Below, piece by piece: positions 1-64,000 of a stretch of 64,000 nucleotides of DNA. The stretch's first letter is position 1. Every line of letters begins with the position of its first letter. The DNA lies in the NCBI GenBank assembly GCA_037043015.1, contig CM073329.1:8262648-8326647 (forward strand). The letters run 5' to 3'. A program made the translations under genes and the position numbers. This stretch comes from Bryum argenteum (Eukaryota > Streptophyta > Bryopsida > Bryales > Bryaceae). Below the pieces are notes generated by a model that worked only from the letters and a program-made list of their open reading frames with translations, made no database searches and was not told the DNA's origin.

Positions 1-2231
1 GAAGCTTAGGTAATTTCTAGATACGCTTGGCAAATTTTATGTTTTTAGCTCAAAATGTCTCAAGCTTGGTCTAATCTTTCATCTTGTCTATCTTGGAAGA
101 TACTCTGACATGATTGATTTGTTGCAAGTTGTTTCACCTTTTTGTGAGAGAAAATCTTTATTCAAAAATATATAAGGTTTAGTTTATAATCTAGATTAGT
201 ATTTTAGAATTTGGAGGCTTATATGAGAACTGCGGTGGCAAAATCATCATAACAACTTTGATTTTCATTCAAGTAATGTGTCATGAAATCATAGAGAAAA
301 CTTGTTCGTTACAATTGGGTTTTGGCTGTTCGAGACACTATGAACAAGTCAAACAATGTTTCCACTAGTAAAAGGTTACAACTTCAAGACATGTATATTC
401 TAAATTTCAAACTGAAACAAATGTGATTTTCAGAATTATAGCATGTATTATATAAATCTGTGACTATTTTGAAAATACTAAAAGTTTAATTTGGCATAGG
501 GTGTCCCCTCACTTCATATGGCAAACTCCACAACTACACGGCAGTGACGGCACAAGTGAGATGATGAAATACAGTACACATAAAAAGCTGTTGTCCTAGA
601 TACCACTATGCATTTCTGGAACCAAAACATGTAAGTAACTGCAAGAAAGGCCAGGTTACAAAGGCGAAATGATCATCATATTGCGGATTCCACAAAGATG
701 ATCAATGTATTTCCAAAAACACTGCACAAGTGTGATGATGAAGGAGCTATGGTACACACAAAAAAAGAGAGAGAGCACGCAGCCGTCCCAAAGCAAAGAT
801 TAGATACCCATAACTACAGAAAAAGAAGAAGAAGAAGGTTTTGTCCACTAACTCGGTGAAGAAGAGGCTTTGCTTTAGAAGGTAGGTACAAAATCATCAA
901 CCGGGGCCAGCCTCAAGCTGTGCGACCACACCCTCGTATTCCTGCGCAGGAATGAGCTTTCGCTTGTGGTGCTTCTTCACAAAGCTCTTCCAAATGGCCT
1001 CCACATCGCCAGTGGTGACAACTCCTTGCCTGCACCGTCCGAGTACCAGCCATCGTACGAGAATTTGTCACCTTCCCGATTGCGTCGCGACATGAACAAT
1101 GCGAAGTAGGTGTTCTCCAGGTCCAGGAGTGTCAGATCTGTCAGCTTGTCAAAGGCGTATTTCTTCCTCCTTTGCCATGCCTGCAGCAGCAGCAGCAGCA
1201 AACGTCCAAAAAGGCTGAGGAACAATCGCCATGTACATCATAATCGGCACGAAACGGGAGGCGAAAAGCTCATCACTAGTTGGTTACAGAAGAGCTGCTT
1301 AGGAAGGATGATTTTCTGACTGAAATATACAAAAAGTTTCTAATTTGCCTTGCTTGAATGTGTTGTCAAAATCAGTTGATACGAGCTAAGAAACTAAGCC
1401 TGCGAGAAGATACATTATAATCAATTGCGAGAGACCTGTTTTTGGCTAAGAAACGGAAGGCTTTCTACTGCAATAAGCTCATCATTAATCAGTTACAGAG
1501 AAGCTGCTCTTTGGCTGAGAGGGAGAACGGGTTTTTGCATAAGAAATGTATAGAGTTTCTTGTTTGCCATGCCTGCATGTACTTGAGTCATAATCGGTTG
1601 CAAGAGACCTATTTCTGGCTAGAAAACGGGAGGCTTTCTCGTATGCTATGCCTGCAGAAAGATAAGACTGAATCCGTTTACAGAAGCTATTTTCTGGCTG
1701 AGAGATGGGAGGCTTGCTGCTGCTTTGACATGACTGCGAAAAGGGTGAGTAAATGAATTGTTATTTAGCAGGAGCTATCTATGATGAGAAAAAGGGGTAG
1801 TATTCGCGCACCTTGTCTCCCAAGCGGCCTTCTCGTTTGGCCTTGTCCTTGAGCATGGCCCAGCGTTGGGCAACTCGAGCTTTGGTCTGGTCTCGCAAGT
1901 AAGCGCCACAGTGCACACACTGCAGCTTTGCGGAAGGGTTTTTGCTGTGGCCGCATTTCACACACCTGGTGTGTCCTCTGGAAGCTTTTCCCTGGTCTAT
2001 ACACGGCATGCTTCCTGCTACATCTTCGTCACTCTCTCCTTCCGGTGGTTGACTCCCATCATCTTTCGACATCTGCAGCCCTGATAACACCAGAACAAAC
2101 GCACATCAAAACCCCAAGCCAAGCCTATTCCAAAAATAGCGTGAGAAGAGCATAAGACTATTGATGTTTTCATAGGTCCGAACCAAGCAATGTGTACCTT
2201 GTGTTTTAAAACCATGAAGGAAGCCTACAAT
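1..2231. repeat. Left copy of a ~2.2-kb duplication
   Basis: This stretch is nearly identical to 5577-7863. Both begin with GAAGCTTAGGTAATTTCTAG and run through the same AT-rich sequence and then the last exons of a minus-strand zinc-ribbon gene. Small indels separate the copies. Homology stops at about 2231, inside the equivalent of exon 4 of the intact gene, where the left copy passes straight into the RWP-RK unit. The left boundary may lie outside the window. Bases 1-890 show no other gene. Confidence 0.9.
898..2231 (-). pseudogene. 5'-truncated, frameshifted copy of zinc-ribbon gene
   Basis: This copy keeps the exon equivalent to the zinc-ribbon exon (about 1812-2080, encoding the same CVKCGHSKNPSAKLQCVHCG segment) and the last exon (start about 1180). 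In the last exon one base is missing near 1018-1021 (GTGGTGACAACTCC against GTGGTGACGAACTCC in the right copy). After GAGKE the frame shifts to a short different tail, and the conserved C-terminal ~35 residues are lost. The upstream exons are absent: the equivalent of exon 4 is degenerate and breaks off at about 2231. I infer a non-functional 3' fragment left by duplication. A sequencing indel could mimic the frameshift but not the missing 5' exons. Confidence 0.8.
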
Positions 2232-2380
2232 GGCGTAAGTGGCCATGATGTGATGCAAGCCTACAATGGTGTATGTCGCCATGATGTGATGCACTCATTC
2301 ATTTGCAAGGCGGCATAACTTTTGAAACTTGTCACTTCCATCCCTTAGAGCCACGCCAAATCTGTCACGGTATACACTCT

Positions 2381-2600
2381 CGCTAAGCGCTCTTTGGCGG
2401 GACCTTCAACCCCCGCTCTCTTGCCGAGAGTACCTGCAACAACAATCTGCTCACGCTAAGCGCTCTTTGGCGCGACCTTCAACCCCCGCTCTCTTGCCGA
2501 GAGTACCTGCGACAACAATCCGCTCACGCTAAGCGCTCTTTGGCGCGACCTTCAACCCCCGCTCTCTTGCCCGAGAGTACCTGCGACAACACTCCGCTCA
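2381..2600. repeat. 73-bp tandem repeat, three copies
   Basis: Three head-to-tail copies begin CGCTAAGCGCTCTTTGGCG at 2381, 2454 and 2527 and differ by single bases. They lie about 0.6-0.8 kb upstream of the double-RWP-RK start codon. The flank of copy B does not contain them. Confidence 0.92.
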
Positions 2601-2738
2601 GTGCATTCCCGGCAACCACTCACGGCACTCATCCGTTTAACCCTAGAGATTAACTTTCAGGCACAGAAACTTACCTGTGTTTACTCCACTTTGCTTCGCT
2701 GCGTCGATTTACTCTCTTGTCGTAGAAGCGATTAGCGT

Positions 2739-2970
2739 GAGAGAAGAACTCGTTTTGTCGTTGTGTTGAGAGAAGAACTCGTTTTGTCGTTGTGTTGAGA
2801 GAAGAACTCGTTTTGTGGGAGAATGATAGTTGCATTGACTATGTCGTAAGTGAGTTAGCGTGAGAGAAGAACTCCCTGCAAATAGAAAAAATTTGACGAG
2901 ACTGGGAGCAATTTGGCGATAATAACGTGAGTGATAGCGAGTGATAGCGAGTGATAGCGAGTGATAGCGT
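2739..2970. repeat. 29-bp and 10-bp tandem repeats
   Basis: Three copies of a 29-bp unit starting GAGAGAAGAACTCGTTTTGT begin at 2739, 2768 and 2797, with a partial fourth near 2860. They are followed by four copies of the 10-mer GTGATAGCGA at 2931-2970. They lie in the 5' region of RWP-RK gene A, perhaps within its promoter or leader. Confidence 0.9.
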
Positions 2971-3219
2971 GTGCGTTGGGTCGGGTTTTTCCTCTCTTTC
3001 CCTGCAAGTACCGTTGCAGTGACCTGTTGTCGTGGCCATTGGCCTTGCTCTTAGCTTGCCTTGCTTTTCCCACTATTCCATCCAGGTTCCATGCGGGGTA
3101 AGCCGAGCTCACAGAAACTTCACCCGAGAGTAAGGAGCACACAATCAAGTTTTCGTAAACCAAGCTCTTCTGAACCGAGCTCTCCTGAACCGAGCTCTCG
3201 TGAACCGGTTTGCAATACA

Positions 3220-4461
3220 ATGGTGAGCTGCTTCCACCCTCGTTGATACCGGATCATACAACTCGTGTGGTTGTATTGCTTGAGTGATCAATGTTTTGTG
3301 ATGCCGCTCTTGTTTGTGTAAGTTTATGATGCTTTTTCCATTGAAGTAACTCTTTGATGTTGTTTCGCTTGGATTGTGTAGGAGCCACACAATATAGGTC
3401 CTCAGCAGCAGCAGCAATTGTCAATTTTTAAGGTGGCCGCATGTTTTCACCTAACCGGGGTAGCCGCGGCAAGGGAGTTGGGTGTCTCACCAGAGACACT
3501 GATGTGGGCTTGCCGGCACTTTGGATTGAGGCGGTGGCCTGAAAAAGAGGTAGACCACGTCGTTCTTGAAATTCTTGCCTTGAGAACATTGAAAGTGATG
3601 ATTTCAATTCATATGCAATAAGGCAAAAATGTTTGGGTTTCCAGGTGAAGAAGTTTAATAGTAGCATGCGCCGCCTACATGCCATAGCTGTGGATGAAGA
3701 AGGAGCAGGCTGGGAGCTAGCGGCAGCTTATGTTGAGCACGTGATGGTGGAATTGGCCGGAAGTCTAACTCACCTGAGACACACAAGGGTAAGTAAACCA
3801 CCATTCTGAATACACGAGATTGTTTCTGAATTTCTCTTCACCCACTGTAGCGATTGATTACTTAGGTTGGGGAAACTGAGAAAGCTTTGCTTGCACTATG
3901 GCTATGGCAACCAGTTTTAGACTAGGTTGTTTTTCTCCAACCGAATCAGCCATTTTTGAAGTTAGCTTATTCTGCTCAAAAGTTTATAGTGCTCAGATGT
4001 TGATTCAGAGTCGGAGTTGCTCAAATGTTTACATTGTAATTTTTTACATTGCTTAAATGTTGATTCGTAGTCAAGTTTTTCAATGAAATATTTATTGATT
4101 TTGATTGAAATGTGCAGCGGCCGCAGCATTTGAGGATCAAAGACCTATTTCCATACTTTTCTCTCACTCTAACCGAAGCGGCGAGGAAGTTGCATGTCTC
4201 TCAATCGACTCTCAAAAAGGAATGTCGAGGGCTTGGGGTGAAGCGCTGGCCCGGTCGCAGTGTATGCATACTACAACACATTCAAGTCCTTTTGCTTTTT
4301 AACACATTGAATTCATTTTTGCAAATTGTACATGATCCTACCATTGTTTGATGTTGCAGGCGAGGTGCTTGGTGAGCAGAGTGGAAGAACTGCTGGATGC
4401 CATTGGAAGAGGAGGAGATGTGGAGGTTTATGACCTAACCCAACCGGTTGAAAGAGAATGA
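3220..4461 (+). CDS. Tandem double RWP-RK domain protein, copy A
   Basis: Probable DNA-binding nuclear protein of the RWP-RK family, whose members include NLP nitrate regulators and RKD egg/gamete regulators. Exons: 3220-3222 (ATG only), 3382-3549, 3645-3788, 4118-4261, 4360-4461, giving 186 residues with all junctions in frame. Residues about 16-57 carry a first RWP-RK unit (AAARELGVSPETL, then FGLRRWPEKE). Residues about 108-153 carry a second, more canonical one (DLFPYFSLTLTEAARKL, then LGVKRWPGRS). A helix-rich segment follows each unit. A poly-Gln stretch (QQQQQ) precedes the first unit. No NLP N-terminal or PB1 domain is present. The paralogue at 39446 has the same architecture. Start choice: the same ATG sits at the splice donor in copies A-D. 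Function is inferred from the domain only. Confidence 0.82.
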
Positions 4462-4564
4462 TCTGTTGTGCTGATAGAAGCCCTACTGCTCCAGAATCAT
4501 TACATGGTAAGGAGTTATGATACAGGAATCAATTCTGCTTGCAACGTTAAGTTTTTCCTTCTAC

Positions 4565-4847
4565 GTGACTATTTCTACACTCAGACCATACAATTATGTG
4601 TGTAGATCGTGTGTGAATAGACAATCATCTAGGGGAGGGTCTGGGTTGGGGCTAGTATAGTGTATGACCTACACTAACTATACTATGGAGAAATTAGCAA
4701 GCCAGGGTGACTACTTCTACAATGAGACCATACAACTATGTGTGTAGATCGTGTGTGAATAGACAATCATTTGGGGCAGGGGCTGGGCTGGGGCTAGTAT
4801 AGTGTATGACCTACACTAACTATACTATGGAGAAAATAGCAAGCCAC
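4565..4847. repeat. ~142-bp tandem duplication
   Basis: Two consecutive units start GTGACTATTTCTACA (4565) and GTGACTACTTCTACA (4707) and end in the same AATTAGCAAGCCA-like sequence. The matching flank of copy B (about 40997-41134) has only one unit, so the duplication happened after the copies separated. The rest of 4462-5576 is AT-rich 3' flank without a convincing gene. Confidence 0.88.
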
Positions 4848-5576
4848 GGTTTTTGAGGACAAGTAGACAAACCTGACTCGAAATTACAACTTTTTGAGTG
4901 TTGATGGTGGAACACTAACTTGTTTGAATCCTCCGTCTTCTTGTTTGCCCATGTGAGGAATGCCCGTCCTGGTTTGCATAAGAACAGTCTCTAATGTAGC
5001 ATTCAAATGGATTTGTTGCATAATCATGCACTTGATCTTCAGTTGTAGTTGTATAAAAGTCAGTTTCAGAGATGTTTTTTTCATTTTTCATTCCATTTTT
5101 TGATTCTGAGAGAGTTAGTTAGTTCATGATTCAGTTGAATGATCAACTTGAATTTCCATCATCCCGTGCTAAACTCAGATGGTCTGCATGTATGGCTCAA
5201 GGTGAAATTTCATGCCATGGAAAACATGAATCTGGGCTTCAAGAGGATCATTCTGTCCCTATACAACATCCTATATAGTACATGAAAATGAAACGGCCCA
5301 TTGTCAAGGTCATTGTGGATCCAACCAGGATTGGTAGAATGCAAGGTTGAAATAGATTGAGGTTCTTTTTGGTTTGATGAAGAAATGGGAAGTAGTATTT
5401 AAGAGGCCAAAATGACCAATAGTTTAAGAATGAATATACTTTGAGGCTACTCATATTCTTATTCCTAGGTGGGCTAAGATTTTGTTTACATCTTCTTACC
5501 TTCACTTTTACCTTCACATGACCAATGTTACCCAGAGAACATCTGTGAACATGAACAAAAATATTCCAACACATTT

Positions 5577-7863
5577 TGAAGCTTAGGTAATTTCTAGATA
5601 CGGGTTGACAAATTTAATGTCTTTAGCTCAAATTGTCCCAAGCTTGGTCTAATCTTTCATCTTGTCTATCTTGGAAGATACTCTGACATGATTGATTTGT
5701 TGCAAGTTGTTTCACCTTCTTGTTAGAGAAAATCTTTACTCAAAATTATATAAATTTCATTTTATCATGTAGTTAAGTATTTTAGAATTTGGAGGCACAT
5801 ATCAGAATTGCAATGGCAAAAATCATCCAACAACTTTGATTTTCATTAAAGTCAAGTGTCATGAAATCCTTAGAGAAAAATTGTTCACCGCAATTAGGTT
5901 TTGGCTGTTTGAGGCACTATGAACAAGTCAAACAATTTTTCTACTAGTAAAAGATTACCACTTCAAGACATGAATATTCAAAATTTCAAACTGAAACAAA
6001 TGTGATTTCATAAATGTGATCTTCAGATTTATAGCATGTACAACTTAAATCTGTGACTATTTTGGAAGAAACAAAAGTTTAAATATGTACTACTTAAATC
6101 AGTGACTAGAAAATACTAGAAGTTTAAATGCAATTGTTGTCAAAATTTGGCATAGGGTATCCCCTCAATTCATATGGCAAACTCCACAAATACACGGCAG
6201 TGACGGCACAAGTGAGATGATGAAATACAGTACACATAAAAAGCTGTTGTCCTAGATACCACTATGCATTTCTGGAACCAAAACATGTAAGTAACTGCAA
6301 GAAAGGCCAGGTTACAAAGGCGAAATGATCATCATATTGCGGATTCCACAAAGATGATCAATGTATTTCCAAAGTGTGATGATGAAGGAGCTATGGTACA
6401 CACAAAAAAAGAGAGAGAGCACGCAGCCGTCCCAAAGCAAAGATTAGATACCCATAACTACAGAAAAAGAAGAGAAGGTTCTGTTCGCTAACTAGTTGAA
6501 GAAGAGGCTTTGCTTCAGAGGGTAGGTACACAAATATCATCCGGGGCCAGCCTCAAGCTGTGCGACCACACCCTCGTATTCCTGCGCAGGAATGAGCTTT
6601 CGCTTGTGGTGCTTCTTCACAAAGCTCTTCCAAATGGCCTCCACATCGCCAGTGGTGACGAACTCCTTGCCTGCACCGTCCGAGTACCAGCCATCGTACG
6701 AGAATTTGTCACCTTCCCGATTGCGTCGCGACATGAACAATGCGAAGTAGGTGTTCTCCAGGTCCAGGAGTGTCAGATCTGTCAGCTTGTCAAAGGCGTA
6801 TTTCTTCCTCCTTTGCCATGCCTGCAGCAGCAGCAGCAGCAAACGTCCAAAAAGGCTAAGGAAAAATCGCCATGTACATCATAATCGGTAAGGCAAATAG
6901 CTCATCACTAGTTGGTTACAAAAGAGCTGCTTAGAAAGGATGATTTTCTGACTGAAATATACAAAAAGTTTCTAATTTGCCTTGCTTGAATGTGTTGTCA
7001 AAATCAGTTGATACGAGCTAAGAAACTAAGCCTGCGAGAAGATACATTATAATCAATTGCGAGAGACCTGTTTTTGGCTAAGAAACGGAAGGCTTTCTAC
7101 TGCAATAAGCTCATCATTAATCAGTTACAGAGAAGCTGCTCTTTGGCTGAGAGGGAGAACGGGTTTTTGCATAAGAAATGTATAGAGTTTCTTGTTTGCC
7201 ATGCCTGCATGTACTTGAGTCATAATCGGTTGCAAGAGACCTATTTCTGGCTAGAAAACGGGAGGCTTTCTCGTATGCTATGCCTGCAGAAAGATAAGAC
7301 TGAATCCGTTTACAGAAGCTATTTTCTGGCTGAGAGATGGGAGGCTTGCTGCTGCTTTGACATGACTGCGAAAAGGGTGAGTAAATGAATTGTTATTTAG
7401 CAGGAGCTATCTATGATGAGAAAAAGGGGTAGTATTCGCGCACCTTGTCTCCCAAGCGGCCTTCTCGTTTGGCCTTGTCCTTGAGCATGGCCCAGCGTTG
7501 GGCAACTCGAGCTTTGGTCTGGTCTCGCAAGTAAGCGCCACAGTGCACACACTGCAGCTTTGCGGAAGGGTTTTTGCTGTGGCCGCATTTCACACACCTG
7601 GTGTGTCCTCTGGAAGCTTTTCCCTGGTCTATACACGGCATGCTTCCTGCTACATCTTCGTCACTCTCTCCTTCCGGTGGTTGACTCCCATCATCTTTCG
7701 ACATCTGCAGCCCTGATAACACCAGAACAAACGCACATCAAAACCCCAAGCCAAGCCTATTCCAAAAATAGCGTGAGAAGAGCATAAGACTATTGATGTT
7801 TTCATAGGTCCGAACCAAGCAATCGGTACCTTGTGTTGCAGAACCATGAAGGAAGCCTACAAT
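5577..7863. repeat. Right copy of the ~2.2-kb duplication
   Basis: Matches 1-2231 closely over its whole length. The part from 5577 to about 6500 is non-coding and AT-rich, and the part from 6537 on is the 3' half of the intact zinc-ribbon gene. On the right the gene continues intact past 7863, so this is the ancestral arrangement at that boundary. The intron at 6822-7443 itself contains degenerate repeats of about 80-90 bp built on GGCTAAGAAACGG and CAGAGAAGCTGC motifs, present in both copies. Confidence 0.9.
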
Positions 7864-8667
7864 GTCACCAACTTCGTGCGGTTGATGCGGTACAATCTGC
7901 TGAGAGGCTTGCATATTCTCTGCACATAATCATCCATCCAAAACCTTAACCCCAGCAGCAAAAAAGAATACACACAATGCTGGAAAAGCAAGCTTCACAG
8001 AAGAAGCTTACCGACGTGAGACGACGAGGGCTCAACAGTTTCTAAACCTCCTTGATCGGATACCATGATAGGAAGACCTCGGTAATCTCGTTTCAAGCCC
8101 TTGGGGAAGGTCTTCTCCTTAGCCGCATTATTATTCATGTTCACGTTCGTCGTCGCAACTGGCCCTCGCACCTCTGCAAAGTGATCTGCAAACTTGGTTA
8201 TAACTCAGAAAAAAGAAATCATAAGTTCCACAATACCAGTAAAGGTATGGCATAATCACCTCCAGGGTTGGTGCCCCAATTCGGGAGCGGTGGCATCATG
8301 ACAGGCGATTCTTCAGCTGGTGGCGCAAGCTGCTGCGTCTCTGCAAGCAAGCAAGCACACAAGGGACCGACCGATCAGCTAATTGAGAGCTTCAAACCCT
8401 AATTGGAGAAAAAGAAAAGAATCGAGGATGTAATCGACCTTGAGGAACGAGCGAGAGAGTGTAAGTCCCGCCGGCGACGAAGGTGTCCATACTGAGCCCG
8501 TCTTCATCGGCTTCCATCATACTGCCGTCGCCCATAATTGCGACGGAGGATTTGAACCCCGCCAGAACGTTCGCCACTTTCACGCGGTTCTTTTCGATAC
8601 CGAATAGGTTCACCTTCAGCGATTGAGACTTGTCATTCTGATTGACAAACACCACCTTCGCAGCCAT
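6537..8667 (-). CDS. Zinc-ribbon protein of unknown function
   Basis: Not recognised as a named family. Six minus-strand exons join in frame: 8439-8667, 8260-8340, 8012-8185, 7830-7919, 7444-7712, 6537-6821, giving 375 residues. The N-terminal ~75 residues (MAAKVVFVNQNDKSQSLKVN start) look like a compact beta-rich fold, possibly ubiquitin-like or PB1-like. A Pro/Asn/Gln-rich linker follows. About residues 225-250 contain C-x2-C and C-x2-C pairs (CVKCGHSKNPSAKLQCVHCG), a likely zinc ribbon. After a basic stretch, the C-terminal ~90 residues (AFDKLTDLTLLDLENTYFAL region) are highly charged and probably helical. Exon 3 has two in-frame acceptors 12 nt apart (starts 8185 or 8173). Nucleic-acid or protein binding is only a guess from the ribbon and the basic residues. 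The 3' half is duplicated at 898-2231. Confidence 0.75.
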
Positions 8668-11600
8668 CCTGTATCCCAGCCCTCGCCCATTAGAGGACGA
8701 CGACTACTCTTCCACATTGCTAACACTCTCGCCATAGCCAGAGGGAAACCAGAAAAACCCTGCGAGAAGAGAAACCCACAAGGGGCCAGGGTGTATTGAT
8801 TGTTGGGTTGTGGGGTAGATGCTTACCTGAGATGAACAAGCGAGAGGGAAGGTGGAAATGAAGATTTCGCGAAGTGGAAAAGCCAAAGCGAGATACTGAC
8901 TCTGAGATCAGCGCCTGGTCTTGGATGGAGAGGCTGGAAATGTTCCTGCCGAAGGATGGGAAGGATGGAAAAAGGCAAGGCTTGTGAATGTCTTGATTTA
9001 GCGCCTTGTTGGGTTCCTTTTCTTCGTTTCTCTTTCTTTCGCGGAATTTGCGCACATGTACGTCTCGCCTAGGTTGCGTCGCGGCCGCTGTCTCCCCCTC
9101 GTCGAGCCCCTTCTGTAGATTCTAGGGTTCCTCTTCGTCACCCGAACAGCGTGCCATCTAAGCGGAAAGGAGCGAGGATCTACTTTTAGGGCTGGGAAAA
9201 GGAAGATGTTGCTCCCCATACTTTATTGCTATAGGTTCCTTATATAGTGTGCTTATCATTGTCTTTGGTATCATATACTTAGATAGGAACATTGAAAGGC
9301 TGAAGTCTTTTTATACAATAGTGAAATATTGCTTGGGTGAATTCATGAAAGAGTGTAGAGCAACTAGTTTCGTTGTCTTTGACGTATTTATTAGGCGTCG
9401 CCATCCCTGTTTACATGTACACAATGACTATTCACTTACTACAATGTGTTTACAAAAGATAGTGGGAGGAACTTAAAAACTTTCTTTGTCGTTGAGTATA
9501 ATGTACAAAACCTTCTCAAACAGTAAATTGAGAGAGTTCTTTTCCTTTTCCTCTTCACTTCAAGTGGTTTATTGGAGTTGCGAGTTCTCCATGTATGCAA
9601 AAAGTCACACAATGGAATCAATAACAAGGATCTTAAGAGCATTTCCAACTACTTGGCTAAAAGAATTTACTAAATGTAGCTAAGATGGAGGGGTTGTACA
9701 ATGTAGTTTTGAATAAACACCCTTTTCCAATGGATTAGATAAAAGACATTGCTAAGTAATCATGTATTGTTTTAGTTTCTCAACACATGCAAGGAATCAA
9801 GAGACGCTTGAAAAGGTGAGGACAATAGAAAGATGCCAAACCAAATTAAAGAAGATAAACGCTTATAAATATGAAAAAATTAGAAAAATAGAAAGGTGCT
9901 CAAATGATAATCAAGCGCCGCAAGCATGAAGAAAGTATTTTGGGTTCTAATATGGAGGGGTGGGTGACGGTAGTAGGGTTGTGGCGGGCCGCTACATCCG
10001 GCGGGTCTAGAGCGTTTTTCTGGTGTGCCGCCAAAGGTAACATGTCCTGTAGCCATTCCGTTTGGAATGCTCTACTAAGTAATTTTTCAATACACATTCT
10101 CTAACAAGAACATCCTAATAGAATGATTATTGGCCTTTTAAGGCCAACAAAGTTTTTGTGCCCTACATTAACCCTTATAGGGTGGAAGTTGGGTAGACCC
10201 CTAGAAAACACTCTAAGGAAGAAATGTTAGAAGAATTCCTTTTTAATTCCTTATTAAGTTTGGCTTAGCCACTTGTCAAAAATAGAGTGCATCAAATGCT
10301 TATCTGCTTATTAATTTGTATTTGAAAATATTTAAAAGAATTTCTACCAAATAAAAACCTGAGTTTTTCAATAGAAATATTGCACTTTGACACACCTTTG
10401 ATACTTTTTAGAGAGTAGAAATGAATATCTTCTTGTGCAGCAATAGATCTTGCAACTTTCCATGAGGCCTGATCATTTAGAGAACTACCATTTTACATTG
10501 GATTTTTAATGTTTGATGCAAGTAAAAATTTGCAATTGCAAGTTGACTTGTTGGAAGCCAAAAAAATATATTACATTCTCTAAAAAGGTGTTCACCATTG
10601 GGCACACATTGGCGAGGCCCTTATTGAGCCATGTTCAAGTTACTCTACCAATTGTGGTTGCAAAAAGATATTTTGATTGCTCAACTATCAATATTATGAT
10701 TCTAAGACATTTTAAACTACACTCTCATTGTTAAATGACTTAAGTTCTTAGATGAATATTTGAGGTTTTTCTATATATTTATATCTACTACAGTATATAA
10801 GGCTAATAGTTAGTTAGCTTCTTAATATTGTTACATCATGATCTCGGAGACCGCTTGTTGAATCAGGCTGCATAAGGTGTCTTTGGCGGCGGGTATTTTT
10901 TAGATTTTTTGAAAACAATTGGATCACCAATTGGGCCAACGGATCCCGAGATATTGAATTAAAAAGTCTTTATGGCTCCAAATGTACCAAAAATCATTCA
11001 TATGAACGTGGCAATACCACGAGGGAATATGTATCGGAAATGACCTGCTCCTTCAGGTAATTTTGACTTACCCTAACTTGATTTTTACACTTTGAGGGTG
11101 GATACCTTCTCAAGTAAGAGAAATTTAGAAACAAGAATGATCTTATCAAAAAGGTTCTAAGAAATTCTATGATGCTGAGAAGGTGTACTAAGGGATAGTG
11201 CTAAAAAATGGCTCAAGTTTCAGATTTCCCAATCTATTATGGAAGTAATTTTCATGCATGGGGAAAGTAAGTGGAATGACAGCCATAGTGGATTCATGAT
11301 TTTTGGACTCTTCTACAATCTGCTACGAATTTTTGAAGGCGGTCTCATAGGTGTTTCTAAAATGGTGCCCTAATTTTGCACCCTTTGATGTTTGCCATGG
11401 GTACATGCTACTGCTGAGTGAAAAAGCTATTATGTACCTCTGCTTTAATAAGCCTAGTGCTCCACTATTCGTACCGCTCCAGCTCCAGTTTTCCAGTTTT
11501 GAGCACTCTCCCTTAGCCTAACCGAAGTCCAAATGGACCCCTTTACTCAAGTGATAATCATAACTATCCACAGCTTCAGAAGACGAAGAAATGAAGCATA

Positions 11601-12067
11601 AAATTTCCAGTAACATAGGTGTTATCAATATTAAAAGCAACGAGAACTTGACAAACAGATTCAACTTTTATGCAATTCGAATGGTTCATATAGACCACAG
11701 TGTCATACCCAATCGGCAGGCGAATATACAACTCAAGAGGACATGGTGTCAAGGTTTAAGATCGTTAACCCAGGCCTCCAGAACAAGGAAGACCTTAAAT
11801 CCTCCGACATTGAACTCCTGTCCATGCCTTGAGAGATCCCATTTTCAATGCCGCTGCATACAAATAGAATCAGACGTACATGAGTTCTAAGAATGAAGCA
11901 AAAGCGTGAAAGAGGTTACAGTGGATTCTAAACTCATTACTTTTGTGCGTGACATTGAAGTTCTAGCCAGAAAACTGACAGCAATCAGAAGTGGTGAAAA
12001 GTAGCAATTGCCTGACCTGATTTTCACTCAAAGAAGACGTGACTGCTGTTATTTCGAAGACTGGTCA
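8668..12067. other. Intergenic region, no gene seen
   Basis: The first ~500 bases are relatively GC-rich and probably hold the promoter and 5' leader of the minus-strand zinc-ribbon gene. From about 9250 to 12067 the sequence is AT-rich. Its open frames are short, with no recognisable domain, no splice-supported continuation and no clear repeat structure. Confidence 0.6.
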
Positions 12068-13544
12068 TTACCAATACGAAGAAGTAATTCTTCCTTTTAA
12101 GAAACTCTCGTACTGTGGCTCATTGACCAACTTCTTAAACAAAGCCCTGGTGGAGATACGCCACTTTCGACAAAGAGTGAAGATACCCGAGAATCTCAGC
12201 ATCCAAAACACTCTGCGCATCATATTCTTGTTGTCCACAATGGAGTAATACTGCATCAAACCTCGCATGATCTTCGTATACCGTCGCAGAATCTCCTCGG
12301 CTTCCAGATGAATCCAACCACTCATTCCCCGTGGAAACTCCGGGTTCACAGCAAAGCCCCGATCCACAAGCTTCGAAACAATCTCATTCACTGGCGCTTC
12401 CAGGACAATGCGGCCGATAGCACGCTCTGCTCTTTCCCCCACCAAGCTCTCCACATACTTCTTGTCTCTAGTTCCAATCAAAACTCCCAGAAACTTCACC
12501 TTCTTCGAAGCTAGGTGAGTGATCGTGATACTGTCATCGTCGATTTGGAGCTTCAAATTCCCGTTCAAGTATGAACTGATCCCGTCCCGAGTTTTCACTG
12601 CTAACGATTTCGGCCCGTCCACGCCTACTGCCCATTGATCACCATAGCGAATGTAATGTATCTCTAAAGAAGGATCTGGAGTTATCACAGGAGTAGATAT
12701 ACTCGAAGCGAAGTTACGAATATGAGCATCGAATTCACTCAAGTAAGCGTTCGTGAACAACGGCCAGAGTTTACCACCCTTAGAAACGCCCGTTATGTTA
12801 TGCCGCTCTTGTGAATCAGTTTTCAACAGACCTGCGTTCACGAGCTTCCAGTACAAGTCCAGGAGCTGCTGGTCTTTCACGGCTCGCATTATGATGTCCC
12901 CTAAGACTCTTTGATCTAAATTACGCAACAATCCGGTAGTGTTGGCAGTAATGAGCCACGTCGTGCCGGTCCAAGTGCGGATCCTTTGTAACGTTGCCTG
13001 CGCGGATCGCGATTTCGGAAAGACTGGCTCGAGAATTAACCTCAGGACCTCTTGAACGAGTTCCTCTGTAAGCGAAGGTGCTCCTACGGGTTTCCCATCT
13101 ATGTATTCGATCTCGTAAGGTTGAAATTGGAATGACCTATCTTTCATCTGCTGGATTACTTGCTGAATCGTGTCCTCGTCCAACGCCGCCTTGTGCTTCC
13201 ACTTCGCCTTTTTTCGCATATTGCGATAGGCAACTTCGTAAATTGTAGGGTCGAAAAACGTAGCGTATTTGCAGGCCCATGAGTTTGTGAAACTGGGTCT
13301 AGGCTTGCTCAATTCCCGATCAACCTGGTAGATCATACATCGATTGCATCATTGAGCTAAAACCCTAACCCTAACGTAAATTTTGTAGCCAAATTGTAAA
13401 AAAACGAACCTGTCGATGATCAAAGCTCCAATCGGACACCGTTGCGACGCTTCTGTAGAACACACCAGGCTCGCCGAATCTTGAGGTTCTCAAATCCTGA
13501 ACCTTGAACCCGAAGCTTAACTTTCGCAAACCAGCTCGCAACAT
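12068..13544 (-). CDS. Nuclear group II intron maturase-like protein, RT-degenerate
   Basis: Related to the reverse transcriptase/maturase proteins of group II introns. Plant nuclear members (nMAT type) are imported into mitochondria to help splice group II introns. Exon 1 (13410-13544) encodes a 45-residue Arg/Ser-rich presequence (MLRAGLRKLSFGFKVQ start) typical of mitochondrial targeting. Exon 2 (12068-13324) encodes the rest, 463 residues in all. RT signatures are visible: ITGVSKGGKLWPLFTNAYL (RT4 region), YIRYGDQWAVG (RT5), KVKFLGVLIG (RT7). A C-terminal maturase X-like segment has RGLMQYYSIVDN and SGIFTLCRKW. The catalytic YADD is YGDQ, and the PQG before it is SKG, so reverse transcription is probably lost while RNA binding may remain. 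No endonuclease domain is seen. It is shorter than Arabidopsis nMAT1/nMAT2. The transit exon and intron argue against a plain mitochondrial DNA insertion. Confidence 0.85.
13355..13376 (-). promoter_or_regulatory. Telobox-like TTAGGG repeats in intron
   Basis: The 85-bp intron of the maturase-like gene contains AAAACCCTAACCCTAA, two plant telomere-type units read on the minus strand. Such teloboxes are common near transcription starts of plant genes for translation and organelle functions. Similar motifs occur at about 28991-29007 (RING-CH intron 1) and about 56180 (upstream of the CRP1-like gene). Confidence 0.5.
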
Positions 13545-13755
13545 CCTTACTCTAAAGTTTACGAACACAACACCCTGCTGAAGAAACAGGAGCTTTCGAA
13601 GTAATCCACATTCTAAGTCCTACCGTGAGTATGGAGCAGGATGTCTTGGAAGTAACGAATAGGGTAATATAATGAACGCGGAGAGGCTGTTGATAGTGCG
13701 GCCTTTCTTCAGTCAGGTTTTCGACTATGCAATAAAACCGCCATCAACGTGCTAA

Positions 13756-13924
13756 TCCCGGATGGTCTGCATGGAGATTTTTCAAGTATATTACGCCATG
13801 GAAAACAAGCAGCTGGGCTACGAGAGGCTCTGTCATAATACCGACATCATGGTACTGATAACGATGGGTAGCGTTGACAAATCCGCTGCAAGAAGTTTCC
13901 AATTTCACGTCTCGATGATATGAT
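13756..13924 (+). other. Short fragment, possibly aspartyl-protease C-terminus
   Basis: A plus-strand reading gives VCMEIFQVYYAMENKQLGYE, which resembles the last strand of pepsin-like plant aspartyl proteases (pattern hhhYDxENxxhGF). The same nucleotide block, diverged, occurs in the 3' flanks of RWP-RK units A (about 5178-5260) and B (about 41462-41550), with AMENMNLGFKR in one frame. No upstream catalytic Asp-Thr/Ser-Gly exon is visible, so at best this is a relic. Confidence 0.25.
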
Positions 13925-14203
13925 TGCGAGTAAAAGCTCGAACCGTCCAGGTACTGTACCTGTATTTTACTTTTCAGAGTTGAATGCACGATTGAGCGAC
14001 CAAAGTTGCTGTACAAAAGATTGTAAGTTACTAGCATTGATTACGAGCTGTGTTAGAACTGTTCTGTCTTGCAGTGCGACCATAGCGCTGATATCACGAG
14101 CACAGGTACAAGCTCACATGTCATCGAGTAAAGGTGTACACGAAGTATGTAAAACCAACAACAACCAACAGGAATATATTTTTGCACGTAGATATATTAC
14201 AAT

Positions 14204-16797
14204 TTACTTGAACTTCGGCAGATACAACTGAATCAGTTTCTTAATTGTCTCCAGATTACTGACGAACGGGTTGAGCTCAACCCCCTTCTTGAGTCCAATC
14301 GGCAAGGTGTTATCCAGCGCGTTCTCTACGTCAGGCCCTGACATCATTCCTTCCAGCTGTTCTACTGAAGTTTCTTCACAATCCTGAGGAGTGTCCTTAA
14401 TATCTTCGGCGTCGTAGCCCAATTTGTCCAAGACTGCCTTCTGTGCATCAATAAATTCCCGTCCAGGATTCGGTGTGCGAGAGTAGATCTGGTACACTCA
14501 CGTTCCCAAATGCTTGATCAGATGCCAAATATCGCAGGAAGTAGGTACAAGAGTACGATCGGTGGAACTACGTTCTTCCAATGCATATTTTAGCATACGC
14601 TTACTCATGCAACATCAATCAATATTGATAAGCCCACATCAAACAATTTGAAAGTTTGTAAAAATACAAGGATTCCGAAAGGCGCGTTAAGTACCTGAAT
14701 GAAGCTGGCATCTTTTGCCCCGGAGACAAGAGCATAATTGTCGTAGTCAGTGTCTAGCACATTGTAAGGCTGCCTGGGAATGAAGGGTAGGTTGGGAAAG
14801 CGCAAGAAGCACTTCTGCTGAACCATCTGCTTTCTTTCAAATTCACTAATCTTGAGCTTAGCAAGCTCTTTGTCTGTCACACACTGGACTCTCCCACGAA
14901 TGCCTGTAACATAGCCTGTTGGACTTCCATGAACACAAAATGTCTCCACCTGTAACACCACCACCGACTTATGCAAAATGCTCCGACACTCGAACTTATC
15001 TAAGTCAACTCTCACTTCAGATTGTAATGCTTCAAAATGGATGAAGTCATATTAAACAGAGACTCACGTCCCCTTCTCCCGACGCTGTATCGAGATGTTT
15101 GCAATAAATAAAAACACAAAAGACAGCAAGTTTCAGCTAGAGATGATACTAAATAATGACAAACTAAATACTTTATTGGAGTAGAGTATCACAGGAACAA
15201 AATATACCTCAATTGACTGTTTCGCTTCATTATAGCTGTAGACGCCCTGCCAGTAACACAAAGAGGTAAAGTGTATTTCTGTGAAAGACTTTCAGTAGAA
15301 ACATGAATGCCTTGCACGCAGTCGCATTGTAACAGTCGTTCTGCCTCGAGTTAAAGACCAATAAGTGCTATACCTGCGTGCAATGACAGTCTTCTTGGCC
15401 CTGGCCAGCAAATCCGAGTTTCAGTGATGCAACTTCGTACCAACGACCTGCATAGCGCGCCGGGTTGAAGTTCTTCATAGTCATTCCTGATGATATTATT
15501 AGAGGACCTCCACTTTCGTTCGGACCCAGGTTCAGTATTGTGCTTGCATCAGGCTCAGCCGCAATCTCACATAAGCTCCCAGCACTCAGGCCCGGCTCTG
15601 CAAGGGCCACCTGTAGCAGGTCATCGTGACGGACACGACTGTGAAATAAAATTGCTTAGTCTCAGTGTCAGATGTTAAACGATATCCTCTGTAATGTGTG
15701 ACCTGAGCTTCGTCACAGAACTGTCAACACCCTCCGAAGGAGAAAAAATATTTACCTCGCCAATAGGCGCGTATAACAACAATGCAGCAGCCGTCGTAGC
15801 TACAGCAGCAGATTGCACAGAACTGCGTAGGGAACATCTCACTTCTACCGTCACCTTCTTGTTTGTAGAACACTCATTCCTGTAATGAACAAATAATTCG
15901 CTGTTAATGTGCGTTTCAGCAAGAAAAAGCTCGTAGTACATGAAAAGCTACGTTCCTTAGTCCTGATTCATTGTTTGTTGTCAAAACTGACGCTTAAATG
16001 AAGAATGAGGGATTAGCATTGAATAACACAGCTGTTGTACCACTGCCAGCAATCCTCCATCTAACCTTAACTTTGAAGAAAATACCTGAGACATGGAGTC
16101 CGAGGCGTAGCAGTAAAAGTGGACACCAGCATTGTTGACGATGCCATAGCCATAATAACTCCACCCTTGGAATTTATCAGATTGCCTCCAACCTTGATCT
16201 CTAAACTGGATCTGTACTATTCGCAGATGGATTATACAAGTCAGAATCAATCCAACCACTAGAAGTATCAGATTGATCTGAACTTCATAACTTATCATCC
16301 ACACCTAGGAAAAACAATCCATTTATTCTCTTCCTATCTCGATGCTTTGCGCTTAGCAGTTTGTCTTCAAAGTCAACTTCTTACAAAGCTAAAGACAAAC
16401 ATTAAAAATAAATGCAGCACGGAAGCTAAGTGATTTCGACATGAACAGAGGAACTGGTAAAGGTATCACCATTACCTGTACCAAGTAATGTGCGCTTCGT
16501 TTCCGGTCTCAAGCATCAGCTCAACAGCCTGCCAAATTCGGATACAAGCACCACTCGCACATGATCGAGCGATCAAGCGAAAAGCAGTCGAAATGTCACG
16601 AAATTACGAGCAATAAAAGCGCGATGTCGTCATTCTAGTTAGATAACCTAATGTCAATCGTGCAAAACTCAAACTCGGAGCTGAAGTTAAACTTACCGAT
16701 AGGCCAAAGCTGAGCGGAAGGTGCGGGACTGCAATTCGTTCAAGACTGCTTGACCCGCCATAGCCATCATCCTCAACCGCACGGTCTTAGACACCAT
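14204..16797 (-). CDS. LCNP: Plastid lipocalin LCNP/CHL
   Basis: Plastidial lipocalin of the thylakoid lumen. In Arabidopsis it is needed for sustained photoprotective quenching (qH) and protects thylakoid lipids under stress. Six exons join in frame: 16697-16797, 15703-15879, 15374-15638, 15208-15246, 14695-14949, 14204-14488, giving 373 residues (Arabidopsis about 350). The N-terminus (MVSKTVRLRMMAMAGQ) is a basic transit peptide, followed by an Ala-rich hydrophobic segment (SAAVATTAAALLLYAP) fitting lumen targeting. The lipocalin G-x-W motif is present in YAGRWYEVASLKLGFAGQGQ. EDCHCTQ, FCVHGSP, KCFLRFP and TDYDNYALVSGAKD match the family closely, as does the RTPNPG...DTPQDCE tail. Several Cys are conserved, fitting lumenal redox control known for LCNP. 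Phases were checked at each junction. Confidence 0.95.
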
Positions 16798-17202
16798 TCC
16801 AATCGCAAGGATCTGTGACCGTGGTCTCATGCAGTTATCCACGTACTTACGACCACGGACCAATTGTAACGTTGCTTGAAGCTTTAAGCGGGCCAGCCGT
16901 ATCTAAAAAGTGCTGTTGTTTCGCCGAGGAGGAATATGCTTTGGTAATGGATGTATTGTTAATTGATTAAAACTGAAAATAAAATGGGTCATTTTTACCC
17001 CAATGCATTTGTAGGGGTACAATTATCAAATCATGCAAGAATATGGAGGCATTTGTTCGTTTGGTCATATAGATACTCGAATATTGTGATGATTTTGGGA
17101 CTTCAACTTTCACTCATTATTGCTATTTGCACATATGAACCTCTTGGCATGACCTCAAGTTCCTAAAAGGAAATTCCATTTTGGTAATTCCCATCCCTTT
17201 GT

Positions 17203-17205
<3 letters not shown>

Positions 17206-17249
<44 letters not shown>
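17206..17249. repeat. Poly-T tract (~44 nt)
   Basis: A nearly pure homopolymer. Other homopolymer tracts lie at about 18341-18360 (A), 36186-36210 (T) and 37570-37608 (T). They sit in repeat-rich intergenic DNA and may be retroposon tails or slippage products. The Lys or Phe runs translated from them are not genes. Confidence 0.9.
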
Positions 17250-17254
<5 letters not shown>

Positions 17255-17547
17255 CTAAAAATGCTTTCAAGAATCTCCTACTTGAAATGTATGGAAATTT
17301 ATAGTTATTTTTTCTTACGGAGTTTATGAAGAGGTGCGATATTATTTTGAAATTGCTCTTGGGAGTCTTTTCGACCCGGATCCAACCAACTGATTCATAC
17401 CATGTTAATGAGAACATGTATAGGGGTGTGTTTGGTAACCACCTCCACATCTACCCTTGGCAAGAAAAAAACAAGCATGGGGATGTCACGGACGTGCCAT
17501 ATCGGGTGTCATTCATACTCATGAGTTTACCGTCATCAATCCAAGTA

Positions 17548-17581
17548 TGGCCGAGCAAGGGCTAGTGCCCTTGCTCGGCCA
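17548..17581. other. Perfect 15-bp hairpin with 4-nt loop
   Basis: TGGCCGAGCAAGGGC, loop TAGT, then GCCCTTGCTCGGCCA form a perfect, GC-rich stem in otherwise AT-rich DNA. Weaker inverted similarity extends outward (CCAAGTA against the ACTTG area, and CTCATGAG against ACTCATCATG). It could be the centre of a foldback element or part of a small-RNA precursor. The remainder of 16798-18720 shows no gene. Confidence 0.8.
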
Positions 17582-18720
17582 ACATGACTTGTATCTACTC
17601 ATCATGACCACTTGTACCTACTCTTCCAGCTATCAATGTTACTTTGAGTTATCTCACTTTAAGTGTCATTATGAGTCTTATGTGAGGAATCCTCTGACTT
17701 TTGTTCTATCTTGGTCTCCCATTTAGGACTCCTTTTAATTTTGTCTCTTGTCTTTGTTCTTGTCCTTGAGTTATTGTTCGCAACATGGGAGGGAGGAAGG
17801 GCGGATTAGGGCTAACGGTGAGTGGTAGGAGTTGAGATATTGAAGTTAGAACATCTTTTTTTTTTACTTTCTATGAAATTTCCTAATTTTTTGTATATTA
17901 TGTTAATAGTGAGTTTTGTGATTTCGTGAACATCATGATTTCCTCTCAAAAATATGGTGTCTACAAAACGCCCTCTAAAGGCAGTTCAAATAGACTTGCC
18001 AAAGGAGTGGTTTAATGTAGCCCTAGAGGAGAGGTTGCCAAATGTAACATCGCTTTAAATCCACATTCATTTCGATGGACTCACTAAATGTCCCTCCTAT
18101 ATTCTATCTTCTGTTACACCATGACAAAAATTTAAAAGTAATTGAAGTTTAAAAATCCAAAAGATTTAAGGTTTTCTAGTAGGTGGCATGAAATCTTCCA
18201 AAGGTCAAGTTAACTAAAAGTGAAGAAAGCGTTTGAGTGGGAGTTGGAAGGGTAGTCAAGATTGTAGAAGGCTGTAACTTTGGCGCATTGGAGCATTTCT
18301 CTCGTAGGCAGCCGAAGGTAGCAGAATAGCTGGTTCGTTGAAAAAAAAAAAAAAAAAAAAGACCTTCATCCGCTTTAATGTAGCTAGTCTTCGTTTAGCC
18401 ACTACTATCTTGAAAATGCTCTTAGTTCTTTAGATTGTCCCTATAAAGTTCAATGACTTTTTTTCTTTTTTTTTTTGCACTTGAATTATTGAGTTAGTTT
18501 CGATATTAATAGAAATGAGTTATTAGATTTTCCAATTAAGATGTTTTGCGTGTGCGGAGGACATGGATATATACTAGTATTAAAATAAAATGTTATTAGT
18601 AATGAAGTTGTTTGCCTTGTGATCAATTGGAGTGCACATGGCTAATGATTTTCTTGGCATACTAAAAGATATAATCTGACTAAATAAAATAACCAAAGCT
18701 CGCAATACAAGTGATATTGT

Positions 18721-19699
18721 TTAACCCCTAAACGCCTGAGCCTATTTTTAGCAGAAAAGAACATTTCCATAGAAATCGTCATAGATGAAAATCAAGAGAA
18801 GCTATTAAGTTCTCAACCGTACAAACTTGTAATAGACTTATCGAAGATCATGTGGACCAAAATTTGAGTCATGAGGCCTTATATATCGAGAGATCATAAC
18901 ATATTAATATCAAAAACAAACTGCAAAATTTCATCATTTTCACTTTGAGGTGGAAATGCTACCAATATACCTATTGCAATGAAAAAATCACCAACTAGAA
19001 AGATGTTCACCTTCATCTTAATAAGTCCTTTACCCAACAAAAATTCATCAAAAAATTTCTTGGCTCAAATAAAAGCCATGCAATGGTAAAAACTACCGAA
19101 CATTTTACAAAGGAAAAATAGTCCAAAACTAGACCCTTTGCATTCAATTTCATGCCTTATCTTCAAAACATCTTCGATCTTGTTAAGGTTTCTACCACTT
19201 AGACTAGACTCTAATTGGAGGCCATCCCAAAAAATTAAGTTGAAATCCAACACTGGATGACGGAGATATAGCTCCTCAAATATCATCCATTTTCTCACTT
19301 TTTCTGTTGACGAAACATCATTGCAAATCCAATAGCAAAATCATTTGGATCAAAAAACTTCTCACTACAAAGTTGTTAAGAATCACCTTAAAATCATGAC
19401 CATGAAAAAAAAATCATGAAAAACTGTTTTTAATTTCACATAATTGGCTTGCAATGGTAATACATGCCCCATGCTTGGAAACCTGGAAACAAGAGCTGTC
19501 TTCACTAAAGTGCATTCCATTAAGTCATACTTTATCGTATGGGCTTGCAAATTTTACAACACAAACTAGACTTGATTTGGAACCTAATCCAAGAAATTTC
19601 ATCCAAAAGGGACCTCGGATGAAGAAGATATGACTCTTTAAAGTTTCTGATGTACATCCAAAATGTCGTTTTTCGACATCGTGGGCGTTTAAGGGTTAA
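18721..19699. mobile_element. ~1-kb TIR element, TTAACCCCTAAACG family, copy 1
   Basis: Begins TTAACCCCTAAACGCC and ends GGCGTTTAAGGGTTAA, an inverted repeat with one mismatch over 16 bp. The interior is AT-rich with no transposase. A copy of the same length and sequence lies at 45923-46902, a diverged copy in reverse at about 21528-22590, and partial copies near 35699-36735 and 63480-64000. This is a non-autonomous DNA transposon family. No long target duplication is evident. Confidence 0.85.
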
Positions 19700-19712
19700 A
19701 ATGATTATATAC

Positions 19713-19937
19713 ACTACACTAAATAGGTAGATTAGTGTTAGATTTTTATAAGATTTGAAAATGCTATAAGTTTTTACTTCTGGTAAAATTTTTTTACCAA
19801 GAGTACTGACTCCGATACTCCGGAAGGATCCACATCTTGGCGGATATAGAGGGTAAAAATATTGACCAACAGTAAAAACTTAAGACATGTTTATATAAAT
19901 TAGTGTATCTAACACTAATCTACCTATTTAGTGTAGT
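19713..19937. mobile_element. 225-bp MITE with perfect 30-bp TIRs
   Basis: Bases 19713-19742 (ACTACACTAAATAGGTAGAT start) are the exact reverse complement of 19908-19937. The ends resemble the element at 55737-56088 (CTACACTAAAAATTATA start). The interior has no coding potential. The element lies 13 bases from the end of the preceding TIR element. Confidence 0.9.
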
Positions 19938-20215
19938 AGAAATAATATCTAAAATCTAAATTAAATGTCAAGTTTATAGTAATGATGAGAAAGTGTTTAT
20001 TTGAGTACTATAAACTTATATTTCTAGATCAAATATCCTAGTGTAGTAGTTCTAAAACTACGGACATCTCTAGTAGAAATTTGTGAAAAAGTGATGCATA
20101 TAATAAACAATTGTAATGTCACTACAAACATGAATTTATAAGCACATTTTTGTGAATACACGCAAGTCATTCCGGAAAATTTATGGACACTTTTTAGCAG
20201 TCAGTTATGTTTAAG

Positions 20216-20594
20216 TATAGCATATTTAGGCACCACAAGCCTTGGCTTGGTGGTTAGGGCTTAGGCCCCCAATGAGGAGGTCGTGGGTTCTATTCCCCAT
20301 GCCGGTGTGGTGCTCACCACTATAGTCCACCCAACTATTGTGGGAGGTCCTTCGCCCTTGTTGTATGGGTACCTCAAAGCCCTTTGGGGGGATTCTATGT
20401 CAAGTATTTTCAAGGCACTAGTAACTAGGCTAGAAACTAGCGTAGTTATAGTGTCCACCCTCAAGAGGGGGAAGTAGTATTGTTCTAATTACCCCTTGTC
20501 CGATATCCATCGCGATATTAGCATTACGAACAAACACTTCATTCACGCCGGCCCCTTAGAAAGGACCGGAGTTTCTATCTATCTATAGCATATT
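20216..20594 (+). mobile_element. tRNA-derived SINE, full length, with 11-bp TSDs
   Basis: The element 20227-20583 is flanked by TATAGCATATT at 20216-20226 and 20584-20594. The head has RNA polymerase III-like box A (TGGCTTGGTGG) and box B (GGGTTCTATTCC). The tail carries CATTACGAACAAACACTTCA, a small hairpin (CCGGCCCCTTAG / AAAGGACCGG) and a (TATC)n end. A second full copy is at 42820-43179. Being non-autonomous, it would need a partner LINE that recognises its tail; none is visible here. Confidence 0.93.
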
Positions 20595-21527
20595 ATGCAA
20601 ATAAATGAAATAAATTATTTCTTGTGAATTCTTCTAACCACCTCCGGTAAGTAAGAATGAACGCTCAAACTTCAAATTGGCAAGCTCATAGAATCCCCCC
20701 AATCTTGCTCCTAGTCAAAAGAATCAATTTCTGTACTTGTATGAAAATTATGGGGAATATGAACCAATTGGAATCATAAATTTTGGATTAATCTTGAATC
20801 AGTTATGAAACTTAAAAGTAGGACGTGTAGGGGCACAAAAAGCTATGAGTTTACACCATGATTACATTGAAAAAGTGGAAGCTAGAATGGATCTCCTACT
20901 TACTTGCATGAAATGATTGGACGAATTCTCACATTTTTACAATTGAAGAAAAACCTTCATAGATTCATGTGCATCTTTGTCAAGAGGTAGAAAGTAGAGA
21001 GCTCGGGAATATTGAGGGCACCCTACTTATCTTGGATGGATTACCCAATTTCAATTTTACATGTGGTTTAGAAAATTTCTATACCAATTTGATTATGACA
21101 AGCCTTTCTTTGTTTTGTGTTGTGTTGGTTAGTAGGATATTTGGTTTAGTAGCAAACAAATTGCATAAGGAAACATAGGTGGTGAATATTTCATTGAAGC
21201 AAGAGGCACAAAATAATTAGTAATAGAGAGGGATAATTAAGATAGCTAGGTTGTCATAAAAAGATCCGTATCATTCGTGTGAAAGCATATCATCAATTGT
21301 CTTGTTGTGTTCAAATCCACTATTGATTTGTTCGAATCATCAAACAATCATAAGTGGGTTTGTTTCCATATGAAATCAAGAAGTGAAATTGATTCTATGA
21401 AATCATAAAATGTGGGTGCACTTTGAAGAACACAAAGAAAATTGTATAAATATACATGAATTTTCAACTAATCTTGTTCGTCTACTTACCATGTTGAGCT
21501 TCAAGTTTTTTTTGCATGTTAATGTTT

Positions 21528-22595
21528 AGCCGTGCCCAATGTCGAAAATCGACATTTTGGATGACTGCAATAACTTTTAAGAGCCATGACTTCTTCATGT
21601 GGAGTCCGTTTTGAAAGAAATCACTTAAGTTGGGTCCCAAATCAATCTAGTTTGTGTGATAAAGATTGGAAACCCATAAAATGAATTGTGAATAAACAAC
21701 ATGCATTTAGTGAAGGCAACTCTCGTTTTTAAGTTTTAAAACATGAGGCATGTTTTACCATTGTGAGGTAATCATGGGAAATCAAAAGATGTTTTCATGA
21801 TTTTTTTATTTTTTTTAATACATACATGATCTCAAGATGAAGCCTAAGAGTTTTTAGTTGGAAGATGTTTGATTCAAATGGTATTGGAATTGCAATAATG
21901 TTTTTATCTTTTTAGTTGGAAGATGTTTGATTCAAATGGTATTGGAATTGCAATAATGTTTTTATCTTTGAAGAAAGCGACTAACTCAATGATTTTTGAG
22001 GAGCTATGTCCCTTTCATCCACCATTGGATGTTGACTACATCTTTTGGGACGGATTCCAATTAGAGTTTATTTTTAGTGTTAGAAACCTTGACAAAATTA
22101 AAGAAGTATTGAAGATGACATAAATTTGAGTGTAAAGGGTTGAGATTTGGACTTTTTGTCCATTGTAATTTTTTGTTGAATGTGTCCTCTTTGATACAAA
22201 TGAGTCAATCCATTTAGGGATTAAATACAACATAAATCTCATGAGCTTGGAATGCGCCTAATCAAAAGGATGAAATACGTAGGTACATAACACAAATCTA
22301 AATATTATTTTAGCATGAGCTCATTGCTTACCAAATTGGAGCGGAACTTATAAACCCAAAGTGACTTTGCTTGGAATCCAACACCCGCCTAGGTTGTTGG
22401 TCTTGAAATGTATATGTCATGAATATGTTGATGAATGACTCATGTTTTTTTCATTAAAAAACCCCAATTCAACAAATCTAAATTTACCAAGGATGAACAA
22501 ATGTTTTAGCAACCATCAAGTCTTTAACAAATTTTTTTTAAGAGAGGGTTGAAGAACATCTTCTTTGGCTATGTTGATTGATCATTAATCTTAAC
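21528..22595 (-). mobile_element. Diverged relic of the ~1-kb TIR element
   Basis: Read on the minus strand this matches the element at 18721-19699, for example CAATGTCGAAAATCGACATT against its terminal CGACAT palindromic region. It ends near TTAACCCCTAACTTTCC at about 22578-22594. It contains a 58-bp tandem duplication (units at 21851 and 21909, start TTTTTAGTTGGAAGATG). Between the SINE and this relic (20595-21527), and from 22596 to 23254, no gene was found. Confidence 0.6.
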
Positions 22596-23254
22596 CCCTA
22601 ACTTTCCTTAAAACCCGAAACGGGATTTGGAGGTTCCCGCACGAGAAAAACCTAGCCGACTTTGACCATTATAATCTCACAAATGAGGAAGAATAAACGG
22701 TTCAAATTTGGTATGTGAGAAGAATGTCAAGTGAACTTTGAGATCTTACGGTTAAATCTTTTAAATAATGCTTAGATTGAGATTTTTGAGCTAAATCTGA
22801 AGGGAGGTCAAATTTTGTGACTTAGACCGTTTTGCAACAAAGAAATTTACGGGTTAATCTTGGTATTAACTAAATTAATTTTGAAATATACTATTGTACC
22901 AACTCATAAAGAGCATAAAATCATTTGTAGTTGCATTGAAAATCTCTCACTGAATAAAAATTGTAGAAAATGCAGCTTGAGCTATAATATTTTAGCCATG
23001 TGTAAGTTTGAAAATTCTTGGTGGAGAATTTTATATCCCTTTGGAAATAATTTTCTAGACAAACCCAAATACAAATTCTTGTGCTCTTCCTTACTCACGA
23101 AGTCAGGTGGATCCAAGACCGCGGACCGACCGACGGAGACACGGTCACGGGATCGTCTTCTCTCCACACTGAAGTAAGTCGGAAGAGGAACAAACGAGGA
23201 CCGCACAGCAGCAGAAGGAAGGAAGGCAAGCTCGTCGGCAGTGATTTTGCAGCT

Positions 23255-25628
23255 ATGGCGCTGCTATCTTCCATCGCTTCTGCCGCCACTCATCGCGTAG
23301 CAGTGACGCCATGCATTTCGCGGCCATGGAGGCATTGCAATCCTGGCTCATGTGCCGCGCCAGGGGTAATTCGAACTTCTGAGAAAAGCTTCGCAGGAAT
23401 TTGCAGAGTGCTGAACATCGATAATGAACCAATTACTCCTGAAGAGTTCGCCTTAGGACCGCCCGTCGAGATTGCTGGTCCCGCCGAACGACAGTTGTGG
23501 TTGCCAGGATCCACTCCGCCAGCTTACCTCGATGGAACGTAAGTCTCACTTGCTCGGTTGCAATGCGAGTCTTGGAGCTTATGTTTTATCATATTTGGCA
23601 CGAATTCGGGAATGTGAGGACCGTCCGGGTGCCGCATTATGGAATTGTGTGGAGTGGAGATTTCTTGATAATGTTGTACTGCATTGCTGCCATCGGAGCA
23701 ATTCTTTGGCCGCAGCAATCGTCCGCGCAATCTGCAGTGTAAATACCTCTTCATGTTAATTTCGCTTGTGAAGAGGATCTTACTTGCAGAATTTTCTCTC
23801 TTTTGAAACATGAGCATTTTCTCGAAATGTCGCCAGTTTGACTGATCTAGAATATTCGTCAATCAGCCTTTTTGTACCGATAGTGATAGTGTCGGAGTGC
23901 ATTTAGACGTTCGTAAACATTGCTTTGAACGCAGCAATTGTCCACGTGAATTCGGACAATTCACTTCGAATTTGCAGTGAATTGTCCGAAGTGAATTGTC
24001 CGCGTGAATTCGCAAATTCGAATTTGACAATTCATTTCGAATTTGCGAATTTACTTCGGACAATTCACTTCGAATTTGCAGCGGGAGTACCTATTTATGT
24101 TAAAATTGCTTGTGACGAGGATAGTACTTGAAATCGTCTCTCTTAGAAGTTGAGCTCAGCCAAGCAATCTCTGAATATTCTCCAGTCTGACTGATCCAGG
24201 ATTATCTGTCATATGGCCTTTTAGTACTGATCAGCGGTATTTTGGTTTCATGACTTTGTTCTTCTCATATATGTACGAATAACGCTACAGATCGTACAAA
24301 GCAGTATTGAGCTGGGACGTGGTTGTTCCATGTTCCGGTGTGCAGTTAAAGAGAGTCGTCACAAGCTGTATTATCGATCTTTGAATGATTTGTACGCAGA
24401 TTGGCAGGTGATTTTGGATTTGATCCTCTAGGGCTCGGACAAGAGCCTCAGGACCTTCGATGGTACGTGCAGGCTGAGCTTGTGCACGCTCGCTTTGCTA
24501 TGGCGGGTGTCGCTGGGATCCTCTTTACTGATGTATGCTCCGCTCCCAAACTTAATTCCTGAGAATAGAAGTTAAACTCTTTCGACTGATGCCTCTTGTG
24601 CTGAGAATTTATCTGACAATTGAGATCGGCCTAAGCACCTAGGTCCTTGTAGAAGCAACTTTTTGAGGCATTCAATGAGCTGTTCCGAAGAAGGGCGTCA
24701 GTCTTTGAGTTGGTTGTTGAATCGGAAGTATTCATTACTTCACCTCAGATCCCCTCATTGTCTTGGTTTACAGCTTCTGCGCGCTACTGGAAGGACAGAT
24801 GTGCCGTTGTGGTACGAAGCGGGTGCACACAAGTTTGAATTTGCAGACACGAAGACACTTTTTGTAGTACAGCTTATCTTGATGGGGTAAGTTCCCTCCT
24901 CTTTGCGAGGTTTTTGGCTTTCAAATTTGAAGCGAACAAAATTCTCAGAATAAGACGAAGGTCAAAACTGGTTGCATCCACTGACAACTTGTGAAATGCT
25001 CGCTTACCTCGAGCTTATGTTACATGGTACCTTAAGTGTTTGGAGTTGTCTTTCAGATTTGTGGAGACGAAAAGATGGATGGACTTCGTTGAGCCTGGCT
25101 CTCAAGCAGCAGAAGACTCCTTCTTCGGGTTGGAGGCTGCCTTTAAAGGTTTAGACAATGGGTGAGTATGCTTAGGGATACAGTTAAACCCTTACTTGCT
25201 ATTCATACGAATGAACCTCCTCTGGAACGGTGATGCATGCTTGGTCTTTTATAAGGTCACACGGTACTGATATTCTTTCCTACAGGTACCCTGGCGGTCC
25301 ACTTTTCAATCCACTGGGCTTTTCAAGTGATAGAAGAAAACAACAACCGATGCGAGTGAAAGAGATCAAGAATGGTGAGCAAATTTCCTTGTTGACTGCC
25401 TCTAAGAGTGTCTTAAGGTCTTGTCTCAGAAGCCCTCGTCTGTTTCTCCGGAGTAACTGTTGCTGACTCTCCCTTTGTTTCTGCTGTGTAGGGCGGCTTG
25501 CTATGGTGGCGATGGTGGGATTTATAGTACAGGCGGCTGTTACAAAAACCGGCCCCATTGAAAACCTTATGACTCATCTCTCTGACCCGTATCACACAAC
25601 AATCATTCAGACGATAGCAAATCATTGA
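23255..25628 (+). CDS. LHCA5: Photosystem I light-harvesting protein, Lhca5-like
   Basis: Chlorophyll a/b-binding protein of the PSI antenna in the thylakoid membrane. In Arabidopsis, Lhca5 is a minor LHCI subunit that helps link PSI to the NDH complex. Six exons join in frame: 23255-23538, 24400-24532, 24774-24886, 25057-25161, 25286-25374, 25492-25628, giving 286 residues including the transit peptide. Membrane helix B carries the chlorophyll-ligand motif [15 protein letters not shown]. Helix C spans [20 protein letters not shown]. Helix A has [35 protein letters not shown] is the typical LHC entry motif. The C-terminus ([17 protein letters not shown]) fits Lhca5 better than Lhca2/6 from memory, so the subfamily is less certain than the family. 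Intron 1 holds an odd palindromic repeat. Confidence 0.9.
23690..24240. repeat. Duplicated, palindrome-rich segment in LHCA5 intron 1
   Basis: The intron contains a diverged direct duplication. The first unit is about 23690-23890 (GCCGCAGCAATCGTCCGCG... CAGTTTGACTGATC...) and the second about 23930-24240 (CGCAGCAATTGTCCACG... CAGTCTGACTGATCC...). Within the second, 23935-24082 is packed with inverted repeats of TGAATTGTCCGAAGTGAATT and CGAATTTGCAG-type words. It could form long foldbacks in RNA or DNA. Confidence 0.75.
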
Positions 25629-28454
25629 TAGCAGTAGATTTATGAATTGATCTTCATAGTTGTATGCAGGTGCTGTAGAGTCCTCCGAAAGCAAGTGTAG
25701 ACAATGCTCTGCATCTTCTCATCTTTTCATCGGGTCTTGTTTTATTAATTCTTTTATATAAGCCTCCACAGCAAAGCCGAGGTGACGACCTTTCAAAAAG
25801 TTACTGTAATACTGGTCATGTAGTCATAGAAAGAACAAGTTTTATCTCCCACAAATTTTATGAGTTTGAAAATTGGAAACATCCAAGGAGAGAGGTTACA
25901 CTTAATGTTCTGTTAAGAGTTGCCAAGCACTTTTTGTCTTTGTAACATGGCCAACAATCTCTTGCACCTCTAATCTTGCACCTCTGTTGACAAGGTCTAT
26001 GAATCTTGTGAGCATGTTACAGTTTGTGAAAACACAAGGGTACATTTAGCAGTGCTTAGACGAATGTAGGGAGTGCCCCCCTACAACTGGATGTTGCCAA
26101 AAAACTCATGGAGGTCCTTCCAAATGAGTATGGGTGGATGTACAAGAATCACTGCACATCCCTATGACAGAGAATTGTTTTGCATCCAATCGTGTCGAAT
26201 TTATCTATTGAGTTCACATATGTTGCACAAGATCAAAGCAAGTGACGAGCCTCACTTGATTAGTTTTTGTAAGTTTGCAAAGATAGAGTTTACCCCTTAC
26301 AATTTTTAATGCCGCGTTCAAAATAATCTTTAAATCTTGTTCCTAGTTTAAGTTGCTATACAAAAACATCTAAGAGTCGTTCAATGTTGCCTCCAAAACA
26401 ATCCCCAATACAAATCAAACTAAATATCGAATTTAATGTTGAATATAGCTTACTGTTATGTTTTGTTTGTTTTCAAGTTCTTACACCTTTACAATTAGTG
26501 TTGTATTAAAAGCCATGCCTCGTGGCAACCCCATCCCAAGAACATATCTCACCTCAAGCATACAAAAACAAAGAAATCAAAGAGTGTCTCAAACTTTGAA
26601 ACAAACACGCAAGTTTGCATAACAATTGCCTTCAATTCAAGTATATAGCCGCCACGAACTTCCTCTTTGGACTCAATATAGGGCGTGGAGAATGTTTTGT
26701 TCGCTTCTCTTTTATGAGCCCCTACTTTAAGAGCAAAGACTAGCTTCACTGACTTGTCTTGGTGACCTTCATTGACTTCACGAAACATTGAGTTTTCCCC
26801 ACTTTGGAGTCATATTCTTAAAAATATTTGTGTTAAGCTCTTGTGAATACGACTGTCTAGATGCATGCTTATCTTTACTAATTTTTTGTGAAATTAATCA
26901 ACGCGGTCCTAATTGTAGTTTCTAGTTTGGTTGCAGGAGGAAGTTGCTCAAATGCAAGACTCTAAAAATTGGACAATTAATTGATTAATCGTTGTATAAA
27001 TATGGTAACATGACGATTAGTAGCATCGATAGTTATTCCTCCGGCAAACACCTGAATAACGCAGCTTGTAGGAAGAAGAACATGAACAAGTGGAACACTA
27101 ATAGTCATTGGGTTTACAAATAAAGTGGTAAGAGTAAGTGAAAGTGCAACACTACATTTCAATATTAGTGTACTGGAGAGATCACAAAGTTAGATTGTTC
27201 TAACTTTCAATTCTCTTGAACTTAGCAACAAGCTACAACAATAATACACTAGCATTTGTGTCCTTTTACATCCGGCTATTGCGAACTCTAGAAGAAGGAA
27301 GAAGAAGAGACCCCTATGGATTGGCGTGAATATAGTGTCGGTTTGACCTACCCTTGATGATATGCCCACAGGACACAACAACAATGGTATAAGACAACAA
27401 CTCCACATAAAGTTAAACTCCTAAATTTTTACAAAATCCCAATAAAAATTTGGGTAGACTACTTAAATCATCGATATCCTAGATATAGGAACTCACTTAT
27501 CTTGATGTCCATATCTTATAGATACCGAAATCTATGTCGAACGTAGATAAGACAGCACCAACAACGGAGACATCACAGGAATGGAAGTCACCTTCGCATG
27601 CCCAAAGCACAAGAAATGGTGTTTCAATGCAAATCCGCGCTCCATCGATCCTACCCAACCAGCCAGCCTGCCAGATTGCTCTTCCACAGTAAGTTACTCA
27701 ATTTGTAGCCAATGAAACTTTTCGTATTCACCTCTGATTGTTGCTCGACAATTTGAATCATCGGCTTTCGGAAAAAGCAAAATAGAAACCATCTCTTCTG
27801 TTCTTTTCAGTCACAAGCTGATTATTGCTCTCGCAGCTAACTGGGCTGTCCGCATTGGATGGGGCACTGATCGAAGGAGCTTAGAGCTGATCAGCTTGCA
27901 TTGGGGTTAGCTCTTGATATGAATGATTTGGAGCAGGGTGATTCCAGTATTTGGACTGAACGAGTGCTTGCTGATTCCCTTTGGTATTGAAAGATGGCGT
28001 CAGATTTTGAGGTCTTGCGAGAATGGTTATTTTCGTGCTCCTTCATTATTGATTGATGAAGCTTTTGGCAATTATCGTGCCACAGAATTGATTTCATTTG
28101 TGGGTTTAGGTTTTTGAGTGTGATTGGATTAATCCAGTTCGGTTCTTATTGATCGATTTGGGACCACAAGCAGTAGGTAGGTTTCATAGGTTGGACTCTT
28201 CCACGATCATACTATTTGAGTGTTGACTTTAAGGTCACATTGACGTTAGGGTCTCTGACTATTCGTGGCTGAGCTTTTCAATGTGTATTGTTTGGACTTT
28301 GTATTCGATGCACCGTTTAATTGATAGTTGGACTTTGCATTCGATGTATCGTTTATTGACGATGATTGTTTTCTGGGCATTTTTAGGGTTATCCAAGATG
28401 TTATGAGTTCTAATATGGGAGCTGCTGTAGCGCCCTAGAACGTTTGCCAGAAGA
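25629..28454. other. Intergenic; probable 5' leader of RING-CH gene near its end
   Basis: No protein-coding gene is supported. A GC-richer stretch at about 27560-27690 ends CCACAG|TAAGTTAC, and another exon-like end TCGCAG|CTAACTGG lies at about 27836, so a spliced 5' untranslated leader of the next gene may lie here. At 27325-27395 the words GGCGTGAATATAGTGTC and CAGGACACAAC weakly resemble the shared SINE tail. Confidence 0.45.
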
Positions 28455-30159
28455 ATGTCATCAAGAGGAGAGGACGATGATACAGCAGATGTATCTCGAG
28501 ATACGGAGCCTCTTTTACCACCAGTGGAGGATAAGATTGAAAGCAGACCGTCGTCACCTCCTCACTCAACGTCCCCCCTCGAGGATGTCCTCCTCATTCG
28601 CATTCATAAAGACGGAGCCTCTGAAGATGGCGAAATTGACCAGCTCATGTTGGAGCCTCCCCAGTGCCGCATATGCCTTGACAATGAAGGTGCTAGTTCC
28701 GCCATTTCTCTCCGTGTTTTAGACCTTCACTTATTCTTCACCTCACAATGTTGCATGGCTTTCTTATGCAATCATTCGATTGTAGACCATTTTCAAAGCA
28801 AGAACAGAAAATCCCATTATTCCTAACTTGCTGAGATAGCGATAAGCTGAAAGAGAGATCGTACTTACTCTTGACTATCATTAAGAGGTTCGTGTCCGTG
28901 ACAGACGGGTTATAGTTTTAATGTACGCATTATGAATATTTCAGATGATGCATATTGTAGCTGATTTCTGGATTTCCTTACTCGTAGTGCAAGGTTTAGG
29001 GTTTAGGGTAGCGAGAACAGAAAAGGTTCGTTTTCATTCAGTGGTCAGCGATGATGGCTACACCCGAATTGAAGGCCAGCAAAGTTTATCAAGAGCGATG
29101 AGTTTTTGCTAGACGGGTTGTAGTTTTAGTGTAAGCACTAGGGAATGTGACCTGTATAAGTGGTCTTTTTGTGCAGGTGATGAAGAGCTGATTTCTCCAT
29201 GTCGCTGCAAAGGGACGCAAAAGTACGTCCATAGATCTTGCCTCGACAATTGGAGAGCTGTGAAGGTAATTTTCCCGTGCTCTTTGTATTCATGGTAGAG
29301 GATTCTTTACAGTGTTTACAGTCGTAGAACTCACTAGCTGGGGCGTGGGTGAGTGGGCGCAGGAGGGCTTTGCATTTGCTCATTGTACAGAATGTAGGAC
29401 TCTGTTTCATCTTCGGGCTAACATGCCTGCGGATCGCTGGTGGCTTCGACTCAAATTCAAGCTTCTTGTTGTCAGAGATCATCTATTGCTATTTATTGTT
29501 GTTCAGCTGGTCAGCAAACCTCTCCACACTCCGTTCGTCTACTCTTTCAGTACTCGGAAAATAAGATAGTGTTGCATGCAAGGTCTTTTTGATCTAGAGT
29601 GTTTTCAGTCATTCACATGCTCGCTGTTGCTTGTGAGACAGGTGGTTGCATTGATGGCCATGCTTGTGTACGCGGTCTATGGGGAAGAACTACGAGAAAT
29701 GTTTGGATACGAACAATACTCCTACAGCTTCTACACTTTAGCAAGTAATGCCTCAACGTTCAATTTTTAATGGAGTGCAACCATCATCAGTCATGAGATT
29801 TTAACGGGGAATGTGTCCTTTTTTCTTGCAGTTGTTGTGAGTGTATTGGTGGGTTTGTTATACGGTTTCTTCATTGCAATTATATGCGGGCAGAGAATAA
29901 GTAATCGGCATCATCATGTTCTTGCCAAGCAGGAACTCACGAAGGTATTCAGTCGTTTACTTTTTTCACGTTTTGAATATCCCTTTGAAGATTATTGAAT
30001 GATACACAGATCAACTGTTTGCCATTGTGGTTCTTGCAGGAGTACGTCATTGAAAATTTACTCGATGGCGAGGAAGCGCCTCCATTGGACAGGGCACATC
30101 TCAGGGAATTGCAAATGCTAGGGCTCTTTCATGACAAGGACGAGTTTCCTGACTCATAA
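28455..30159 (+). CDS. RING-CH (RINGv) membrane E3 ubiquitin ligase
   Basis: Predicted membrane-bound E3 ligase of the RINGv/MARCH-like class, accepting ubiquitin from an E2 through a C4HC3 zinc finger. Six exons join in frame: 28455-28689, 29177-29265, 29363-29509, 29642-29744, 29832-29944, 30040-30159, giving 268 residues. The finger (residues about 70-125) shows CRIC, CRCKGTQKYVHRSCLDNW and HCTECRTLFHLR in order. Two hydrophobic segments follow: DHLLLFIVVQLVVALMAMLV (about 145-165) and IVVSVLVGLLYGFFIAII (about 190-208). The tail retains HHVLAKQELTKEYVIENL. The N-terminal ~65 residues are acidic and Ser/Pro-rich. I recall close plant homologues annotated only as RING/FYVE/PHD proteins. Substrate and membrane are not indicated by the sequence. 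Intron 1 has a TTTAGGG-type doublet. Confidence 0.93.
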
Positions 30160-31239
30160 TTCAGAGAATGGAATTGCTGGCTTCATCAGCTTGAGCACCA
30201 GTAGTTTTCTGTTTATAAAATTCTGTACAGATTTTTCAGGATCATTGCCAAGCAGTGAGTACATACCCTTAAAATGGGCACTTTAAGTTAGAACCTTGTG
30301 CTCCTGCAATGCCAGTGCTATTCGTGTGCAAGTGAGCAGTGTCTGATCAAACAGACTGCTTCTCAAAGTAGCTTGAGCAGACTTCGAAGCTCATCATTCA
30401 GATGGTGGAGAATCGTACCAATTGTTGTATTCCACCTATTTGATAGTAGAATAAAGCTCATTCTTCTCAGACCAAATTGGTCAGTCGTCGGTGCGTGCTT
30501 TTACTGCAAATTTTACCGAGGATGTGAGATATTTAACGTTTGTTCCCTCGTGTGATCGATATTTAATGCGACAGCGCGAGGTTTCTGTTCTTAAAGCGAT
30601 TCTAGAAAGAACAGGTGCGAAGCTGCTACATCAAACCAGGGTTTTGTGTTCAAGGTTTTAGGGGTTGAGCGTTAGAAAATCAGCTGTGATAAGCATTGTT
30701 GAATAAAGAGAATTTGGTTTTCTCTGCAAGGTAACCTAAAATTGTTGATGCAGCTGCTGTATAGGTGCCATTTTTGGAGCCTCATGAATCGATTGGATGA
30801 ATAGCTACAACCTCTTTGAATTGTTCATGTTCGTGTGAAGAGTCACCTACCTCTTCGTCTACCCATGCGAGTAAGCAAAGAGAGAGTAGTGAGTATCCAT
30901 AGCTGGCTTGCTTTGAGTTACATACTACATGACATTCTTGAGGAGCTGACTGTGGAGATTGAGCCAATAGAAGATCCGATCTGAAGCTCGTGCTGAAACG
31001 GGTTTGCTTCTATCATCTATTCGTCGAGTCATTAATTATGCAAGTGGGCTCAGTTCGCATGCTCTAAGTTGCTTCTATACGAGCCAGACTGTTATCGTTT
31101 AAGTGCGACAATGGTATACTACTTTAGATTGTTACATGCGAAGTTTTGAGTCAGCTATAGAACATTGTATTCTGTTCAATTGGCAGGCCAGTTTGATGGA
31201 GGCACTTGCTTCGAGTCAGCGAGACGAAGAGCTGGGGCT

Positions 31240-31990
31240 CATTCGACAGGGATTGCTTGCCTGCTAATGGAGTGACTCGCTCGAAAAGTAAGCCAGTGCT
31301 TCAATACTTCCTTCCTCTCTGCTACACTAGAAAGGGCACGACTCTAAACTGCCATATACGAAGTTGTTTTGCTCATTGCTTCGTAAGTGACCCAGATGTT
31401 TAATTTATACGTGCTCCAAATTCTCTCTAGATTGCTATCAAATCAGTCTGAATATTGACCACCCAGTTGAAGAAGAAAACGTCTTGATCGTTACAGTGTC
31501 GTGCTACAATAGAGATAATGTAAACTGTATATTGCGTTAAAATATTATGAAGTTTTGAGTGATCTGCTCGATTAGTGCCCCAGTTCTTCAACACTTTCTT
31601 GCTCCAGAATGGGTACCACTCTACTGCTCGGAAGTTTCATAAGTGAGGCAGATCGTTTACATTTTCGTGCTTCTTTGTTTGCCACTCCTGCTTGCACGAA
31701 GTGTGAAAATAGACAACCCAGCTGAAGGAGGCGCTGTAAAGAAAGAAAGCGTCTTTCAACAGTGAGGCAATAGAGATAGTCTAAACTCTATATCACGTTC
31801 TATGATACGAATTTTTTGAATGAATCGCTCGTGATCCAGGTCGTCCTGCTCCAGATTTCTTTCTGCTACAGTAGAATGAGTACCACTCTATGATTTCCAC
31901 TCTTTAGTGCTACCCACAAAGTCTGAAAACTGATAACCCAGCTGAAAAAGAGGTCGTCTTGATCGTTTCGAGCTATGATATATTCGATGT
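31240..31990. repeat. Three diverged tandem units, ~200-310 bp
   Basis: Three successive units share, in order, CTGCTCGA or CGCTCG, a CTTTCTTGCTCCAGA-type block, GGGTACCACTCTA, then CCCAGCTGAA and TCTTGATCGTTTC-type words. Approximate units are 31240-31555, 31556-31810 and 31811-31990. They lie directly upstream of the coiled-coil gene's start codon and may be leader or promoter. The part at 30160-31239 holds 3' flank of the RING-CH gene without a gene. Confidence 0.65.
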
Positions 31991-32045
31991 GCAGGTCAAT
32001 CAAAGGAGGGCGCCTGCAGGAAGGAGAGTGTAAAAGAGTTCCAAA

Positions 32046-34566
32046 ATGACAAGCAACGATCCAGCAGCGCAAGACACGAAGCCACTGATGTGGGACCTGC
32101 GCAGCAAAGTGGGGGAATGGGATCCCAAGTGCACAAACGCAGGGCCATGTCGAGTGGCGAGCTGCGGGACGCGGCCAGTGCAGTCGGCGCTCACATTCGA
32201 CCTCTCCCTGCGACTAGGCACATGGGACTCGGACCTGGCGGACCCGTGCCCGCAGCTGGCGGGGGAGTGCGGCGGCACTTGGGTGGCGTCGGGCCAGAAA
32301 GGTGGCCCTGTAGGACGAGGCCCCATCTTCACCCTGGACTTGGCCCCCTGTGATGACCCTGGCTCCCCTCCCTCCCCTACCTCCCCCCGCGTTCGCATCG
32401 TCCCTAGTGTTTCTAAGAAGCTTGTCTTGGCTTATCGCGATAAGGAGTCTCTCTTGGAGGAGATTATTGATCTTAAGCGCGCTGTTCAAGACCAGCAGGA
32501 TCATATTCGTCACCATAAGATCCAAGCTTCCATCATCGAGTCCGAGAACAGGTGCGAAATCTACTCTCCCACTCGAATCAGACTTTACATGTCTTGGTTA
32601 TTGGAGGCAGAGAGAATTCTTATAAGACGAATTTGAGTCCTTAACGCTTCACGACTGCTTTGATTCCTTCGGTTTGTATCTTTTACATAAGGTGGGGAGT
32701 GCATTGAAGCATGCTTTGTAGCTGGAAACTTGGAGTATGTGAGGTGATATTGCTCAATTATAGCTATGAAGGGCTGAGTATTTTTGAGCTATCATGCAAC
32801 TATAGCGGTGACATTCACTGCATTGCCTGAAACCAGTCATAGACTCCATGTGCATATGCGTTGCATCTTTCTTTCAGAAAATAAAAAGAGTAGGCAAAAA
32901 ATATTGAAATGCAGGAATCTTTCTCGACTCTCCTTTGTATCGGTACCACATGAATCGATTCATTCTTTTTACCGACTCTGCTCTTTCATGACGAGTATGG
33001 ATGCCTTTGTCGACGAAACTTCTCATCTTTTGCACGATTTTATAGGACTTTTAGAAGTTAATATTGGTAACACAATGTAGCGTACTTAACATAGATGGAT
33101 CTTCAGTGATACCTACTCTTTAGAAGCGTACAAAGGGTTTGGTATCAAGTGTCACATGAGTTGCTTCAATCTTGATGAATGTGTTTACCGACTCTGCTCT
33201 TCAATGAAGACTATGGATGGTCTTCGTTGTCGGTGAACATAGTCACCTTTATAGCTCTCAGTATGGGAAACACAGGGTAGCATTCTCCTCTTGAGTGATG
33301 GCTACTCTTTAGAAGCATCAATGAACGAGGCTTATCAGGAGAATGCTAATGCATCAATCGAGCTTCTTGCTGCAAGTCATTTCGCAATTCTGGATATGGG
33401 GCATGTCCTCGTCGGTGGTAATAGACAGTTCTATGTGGATGTTATTGAGCTCTGGAGTCCTGGTTCTATTTCAGGAAGATGCTGAGGGACATCGAAGACA
33501 TGGAGAAGCCCAATTGTCAGTCCAAGTCTTCAAATCCACGAGGGACAGTGAAACTACGTGCCAAAATTCAAGGCAGGTTTTTCCTTCTCTCCCTGAAATT
33601 GACTGTAGTCTAACCTTCAAACCCCATAGTCATTCAACTACTAGATTGTATAGACTGATTAGATACTACAGAATGATGTCAGTGCAGCTTTGAAGAACAA
33701 AATCGGGACACTGCAAACGAAAGCTGAGTCACAAAGCGACGAAATCAACCGGCTCCGAACTGATGCTCGCGTCTCACATACCAAAGTACGTCCTCTCGAA
33801 CCAGACACACTTCGCTAGTGAACCAAATCATGTCAATTTCTCTATATTGAGCTCGTCTATATATGACAGTGGTTCTCATATGTTGATGCTTTTTTGCCTC
33901 ATCTTACTGGAGTTGTTGTTTCCTCGCAGGAAGTGGAGTTTGAGCGAGATGTGTTTGCAGGTGAAATTGCGAGACTGACTCTCCTCGTGAAGCGTTTGAA
34001 GCAACTCTGCAATCACGCTGCAAGCTTAGAGAACAGGGATGAGATTGGGGCCATGATGGAGCAAGCCAAGAAACTGGAAGCAAAAAACAAGGAACTGGAA
34101 GAAGAAGAGGAGGTATGCAAACAAATCTTCCCATTCCAACTAATCTCCTTCTTTCTATTTCTTTGTACTCCCAACTGAAAATGACATTATATTGAGTGAA
34201 AGTTCGTTTTCTCAATAAACAAACTCATCTTACAGGGGGAAAAGATATTTGCAATTTGTTCAATATTTCATTTTGGTAGTTAAGAGTACTGTTAGGCAAA
34301 AAGAATGTTCATCTTTCTTTTATGTTGCTCAGAGAGTGAAAAAGGAGATGGCGAAAACGGAGCACAATCTGAGAGTGAATCGGATCAAAGCTGGCGAGGA
34401 GATGATGGAGGCCCGAAACGCTGAGAAGAGATGTCGAGATTTGGAGCACAAGAACATCCGGATGGCCGCAGCAATCGAGAGGACGAAGAAGACTAACAAA
34501 CTTTTGGCAAAGAAGTTGAAGAAGACGGAGAAAGCCTTCAGAAAAGCCAAGGGCAGCTTTTTCTAG
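32046..34566 (+). CDS. Unknown coiled-coil protein
   Basis: No named family recognised. Five exons join in frame: 32046-32551, 33475-33576, 33683-33785, 33930-34112, 34333-34566, giving 375 residues. Residues 1-120 are Pro/Gly/Cys-rich, with DLRSKVGEWDPKC and, about 40 residues later, DLSLRLGTWDSDL, possibly an internal repeat. From about residue 125 the protein is heptad-rich coiled coil (DKESLLEEIIDLKRAVQDQQ; MMEQAKKLEAKNKELEEEEE). The C-terminus is very basic (KTNKLLAKKLKKTEKAFRKA). Exon 1 is GC-rich compared with the later exons. For exon 3 the acceptor at 33682 was chosen because it keeps the frame; a nearby AG at 33671 would not. Intron 1 has its own diverged direct repeat (about 32960-33110 against 33180-33310). 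A structural or microtubule role is conceivable, but nothing shows it. Confidence 0.72.
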
Positions 34567-34864
34567 ATAACACATTTTTCATTTTGGGAGACATTTTTTG
34601 TACAGTAATTACGTGGATGGTGCGGAAGCTGCACTTGGTAAGGATGTATTTTGATACTCAAGCTTGTTTTCAATGAAATGGGTTGGTTATTCATATCAAT
34701 AAGACCAAAGTCTTATGAGCACTTGTGTTGGAAAAGCACTTTGCTTGTGGGTATTTGCTTTTTTGGGCGGATATTATGCTTACTTCAATTATGAAATGGA
34801 TAACATTATTGGTGGTAGTGGCACAAGAACTCATATTTGAGGTTTCTTGATCATGGCACTAGTT

Positions 34865-35140
34865 GGTACTTACTCTTAACCCCAATTCCATTAAAATGGC
34901 ATTATTCTGGTAAAATGGCACACCTGAACTTTCTGAACTGTAGTTTAAAAACCATGTGATACAAAAAAATATGAAGGTGATATTATGGAAAATAAGCCAC
35001 AATGTATATAAAGGAGTGATATTATTATAAAAAATTGATATTACAGAATCCACCATTCCATGTGAGCACATATGTAGGATATGGTGTGACAAAATGGCAC
35101 ATGGCATAGTGCCATTCTAATGAAACTGAGGTTTCTTACC
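34865..35140. mobile_element. MITE of the AAAATGGCA family
   Basis: The left end reads CAATTCCATTAAAATGGCA and the right end, reversed, CAGTTTCATTAGAATGGCA. Several GGCAC words lie inside, and there is no coding. Related pieces occur at about 36780-36900, 37630-37815, 47438-47901, 49080-49240, 52370-52480 and 63310-63450. The copy at 47438 has an empty-site comparison. Confidence 0.7.
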
Positions 35141-35698
35141 CTTTTACTTTTTTGCAAGTACGGAACTTTTGACATGATTTTTGTCTCTCTTCATACTAGA
35201 TAGATTAGTCCAATATAAGTTTAAGATGAACATGACATTTGGATCCAAATCTGGTTAGTTCTTTTTGTGGTTCAATTAGATTGTTTGTGGATGCGTTTTA
35301 CTTATTGCAATGGAATTGGTTGTTGCGAAGGAATTTAGATGGCTTTGTGAACCTTGTCAACCTTCCAATCTTGTTCTTTGACTTTTTGAACGTTTGAGAT
35401 TTGGTTATGTTCTCAAACTGCTTCTCAATTTCGATAACTTATTATTCATTGCATAAATTCACAATATCTTATAACTCCTAATTTGTGAAGTTGAGTGCTC
35501 CATATTTGTCTAAAGAATCAATGTTGACCACTTCTTATTCTAGGCCCTTATCTCAAACCTCAACGTAAGCATTGCTTTATAGATTCCTCTTAATAGTAAT
35601 ATGTTAGACTTTAATTTTTCTGGTGTTGAAAAAAAAGTATCAAAAAATAAACTATATTTATTTAACTTTGTCAAACGACCTATTTGCTTGTTGTTAGT

Positions 35699-36735
35699 TA
35701 ACCCCTAAAAATCCAAGAGGACCAAATGGGGCTTTTGCTATTTTGGGCAGCCTAATTTAATGGGTTAAAAGTAGTACTTTTGTCTAGATTCTTTGATGGG
35801 TGCTCCCTATACTGTAAAGTTTATGTGGTAAAAGTTGCAAAGCCACATTCCAATTTTTGAGCCTTCTACAACAATTCTTGGTTTGTGAGCCGAACTAGGG
35901 CAGTTAAAATTTAGTAATTTTTTGAGATTTTCTTTTGGAAATATGTTCATAACCAAATTCACTACTTAAGTTCCAAAGGGCCACAAGTCACACAGAGTAC
36001 CACTTTTACAAGGGCAACCTCCAAAAGTGTAAAAAACAATCTTGACGATGCCCGAAAAATCTTAGGAGACAAACTTTGGATGTTATAATCTCGCAAACGG
36101 TAAACATCCAACAGTCAGTTCTCATAGAAGTAACTAAAAATAGTCTTGGATATGAGATCTTACGGTTGGGAGTTAGAAAAAGAGTTTTTTTTTTTTTTTT
36201 TTTTTTTTTACACCCCCGAGAGTGCATAGAGGTAGAGAATCGCAGTTTTGATGTTTCAAGCTCCCAAAAACACACAAGAATCTTTACGGGTTAAGATGAT
36301 TCTATCAACCACTTGTTAGGTACTTGTGTCATTTTAATCTGTATTACTCATTTCAAAAATGATTTTTTGGCTAAAAATACCCCAAGGACATTCAGGGGTA
36401 AAGTAATGATTTGGATATTAGCATTTTTCTAAAAACCCATAAAAAAAAAATATTAGATTTAAACACCCATTTTTTGACTTGAATCGTGAATTTCCAGATT
36501 CATGAAGGTTTCAAAATTGGACTTTGGCTCTGCAAATTTACTACATACATTGTAAATAAGCTTGCCGACACTTTGGGCTCAAACGCTCGCCACATTGCAA
36601 AGTGTTAGACTTGATTTGGGACCCAAAGTTTGTTATCTCATTAAAAAAAAATTTGGATGAAGAAGATATAGATTTATAAAGTTTTAAGTAGTCATCAAAA
36701 ATGCCGTTTTTCTACATTTGGCATGTCTAGGGGCT
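35699..36735. mobile_element. Nested relics of TTAACCCCTAAA elements
   Basis: TTAACCCCTAAAAATCC at 35699 and ACGGGTTAA at about 36285-36293 bound one piece. A second piece runs from AGGGGTAA (about 36395) to CTAGGGGCTAA (about 36735). The second piece reappears in reverse at 63480-63830, with the same neighbour junction (GTAATGATTTGGAT beside the terminal repeat). Parts also resemble 44530-44890 and 45240-45560. No open frame is meaningful. Confidence 0.6.
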
Positions 36736-37129
36736 AAAGGTGGTTCCACCTATAAATGTTTATTTATGCATTTAAACTCAATTAGGCTAAAATGATGTTA
36801 TTTCATATGCGATTTTGGTGTAAAAAATGTGCCACATTGGCACTAATGTCATTTTAGAAGCATAGCTAATTATACCTCCTAAATGGCACGTTTCTCTAGC
36901 ATCACTTTTTAGTCTCCTCCATAATCACTTTTACTCTCATAATCAATAAAAGGATGCCATCAAATTCCCTACGATCGCATGTTTTTAACAATTTGTGACC
37001 TTTCGATGTTCTTCAATGGCCGTATAAGAACACCTAAGGGTAATGGTCTAAAACACTCCTCTTCAATGCTCTTAAAAAATACAATCAATGTTCTTGAAGG
37101 ACCTCGAGTAATCAACTTTGGTGACATTG

Positions 37130-37375
37130 TTACTGTTTGAATGAGTTTCTTCCTACACTTTTAGTTAGAATAATTTTTTCGATATTGTTTTCGCTTGAAT
37201 GTGTAGGAGCCACATATAGTAGTTGCTCAATGTCAAATATGTCTCGAATATTTTCACCGGTGGGGTAAGCGGCGATGAAGAAGTTGGTTGTCTCCGTAGA
37301 CACACTCATGAGGGCTTGCCGGCAGCTGGGTTTAGGTGTTGGCTTGCACAAATGGTATACACCGGATCCTTCCTA
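37130..37375 (+). pseudogene. Decayed RWP-RK relic (F)
   Basis: Carries the GAATGTGTAG|GAGCCACA acceptor context of exon 2 of the double-RWP-RK genes. Recognisable but broken downstream words follow: GTTGGTTGTCTCCGTAGACA and ATGAGGGCTTGCCGGCA. Frameshifts and the loss of a clean RWP codon run make it non-coding. It sits 2 kb upstream of intact copy B, as relic E does upstream of copy D. Confidence 0.65.
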
Positions 37376-37569
37376 AAACTCTTTCCATTACACTAAAAGT
37401 GATCATATGAAAGTAAATAAGTTCAAAACGTTCATGAATATTTGTCTTTCGATAAAATAATTCTCAACACCCGTTCAAGACCAAAAATGTTTCTTCAACA
37501 AAAATACTACCTTTTGACCACATTCGAAGGCGAGAAACCATGTTATGGAGTTTTGGTGTTATACAATTT

Positions 37570-37614
<45 letters not shown>

Positions 37615-39445
37615 TTGGGAAAACATGGATGATATTGAAGACGTGTCATTTTATATGCAATAATATTCTGAATTTGAGCTAAAAAACGAGCTTGCAAAAT
37701 GACAAATTTTAGGACGTGACCAAAATGGCACATTTAGAACGTGGCCAAACTGGCACATTAAGGTTTTGGCAAAATGGCAGAAGAGATAGGGCCACTTTAA
37801 CTGTATTGAGGTTGCTTCGAGAAACCCAAGGATTTTTAAATGTTAAAAGCTCTTAAATTTGATCATTTTGGTGACGAACCATAACTTTGAAGAACCAAAA
37901 CTTCTTCATCCAATGGAGTTCTTGAGAAGTTTCTTTAGGACAAATCAAGTCTACTTTTTGTCGTTGAAGTCCTGGTACATTCCAAGATGGTATGCGTATA
38001 ATGTATGCATTGTTGTGCCCGTTTGTGAATGTAAGGCATGTTACACCATTGCATGCCTAAAAGTTGAATGAAAAATTAAATTTTCATGATCAATCATTCT
38101 TGCAAATAGAATCTAAGAATATGCTAAAACATTATGTACTTGTTTTGGTTCAATATTCTTTTTGATATTAGAAATCTGAAGGTATCTCTACCTAAGAGAA
38201 TCTAAGCAAAATTCGCTTTTTTTGAGGAATTGTAACTACTTCAATCACCATTGCAAAACATCATCAAAACATCATCAATAAAAGGGATCTAGCTTTGGAC
38301 TATATTTCTTTTAGTGTGGGGGTGTTGTGAGTTTGTCACCATTGCAAGGCTATTATTTAATCATAAATACTTTTTGAGTGAGCATTATTTGCATAAGAGT
38401 GTTATTGAGATAAAAGTAAACAACTCTCTAGTTGGTTATCTTCATGTATGAAAACCTCCATGTTTTTCTGTAATTCAAAATGTAAGCTTTGTGGTTACGT
38501 CCTACAATCATTCATTGGTCTTAATCAATACTTGCTATGTATTTCAGTTTTATTCTTGTTGCAATAAATATATTAACTATATTGAATATGAGGATAAAAC
38601 ATGACCCCTTAAGATTGGTGGGCAAAGACACTAGTGAAATACATTGTTTTTACAACATGTCTACCATATCTTTTCTAGATTCTATTATCCATGATGAAGT
38701 TATGGTTAGTCATCAAGGACAATCTCAATTGTAGTAAACACCCATTCCTACTAATGAGGTGTAAGATCGTATTGCTTGCAATGTATTTGATCGAAATATG
38801 GAAGTATTGAGGCAAGGGGTTTTATAACGTATTCTTAAAGTGGCCTATGAATATGAGCATCATTACAAGGAGACTTTCAGATGGCCTAAGTCTCTATTAT
38901 TATGGCAAGTCAATAATGTCCAACAATACCATTAGCATCAAGATACCAAAGTTATGAAAATATATTAAAAAATCAATGAAATATTGATGTACCAACTTTT
39001 TTATGGATCAATATTCTTGAAATTCTAAAAGATGCTAAACGTTCCCAAATAAACTTCAAATCAAAATAAAATCAATGATATCGTTAAAATCAAGCAAAGT
39101 GCAATGATGTACTACAACATTTTATGTGCAACATGACAAATACACCATTGTATTACTCTAATAATGAGACAATATATTGTTTCATAGAAGAAGTGCATTG
39201 TTACATGTACATGGCCATGATGATCATTAGCCCCCATTAATTTGCAAGGCGGCAAAACTTGCAAGATGTCAATTCCTTGCTGTAGGGGGCTAATGATAGC
39301 TTTCCCCTCTCTCCCATCCCGGCTAACTTGGGCTTCAAGCGCATCGCCGAGCTCATCAAAACTTTGCCCGGGCTTCACATTCAGCAAACACGCCAAGAGT
39401 AAGCATCACACAACCAAACTCCCGGTGTAGCAAACTCGCAGCGCA
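37130..39445. repeat. Segmental duplicate of ~48.59-50.85 kb
   Basis: The order relic RWP-RK exon, gene-free block, conserved 5' flank, RWP-RK gene is the same here (F to B) and at 48590-50851 (E to D). Shared words include CAAAACTTCTTCATCCAATG, ATCTAAGAATATGCTAAAAC and ATTTGCAAGGCGG. Part of the block (about 38370-38500) also recurs around 47350-47960, split there by a MITE. A poly-T tract lies at 37570-37608. No gene lies within the gene-free part. Confidence 0.8.
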
Positions 39446-40892
39446 ATGGTGAGCTGCTTCAACCCCTTGATCATATGAGATCATGCAACTCGTGTGCTTG
39501 TATTGCTTGAGTGATCAAAGTTTGTGATGCTACTCTTGTTTGAGTTAGTTTTGTGATGCATTTGCCGCGGGAATGAGCCTTTGATGTTGTTTCGGATGGA
39601 TTGTGTAGGCGCCTCAGCAACAACAGTTAACAATTGCGAGGGTGGCGGCATGTTTTCGCCTGACTGAGGTAGCCGCAGCAAGGGAGTTGGGTGTCTCACT
39701 GGAGACACTGAAGAGGGCTTGCTGGCACTTTGGATTGAGGCACTGGCCTGTACGAGAGGTACACCATATCCTTGCGGGTTTTGTGATGTCGTTGTAGTCT
39801 AAGTCGAATTCAGGGTCTGAATTCAAGGTCTGTAATTTGTCAAACATGGAGAGAGAGAATTTTGAATTGGCTTTGTGAAGCCGAAATGGTAGAGAGAGTA
39901 TGTTGGTGGAAGAGCCAAATTGTTGTGAGTGTTGAGTTGACAGCCAATTCGGTTGAGAGTGCTACAATGTTGAGCGTACGGAGTAGGATAATTTGCCTGT
40001 GGTTGAGAAAGGAGAGTTCAGGTTGTAGAGTGAAACCCGGATAGGGATTGGAGTGAAAATTGTAATTCTTCCCTTGATTTCAATTCCTATGCAACAAGGC
40101 GAGAATATTTAAATGTGTGTGTAGGCTAGGAAAGTAAAGAGTTGTATGCGCGGCCTACAAGCTATAGCCGTGGATGTAGAAGGAGCTGGCCGAGAGCTTG
40201 CGGCAATTTATTTGCAGCATGTGATGGCAGAATTGGACAAAAGTCCAACTCCCGTGAGACACACAAGGGTAAGTAACCCAACATTGTGAATTTTCGAACC
40301 TGTCATCACTGTTTGTAGCGATTGAATACTTAGTTTGGGCACAATGCAAGAAAGCTTTGCTCGCACTATGACTATGGCAACCAGTTTCTAGACTTCAGTG
40401 TTTATCTTCAACCAAATCAACCATTTCTTTTTGAAGTCAGCTTACACTGCTCAAATTTTTACATTGCAATTATTTACATTGGTCAAATGTTGATTTGTAG
40501 TTGAGTTTTCCAATGAAATATTCATTGATTTCGGTTAGAATGTGCAGCGGCCTCAGCATTTGAGGATCACGGATCTGTTCCCTTACTTTTCTCTCACTCT
40601 GACCGAAGCGGCGAGGGAGCTGCATGTCTCGCAGTCGACTCTCAAGAAGGAATGTCGAGGGCTCGGGGTGAAGCGCTGGCCCGGTCGCAGTGTATGCATA
40701 CTACAACACATTCAAGTCCTTTTGCTTTTTAACACATTGAATTCATTTTTGCAAATTGTACATGATCCGATCATTGTTTGATGTTTGCAGGCGAGGTGCT
40801 TGGTGAGCAGAGTGGAAGAACTGCTGGATGCCATTGGAAGAGGAGGAGATGTGGAGGTTTATGACCTAACCCAACCGGGTGAAAGAGAATGA
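39446..40892 (+). CDS. Tandem double RWP-RK domain protein, copy B
   Basis: Second intact member of the family. Exons: 39446-39448 (ATG only), 39609-39758, 40125-40268, 40548-40691, 40791-40892, giving 180 residues in frame. The first unit reads VAAARELGVSLETLKRACWH and FGLRHWPVRE. The second reads DLFPYFSLTLTEAARELHVS and LGVKRWPGRS. The C-terminal exon (starting ARCLVSRVEELLDAI) is nearly identical to that of copy A. An in-frame TAG lies 18 bases upstream of the ATG, which supports the start. The intron after exon 2 carries about 290 extra bases (about 39773-40065) absent from A and C, possibly a transposon fragment. The 3' flank to about 41795 matches unit A. Expected to be a nuclear DNA-binding protein; targets unknown. 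Confidence 0.82.
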
Positions 40893-42806
40893 TCTGTTGT
40901 GCTGATAGAAGCCCTACCGCTCCAGGATCTTTACATGGTAAGGAGTTATGATACATGAATCAATTTTGCTTGCAACGTTAAGTTTTTCCTTCTAAGTGAC
41001 TATTTCTACACTCAGACCATACAATTATGTGTGTAGATCGTGTGTAAATAGACAATCACTTATGGATGGGGCTGGAGCTAGTATAGTGTATGACCGACAC
41101 TAATTATACTATGGAAAAAATAGCAAGCCACGGTTTTTGAGGACAAGTAGACAAACATGACTCAAACTTACAACTCTTTGAGTGTTGATGTTGGAACACT
41201 AACTTGTTTGAATCCTTTGTCTTGATGTTTGGCCGTGTGAGGAATGTCCGTCTCGGTTTGCATAGGAACTGTCTCTAATGTAGCATACAAATGGATTTGT
41301 TGCATAGTAATGCACTTGATTGTCGGTTGTGGTTGTGTAAAAGTCAATTTCAGAGAGGGTTCTTTCATTTTTCATTCCATTTTTCTATTCGGAGAGAGTT
41401 AGTTAGTTCAATATACAATTGAATGATCAACTTGAATTTCCATCATCCCCTACTAAACTCAAATGGTCTGCATGTATGGGTCAAGGTGAAATTTCATGCC
41501 ATGCATGGAAAACATGAATCTGGGCTTCAACAGGATCATTCTGTCCCTATACAACATCATGTGCAGGAAACGGCCCACGGTTAAGGCCACTGTGGATCCA
41601 ACCAGGATTGGTAGAAATAGAGGTTCTTTATTGTTTGATGAAGAATGGGAAGTAGTATTCAAGAGGCCAAAATGACTAGAGTGAATATACTTTGAGGCTA
41701 CTCATATTTTTATCCCTAGGTGGGTTAGGATTATGTTTATATTTTCTTACCTTCACTTTTACATCCACATGACCAATGTAACCTAGAGAAAATCTAGACT
41801 TAGATTCACATGGTAGTACGCTAGTATTAAATACAAAGGCTAGCTTTTGGAAAGAGAAGAAGCAAGTGAAGATTCTTGTACCAAAAATCCTAATGGTGAA
41901 GAAAAATTGGTCTTTTACATCATAGATTTTTTTTAGAAAATAGAAAGGTCACTCAACTTTGATTTAGAGCACAATTGGAGAATAAGTGAGGACATATCAA
42001 TATTATAGGCAAATTTGAGCCTTGAGAGTGGATTAGTTCAAAACAATATGAGAATTTTGAAACACGGAGGGATATAAGACAATATAAAACATTTATACAA
42101 TAAGCAGTATGTGTAAGCTTCATAGCCTACAATTTGAGTAATGGCAATCTTATAAGAAGCAGAAGGATCTATTTTTGGCCACACTTGTGTTGAAGGGCTG
42201 ATAAGAAACTATCAACACATACTCACCCTCTTGTAGTGACATCTCCATGCTTCTTCTAAGTGACTGTGTTCTTGTGCATAGTAGGTAACATGTTCAATAG
42301 TCTTGCAAAATGAGATTGGAAGATTATCTCTAGAGAAGTAAGCGGAGTAGTTTTAGACAAATTCGCAAAGCCTTTAGAAAACCTATAATGGTAGGATTAT
42401 GGTTCTTAGACTCTACTTAACATATTCATAAGAATTTCAAGGAATATTGTAAGCGTTCTAAAAGTGTCTATTTCATAATTCATGTATGGGGTATAGTTGT
42501 AAATGGACTTGAAGGCTAGTTTGAATTGATAGAAAGGGAAGCAATATATATCAATTTGAAATTTTGAATCATGTCATAGTTGGCATTTCTTAATTCAAAT
42601 TTGTGGTAATTGTTTCAATGTGTAGACGCCCTTCTACAAGATGTGTATTGATGTAGATGGGCAAAGATATGTGGAATCCACATGGTTTTTGATGCAGGCA
42701 TCCCCTTGGCATACCCGACCTATACTATATGTGTTTCAATTTGAGCAAACCAACTCAAAACATCCTCTTCAAAGACTAACAAAACCACAGGTTTTTTACC
42801 ACAAGT
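40893..42806. other. 3' flank of copy B, then gene-free DNA
   Basis: Bases 40893-41795 match the unit A flank, including a GATGTTGGAACACTAACTTG-type block and AACATGAATCTGGGCTTCAA. After about 41795 the match ends. No gene or clear repeat was seen to 42806. Confidence 0.7.
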
Positions 42807-43192
42807 TCTTTGGAAGCTAGATAGATAGATAGAAACTCCGGTCCCTTTCTAAGGGGCCGGCGTGAATGAAGTGTCCGTTCGTAATGCTAATATCCCGATG
42901 GCCACCGGACAAGGGGAAATTGGAACAATACTACTTCCCCCTCTCGAGGGTGGACACTATAACTACGCTAGTTTTTAGCCTAGTTACTAGTGCCTTGAGG
43001 ATACTTGACATAGTATCCCCCAAAGGACTTTGAGGTACCCATACAACAAGGTCCAAGGACCCCCCACAATAGTTGGGTGGACTATAGTGGTGAGCACCAC
43101 GCCAGCATGGGGAATGGAACCCACAACCTCCTCAATGGGGGCCATGAGCCCCAACCACCAAGCCAAGGCTTGTGGTGCCTCTTTGGAAGCTA
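42807..43192 (-). mobile_element. tRNA-derived SINE, second full copy, 13-bp TSDs
   Basis: The minus-strand element 42820-43179 is flanked by TCTTTGGAAGCTA at 42807-42819 and 43180-43192. It has the same head, tail hairpin and (TATC)n end as the copy at 20227-20583 and is about 360 bp. Distinct target duplications show two independent insertions. The region from 43193 to 45634 is gene-free and includes repeat-like parts at 44530-44890 and 45240-45560. Confidence 0.93.
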
Positions 43193-45634
43193 CCAAGGAA
43201 CAAGAGTTACATAGAGCATGACTTTAGCACCTCATGGGCGTGATAATAGTTGAAGAAATCATTGCACAACATAGAGGGGGGGGGGCGGTTTTCCAATACA
43301 CCATACCCATGTGTTCTTTGTTATTCGTTGTTAAACAATTAAGTTCCAATGTAATGTTGAATCAATATAGTAGTAATGTTTTTTGAATCGCAAAGAGCCA
43401 CAAAGGCTCACCCTTGAATGGTTTAACGCTTCTTAATCTGAATCAAGTTTTTATAGGGGCTCATATCATGAAACAAGAGGAATATATAATAAAAGTTTAA
43501 TATTTGTATTTTCTCCGTAGGACAACGGCACAAGCTTCTTGAAAAAATAGTCTTTGCAAGAAATAAAATTGGATAACTGAAGGTCTTTCACTTGTAAGTG
43601 TCTATTTAAGCATTAAGAAATTTGTGAGAATTGAATGGACATGATATATTAATTTATATATGTGCCACATAAGTATTGCAAAGGAAAATGAAATTTGAAG
43701 TGTATTGTATGTATTCATGAAAAGAATCAATGTAGAAAATGGGTATCATTCTAACTTTGTTCCTATGTGGTTGGAACTTGGGATTTACTACATCTTGTAA
43801 ATTCAAGCTTTTTTATTGGTTGGAGTGCTTTGACTTTAGGACTACATGGATTACATGAGAGGTGGCTTGATGTGAAGTTGTAAGGGATGGTATTGGATAT
43901 AGGGACAATATTGGGTGAAGGTACCTAAGTAGAAATTAATGTAGTCAATTTTTCATAACAAAAGCATTGTATTGAAAGATGATTGTTACAGGTCTTCACT
44001 GCCACCTTCTAATATCAATTAGGTCATAGTCAAATAGTTTACTGTGTTTTCATACTTTCAGTCATCGGATTTTCAACCTAGCTACTAGTGCCACAAAAAA
44101 GTTCAGGGGTCGGATCTTCATCATGTGTGAGATCATAATGTTCAAAGTTGGTATAAAAAGTTTTCTGGGCACTGTTTAGAAGGCACAGACTACTTTGTGT
44201 AAAGGAGAACTTAATGATTGTTACCCCAAAAAAGAATTCTCATACTTTCTTCTATGTAGAGATGACTAAGTTGAGCATTCCCATTTAGCATTTTGGAGTC
44301 TTATCTGACTTTTAAAACCTTTGTGCAATTTATTTTTTAGAAGAAGGTATGAAATCAACAATATAGAAAAACATGAATAACGTCAAACATATTTTCTAGA
44401 AGGAAAAATAGTGAGTAAGTACATTTGTATGTTTGTGACTCTTTAAAAGAAACAACTCAAAAACTTCGTAAAACTCAAATTTTCACAAATTTTGAAAGAA
44501 ATAAAGGTAAAATTATAAAAAAACACTGAAACTGGTTGTTGTTATTTTTGGAGGCTGCCCTTGTTGAGTATACAAATCCACCAATTCTGGTCACTTTGAA
44601 TTCTAAGCTTCAATATGATGGAGATCGTGCCAAAATCAAAAATAAATTAAAATCGATCAAATTATGCCAATATGAACAAAAAGAATTTCTGTCCCAATTG
44701 AGCCTAAAAGCAACAACTCGCAATTTAAAATCCCAAAAATTGAATTTGACTTTGCAAATTTTTGGACATACACCTTGTAGTATAAGGAACTCAGAGTAAA
44801 TTTCTTAAGCACAAAAATTGATTTTAACCCTTTTATCTAAGGTGCCCAAAAATCCAAAATCGCAAAAATCTTCTTAGGTTTTAACTTGTAAGGGGTTAAC
44901 AAAAGAAGTTCCTATTCAACTTCAACCTAGATGTAAACCTAGCCTATAAAGTAGTTTATAAACTAGAAAAATCAAACTTCATAAGTGGCTTCATAAAAAT
45001 TATGAGTGGATTCATATCATGTTGTACAAGCCTACATATTGAAAAGTGACCTCCAATTTTTATTAGTGGTGGTGTGTCCTATTCAACTTCAAACTCAAAT
45101 ATAGAAGTTGCATAACTTAATTGAACTTTTGACTCGCATTCAAATGCGGTTGGATACATAGTGCCTTCATATCTTTTTCAGCTTCAAATTAATAAAACAG
45201 TAGCATCAACATGTCTTTGTTTATTGAGAACTAGAAATTGTTTTTGAAGTTTTTGGAGGTTGCCCTTGTAAAAGTGGTAATCCTTTCTTGGAGGGACACT
45301 TTGGAACTTGAGTAGGGATTTTGTAACAAACATATCTCAAAAAAAGTTCAACAAAAGTTTAATTTCAAACTGCTGGTTATGGACTTCCAACCTGAAATGG
45401 CTTAGCAAATTTTACCACATACACTTTGCAGTATAGGGAGCACACAGTTAAAATCTTAGGCAAAAACATAACCTTTAACTCCTTCATTTAGACTGCCTGA
45501 AATAGAAGAAAACATGTTTTGGTTGCCATAAATACAGAGCAAACCATAAGAACAAAGGCCTTGCAAATGAATCAAACTAGGCTTCATGAGCCATGGGTTA
45601 CTTATAGGTTAACCTAATAATATATGTGTTAGTT

Positions 45635-46902
<1,268 letters not shown>

Positions 46903-47437
46903 CATTGTAATGCTGACTAGGGCAATGGTTCGTAGCAGCTACCATGGAGGCACCCTACAATCCGTGGGGACCTCCGAAGGCCGTTTTTGATCAGGAGAAA
47001 GTTCTGAATAGTGATTACCAGCAAATTAAATACCGATAGAATGGTGTCAATGATTGAGTTTCAAAATTCAGACATGGATTTGCATAGATCTTAGCAACCC
47101 AGTGTGGTCAGGTATTCAGATTCTATACTCTGTTCGGTGTTCGGACATATAGGCTCTTTCAAATTCATGCATGCAATCCATTATGCACCCAATTTCAATG
47201 CTCAGTCGCATTGATACAATTCCATCAGAAAGCGGGGAATGGAAACCAATGAACTTTTCATAACATTCGGCATATGATTAAAAAACGCATCACTTTCATT
47301 CAGAGAACACAAGGAAGTCTCATGAAGAGAAACTCCAACCTATTTTGAGCATCTAAACTTTGTTGAGTGAGTTTTATTTACCCAAGAGTGTTGTTGAGAT
47401 GGAGGACAACAACTTTCTAGTCGGTTATCTGCAAGTA

Positions 47438-47901
47438 AGCTTAATTATGTTAAAATGGCGTTATTCCTCATAAAATGACGCGTTTTGGGGGGCTTAAGAT
47501 GAAAAGAATAACATTGCTTTCTTGTTCATTTTTGACATCGAAGGAATTTTTTTTCTAAGCTCCCATTCAGAAATAAAAATGTTAGGGAACGGTCTTTAGA
47601 AATGTTTGCCTCTTGTCAAAACAATCCTTAACGGTCATTTATCCATATTGCCCTCTACCCCGAACCATCTAAAATTGTGTTATTCTCAAATTTTTTGTGG
47701 GAGTATAGAAATGAGTTGATATTATAGAGGACGTGTAATATTTAAAAACATGTCATCTTATACGCACAAATATTTGTGAGCTTGAGTTCAAAAATATGCC
47801 TCTAAAATGGAACGTTTTAAAACATAGCCAAAATGATACAATAGGGCCTTGAGAGAATGGCACAAAAGACTATAGCCATTTTAACGGGAATTGAGGTTAG
47901 A
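47438..47901. mobile_element. 464-bp MITE with TA target duplication
   Basis: The ends are inverted repeats around TTAAAATGGC. Related blocks at about 38450 and 49950 read CTTCAAGTATGAAAACC-like without an insertion, while here GCAAGTA precedes the element and TATGAAAACC follows it. That gives a TA duplication and marks precise insertion. A TA target suggests Tc1/mariner-type mobilisation (Stowaway-like), which is inference. Confidence 0.8.
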
Positions 47902-48492
47902 TATGAAAACCTCCATGTTTTCGTGTGATTAATAATGTAGGCTTTCTAATTACTTCTTATAGCGTTTTTGGTCATAATCAATACTTGCTATGCGATTCAT
48001 CTTATTTTTGTTGAAATAAATATGTTGACTATACATTTATTGAAATGTTAAGACATCAAATTCATATCAAAATAGGATTAATAATATTTTCTGAGCTAAG
48101 GAAAGTGCAATGATGCACTACAACATTTTATCTGCAACATGACAATACACTATTACATTACACTATCATGCACTAATAACGAGGCAATATATTGTTACGA
48201 AGAAGTAGTGCACGTTACTTGCAAGTTGCCATGTACCCATTAATTTGCAAGGCGGCGATTGCAAGATGTCAATCTCTTGCCGGGCTAATAACAACTTTGC
48301 CCATTATCCTACCCTCGCTACTTGGGCTTCACGCGGGCTTAGCTGAGCTCATCCAAACTTCTCCCACATATAACTAAGCTCACCCAAACTTCACTGGTGT
48401 TTAAGCATGCTATTGAGAGAAGAATTTAGCTCACTTGATCATTTGATGAGAGGTTTGGAGAGTGAGCAAACACACCAAGAGTAAAAAGTACG

Positions 48493-48832
48493 CAATGGTC
48501 TGGTGCTTTGACCCCATGATCTCTCATTGCTAGATCATGCAATTCCCAGATCATGCAACTCGTGTGGCTTTATTCCTCGAGTGATCAACTTTGGTGACGT
48601 TGTTAGCGTTTGAATGAGTTTCGTGATACACTTTTGGTTAGAATGAATTTTTCGATGTTAATTCCGTTGGAATGTGTAGGAGCGACATGTGGTAGTTGCT
48701 CAACAACACTTGTGGGTGTCAAATTTGTTAGAATATTTGCACCTAAGTGGGGTAAGAAGTTGGATGTCTCCGTAGACACCCTCATGAGGGCTTGGTGGCA
48801 GTTTGGTTGAGGCGCTTGTTTGCATGAGAGGT
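48493..48832 (+). pseudogene. Decayed RWP-RK relic (E)
   Basis: Keeps the leader-like CGCAATGGT start context, the GAATGTGTAG|GAG acceptor and broken exon 2 words (TTGGATGTCTCCGTAGACAC, ATGAGGGCTTGGTGGCA). The RWP codons are lost (TTGAGGCGCTTGTTTGCA followed by TGA). Exons 3-5 are absent. Confidence 0.65.
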
Positions 48833-50848
48833 AGACGAGATCCTTCCTAAAATTCTTCCTATGACACTATAAGTGATCATATGAAAGTAAACAAATTCAA
48901 AACGTTTAGGAATATTTGTCTATCCATAAAAATTTTTCAAGAGCACTTCAAGACCCAAAAAAATTCTTGAACAAAAACATTGCCTTTTGACCACACTCAA
49001 AGGTCAAAAACCATTATATTATGAAATTTTGGTGATATCGCAGATTATCTCCGATATATAGGAGGATGTGCATGATATTGAAAACGTGCCATTTTAAATG
49101 CATTAATATTATGAATCTGAGCTAACAAACATACCTGCAAAATGGCACATTTTAGAACCTGGCCAAAATAGCACATTATGGCTTTGGCAAAATGGCACAA
49201 GGAATAGCGCCATATTTATGGAATTGTCAAAGTTGCTTTGAGAAAGGAAATGATTTTTAAATGTAAATAGCTCCTAAATTTAATCAATATGGTGACAATC
49301 CAAAATTTTGAAGAACCAAAACTTCTTTATTTGATGTAGAATTTGACAAGTCTCTTTGGGTCCAAGTACAAATCAAGTCTATTTTTTGTGGTTGAAGTCC
49401 TATTACATTCCAAGATGGTATGAGTATAATGTGCATTGTTCACTGCCGGTTTGTAAATGTAAGACATATTTAACTGTTGCAGGCCTAGAATTTGGATAAA
49501 TAATTAACTTTTCATGATCAATTATTTCTTGCAAATGGAATCTAAGAATATGCTAAAACATTTTCTACTTGTTTCTGTTTAATATTCTTTTTGCTATGAG
49601 AAATCTGAAGGTATCTCCACTTAAAAGAATCTAAGCAAAATTCACTTTTTTTGAAGAGATGTAACTACTTCAATCACTATTGGAGATTAACTTTATTTGG
49701 TGTGTTGGATTCATCTCAATTCTAATTTTTCTGCTAAAAACTTGAATTATTCTAACGTGTTTTGAAGGCAAGGCATGCATTTCAGTAAACGGGATCTAGC
49801 TTTGGACTGTGTTTCTTTAAGTGTGGGGTGTTGTCAGTTTGTCACCATTGCAAGGTTATTATTTGAACATCAATACATTTTTGAGTAAGCTTTATTTGCA
49901 TAAGAGGGTTATTGAGATGAAGGTAAAAAATTGTCTAATTGGTTATCTTCAAGTATGAAAACCTCCATTTTGTTTCCTAATTTAGAATGTAAGCTCTATG
50001 GTTACTTCTTATAGTCTTTGGTCTTAATTGATACTTGATACTTACTTGGGTTTTATTCTTATTGAAATAAATATATTTTAACTATATTGAATATGAGGAT
50101 AAAACATGACCCCCTAAGATTGGTAGATAGAGACACTAATGAAATACATTGTTTTTACAACATGTCGACCATATCTTTTGTTGATTCTACCAGTCATGAT
50201 GTAGTTATGGTTAAGTTATCAAGAGAAATCTCAATCTTAGTACAAACCCATTTCTACTAGTGAGGTGTAAGATTATATTGCTTGCAATTTGATTGATTGA
50301 AATTTGGAATCATTGAGGCAAGGGGTTTTATGACTCTTTTTTAAGAGTAGCTTATTTGTATGAGAATCATTACAAGGTTTTCAGATAAACTTCAAATCAA
50401 AATAGGATCAATAATATCGTCAAAGTTAAGCAAAGTGCAATGTTGTACTACAACATTTTATGTACAACATGACAATACACCATTGTATTACTCTAATAAT
50501 GAGACAATATGTTGTTACAAAGAGGTAGTGCATGGTGACATGTATGTGGCCATCATGCCATGAAGTCATTAATTTGCAAGGCGGCGGTTGCAAGATGTCA
50601 ATTCCTTACTGTACGAGGGCTAATGACAACTTTGCCTACTATCTCATCCCGGCTAACTTGGGCTTCACGCGGGCTTAACTGAGCTCACCAAAACTTCACC
50701 CGAGCTTGACGCCATGTTTTACATGCTATTGAGAGGAGAGTTCACCTGACTTGATCATTTCATGAGAGATCTGGGGAGTGAGCAACATTTACCAAACACG
50801 CCAAGAGTAAGAAGCACACAAGCTCTCGTGAACCAAACTCGCAACACA

Positions 50849-51159
50849 ATGGTGAGCCCCTTCAACTCCTCGATGATATGAGAGCATGTAACTTGTGTGA
50901 ATTTATTCTTTGAGTGATCAATTTTTGTGATGTTGCTCTTGTTTGAATAAGTTTTGTGATCATTTGTCATTAGAATGAGCTCTTTGATGTTTTTTCGGTT
51001 AAATTATGTAGGAGCCACGTAGAATAGGTGCTCAGCAGCAGTTGACAATTTTGAAGGTGGCGGCATGTTTTCACATGACTAAGGTAGCCACGGCAAGGGA
51101 GTTGGGTGTCTCACTGATGAGGGCTTGCCGGCAGTTTGGATTGAGGCGCTGGCCTGCAC
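50849..51159 (+). pseudogene. 5' fragment of RWP-RK gene (D)
   Basis: The ATG (50849-50851) lies at the splice donor as in A and B. Exon 2 begins at 51012 and reads in frame through AARELGVS-like and FGLRRWP sequence (here VATARELGVS, FGLRRWPA), with a small in-frame deletion before MRACRQ. Right after RWPA it runs into the 5' flank of copy C (TATTACTCATATAATGAATC). Exons 3-5 are missing, so at most a single half-domain could be made. Confidence 0.75.
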
Positions 51160-51416
51160 CTTTGTATTACTCATATAATGAATCAATATATTGTTACAAA
51201 GAATTAGTGTATGGTTACGTGTATGTGGCCATGATGTGATGCACCATTAATTTGCAAGGTAGTAGAACTTTGCAAGATGTCACTTCCTTGCGTTAGCTTG
51301 GCTTGCTTTGGCGACTGTTCCATCCGGGCTTCATGCGGAGTAAGCCGAGCTCACAGAAACTTCACCTGAGAGTAAGCAGCACAAAATCAAGCTCTCGGGA
51401 ACCAATTTGCAATACA

Positions 51417-51987
51417 ATGGTGAGCTGCTTCAACCCCTCGTTGATATAGAATCGTACAACTCATGTGGTTGTATTGCTTGAGTAATCAGTGTTTTGTGAT
51501 GCTACTCTTGTTTGAGTAAGTTTTGAGATGCTTTTTCCATTGAATTAACTCTTTGATGTTGTTTTGCTTGGTTTGTCAGGGGGCCACACAATATAGGTGC
51601 TCAACAGCAGCAACTGACAATTTTGAAGGTGGCGGCATGTTTTCACCTAACCGGGGTAGCCGCGGCAAGGGAGTTGGGTGTCTTACTGGAGACACAGATG
51701 AGGGCTTGCCGACACTTTGGATTGAGGCGCTGACCTGCACGAGAGGTAGACCACATCCTTCTTGGAATTCTTGCCTTAAGGACATTAAAGGTGATAATTT
51801 GAATTCTTATGCAATAAGGCAAGAATACTTGTGTGTCCAGGTGAGAAAGGTGAAGAATAGTATGTGCCGCCTACAAGCCATGATAGTTGTGGATGAAGAA
51901 GGAGGAGGTCGGGAGCTAGCGGCAACTTACGTGCAGCAGGTGATGGTGGAATTGGACAGAAGTCCAACTAACGTGAGACACACAAGG
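51417..51987 (+). pseudogene. RWP-RK gene copy C, inactivated
   Basis: The ATG-at-donor is kept (51417-51419). Exon 2 starts after CAG at 51577, where an extra base (GGGGCC against GAGCC) shifts the frame. The Trp codon of RWP is TGA (GGCGCTGACCTGC). Exon 3 (about 51841-51987) is intact in sequence. Exons 4 and 5 are gone: the following intron runs into a long (TA)n tract. Three independent lesions make it a pseudogene. Confidence 0.85.
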
Positions 51988-52166
51988 GTAAGTAACCTAG
52001 CTAGTTTTTGAATGTCTCATCACTATTTGTAGCGATTAATTACTTAGTTTGGGAACAATGCGAGAAAGCTTTGCTCGCACTATGGCTATGGCAACCAGTT
52101 TCTAGACTTCGGTGTGTCTCTTCAACCGAATGAGCGTGTTTTGTATCCGGAGGACACCGATAAGGA

Positions 52167-52290
<124 letters not shown>

Positions 52291-52795
52291 AGTGATTGTT
52301 TTGATTATACATCCAAGTCTATAGTACATTTAGTATGAACATTAACTAAAAACTTATAATTGCCTTAATTCCGTTATAATGGCATCTTTCCATGTGCCAT
52401 CATGTCAAAACCTTGATGTGCCATTTAGCCAAAACCCTCATGTGCCATTTGGCCCGCATTCCACAAGGTGTCATTCTACAAGCATATTTTTTAGCAATAG
52501 TTTAGAAATATATAAGCGTATAACTCAAACGTTTTTTTTATATCAAACATTTACTCCATAATATCAACTGACCTCTATAATATCACCAAAATTACCTTGA
52601 TATCACACCTGCATCTCTACATTGGATTTGAGTTATTGATCTCCTAATCCAAGGAATGTATTAAATGGCCACTCTTGGGAGTAAGAAACTTCAAGATCTA
52701 ATGGTTGCTTTCTCGATGTAATCAATTCAAAAGCTTCCAAATTCTTTAAAGTATGTCAAACCAATATTTTTTGAATCCAAAACACCAAGAAAAGA

Positions 52796-52845
52796 ATAAT
52801 ACATAAAATTCCTTAAATGGAAATTTAAGGAATTTTATGTATTAT
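52796..52845. other. Perfect 23-bp inverted repeat, 4-nt loop
   Basis: Bases 52796-52818 are the exact reverse complement of 52823-52845, with loop GGAA. The left arm starts ATAATACATAAAATTCC. The surrounding sequence is gene-free, AT-rich DNA. It is either a very young foldback or a small-RNA-type stem. Confidence 0.9.
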
Positions 52846-53120
52846 CCTATCGATCATCTCCACTTGTGACCCATCGATCATTGCTCTCTGAGGGTCTTTC
52901 GCAACACTGGCTATAAATCTTTATAATGTATACATCAAAGAATATATTTAAGTTTCAGAATACCTATGATATTGCTGGAAAACATTTGAAGATCATAGGA
53001 AACGTAGACCACATTACTCAACATTCCTTTTATTGTTTCACAAATTTAATTGTAATTGTTATAACTGACTCAATCTTGAGAATTTTTGAAGTTTCATATA
53101 TTTGGTTAGTGAAAGGGTCG

Positions 53121-53552
53121 CTTTACACTATGGACCATGAAGATTGACCATGGCCTTCTAAAGTGATTGGAGAGTAAACTGCTCTTGGTCCCATTTGGCT
53201 TTACACTACCTTGAAAAAAAGAGAATGACCACTGATCTTGAGATCCCCAAAGGATGCTAACTTTTGCATAATGGATAATGTTTTCATGGTCTCCTTAGAT
53301 TATAGTTGAGTCAAAGCAAATACCTCAACTCAATTACAATCAAAGAGACCATGATTGGTTAGTGTTCAGTTATTTAGAAAGAAAGGAGGAAAAAGGGGAG
53401 GGTAAGAGAGAGAATGATGAGGATTTACATTAGAAAATTGAGCTTAAACTTCTCCTGGTCCGAAAGAACTTTACACTATAAGAATGACCAAGTCACTCAA
53501 ATATTCATTTTTTGATTTCTCATGATCACGGCTCTTGGTCCATAGTGTAAAG
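53121..53552. mobile_element. 432-bp MITE with 17-bp perfect TIRs
   Basis: CTTTACACTATGGACCA at 53121-53137 is exactly reversed at 53536-53552. A further copy of TTTACACTA lies inside (about 53201). No coding. The DNA from 53553 to 55544 holds no gene that I can support. Confidence 0.85.
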
Positions 53553-55544
53553 GGACTCTCAAGTAAACTGCACTTTAGTGTGAACATAGCAAATTCACTT
53601 GCTTTTGGGTTTAATTGTACTTTTCTATTTGACTGCATTATATCCTTAGCTATGGAATTGCTGCACCGACTAAAGCTTTGACCAATGGAATTCCATATTC
53701 GGCGCTTTAGATGGCATTGGTGACTGTTCAATCAAATTGGTAGGCCATGCATGCAATGAAAGGAAGATAGCGCCTCACAATTGGATAGTACATGACTTTT
53801 TCTAATAAAAAAGTGGGTAAGAACAGCAAAACAACAAACATGCAGACAGAATATGATATTGAGAACACCTATGCAATCATGTTCGGTACTTGGAATTCAA
53901 TCACAACATGACAATGACAACATGCTTTGCTGATGAAATCGTAAACTTCCATGCTCCGGAATGAACCCTTTGAATGGCTTGCAGGTCGAATTGCCGGCCG
54001 ATGGATTCCACCGAGAATCATCATATGCATTATCCTCAAGCCTCTGTCGTTTCACAAGATTGGTACGCAGCTACTGTAGTAGTTACACAGACCATTCTCA
54101 ACCTCAGCAGTTTCAACCCCTTCATATGTACCCATTGACATATTCAACTAGAACAGATAAAACTGATACCATAAATGTACCCATTGGCATCTCCAGCGGG
54201 TATGGATAGGTCATGTACAGGGTCTTGTGACCTGATGCCCGGTGGACAAGGGGCCTATAGTTAGGATGTGAAGCTTGTGGATTTCCATTCAGAAGTGTCT
54301 TCGTATGATTCTCTTACTGAGGGAAAGGAGCTTCAGGTCATTTCTCCTCAAGTGGCAGATACCATGACATGTATTGATCAAAGCAAACGGTACACATTAT
54401 TTTTTGGAAGTTTACGGTACTCATTATTTTATGTTAACTCTGTAATTTTTGGGAGTTACCGTATCTATGTATATACATTTTTGGGAGACACCATATTCTT
54501 GGTAGGTACAGTATATGGTATGGTATGGCATAGGTTTTCTAGAAATGTTACCTAAGGTAGGATGCTTATCCCTAACAATCCCTTCTTCTAATTTAGGCCG
54601 GTCCCTTCTTCTAATTTAGTAAGATCCTAAAGTCAACTTGAATTCAAGTCACATGTTGAATTTGAATAGTTGATTTATATGTGAAATTATAATGATCATA
54701 GTTGGTTGATGCTTCTTCATTTATAATGGTCAAATGTGGCTGAACTTTTGCTTTTGTTGGAACCCTAAAAAGCCAATTCGGCTTGCTTGAATTTTCAGGG
54801 CTAAAATCCACATTGGATCAAAAAATTGCACATTGGGGGCATTCAAGTAAGAGGTTCATTGTAACTTCCAGAATTGTACATGAAATTTATAAGAACGCGC
54901 AATGTGATCAATGTAAGAGAAAGATGTTAGAATGTAGATACTTACAATGTAGATCTTGGAGTATGGTTTCAAGTACACCTACCAATCCTATTCCTAGAAC
55001 TTATAACTAATTAATGATAAGTATATATTTTATGATTCTAGTTGATCCAATCTTTTGCATACTCTCCACATTTCCTTGAATTACTTTCTTTGACTCCTCC
55101 TGAATGAGCTTGCCAAATTGTAATTGACACTAGTTTGAGCATCTCTCCTAAATGAAGAATTACATAAACTTGAGTATATAACTTCTAAACAAACTAAATT
55201 TGAGGGATATTTGATGATATTTTATCATCGTTAGGGAGGACCTTTTCATTACACTTCTCCAAGTCGTTAAACATATGACTTTTGCTATACAATATTCAAA
55301 CTTTGTGGGGGTATGGCTTCTTAGGTTGATAAAATGTTCAAGATGAGTTCATATTATCAAACATGACAACATCATTGTGCCTTAAATGTTTGAATCTCAA
55401 AAATGCAATTATGGGCGGTTACATGTGTCCGAACTAAAGCAAGAGATATTCTGGACATGGAAATGGCCACGGAGGCATCATCTAGGTAGCCCTATTCCTT
55501 TGGATATTGTTCCCATGTTCCCTTCTCTCGTTCCCCAGTCCATC

Positions 55545-55672
55545 ACCCTCCTTTCAGATAGATAGATAAGAACTCCAATTTTCAAATCGAAAATTGGCGT
55601 GAATATAGCGTCTGTTCGTAATGTCTTTACCTCAATGGCCAGAGGACAAAGAGGTAATAGACCCTCCTTTCA
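55545..55672 (-). mobile_element. Short SINE-tail copy with 12-bp TSDs
   Basis: Element 55557-55660 is flanked by ACCCTCCTTTCA at 55545-55556 and 55661-55672. On the minus strand it reads ATTACCTCTTTGTCC, GAGGTAAAGACATTACGAAC, ATATTCACGCC, a hairpin and (TATC)n, which is the shared SINE tail without any head. It is a 5'-truncated copy, bridging the tRNA- and 5S-headed forms in sequence. Confidence 0.9.
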
Positions 55673-55736
55673 CTATACTAGAGAGATTCTATTCTCGAAT
55701 CCGTCTCACAGTTTCTGATTTCTGCAAGAATTTCGA

Positions 55737-56088
55737 CTACACTAAAAATTATATTCAGTGTTGGATGACAATCAGTGTAGTTACCACAATCATGCTCCAA
55801 CACTATTAGTCAACTTGTGGACAATTAGTGTATCGGGGGGCCACCATTTTTTAATGGCAGCCTCCCTTTTAGCCGCCAAAATTGCAAGTTGGATAAGCAA
55901 GACTAGTACTAAATCAAAATCTAACACTAAATGCCAACTTCTTCATTTTTCAATTCTTAAATTCTTACTATTGTTCACAATTGGTGTTGGAATTGACAAT
56001 TAGAGTTGCTGCAATTCTACCCATGTTGACAATTGGTGTTGTTGTTCGCATTTAGTGTTGCCAACACTAAATATAATGTTCAGTGTAG
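55737..56088. mobile_element. 352-bp MITE upstream of CRP1-like gene
   Basis: The left end CTACACTAAAAATTATATTC and the reversed right end CTACACTGAACATTATATTT match imperfectly over about 28 bp. Internal copies of CAATTAGTGTTG-type words are present. It is related to the 19713-19937 element. It ends about 200 bp before the CRP1-like start codon and so may lie in that promoter. Confidence 0.75.
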
Positions 56089-56300
56089 CGATTCCGAATC
56101 GCAACTCCGCTTTTCGCTGGAATCGCAAGCCTCATTTCGATGGTCCACAAGCTGCACTTTTTCTGAGCTTTTTTCTGAGGTTTAGGGTTTATCAATGGAC
56201 TCCAATTCGATACAATGGCTGAGGAACGAAAGCCAGGGCTACTGGAATGGACCAGGAACAGGCAAATTTGAGTGATGGTGTTGAGTAATTGAATAGCGCT

Positions 56301-59015
56301 ATGGCGGTCTATGACCTCTCTATGATTGGGCTGGGATACAGGGAGGCCGCGTTTTTGCCAATCTCTTTGAGCAAGAGCATTCCCTGCAATCCTCACCGGA
56401 GTGTGAAATGGAGGGGGACAGTAGTAGCGCGCTTTCAGAGCGCGAAGCCAAGCAATGTAACGAAACCGATGCCTTCAATAGCGCCAGCAATCGTTCCGCT
56501 TGTGGAGTCACTAGAGAGTGAGAAAGAATTTGAGGAGGACGTGACGGTTGCTATCTTGCGCAATTTGCCATTTCCCGAGTGGCGGGGGACGTTCGTGAAG
56601 CTCTGCTCGTCGCGGCGGTCGGTTACTGCGAAGAAATTGCTGACTCTATTGCGAACGCGTGAAATTTGCGGTGCGGAGTCGATGGATTTGTTATATGCTA
56701 TTGTGATAACAGGATTAGGTAGACAGAGTAGGTCGGAGGATGCAATGACTTTGTTTCAGCAGCTTATGCAGCCGGGACCGATGGCGTTCAACGCGATAGT
56801 GGCCGTGTGCGCGCGGGAAAGTCAGTATGAAGAAGCGATTGAGTTTTTGAAGCGGATGCGGGGCGCGGGGTACCAGCCCGACAACATGAGCTACTCGCTC
56901 GTGTTTCAAGCGTGCGCGAGAAAACGCGCGGGCTCGGAGGTGATTTCAAGTGTTTGCGCGGATATTAAGCGGGAAGGCTTGGAAATGGACAGTAAACTGT
57001 ATAATGACGTGATTGCTGCGTATTGTTTCGCGGGCGAGGTGGATATGGCTTTACATTATGTAGAGTTGATGCAAGCATGCGATTTGTCTCCAGACACTCG
57101 AAGCTATGGTGCGTTGATTGAGCGGCTCGTTGCGGATCGAAGAATTGATGATGCTGAGGGAATGTACGCTGAAATGAAGAGCAAGTCGGTGAAGGTTAGT
57201 CTTAGAGCTGTGAATGCGCTTCTTACTGCGTACACTAGGCATAGCATGTTGGAGCAAGTGGAGATTTTGTTGCAGGATGCGCAAGAGGCGGGGTTGAACT
57301 TGACAACATTTAGTTACAGTTTACTTATTGATGCTTATTCAAGAGCAGGTAGGTTGGAACAAGCAAAAGCGATGTTTCAAACTATGAAAGATGCAAACGT
57401 GCTAGCGAATGCGTTTATCTACTCTCGACTTATGGTAGCATATCGAAATGCAAGGCAATGGGATGGTGCTATTCGGGTTCTCAAAGACATGTATGCTTCG
57501 TATGTGAAGCCTAACCAGTATATTTTCAACATTCTTATTGATACGTATGGGAAATTTGGGCGATTGCCTCAAGCAATGCGCACGTTTGCGCAGATGAGCA
57601 AGGAGGGCTTTGAACCGGACGTTGTAACTTGGAATTCTTTGATTGAGGCTCATTGTCGAGCTTCTTTACTATCTGAAGCACTTGGTTTGTTAAAAGAGAT
57701 GGAAGAACGAGGTTGCACTCCTTCAGTACACACTTACAATATCATTCTTAATGCGCTTGGGTGGAACCGTAAGTGGAAGGAGATGGCTAGATTGCTTGAT
57801 GAGATGCAATCTAAAGGCCTCAACCCGAACGAAGTTACGTATACGACTCTTGTTGATATTTATGGGACATCTAGACGATACAAAGAAGCTTCAGACTTTT
57901 TGAACCAAATGAAAGAAGAAGGACTACAACCTACTACGAGTGTGTATTGTGCTTTAGCTAATGCTTATGCTAAGCAGGTAAGCATTCACTTTCATCTTTC
58001 TTGTCATCATGTATATTTTAGACCTATTCTCACATTTGATCTTGTGTAGAAAGCTTAATCAAGCTTCGTGTATTGCAGGGCTTATGTGAGCAAGCAATGG
58101 AAGTTTTCAGGAGTATGGAGAAGGATGGAGTTGAACTGAACCTTTCGATGCTCAATCTCTTGATCAATGCATTCGGAGTTGCGGGAAGACATATTGAAGC
58201 CTTCTCGGTGTTTGATTACATCTTAGAAGTTGTAAGTCTCATTTATATGACTATCGTGGAATCTCTATTGCTCCAGGGCGTTATTTGCAGCTCTTGTAAA
58301 ATGTGGTGCCACTTGTTTCGAGAGCTTGTGTCTGCTTTGTCTTTGCAGAGGTTGGTCTATTGGATTGCGGAGTATTTCGGAGTATTTGTTATGCTGATTT
58401 CTTACCATCGTGGTTTTATCGTGGTTTTGATGTGAAGGGAATGAGTCCCGACGTGGTTACATATACTACATTGATGAAAGCGTTGATAAAAGCAGAGCAA
58501 CTTGATCAGGTTAGCTACCTGCATCTCTTTCTTCCTGTTGTTTTTCTTGATGCCAAATAATGACATGCGACTTTCGGAAGCAGGAAATCTATCTGTCTAG
58601 CGATACTCTTCTTATCTTTAACTTAAAACTGCAAAGAATGTCATGTTCCTTCTTCAAGCTCTTCTATCCTATTTCTCAGGTGTTATGTGTAGTATGTGTA
58701 AAATGGCAAGTGGGGTACTTACAAGTTTGTTCGCTACAAAGTTTATCGGCATGAAAGCAACATCGATTTTGAACTGTGCAGTGACTCTTTGTTTTGTTTC
58801 GTTAACTGCAGGTTCCACAGGTTTTTGAACGAATGATAGCAGCTGGTTTGACACCTGACGACATGGCCAAAGACATGCTTCGAAGTGCTCAGCGGTTCAA
58901 AGTAAGAGGCGCAAAGCTCACGAAGAAGGAATTATACCAAGCCAAGAAGGATTTAGAATCAAGATACTCAGAATGGGTGGACTTTCAAGCAGGAGGATAC
59001 ACCTCAAATTCATAG
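56301..59015 (+). CDS. CRP1: CRP1-like chloroplast pentatricopeptide repeat protein
   Basis: PPR protein matching CRP1, which in maize and Arabidopsis binds plastid RNAs and is needed for petB/petD processing and for petA and psaC translation. Four exons join in frame: 56301-57977, 58079-58231, 58438-58509, 58812-59015, giving 701 residues. The N-terminal ~75 residues look like a plastid transit peptide (Arg/Ser-rich, few acidic). P-class 35-residue repeats fill about residues 150-640, with typical PDVVTWNSLI, SVHTYNIILNALG and NEVTYTTLVDIYG strings. The segments RGCTPSVHTYN and SPDVVTYTTLMKALIKAEQ, and the end AKDMLRSAQRF, line up with CRP1. A ~30-residue basic tail follows. No DYW or E domain. 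The first ATG after an in-frame TAG was chosen. A telobox lies about 120 bp upstream. Confidence 0.9.
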
Positions 59016-59215
59016 TACTCTTTCACTTTGTATCAGTAAAATTTATTCTTATAAATGCTTGCGAAGTGCTTGCGATCAACTAGTTACTTTATTGGACGAA
59101 CTCCAGAACTACTGCATTGATTTCCATCCCCGTTATTCTGCTCATATGCATCTATGATGCATTAGTATTTATGGAATGTGAAGTTACAGGCTGGGATCAT
59201 TATGAAGTTTTGTTA

Positions 59216-61939
59216 ATGCGTTCAGATGTTCACTCAACACATCTAAGGAGCCTTCTTAGAAAAGTAGGTCGGAGGAATACTCCAGTTTCTAATGGTGGGG
59301 ATGGCATTTCTTCGGCTGAATCAGTCGCTTGTACAGAGCATACTTCACCTGTTCCTTCTCCTACAGATGGTTCGGATGCTGCCTCTAGAACAACCATCTT
59401 AACTACTATAACTACTAGAACATCGTCGTCAAGTGCTTCTGCTGCCTCCTCATGTGGTAAGACTGCACAACGCTCTTTAAGTTCCATCGACATGTGTATC
59501 ATGCAGGGATGTGTTTTATCTAATTGTTGGTTTTGTATACCGGACATCTTTGAATTTCCGGAATTTCCGGAATTGTTGTAGTGAAGTGGAGGTCTTTCTG
59601 ATCAAATCGCTGAAACTATGTTAAGATGATTTTGCAGGTGTTACTAGCAGTAGCAATGAAAAAGAGGACATGAAGCAGCCATCACAACGAAGGCTTGTTC
59701 TAGAGATTTTGATGTCGACCTCAGGTAATTTCTGTGATTACCGTAGTATATTTCGTACTCATGAATTTAGAATGTACTTCAATGTTTGTGAAGGTATCCT
59801 GAAAGTGTAGGAACTCGTTCGTTGCATGGTGTAGGTATACGTTTGGTCCTTAACTTAATCCTGTTCGTATTGTAATTGATGGTGAAGGGGGAGAAATGCC
59901 ACGAGCCACAAGAGTAAGATTAAAAATGGAAACAAATTCGTCTACCGACCAAGTGGCGGGTTCTTCTCCAGGTGAAGATCGAACCGTACAAGAGCGAGAT
60001 GCCAGTACAAAAGGTACTCTGGAGGTTCTGTAGTGTCCGAGGAAATCCCAGCTGTTCCTCACTACAAACTTTTGACTGACCAGGAAGTCTAAAATTTGAG
60101 GTAAATGTCATCGAGGAATGTCTAGGTATTAATAAGGTAACGAATATGTGCACTTAGCCTCTCCGAAAGGGTTTTGGGTGCTCTTTCTGGTTCTTTGATA
60201 GATTCGAGTTCTGGTATTTCAACTACCTCCAGTTCGGACATGAACAATAGTCGAAGATTAAGTCGTTTCGAGCAATCCTCGTATCTCGATTGGTGCTTCT
60301 TTCAACGCGCATAATTTCATGAGCAAATACAGACGTCACGTATCCCGACTTACACAAAGTTTCGCGACACGACCTGACTTCTACCATTGTTGCAGCAGAC
60401 GTTGCAAGCACGACAAGTGGACCAACTCCAAGCAGAAAGACGTCGGGTTCTGTTTCTAAAAGACCCAAATCTTCAAGTCAAGTTTCTAAACAAGGTATCT
60501 CTGCGAAAGGCGATAGCAGTTCTGTTGCTGCAGTGGAAGCAGGTGTGCATGGTTCTGACTCGAAAACCAAGGCAGCTAAATGCGTGCCTGATGATTCCTA
60601 GCGAGTCACAGGAGGACATAGAAGTTTGGTTAGCAGTAAGATGAATAGTGGCGATTTATTATCTTCCTCCACAACTACATCGAAGTCGAAGCGGAACGGA
60701 TACTGTACCTCTTCTTCCAAATTGAAGTCAAAGGCAGGGTGTGCACCTCCACAAGTTTCACGCCTCTCAAGCGCTTCACCAACTGCAACGGCTTGTTCTG
60801 TGAACTTTGGAGGACGATCTGCTGGAGCGTGTAAAGCACCTGCGAACTTGAACAATTTGGCTCTGGACGGCCTGGGGTCTTTGAGGATCAGCTTGCTGGA
60901 AGGGGGTGTCAAAGGAAAGTCAGTGAAGGAATGCTCGAAGGGCGCAACGGCAGATATAGCGTCAGCTTCGGCAGCTCTAAATGTAGACTCGATTTTCGGG
61001 AAAAGTGTGAGCATCGGGGGTGGCACTGTTCTGGGAGCTATGTTAACAGAAGCAGGTAAAGCTGGAGCTGGCAGTAAACATTCTGATGATGTTCTGCTGG
61101 ACGAGGAAGTTATAGGTGAAGGGAGTGGATCAGAACAAGGTACAAGCTACCATTCCTTATAGCAAATGAATTGATCTTTCTTGTTCTTTCATCTACGTTG
61201 GTCTTATCCGTGTAGAGTGTTGACTCTGTCGATGTCCAGCTACGGTGCTTGGACTTACCTTATGTCTTATAGTAGAAGCTGATTTGTGATGAATTGTCAG
61301 GTTTGAACGAAGGAGAGGAGCATCAATCGATAGGAGTGGAGAAGGAACTTGGACATGATGAAGGAGACTTCGCAGAAACAAAGAAGGAGAAGAAGAAGAG
61401 GAAGCATCGTGGTAAACGAAACAAAGGAAAAACCTCGTCAGGTTCTGGAACAGGATACCTTTCAACTGATTCGAAAGATTCAGAGAAGCAATCTGCAGAC
61501 CACGGAGGAAGTCCTTCTATGCGAGCACCATGTGAGGTTGAATTAGGATGTATTTGTGGGACTGCCAAAGGTAGTTGCCACAGTAGTAGTTGCCCGTATC
61601 CTTTCACTTGTTCTGGGAGTATGGTACAAAGGAAGATCAAGGAGCAGTATGATGAGCTTGTTCGGTCTAATGCAGCAAAGACCCTCACCCTTGCACAGGT
61701 TTGTAACAGCTACTTCATGCACGTTCAGGGTAATTTGTACTACTTCCATCAACTGCAGATGAAGATGATTGGTTAAGCAACCAAAACTCCTAATTTTCAG
61801 TACTTTTCTAGTTCAAGTGTGTTTGTCTCTTCGGGCTCTTCTGTGGATATCATTTCGTCCGCTCGGAAAGCAACGAACGATTCACACCTGTGTGGTTTTG
61901 CAGGTTGGGCGTAGCTCTACAACAGAAGTAAGCATATAA
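59216..61939 (+). CDS. Ser/Lys-rich plant protein, 3' end uncertain
   Basis: Exons supported by frame: 59216-59456, 59638-59724, 59888-60013, one from 60202 to roughly 60260 (donor unclear), 60396-60494, 60612-61139, 61301-61698, and 61904-61927 or to a stop at 61939. Most of the protein is low-complexity Ser/Thr/Gly, then strongly basic (KKEKKKRKHRGKRNKGK), suggesting nuclear location. The C-terminal part has paired Cys (ELGCICGTAKGSCHSSSCPY) and a helix-like QRKIKEQYDELVRSNAAKTL. I have a faint memory of similar C-termini in uncharacterised plant proteins that continue well beyond this point, so later exons may be missing or lie past the window. An in-frame TAG at 60598 is removed by the 60495-60611 intron. 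Only 200 bases separate its start from the CRP1-like stop. Confidence 0.6.
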
Positions 61940-62039
61940 CCTTTCAGTAGTTCATAAATTTCTACCTAAGCAGATGCAAATTAAACTCTATCTTTTACCC
62001 TACTTAGGAACTCAAATCATTATGTTCAGTGTCTTGGAG

Positions 62040-62180
62040 AAAGACGTATTGGTGCTACACATTCCAACCAAAACAACATCACAAAAACTCATTCTAGCAA
62101 GAAATAGCATCCCAAAACTCATTCCAACTAAAGCAATATCATAAAACTCATTCCAACCCAAACAACATTACGAAACTCGA
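62040..62180. repeat. Degenerate ~30-bp minisatellite
   Basis: Three to four imperfect units of AACTCATTCCAACYAAARCA follow the last exon of the Ser/Lys-rich gene. From 62181 to 62609 there are fragments resembling the RWP-RK 5' flank (about 62280-62470: GCTCTTTACTCTTGGC, TTGATGAAGCTCGGG) but no gene. Confidence 0.65.
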
Positions 62181-62609
62181 CCAATTATGCAATGAAGTCA
62201 CACTCCATAATTTGTCAATTATAAATTTGGCAAAAAGGGGTCAATATAACTTCCTCTTATGTTGCCGGTTTGATTCGTTTCACGAGAGCAGAGCACTCTA
62301 TGCTCTTTACTCTTGGCTTGTTTACCAAATGTTGGTCATCCCAAACCTCTCATCAAATGATCAAATGAGTCAAAGTCCTCTCTAAATGGCATGCTACTAG
62401 CATGGATAAAGCCCGGGTAAAGCCCGGGTTAGCCTGGATACGAGCTTTGATGAAGCTCGGGATGGCCTCGGTACAACAAAAATCAACATTTTGCACCTGC
62501 CACGTTGCAAAATTCATGGGTACATTGCTACATTGCGAGTGTAACCGTGCACTACACAAATTCAACAATATATTGACTTGTTATTAGTATGAAAGGGTAA
62601 TGTAATAGA

Positions 62610-62898
62610 CACTAGTAGAAAATGGCACTAGAAGTGACAATTGTAATGATATAGAGCACATATTTTAATTGGGCTTCTAATGACATCACAATAAATTATT
62701 ATATTTTTCACTTTTCCTCATTTTTTTACAAATCTATTAGGGTATAGTATGCTTATAACAACCACAAAAAATATAAGAAAAAGTGACAAACATCATAATT
62801 TATTTTAATGTTCGTAAAAGCACAACTAAAACTGACGCTTTGTGTCAAAACGGTCAAGTCATTACATTTGTCACTTTTAGTGCCATTTTCTACTAGTG
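62610..62898. mobile_element. 289-bp CACTA-like MITE
   Basis: The left end CACTAGTAGAAAATGGCACT continues to a 31-bp terminal repeat that is reversed at the right end with a single mismatch. Ends starting CACTA and followed by an A-run are typical of plant CACTA (En/Spm) transposons. The flanking trinucleotides (AGA and AAA) do not match perfectly. No transposase. Confidence 0.85.
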
Positions 62899-64000
62899 AA
62901 AGTACCATCAAGTTAGGAATATAATGGTGCAGTGGAGTATTGCACTATGCCTCATGCAATATTATGAATTCAATAAGATAATTGAATGAAGGTTTCTCAC
63001 CGTTTTAACCGTATGATATTTCCAACAAGAAATTTTGACCATTTTTGACTCTTCGTTTTCAACCATTTTTAACTCCCAAAGGTTTTCAATCGATTTTGAC
63101 CTTCCGATGTTTTTCAAAGGCCCTTCAAAAACTATGATGATATTGTTTCAAAGCATTGAAAACTAGTGCTTTAGATCATCACCCTTAGATGTTCTTATAC
63201 GGTTGTTGAAGAACATCGAAAGGTCACAAATTGTTAAAAGTATGTGATAAATGAATTTGATGGCGTTGATCTCATATTCCACAATATGAGAGTAAAAGTG
63301 ATTGTGGAGGAGACTAAAGAGTGATGCAAGACAAATGTGCCATTAAGAGGTGTAATTAGCTATGCTTCTAAAATGCCATTGCTGCCAATGTGGCACATCT
63401 TTCCACTAAAATGGCACATGGAATAACGTTACTTTAGCGGAATTAAGTTTGAATACTTAATTAGACACCTGTAGGTGAAACCATCTATAGCCCCTGGACA
63501 TGCCGAATGTAAAAAAACAACGTTTTGGATGACCACTTAAAACTTTATAAATCCATATCTATTAATTTTTCATCCAAACTTTGTCTTTAAAGAGACAACA
63601 CACTTTGGGTCACAAATCGAGTCTAACACTTTGCAATGTGGCGAGGTGATCCCAAAGTGTTGGCAAGCATTTTTTACATTGTATGCGGTAAATTTGCAGA
63701 GCCAAATTCCAATTTTGAAACCTTCATCTAGAAATTTAGGTTTCAAGTCCAAAAAGGGCAATTTAAATCTAGTCTTTTTTTTATAGCTCTTTAAAAAATG
63801 TTCATATCCAAATCATTACTTAACCCCTAAATGTCCTTAGGGTACTTTTAGCCAAAAACTTATTTTTAAAAAAAGTAACATGAATGCAAATAAAGATTAG
63901 CTATTCAGATCTCAACCATACAAACTTGTAATAGACTTGTCGTAGATCATGTAGACCAAAACTTCACTCAATGGACCTTATGGATTTTAGGATCATAACA
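62899..64000. mobile_element. Nested MITE and TIR-element relics at window end
   Basis: About 63310-63450 holds an AAAATGGCAC-family MITE piece. From 63480 (AGCCCCTGGACATGCC) to about 63822 is the reverse of 36395-36735. At 63823 a TTAACCCCTAAATGTCC terminus starts another element whose interior (ACAAACTTGTAATAGACTTG) matches 18721-19699; the window cuts it. No gene. Confidence 0.7.

Follow-up and report, generated by a model that had tools for sequence, protein, structure and literature searches.

The window analyzed here is a 64,000-nucleotide stretch (C9:8262648-8326647) of a 258.8-Mb assembly in 25 contigs, and it contains at 3220-4461 on the forward strand a gene (gene A) in which five exons, separated by four GT-AG phase-0 introns, encode a protein of 186 residues. 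The coding part of exon 1 consists of the start codon (3220-3222) followed directly by a GT donor. Exon 2 (3382-3549) contains the core of a first RWP-RK domain (D1) and ends with RWPEKE at a phase-0 donor, exon 3 (3645-3788) encodes a 48-residue linker behind D1, exon 4 (4118-4261) contains the core of a second RWP-RK domain (D2) and ends with RWPGRS at a phase-0 donor, and exon 5 (4360-4461) provides an acidic C-terminal tail (8 acidic and 4 basic residues) and the stop codon. D1 and D2, each scored separately with its following exon against the Pfam RWP-RK profile (PF02042), reach 42.7 and 60.7 bits, and no other Pfam family, PB1 included, scores above its cut-off in the gene A protein. The original prediction of five in-frame exons and 186 residues with two RWP-RK domains and nothing else is thus borne out as to position, reading frame and number of domains. 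Gene A is flanked by the two copies of a 97%-identical repeat (900-2072 and 6540-7704, both on the reverse strand), apparently a two-exon gene whose N-terminal part is zinc-ribbon-like (CxxC...CxxC); the copy at 900-2072 has a frameshift near 992-1022.

The paralogue predicted at 39446 is also present. Gene B (39446-40892, forward strand) encodes 180 residues in five exons laid out as in gene A: the start codon (39446-39448), the D1 core (39609-39758; RHWPVRE), the linker (40125-40268), the D2 core (40548-40691), and the tail with its stop codon (40791-40892). Its domains score 43.9 (D1) and 59.5 bits (D2), so that the profile search for two matches per protein that had been proposed as a check returns two in each, and all four domains score as members of the RWP-RK family, for which the curated Pfam cut-off is 29.3 bits. 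None matches the strict RWPxRK hexapeptide, the D1 version being RWPEKE in gene A or HWPVRE in gene B, and that of D2 being RWPGRS. Within gene A a D1 profile recovers D2 at 31.4 bits and a D2 profile recovers D1 at 28.7 bits, and in both genes the similarity of exon 2 to exon 4 exceeds that of all 2000 of 2000 shuffled sequences; the resemblance of the two domains is beyond chance. An in-frame ATG at 3091 would extend the gene A product to 229 residues, and we rejected it as the main start; the ATG of gene B is preceded, five codons upstream, by a stop, which makes position 3220 the better-supported start. The same start codon and donor as at 3220 are found in gene B and in two broken copies, C and D. 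Copy D retains the in-frame upstream ATG.

Two further copies lie just outside the window, L049 (C9:8246200) and L050 (C9:8260100), and both are open across all five exons and have two domains by profile; in L050 the D2 motif reads RWA instead of RWP. The tandem RWP-RK architecture is therefore real and is present in four intact copies (A, B, L049 and L050), all within 60 kb (C9:8.246-8.304 Mb). Sequence searches of the genome with D1, the linker, D2 and the tail as queries gave 21 groups of matches, 13 of which keep D1 followed by D2: the four intact copies and nine that are broken or incomplete. Eight of these nine have a listed stop in D1, the linker or D2, and the ninth (C9:8632014-8634356) has incomplete domains and lacks a tail match. 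The grouping took in every linker match (11) and every tail match (8), D1 matches of at least 53% identity, one D1 match of 43% on C11 beside linker and D2 matches, and D2 matches of at least 61%; the remaining rows, mostly other RWP-RK genes, were left out, and second fragments of split matches (D2 at C9:13501197 and C10:15849801, D1 at C9:15847841) were counted once. The window itself contains four remnants on the forward strand: copy C (50849-51158), with exons 1-2 only and a gap within D1; copy D (51417-51987), with exons 1-3 only and a stop within D1; a D1-like relic containing a stop (37230-37334); and a short D1-like relic (48754-48807).

These genes belong to a very large family expansion, a striking amplification of a transcription factor domain. 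At least 133 PF02042 matches (E <= 1e-3), 129 of them marked as over the cut-off, are distributed over ten contigs, many in clusters, and this count is a lower bound from the scoring of 150 of 182 candidates; none of 14 control genomes has a match. Ten pairs of neighboring matches lie within 3 kb of each other, with both members on the same strand in every pair. We read 46 loci chosen by place and eight from the search, with the densest coverage on C1-C4, and these together with the window gave 70 domain hits with our own profile (three duplicate loci excluded). Among the 61 hits that reach the domain end, 53 have a GT, a putative donor, immediately behind the codon of RWPxRK position 6, which is the site of introns in genes A and B. 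The eight without it are L009, presumably RKD-like by motif, L011 and L026, which we take to be NLP-like by motif, the second domain of L051, and four broken tandem copies. Because D1 and D2 share this GT site, both probably derive from the expanded family. L051 (C4:21262300-21264300) is a close same-strand pair from another RWP-RK subfamily, and its second domain looks degenerate.

In a tree built from 43 alignment columns, D1 (11 rows, support 98/97) and D2 (4 rows, 100/100) form separate clades; the deep forks are not resolved, and no named RKD is among the rows. A joint clade of D1 and D2 is neither supported nor rejected (p-AU 0.31), and grouping with the type represented by locus L004 gives p values of 0.39 for D2 and 0.20 for D1. 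L004 (C9:8345948) and L006 (C9:8360688) are the best-scoring non-tandem matches of both domains, with identities of 60% and 59% to D2 and of 51% and 47% to D1. They resemble D2 in the RPQ that precedes the domain and in its KRWPGR or KCWPGR ending, but differ from the tandem genes in that one domain was found in the 3.1 kb around each. Because these best outside matches lie on the same contig, about 42 and 57 kb beyond gene B, they suggest a local origin of the tandem gene, either by internal duplication or by fusion of two neighboring genes. Similarity between exons 2 and 4 runs over the length of the exon, but exon 3 matches exon 5 no better than shuffled sequences do; the data thus do not demonstrate that an exon pair was duplicated as a unit.

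Comparison of genes A and B gives 12 synonymous and 2 non-synonymous changes in exon 4 (Fisher p 7.6e-7), 11.7 and 15.3 in exon 2 (p 0.010), 11 and 21 in exon 3 (p 0.097), and 0 and 1 in exon 5, the Fisher tests using rounded counts. Judged from these substitutions, D2 is under purifying selection between A and B, with looser constraint on D1. All of the exon-4 differences fall before approximately 4235, and from there to approximately 4590 gene A is nearly identical to gene B (40665 to approximately 41020; 56-60 of 60 positions per step). Intron 4 is 98% identical between the two genes, as compared with 72-83% for introns 1-3, and with near-identity extending through the tail, the 3' end has probably undergone recent gene conversion. 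The asymmetry between a looser D1 and a tighter D2 is absent among the young copies A, L049 and L050, which differ in each pairwise comparison by 0-1 non-synonymous changes in the D1 core and 3-4 in D2. Since D1 is conserved in this trio, its divergence separates gene B from the other three and does not reflect a steady trend. In exon 5 of the same trio no pair shows a synonymous change, against 1-4 non-synonymous ones, so the tail could be free of constraint or have undergone recent conversion.

An alignment of 48 of the 70 domain hits (nearly full length, without a stop, and scoring at least 45 bits) includes 33 domains of neither D1 nor D2 type, in which lysine is the most common residue at columns 29 (26 of 33) and 30 (19 of 33). 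D2 has KK at these positions in all four intact genes, and D1 has MW in three and KR in one. An AlphaFold2 model of the D1 exon has three helices with columns 29-30 in the third, and its fold matches fall below the noise level of the search tool itself. From the helix-turn-helix fold we infer that the third helix would be the one that reads DNA. The conservation of D2 but not D1 between A and B, together with the loss of the D1 basic pair in three of four copies, suggests an unequal pair of domains.

RWP-RK factors are reported to control nitrate response and germ-cell fate. The two-domain proteins share with RKD proteins an RWP-RK domain unaccompanied by PB1, a nitrate-response domain or any other recognized domain, but differ from them in having two domains in one chain (A, B, L049 and L050) and degenerate hexapeptides (RWPEKE, RWPGRS). 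A further difference is that in A and B the hexapeptide codon is immediately followed by a GT donor, which is missing from the presumably RKD-like L009 of the same genome. They differ from NLPs in having no C-terminal PB1. The view that plant RWP-RK proteins carry one domain, from which the original prediction started, was too strong: the surveyed chlorophyte proteins (PMC5601483) and peanut RKDs (PMC7474775) are reported to have single domains, but NLPs with two RWP-RK domains, and one or two PB1 domains as well, are described in peanut (PMC7474775) and tomato (SlNLP5; PMC8299697). Like gene A, these are annotated with two RWP-RK domains in a single protein; unlike it, they carry PB1, whereas the gene A product is only 186 residues long and has neither PB1 nor any other Pfam domain over cut-off. 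Two RWP-RK motifs are also reported for cassava RKD1, 2, 3 and 6, although these are discovered motifs and perhaps parts of one domain (PMC10454212), and in oomycetes positions 1 and 6 of RWPxRK are described as less conserved (PMC7399023). Within the literature searched, the double RWP-RK proteins are PB1-bearing NLPs only and a small stand-alone two-domain protein was not found, which is no proof of novelty. Profile scans of virus, bacterial and archaeal contig collections and a motif scan of the viral contigs gave no relatives, a result that is uninformative about other plants. No RWP-RK entry turned up when solved structures were searched by sequence, so how these domains pair on DNA seems poorly known. 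A naturally occurring chain that carries two unequal heads would be a tractable system for studying both RWP-RK pairing and the residues that read DNA.

The structure of genes A and B suggests that the exons of each are joined into one mRNA. Two single-domain genes lying head to tail and wrongly joined could account for the separate, supported clades of D1 and D2 and for the 8 of 21 match groups in which D1 and D2 in order are absent. However, the frame of exon 4 extends back by just three residues (NVQ) to the previous in-frame stop, with no ATG in either A or B; D2 thus has no start codon of its own and must be spliced to an upstream exon, which makes two separate mRNAs a weak explanation. 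Moreover, the exon-3 donor and exon-4 acceptor are in phase in four of four intact copies, and the D1-then-D2 order recurs in 13 of 21 match groups, and we regard misjoined genes as highly improbable. Because all introns are phase 0 in the four intact copies, skipping of exons 2-3 or retention of intron 3 could generate D2-only or D1-only proteins, with their ratio serving as the regulatory point, and translation through the intron-3 donor does reach a stop after six codons in each of the two window genes, which would yield a protein with D1 alone. Yet phase-0 introns are common and may here merely reflect the mode of exon duplication, so such alternative splicing seems quite unlikely. There is somewhat more to be said for the view that the four open copies are recent duplicates still unbroken in a decaying family, and not maintained genes. 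Nine of 13 D1-D2 pairs are broken or incomplete, relics are present within the window, and in exons 3 and 5 of the young trio non-synonymous changes equal or outnumber synonymous ones. Against this, exons 2-4 of A and B stayed open, as happened in only 5-6% of runs of a neutral, substitution-only simulation at 17% divergence, and the synonymous excess in exons 4 and 2 needs selection; simple decay is accordingly unlikely.

The reading that we prefer, with perhaps an even chance of being right, is that the product of this locally amplified gene is a short regulator that binds DNA and has two heads. D2 would be the principal reader of DNA, since it is conserved in sequence between A and B and retains the lysine pair of the third helix, and D1 would be a diverged second head in cis, acting like a dimer partner and tuning the choice of site or partner. 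With no PB1 or other recognized domain, the protein would probably modulate or compete with single-domain RKD-type factors at their sites and not act as a lone activator; a single-chain dimer and a competitor are both roles that we infer from sequence. This model is less easily reconciled with the lack of asymmetry in the A/L049/L050 trio, the RWA of L050 D2, the changes in exon 5 of that trio, and fold matches under the noise level. It is possible, though we think it doubtful, that the protein is a pure competitor similar to a microprotein, occupying the sites or partners of RKD-type factors and blocking them, with neither head having targets of its own. The small size, the acidic tail, the lack of any further domain over cut-off, and the absence of the common third-helix basic pair from D1 in three of four copies are all compatible with this, but direct DNA reading would account equally well for how strongly D2 is constrained between genes A and B. 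Returning to the two-headed regulator, a broader version of it is tentative and on balance unlikely: that an apparently plant lineage, taken to be a land plant from its RWP-RK and PPR genes, has amplified RWP-RK to more than a hundred exon copies and derived an obligate cis heterodimer, one head still a DNA reader and the other, no longer reading DNA, a partner or decoy surface, with fast turnover through local duplication, conversion and decay. Such rapid turnover, if real, is what one would anticipate for a regulator caught up in conflict of a reproductive or gametophytic kind.

Other features of the window include an open reading frame at 12068-13348 on the reverse strand with a match to type II intron maturase at 80.1 bits and a weak one to reverse transcriptase; it is organelle-type and may be either a nuclear gene or an organelle insert. 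At 56289-58049 on the forward strand lies a pentatricopeptide-repeat gene, whose nine PPR_2 stretches share a single long open frame, and a 5S rRNA gene at 45637-45755 (forward strand; 98.2 bits) is the sole Rfam match in the window at the gathering threshold.
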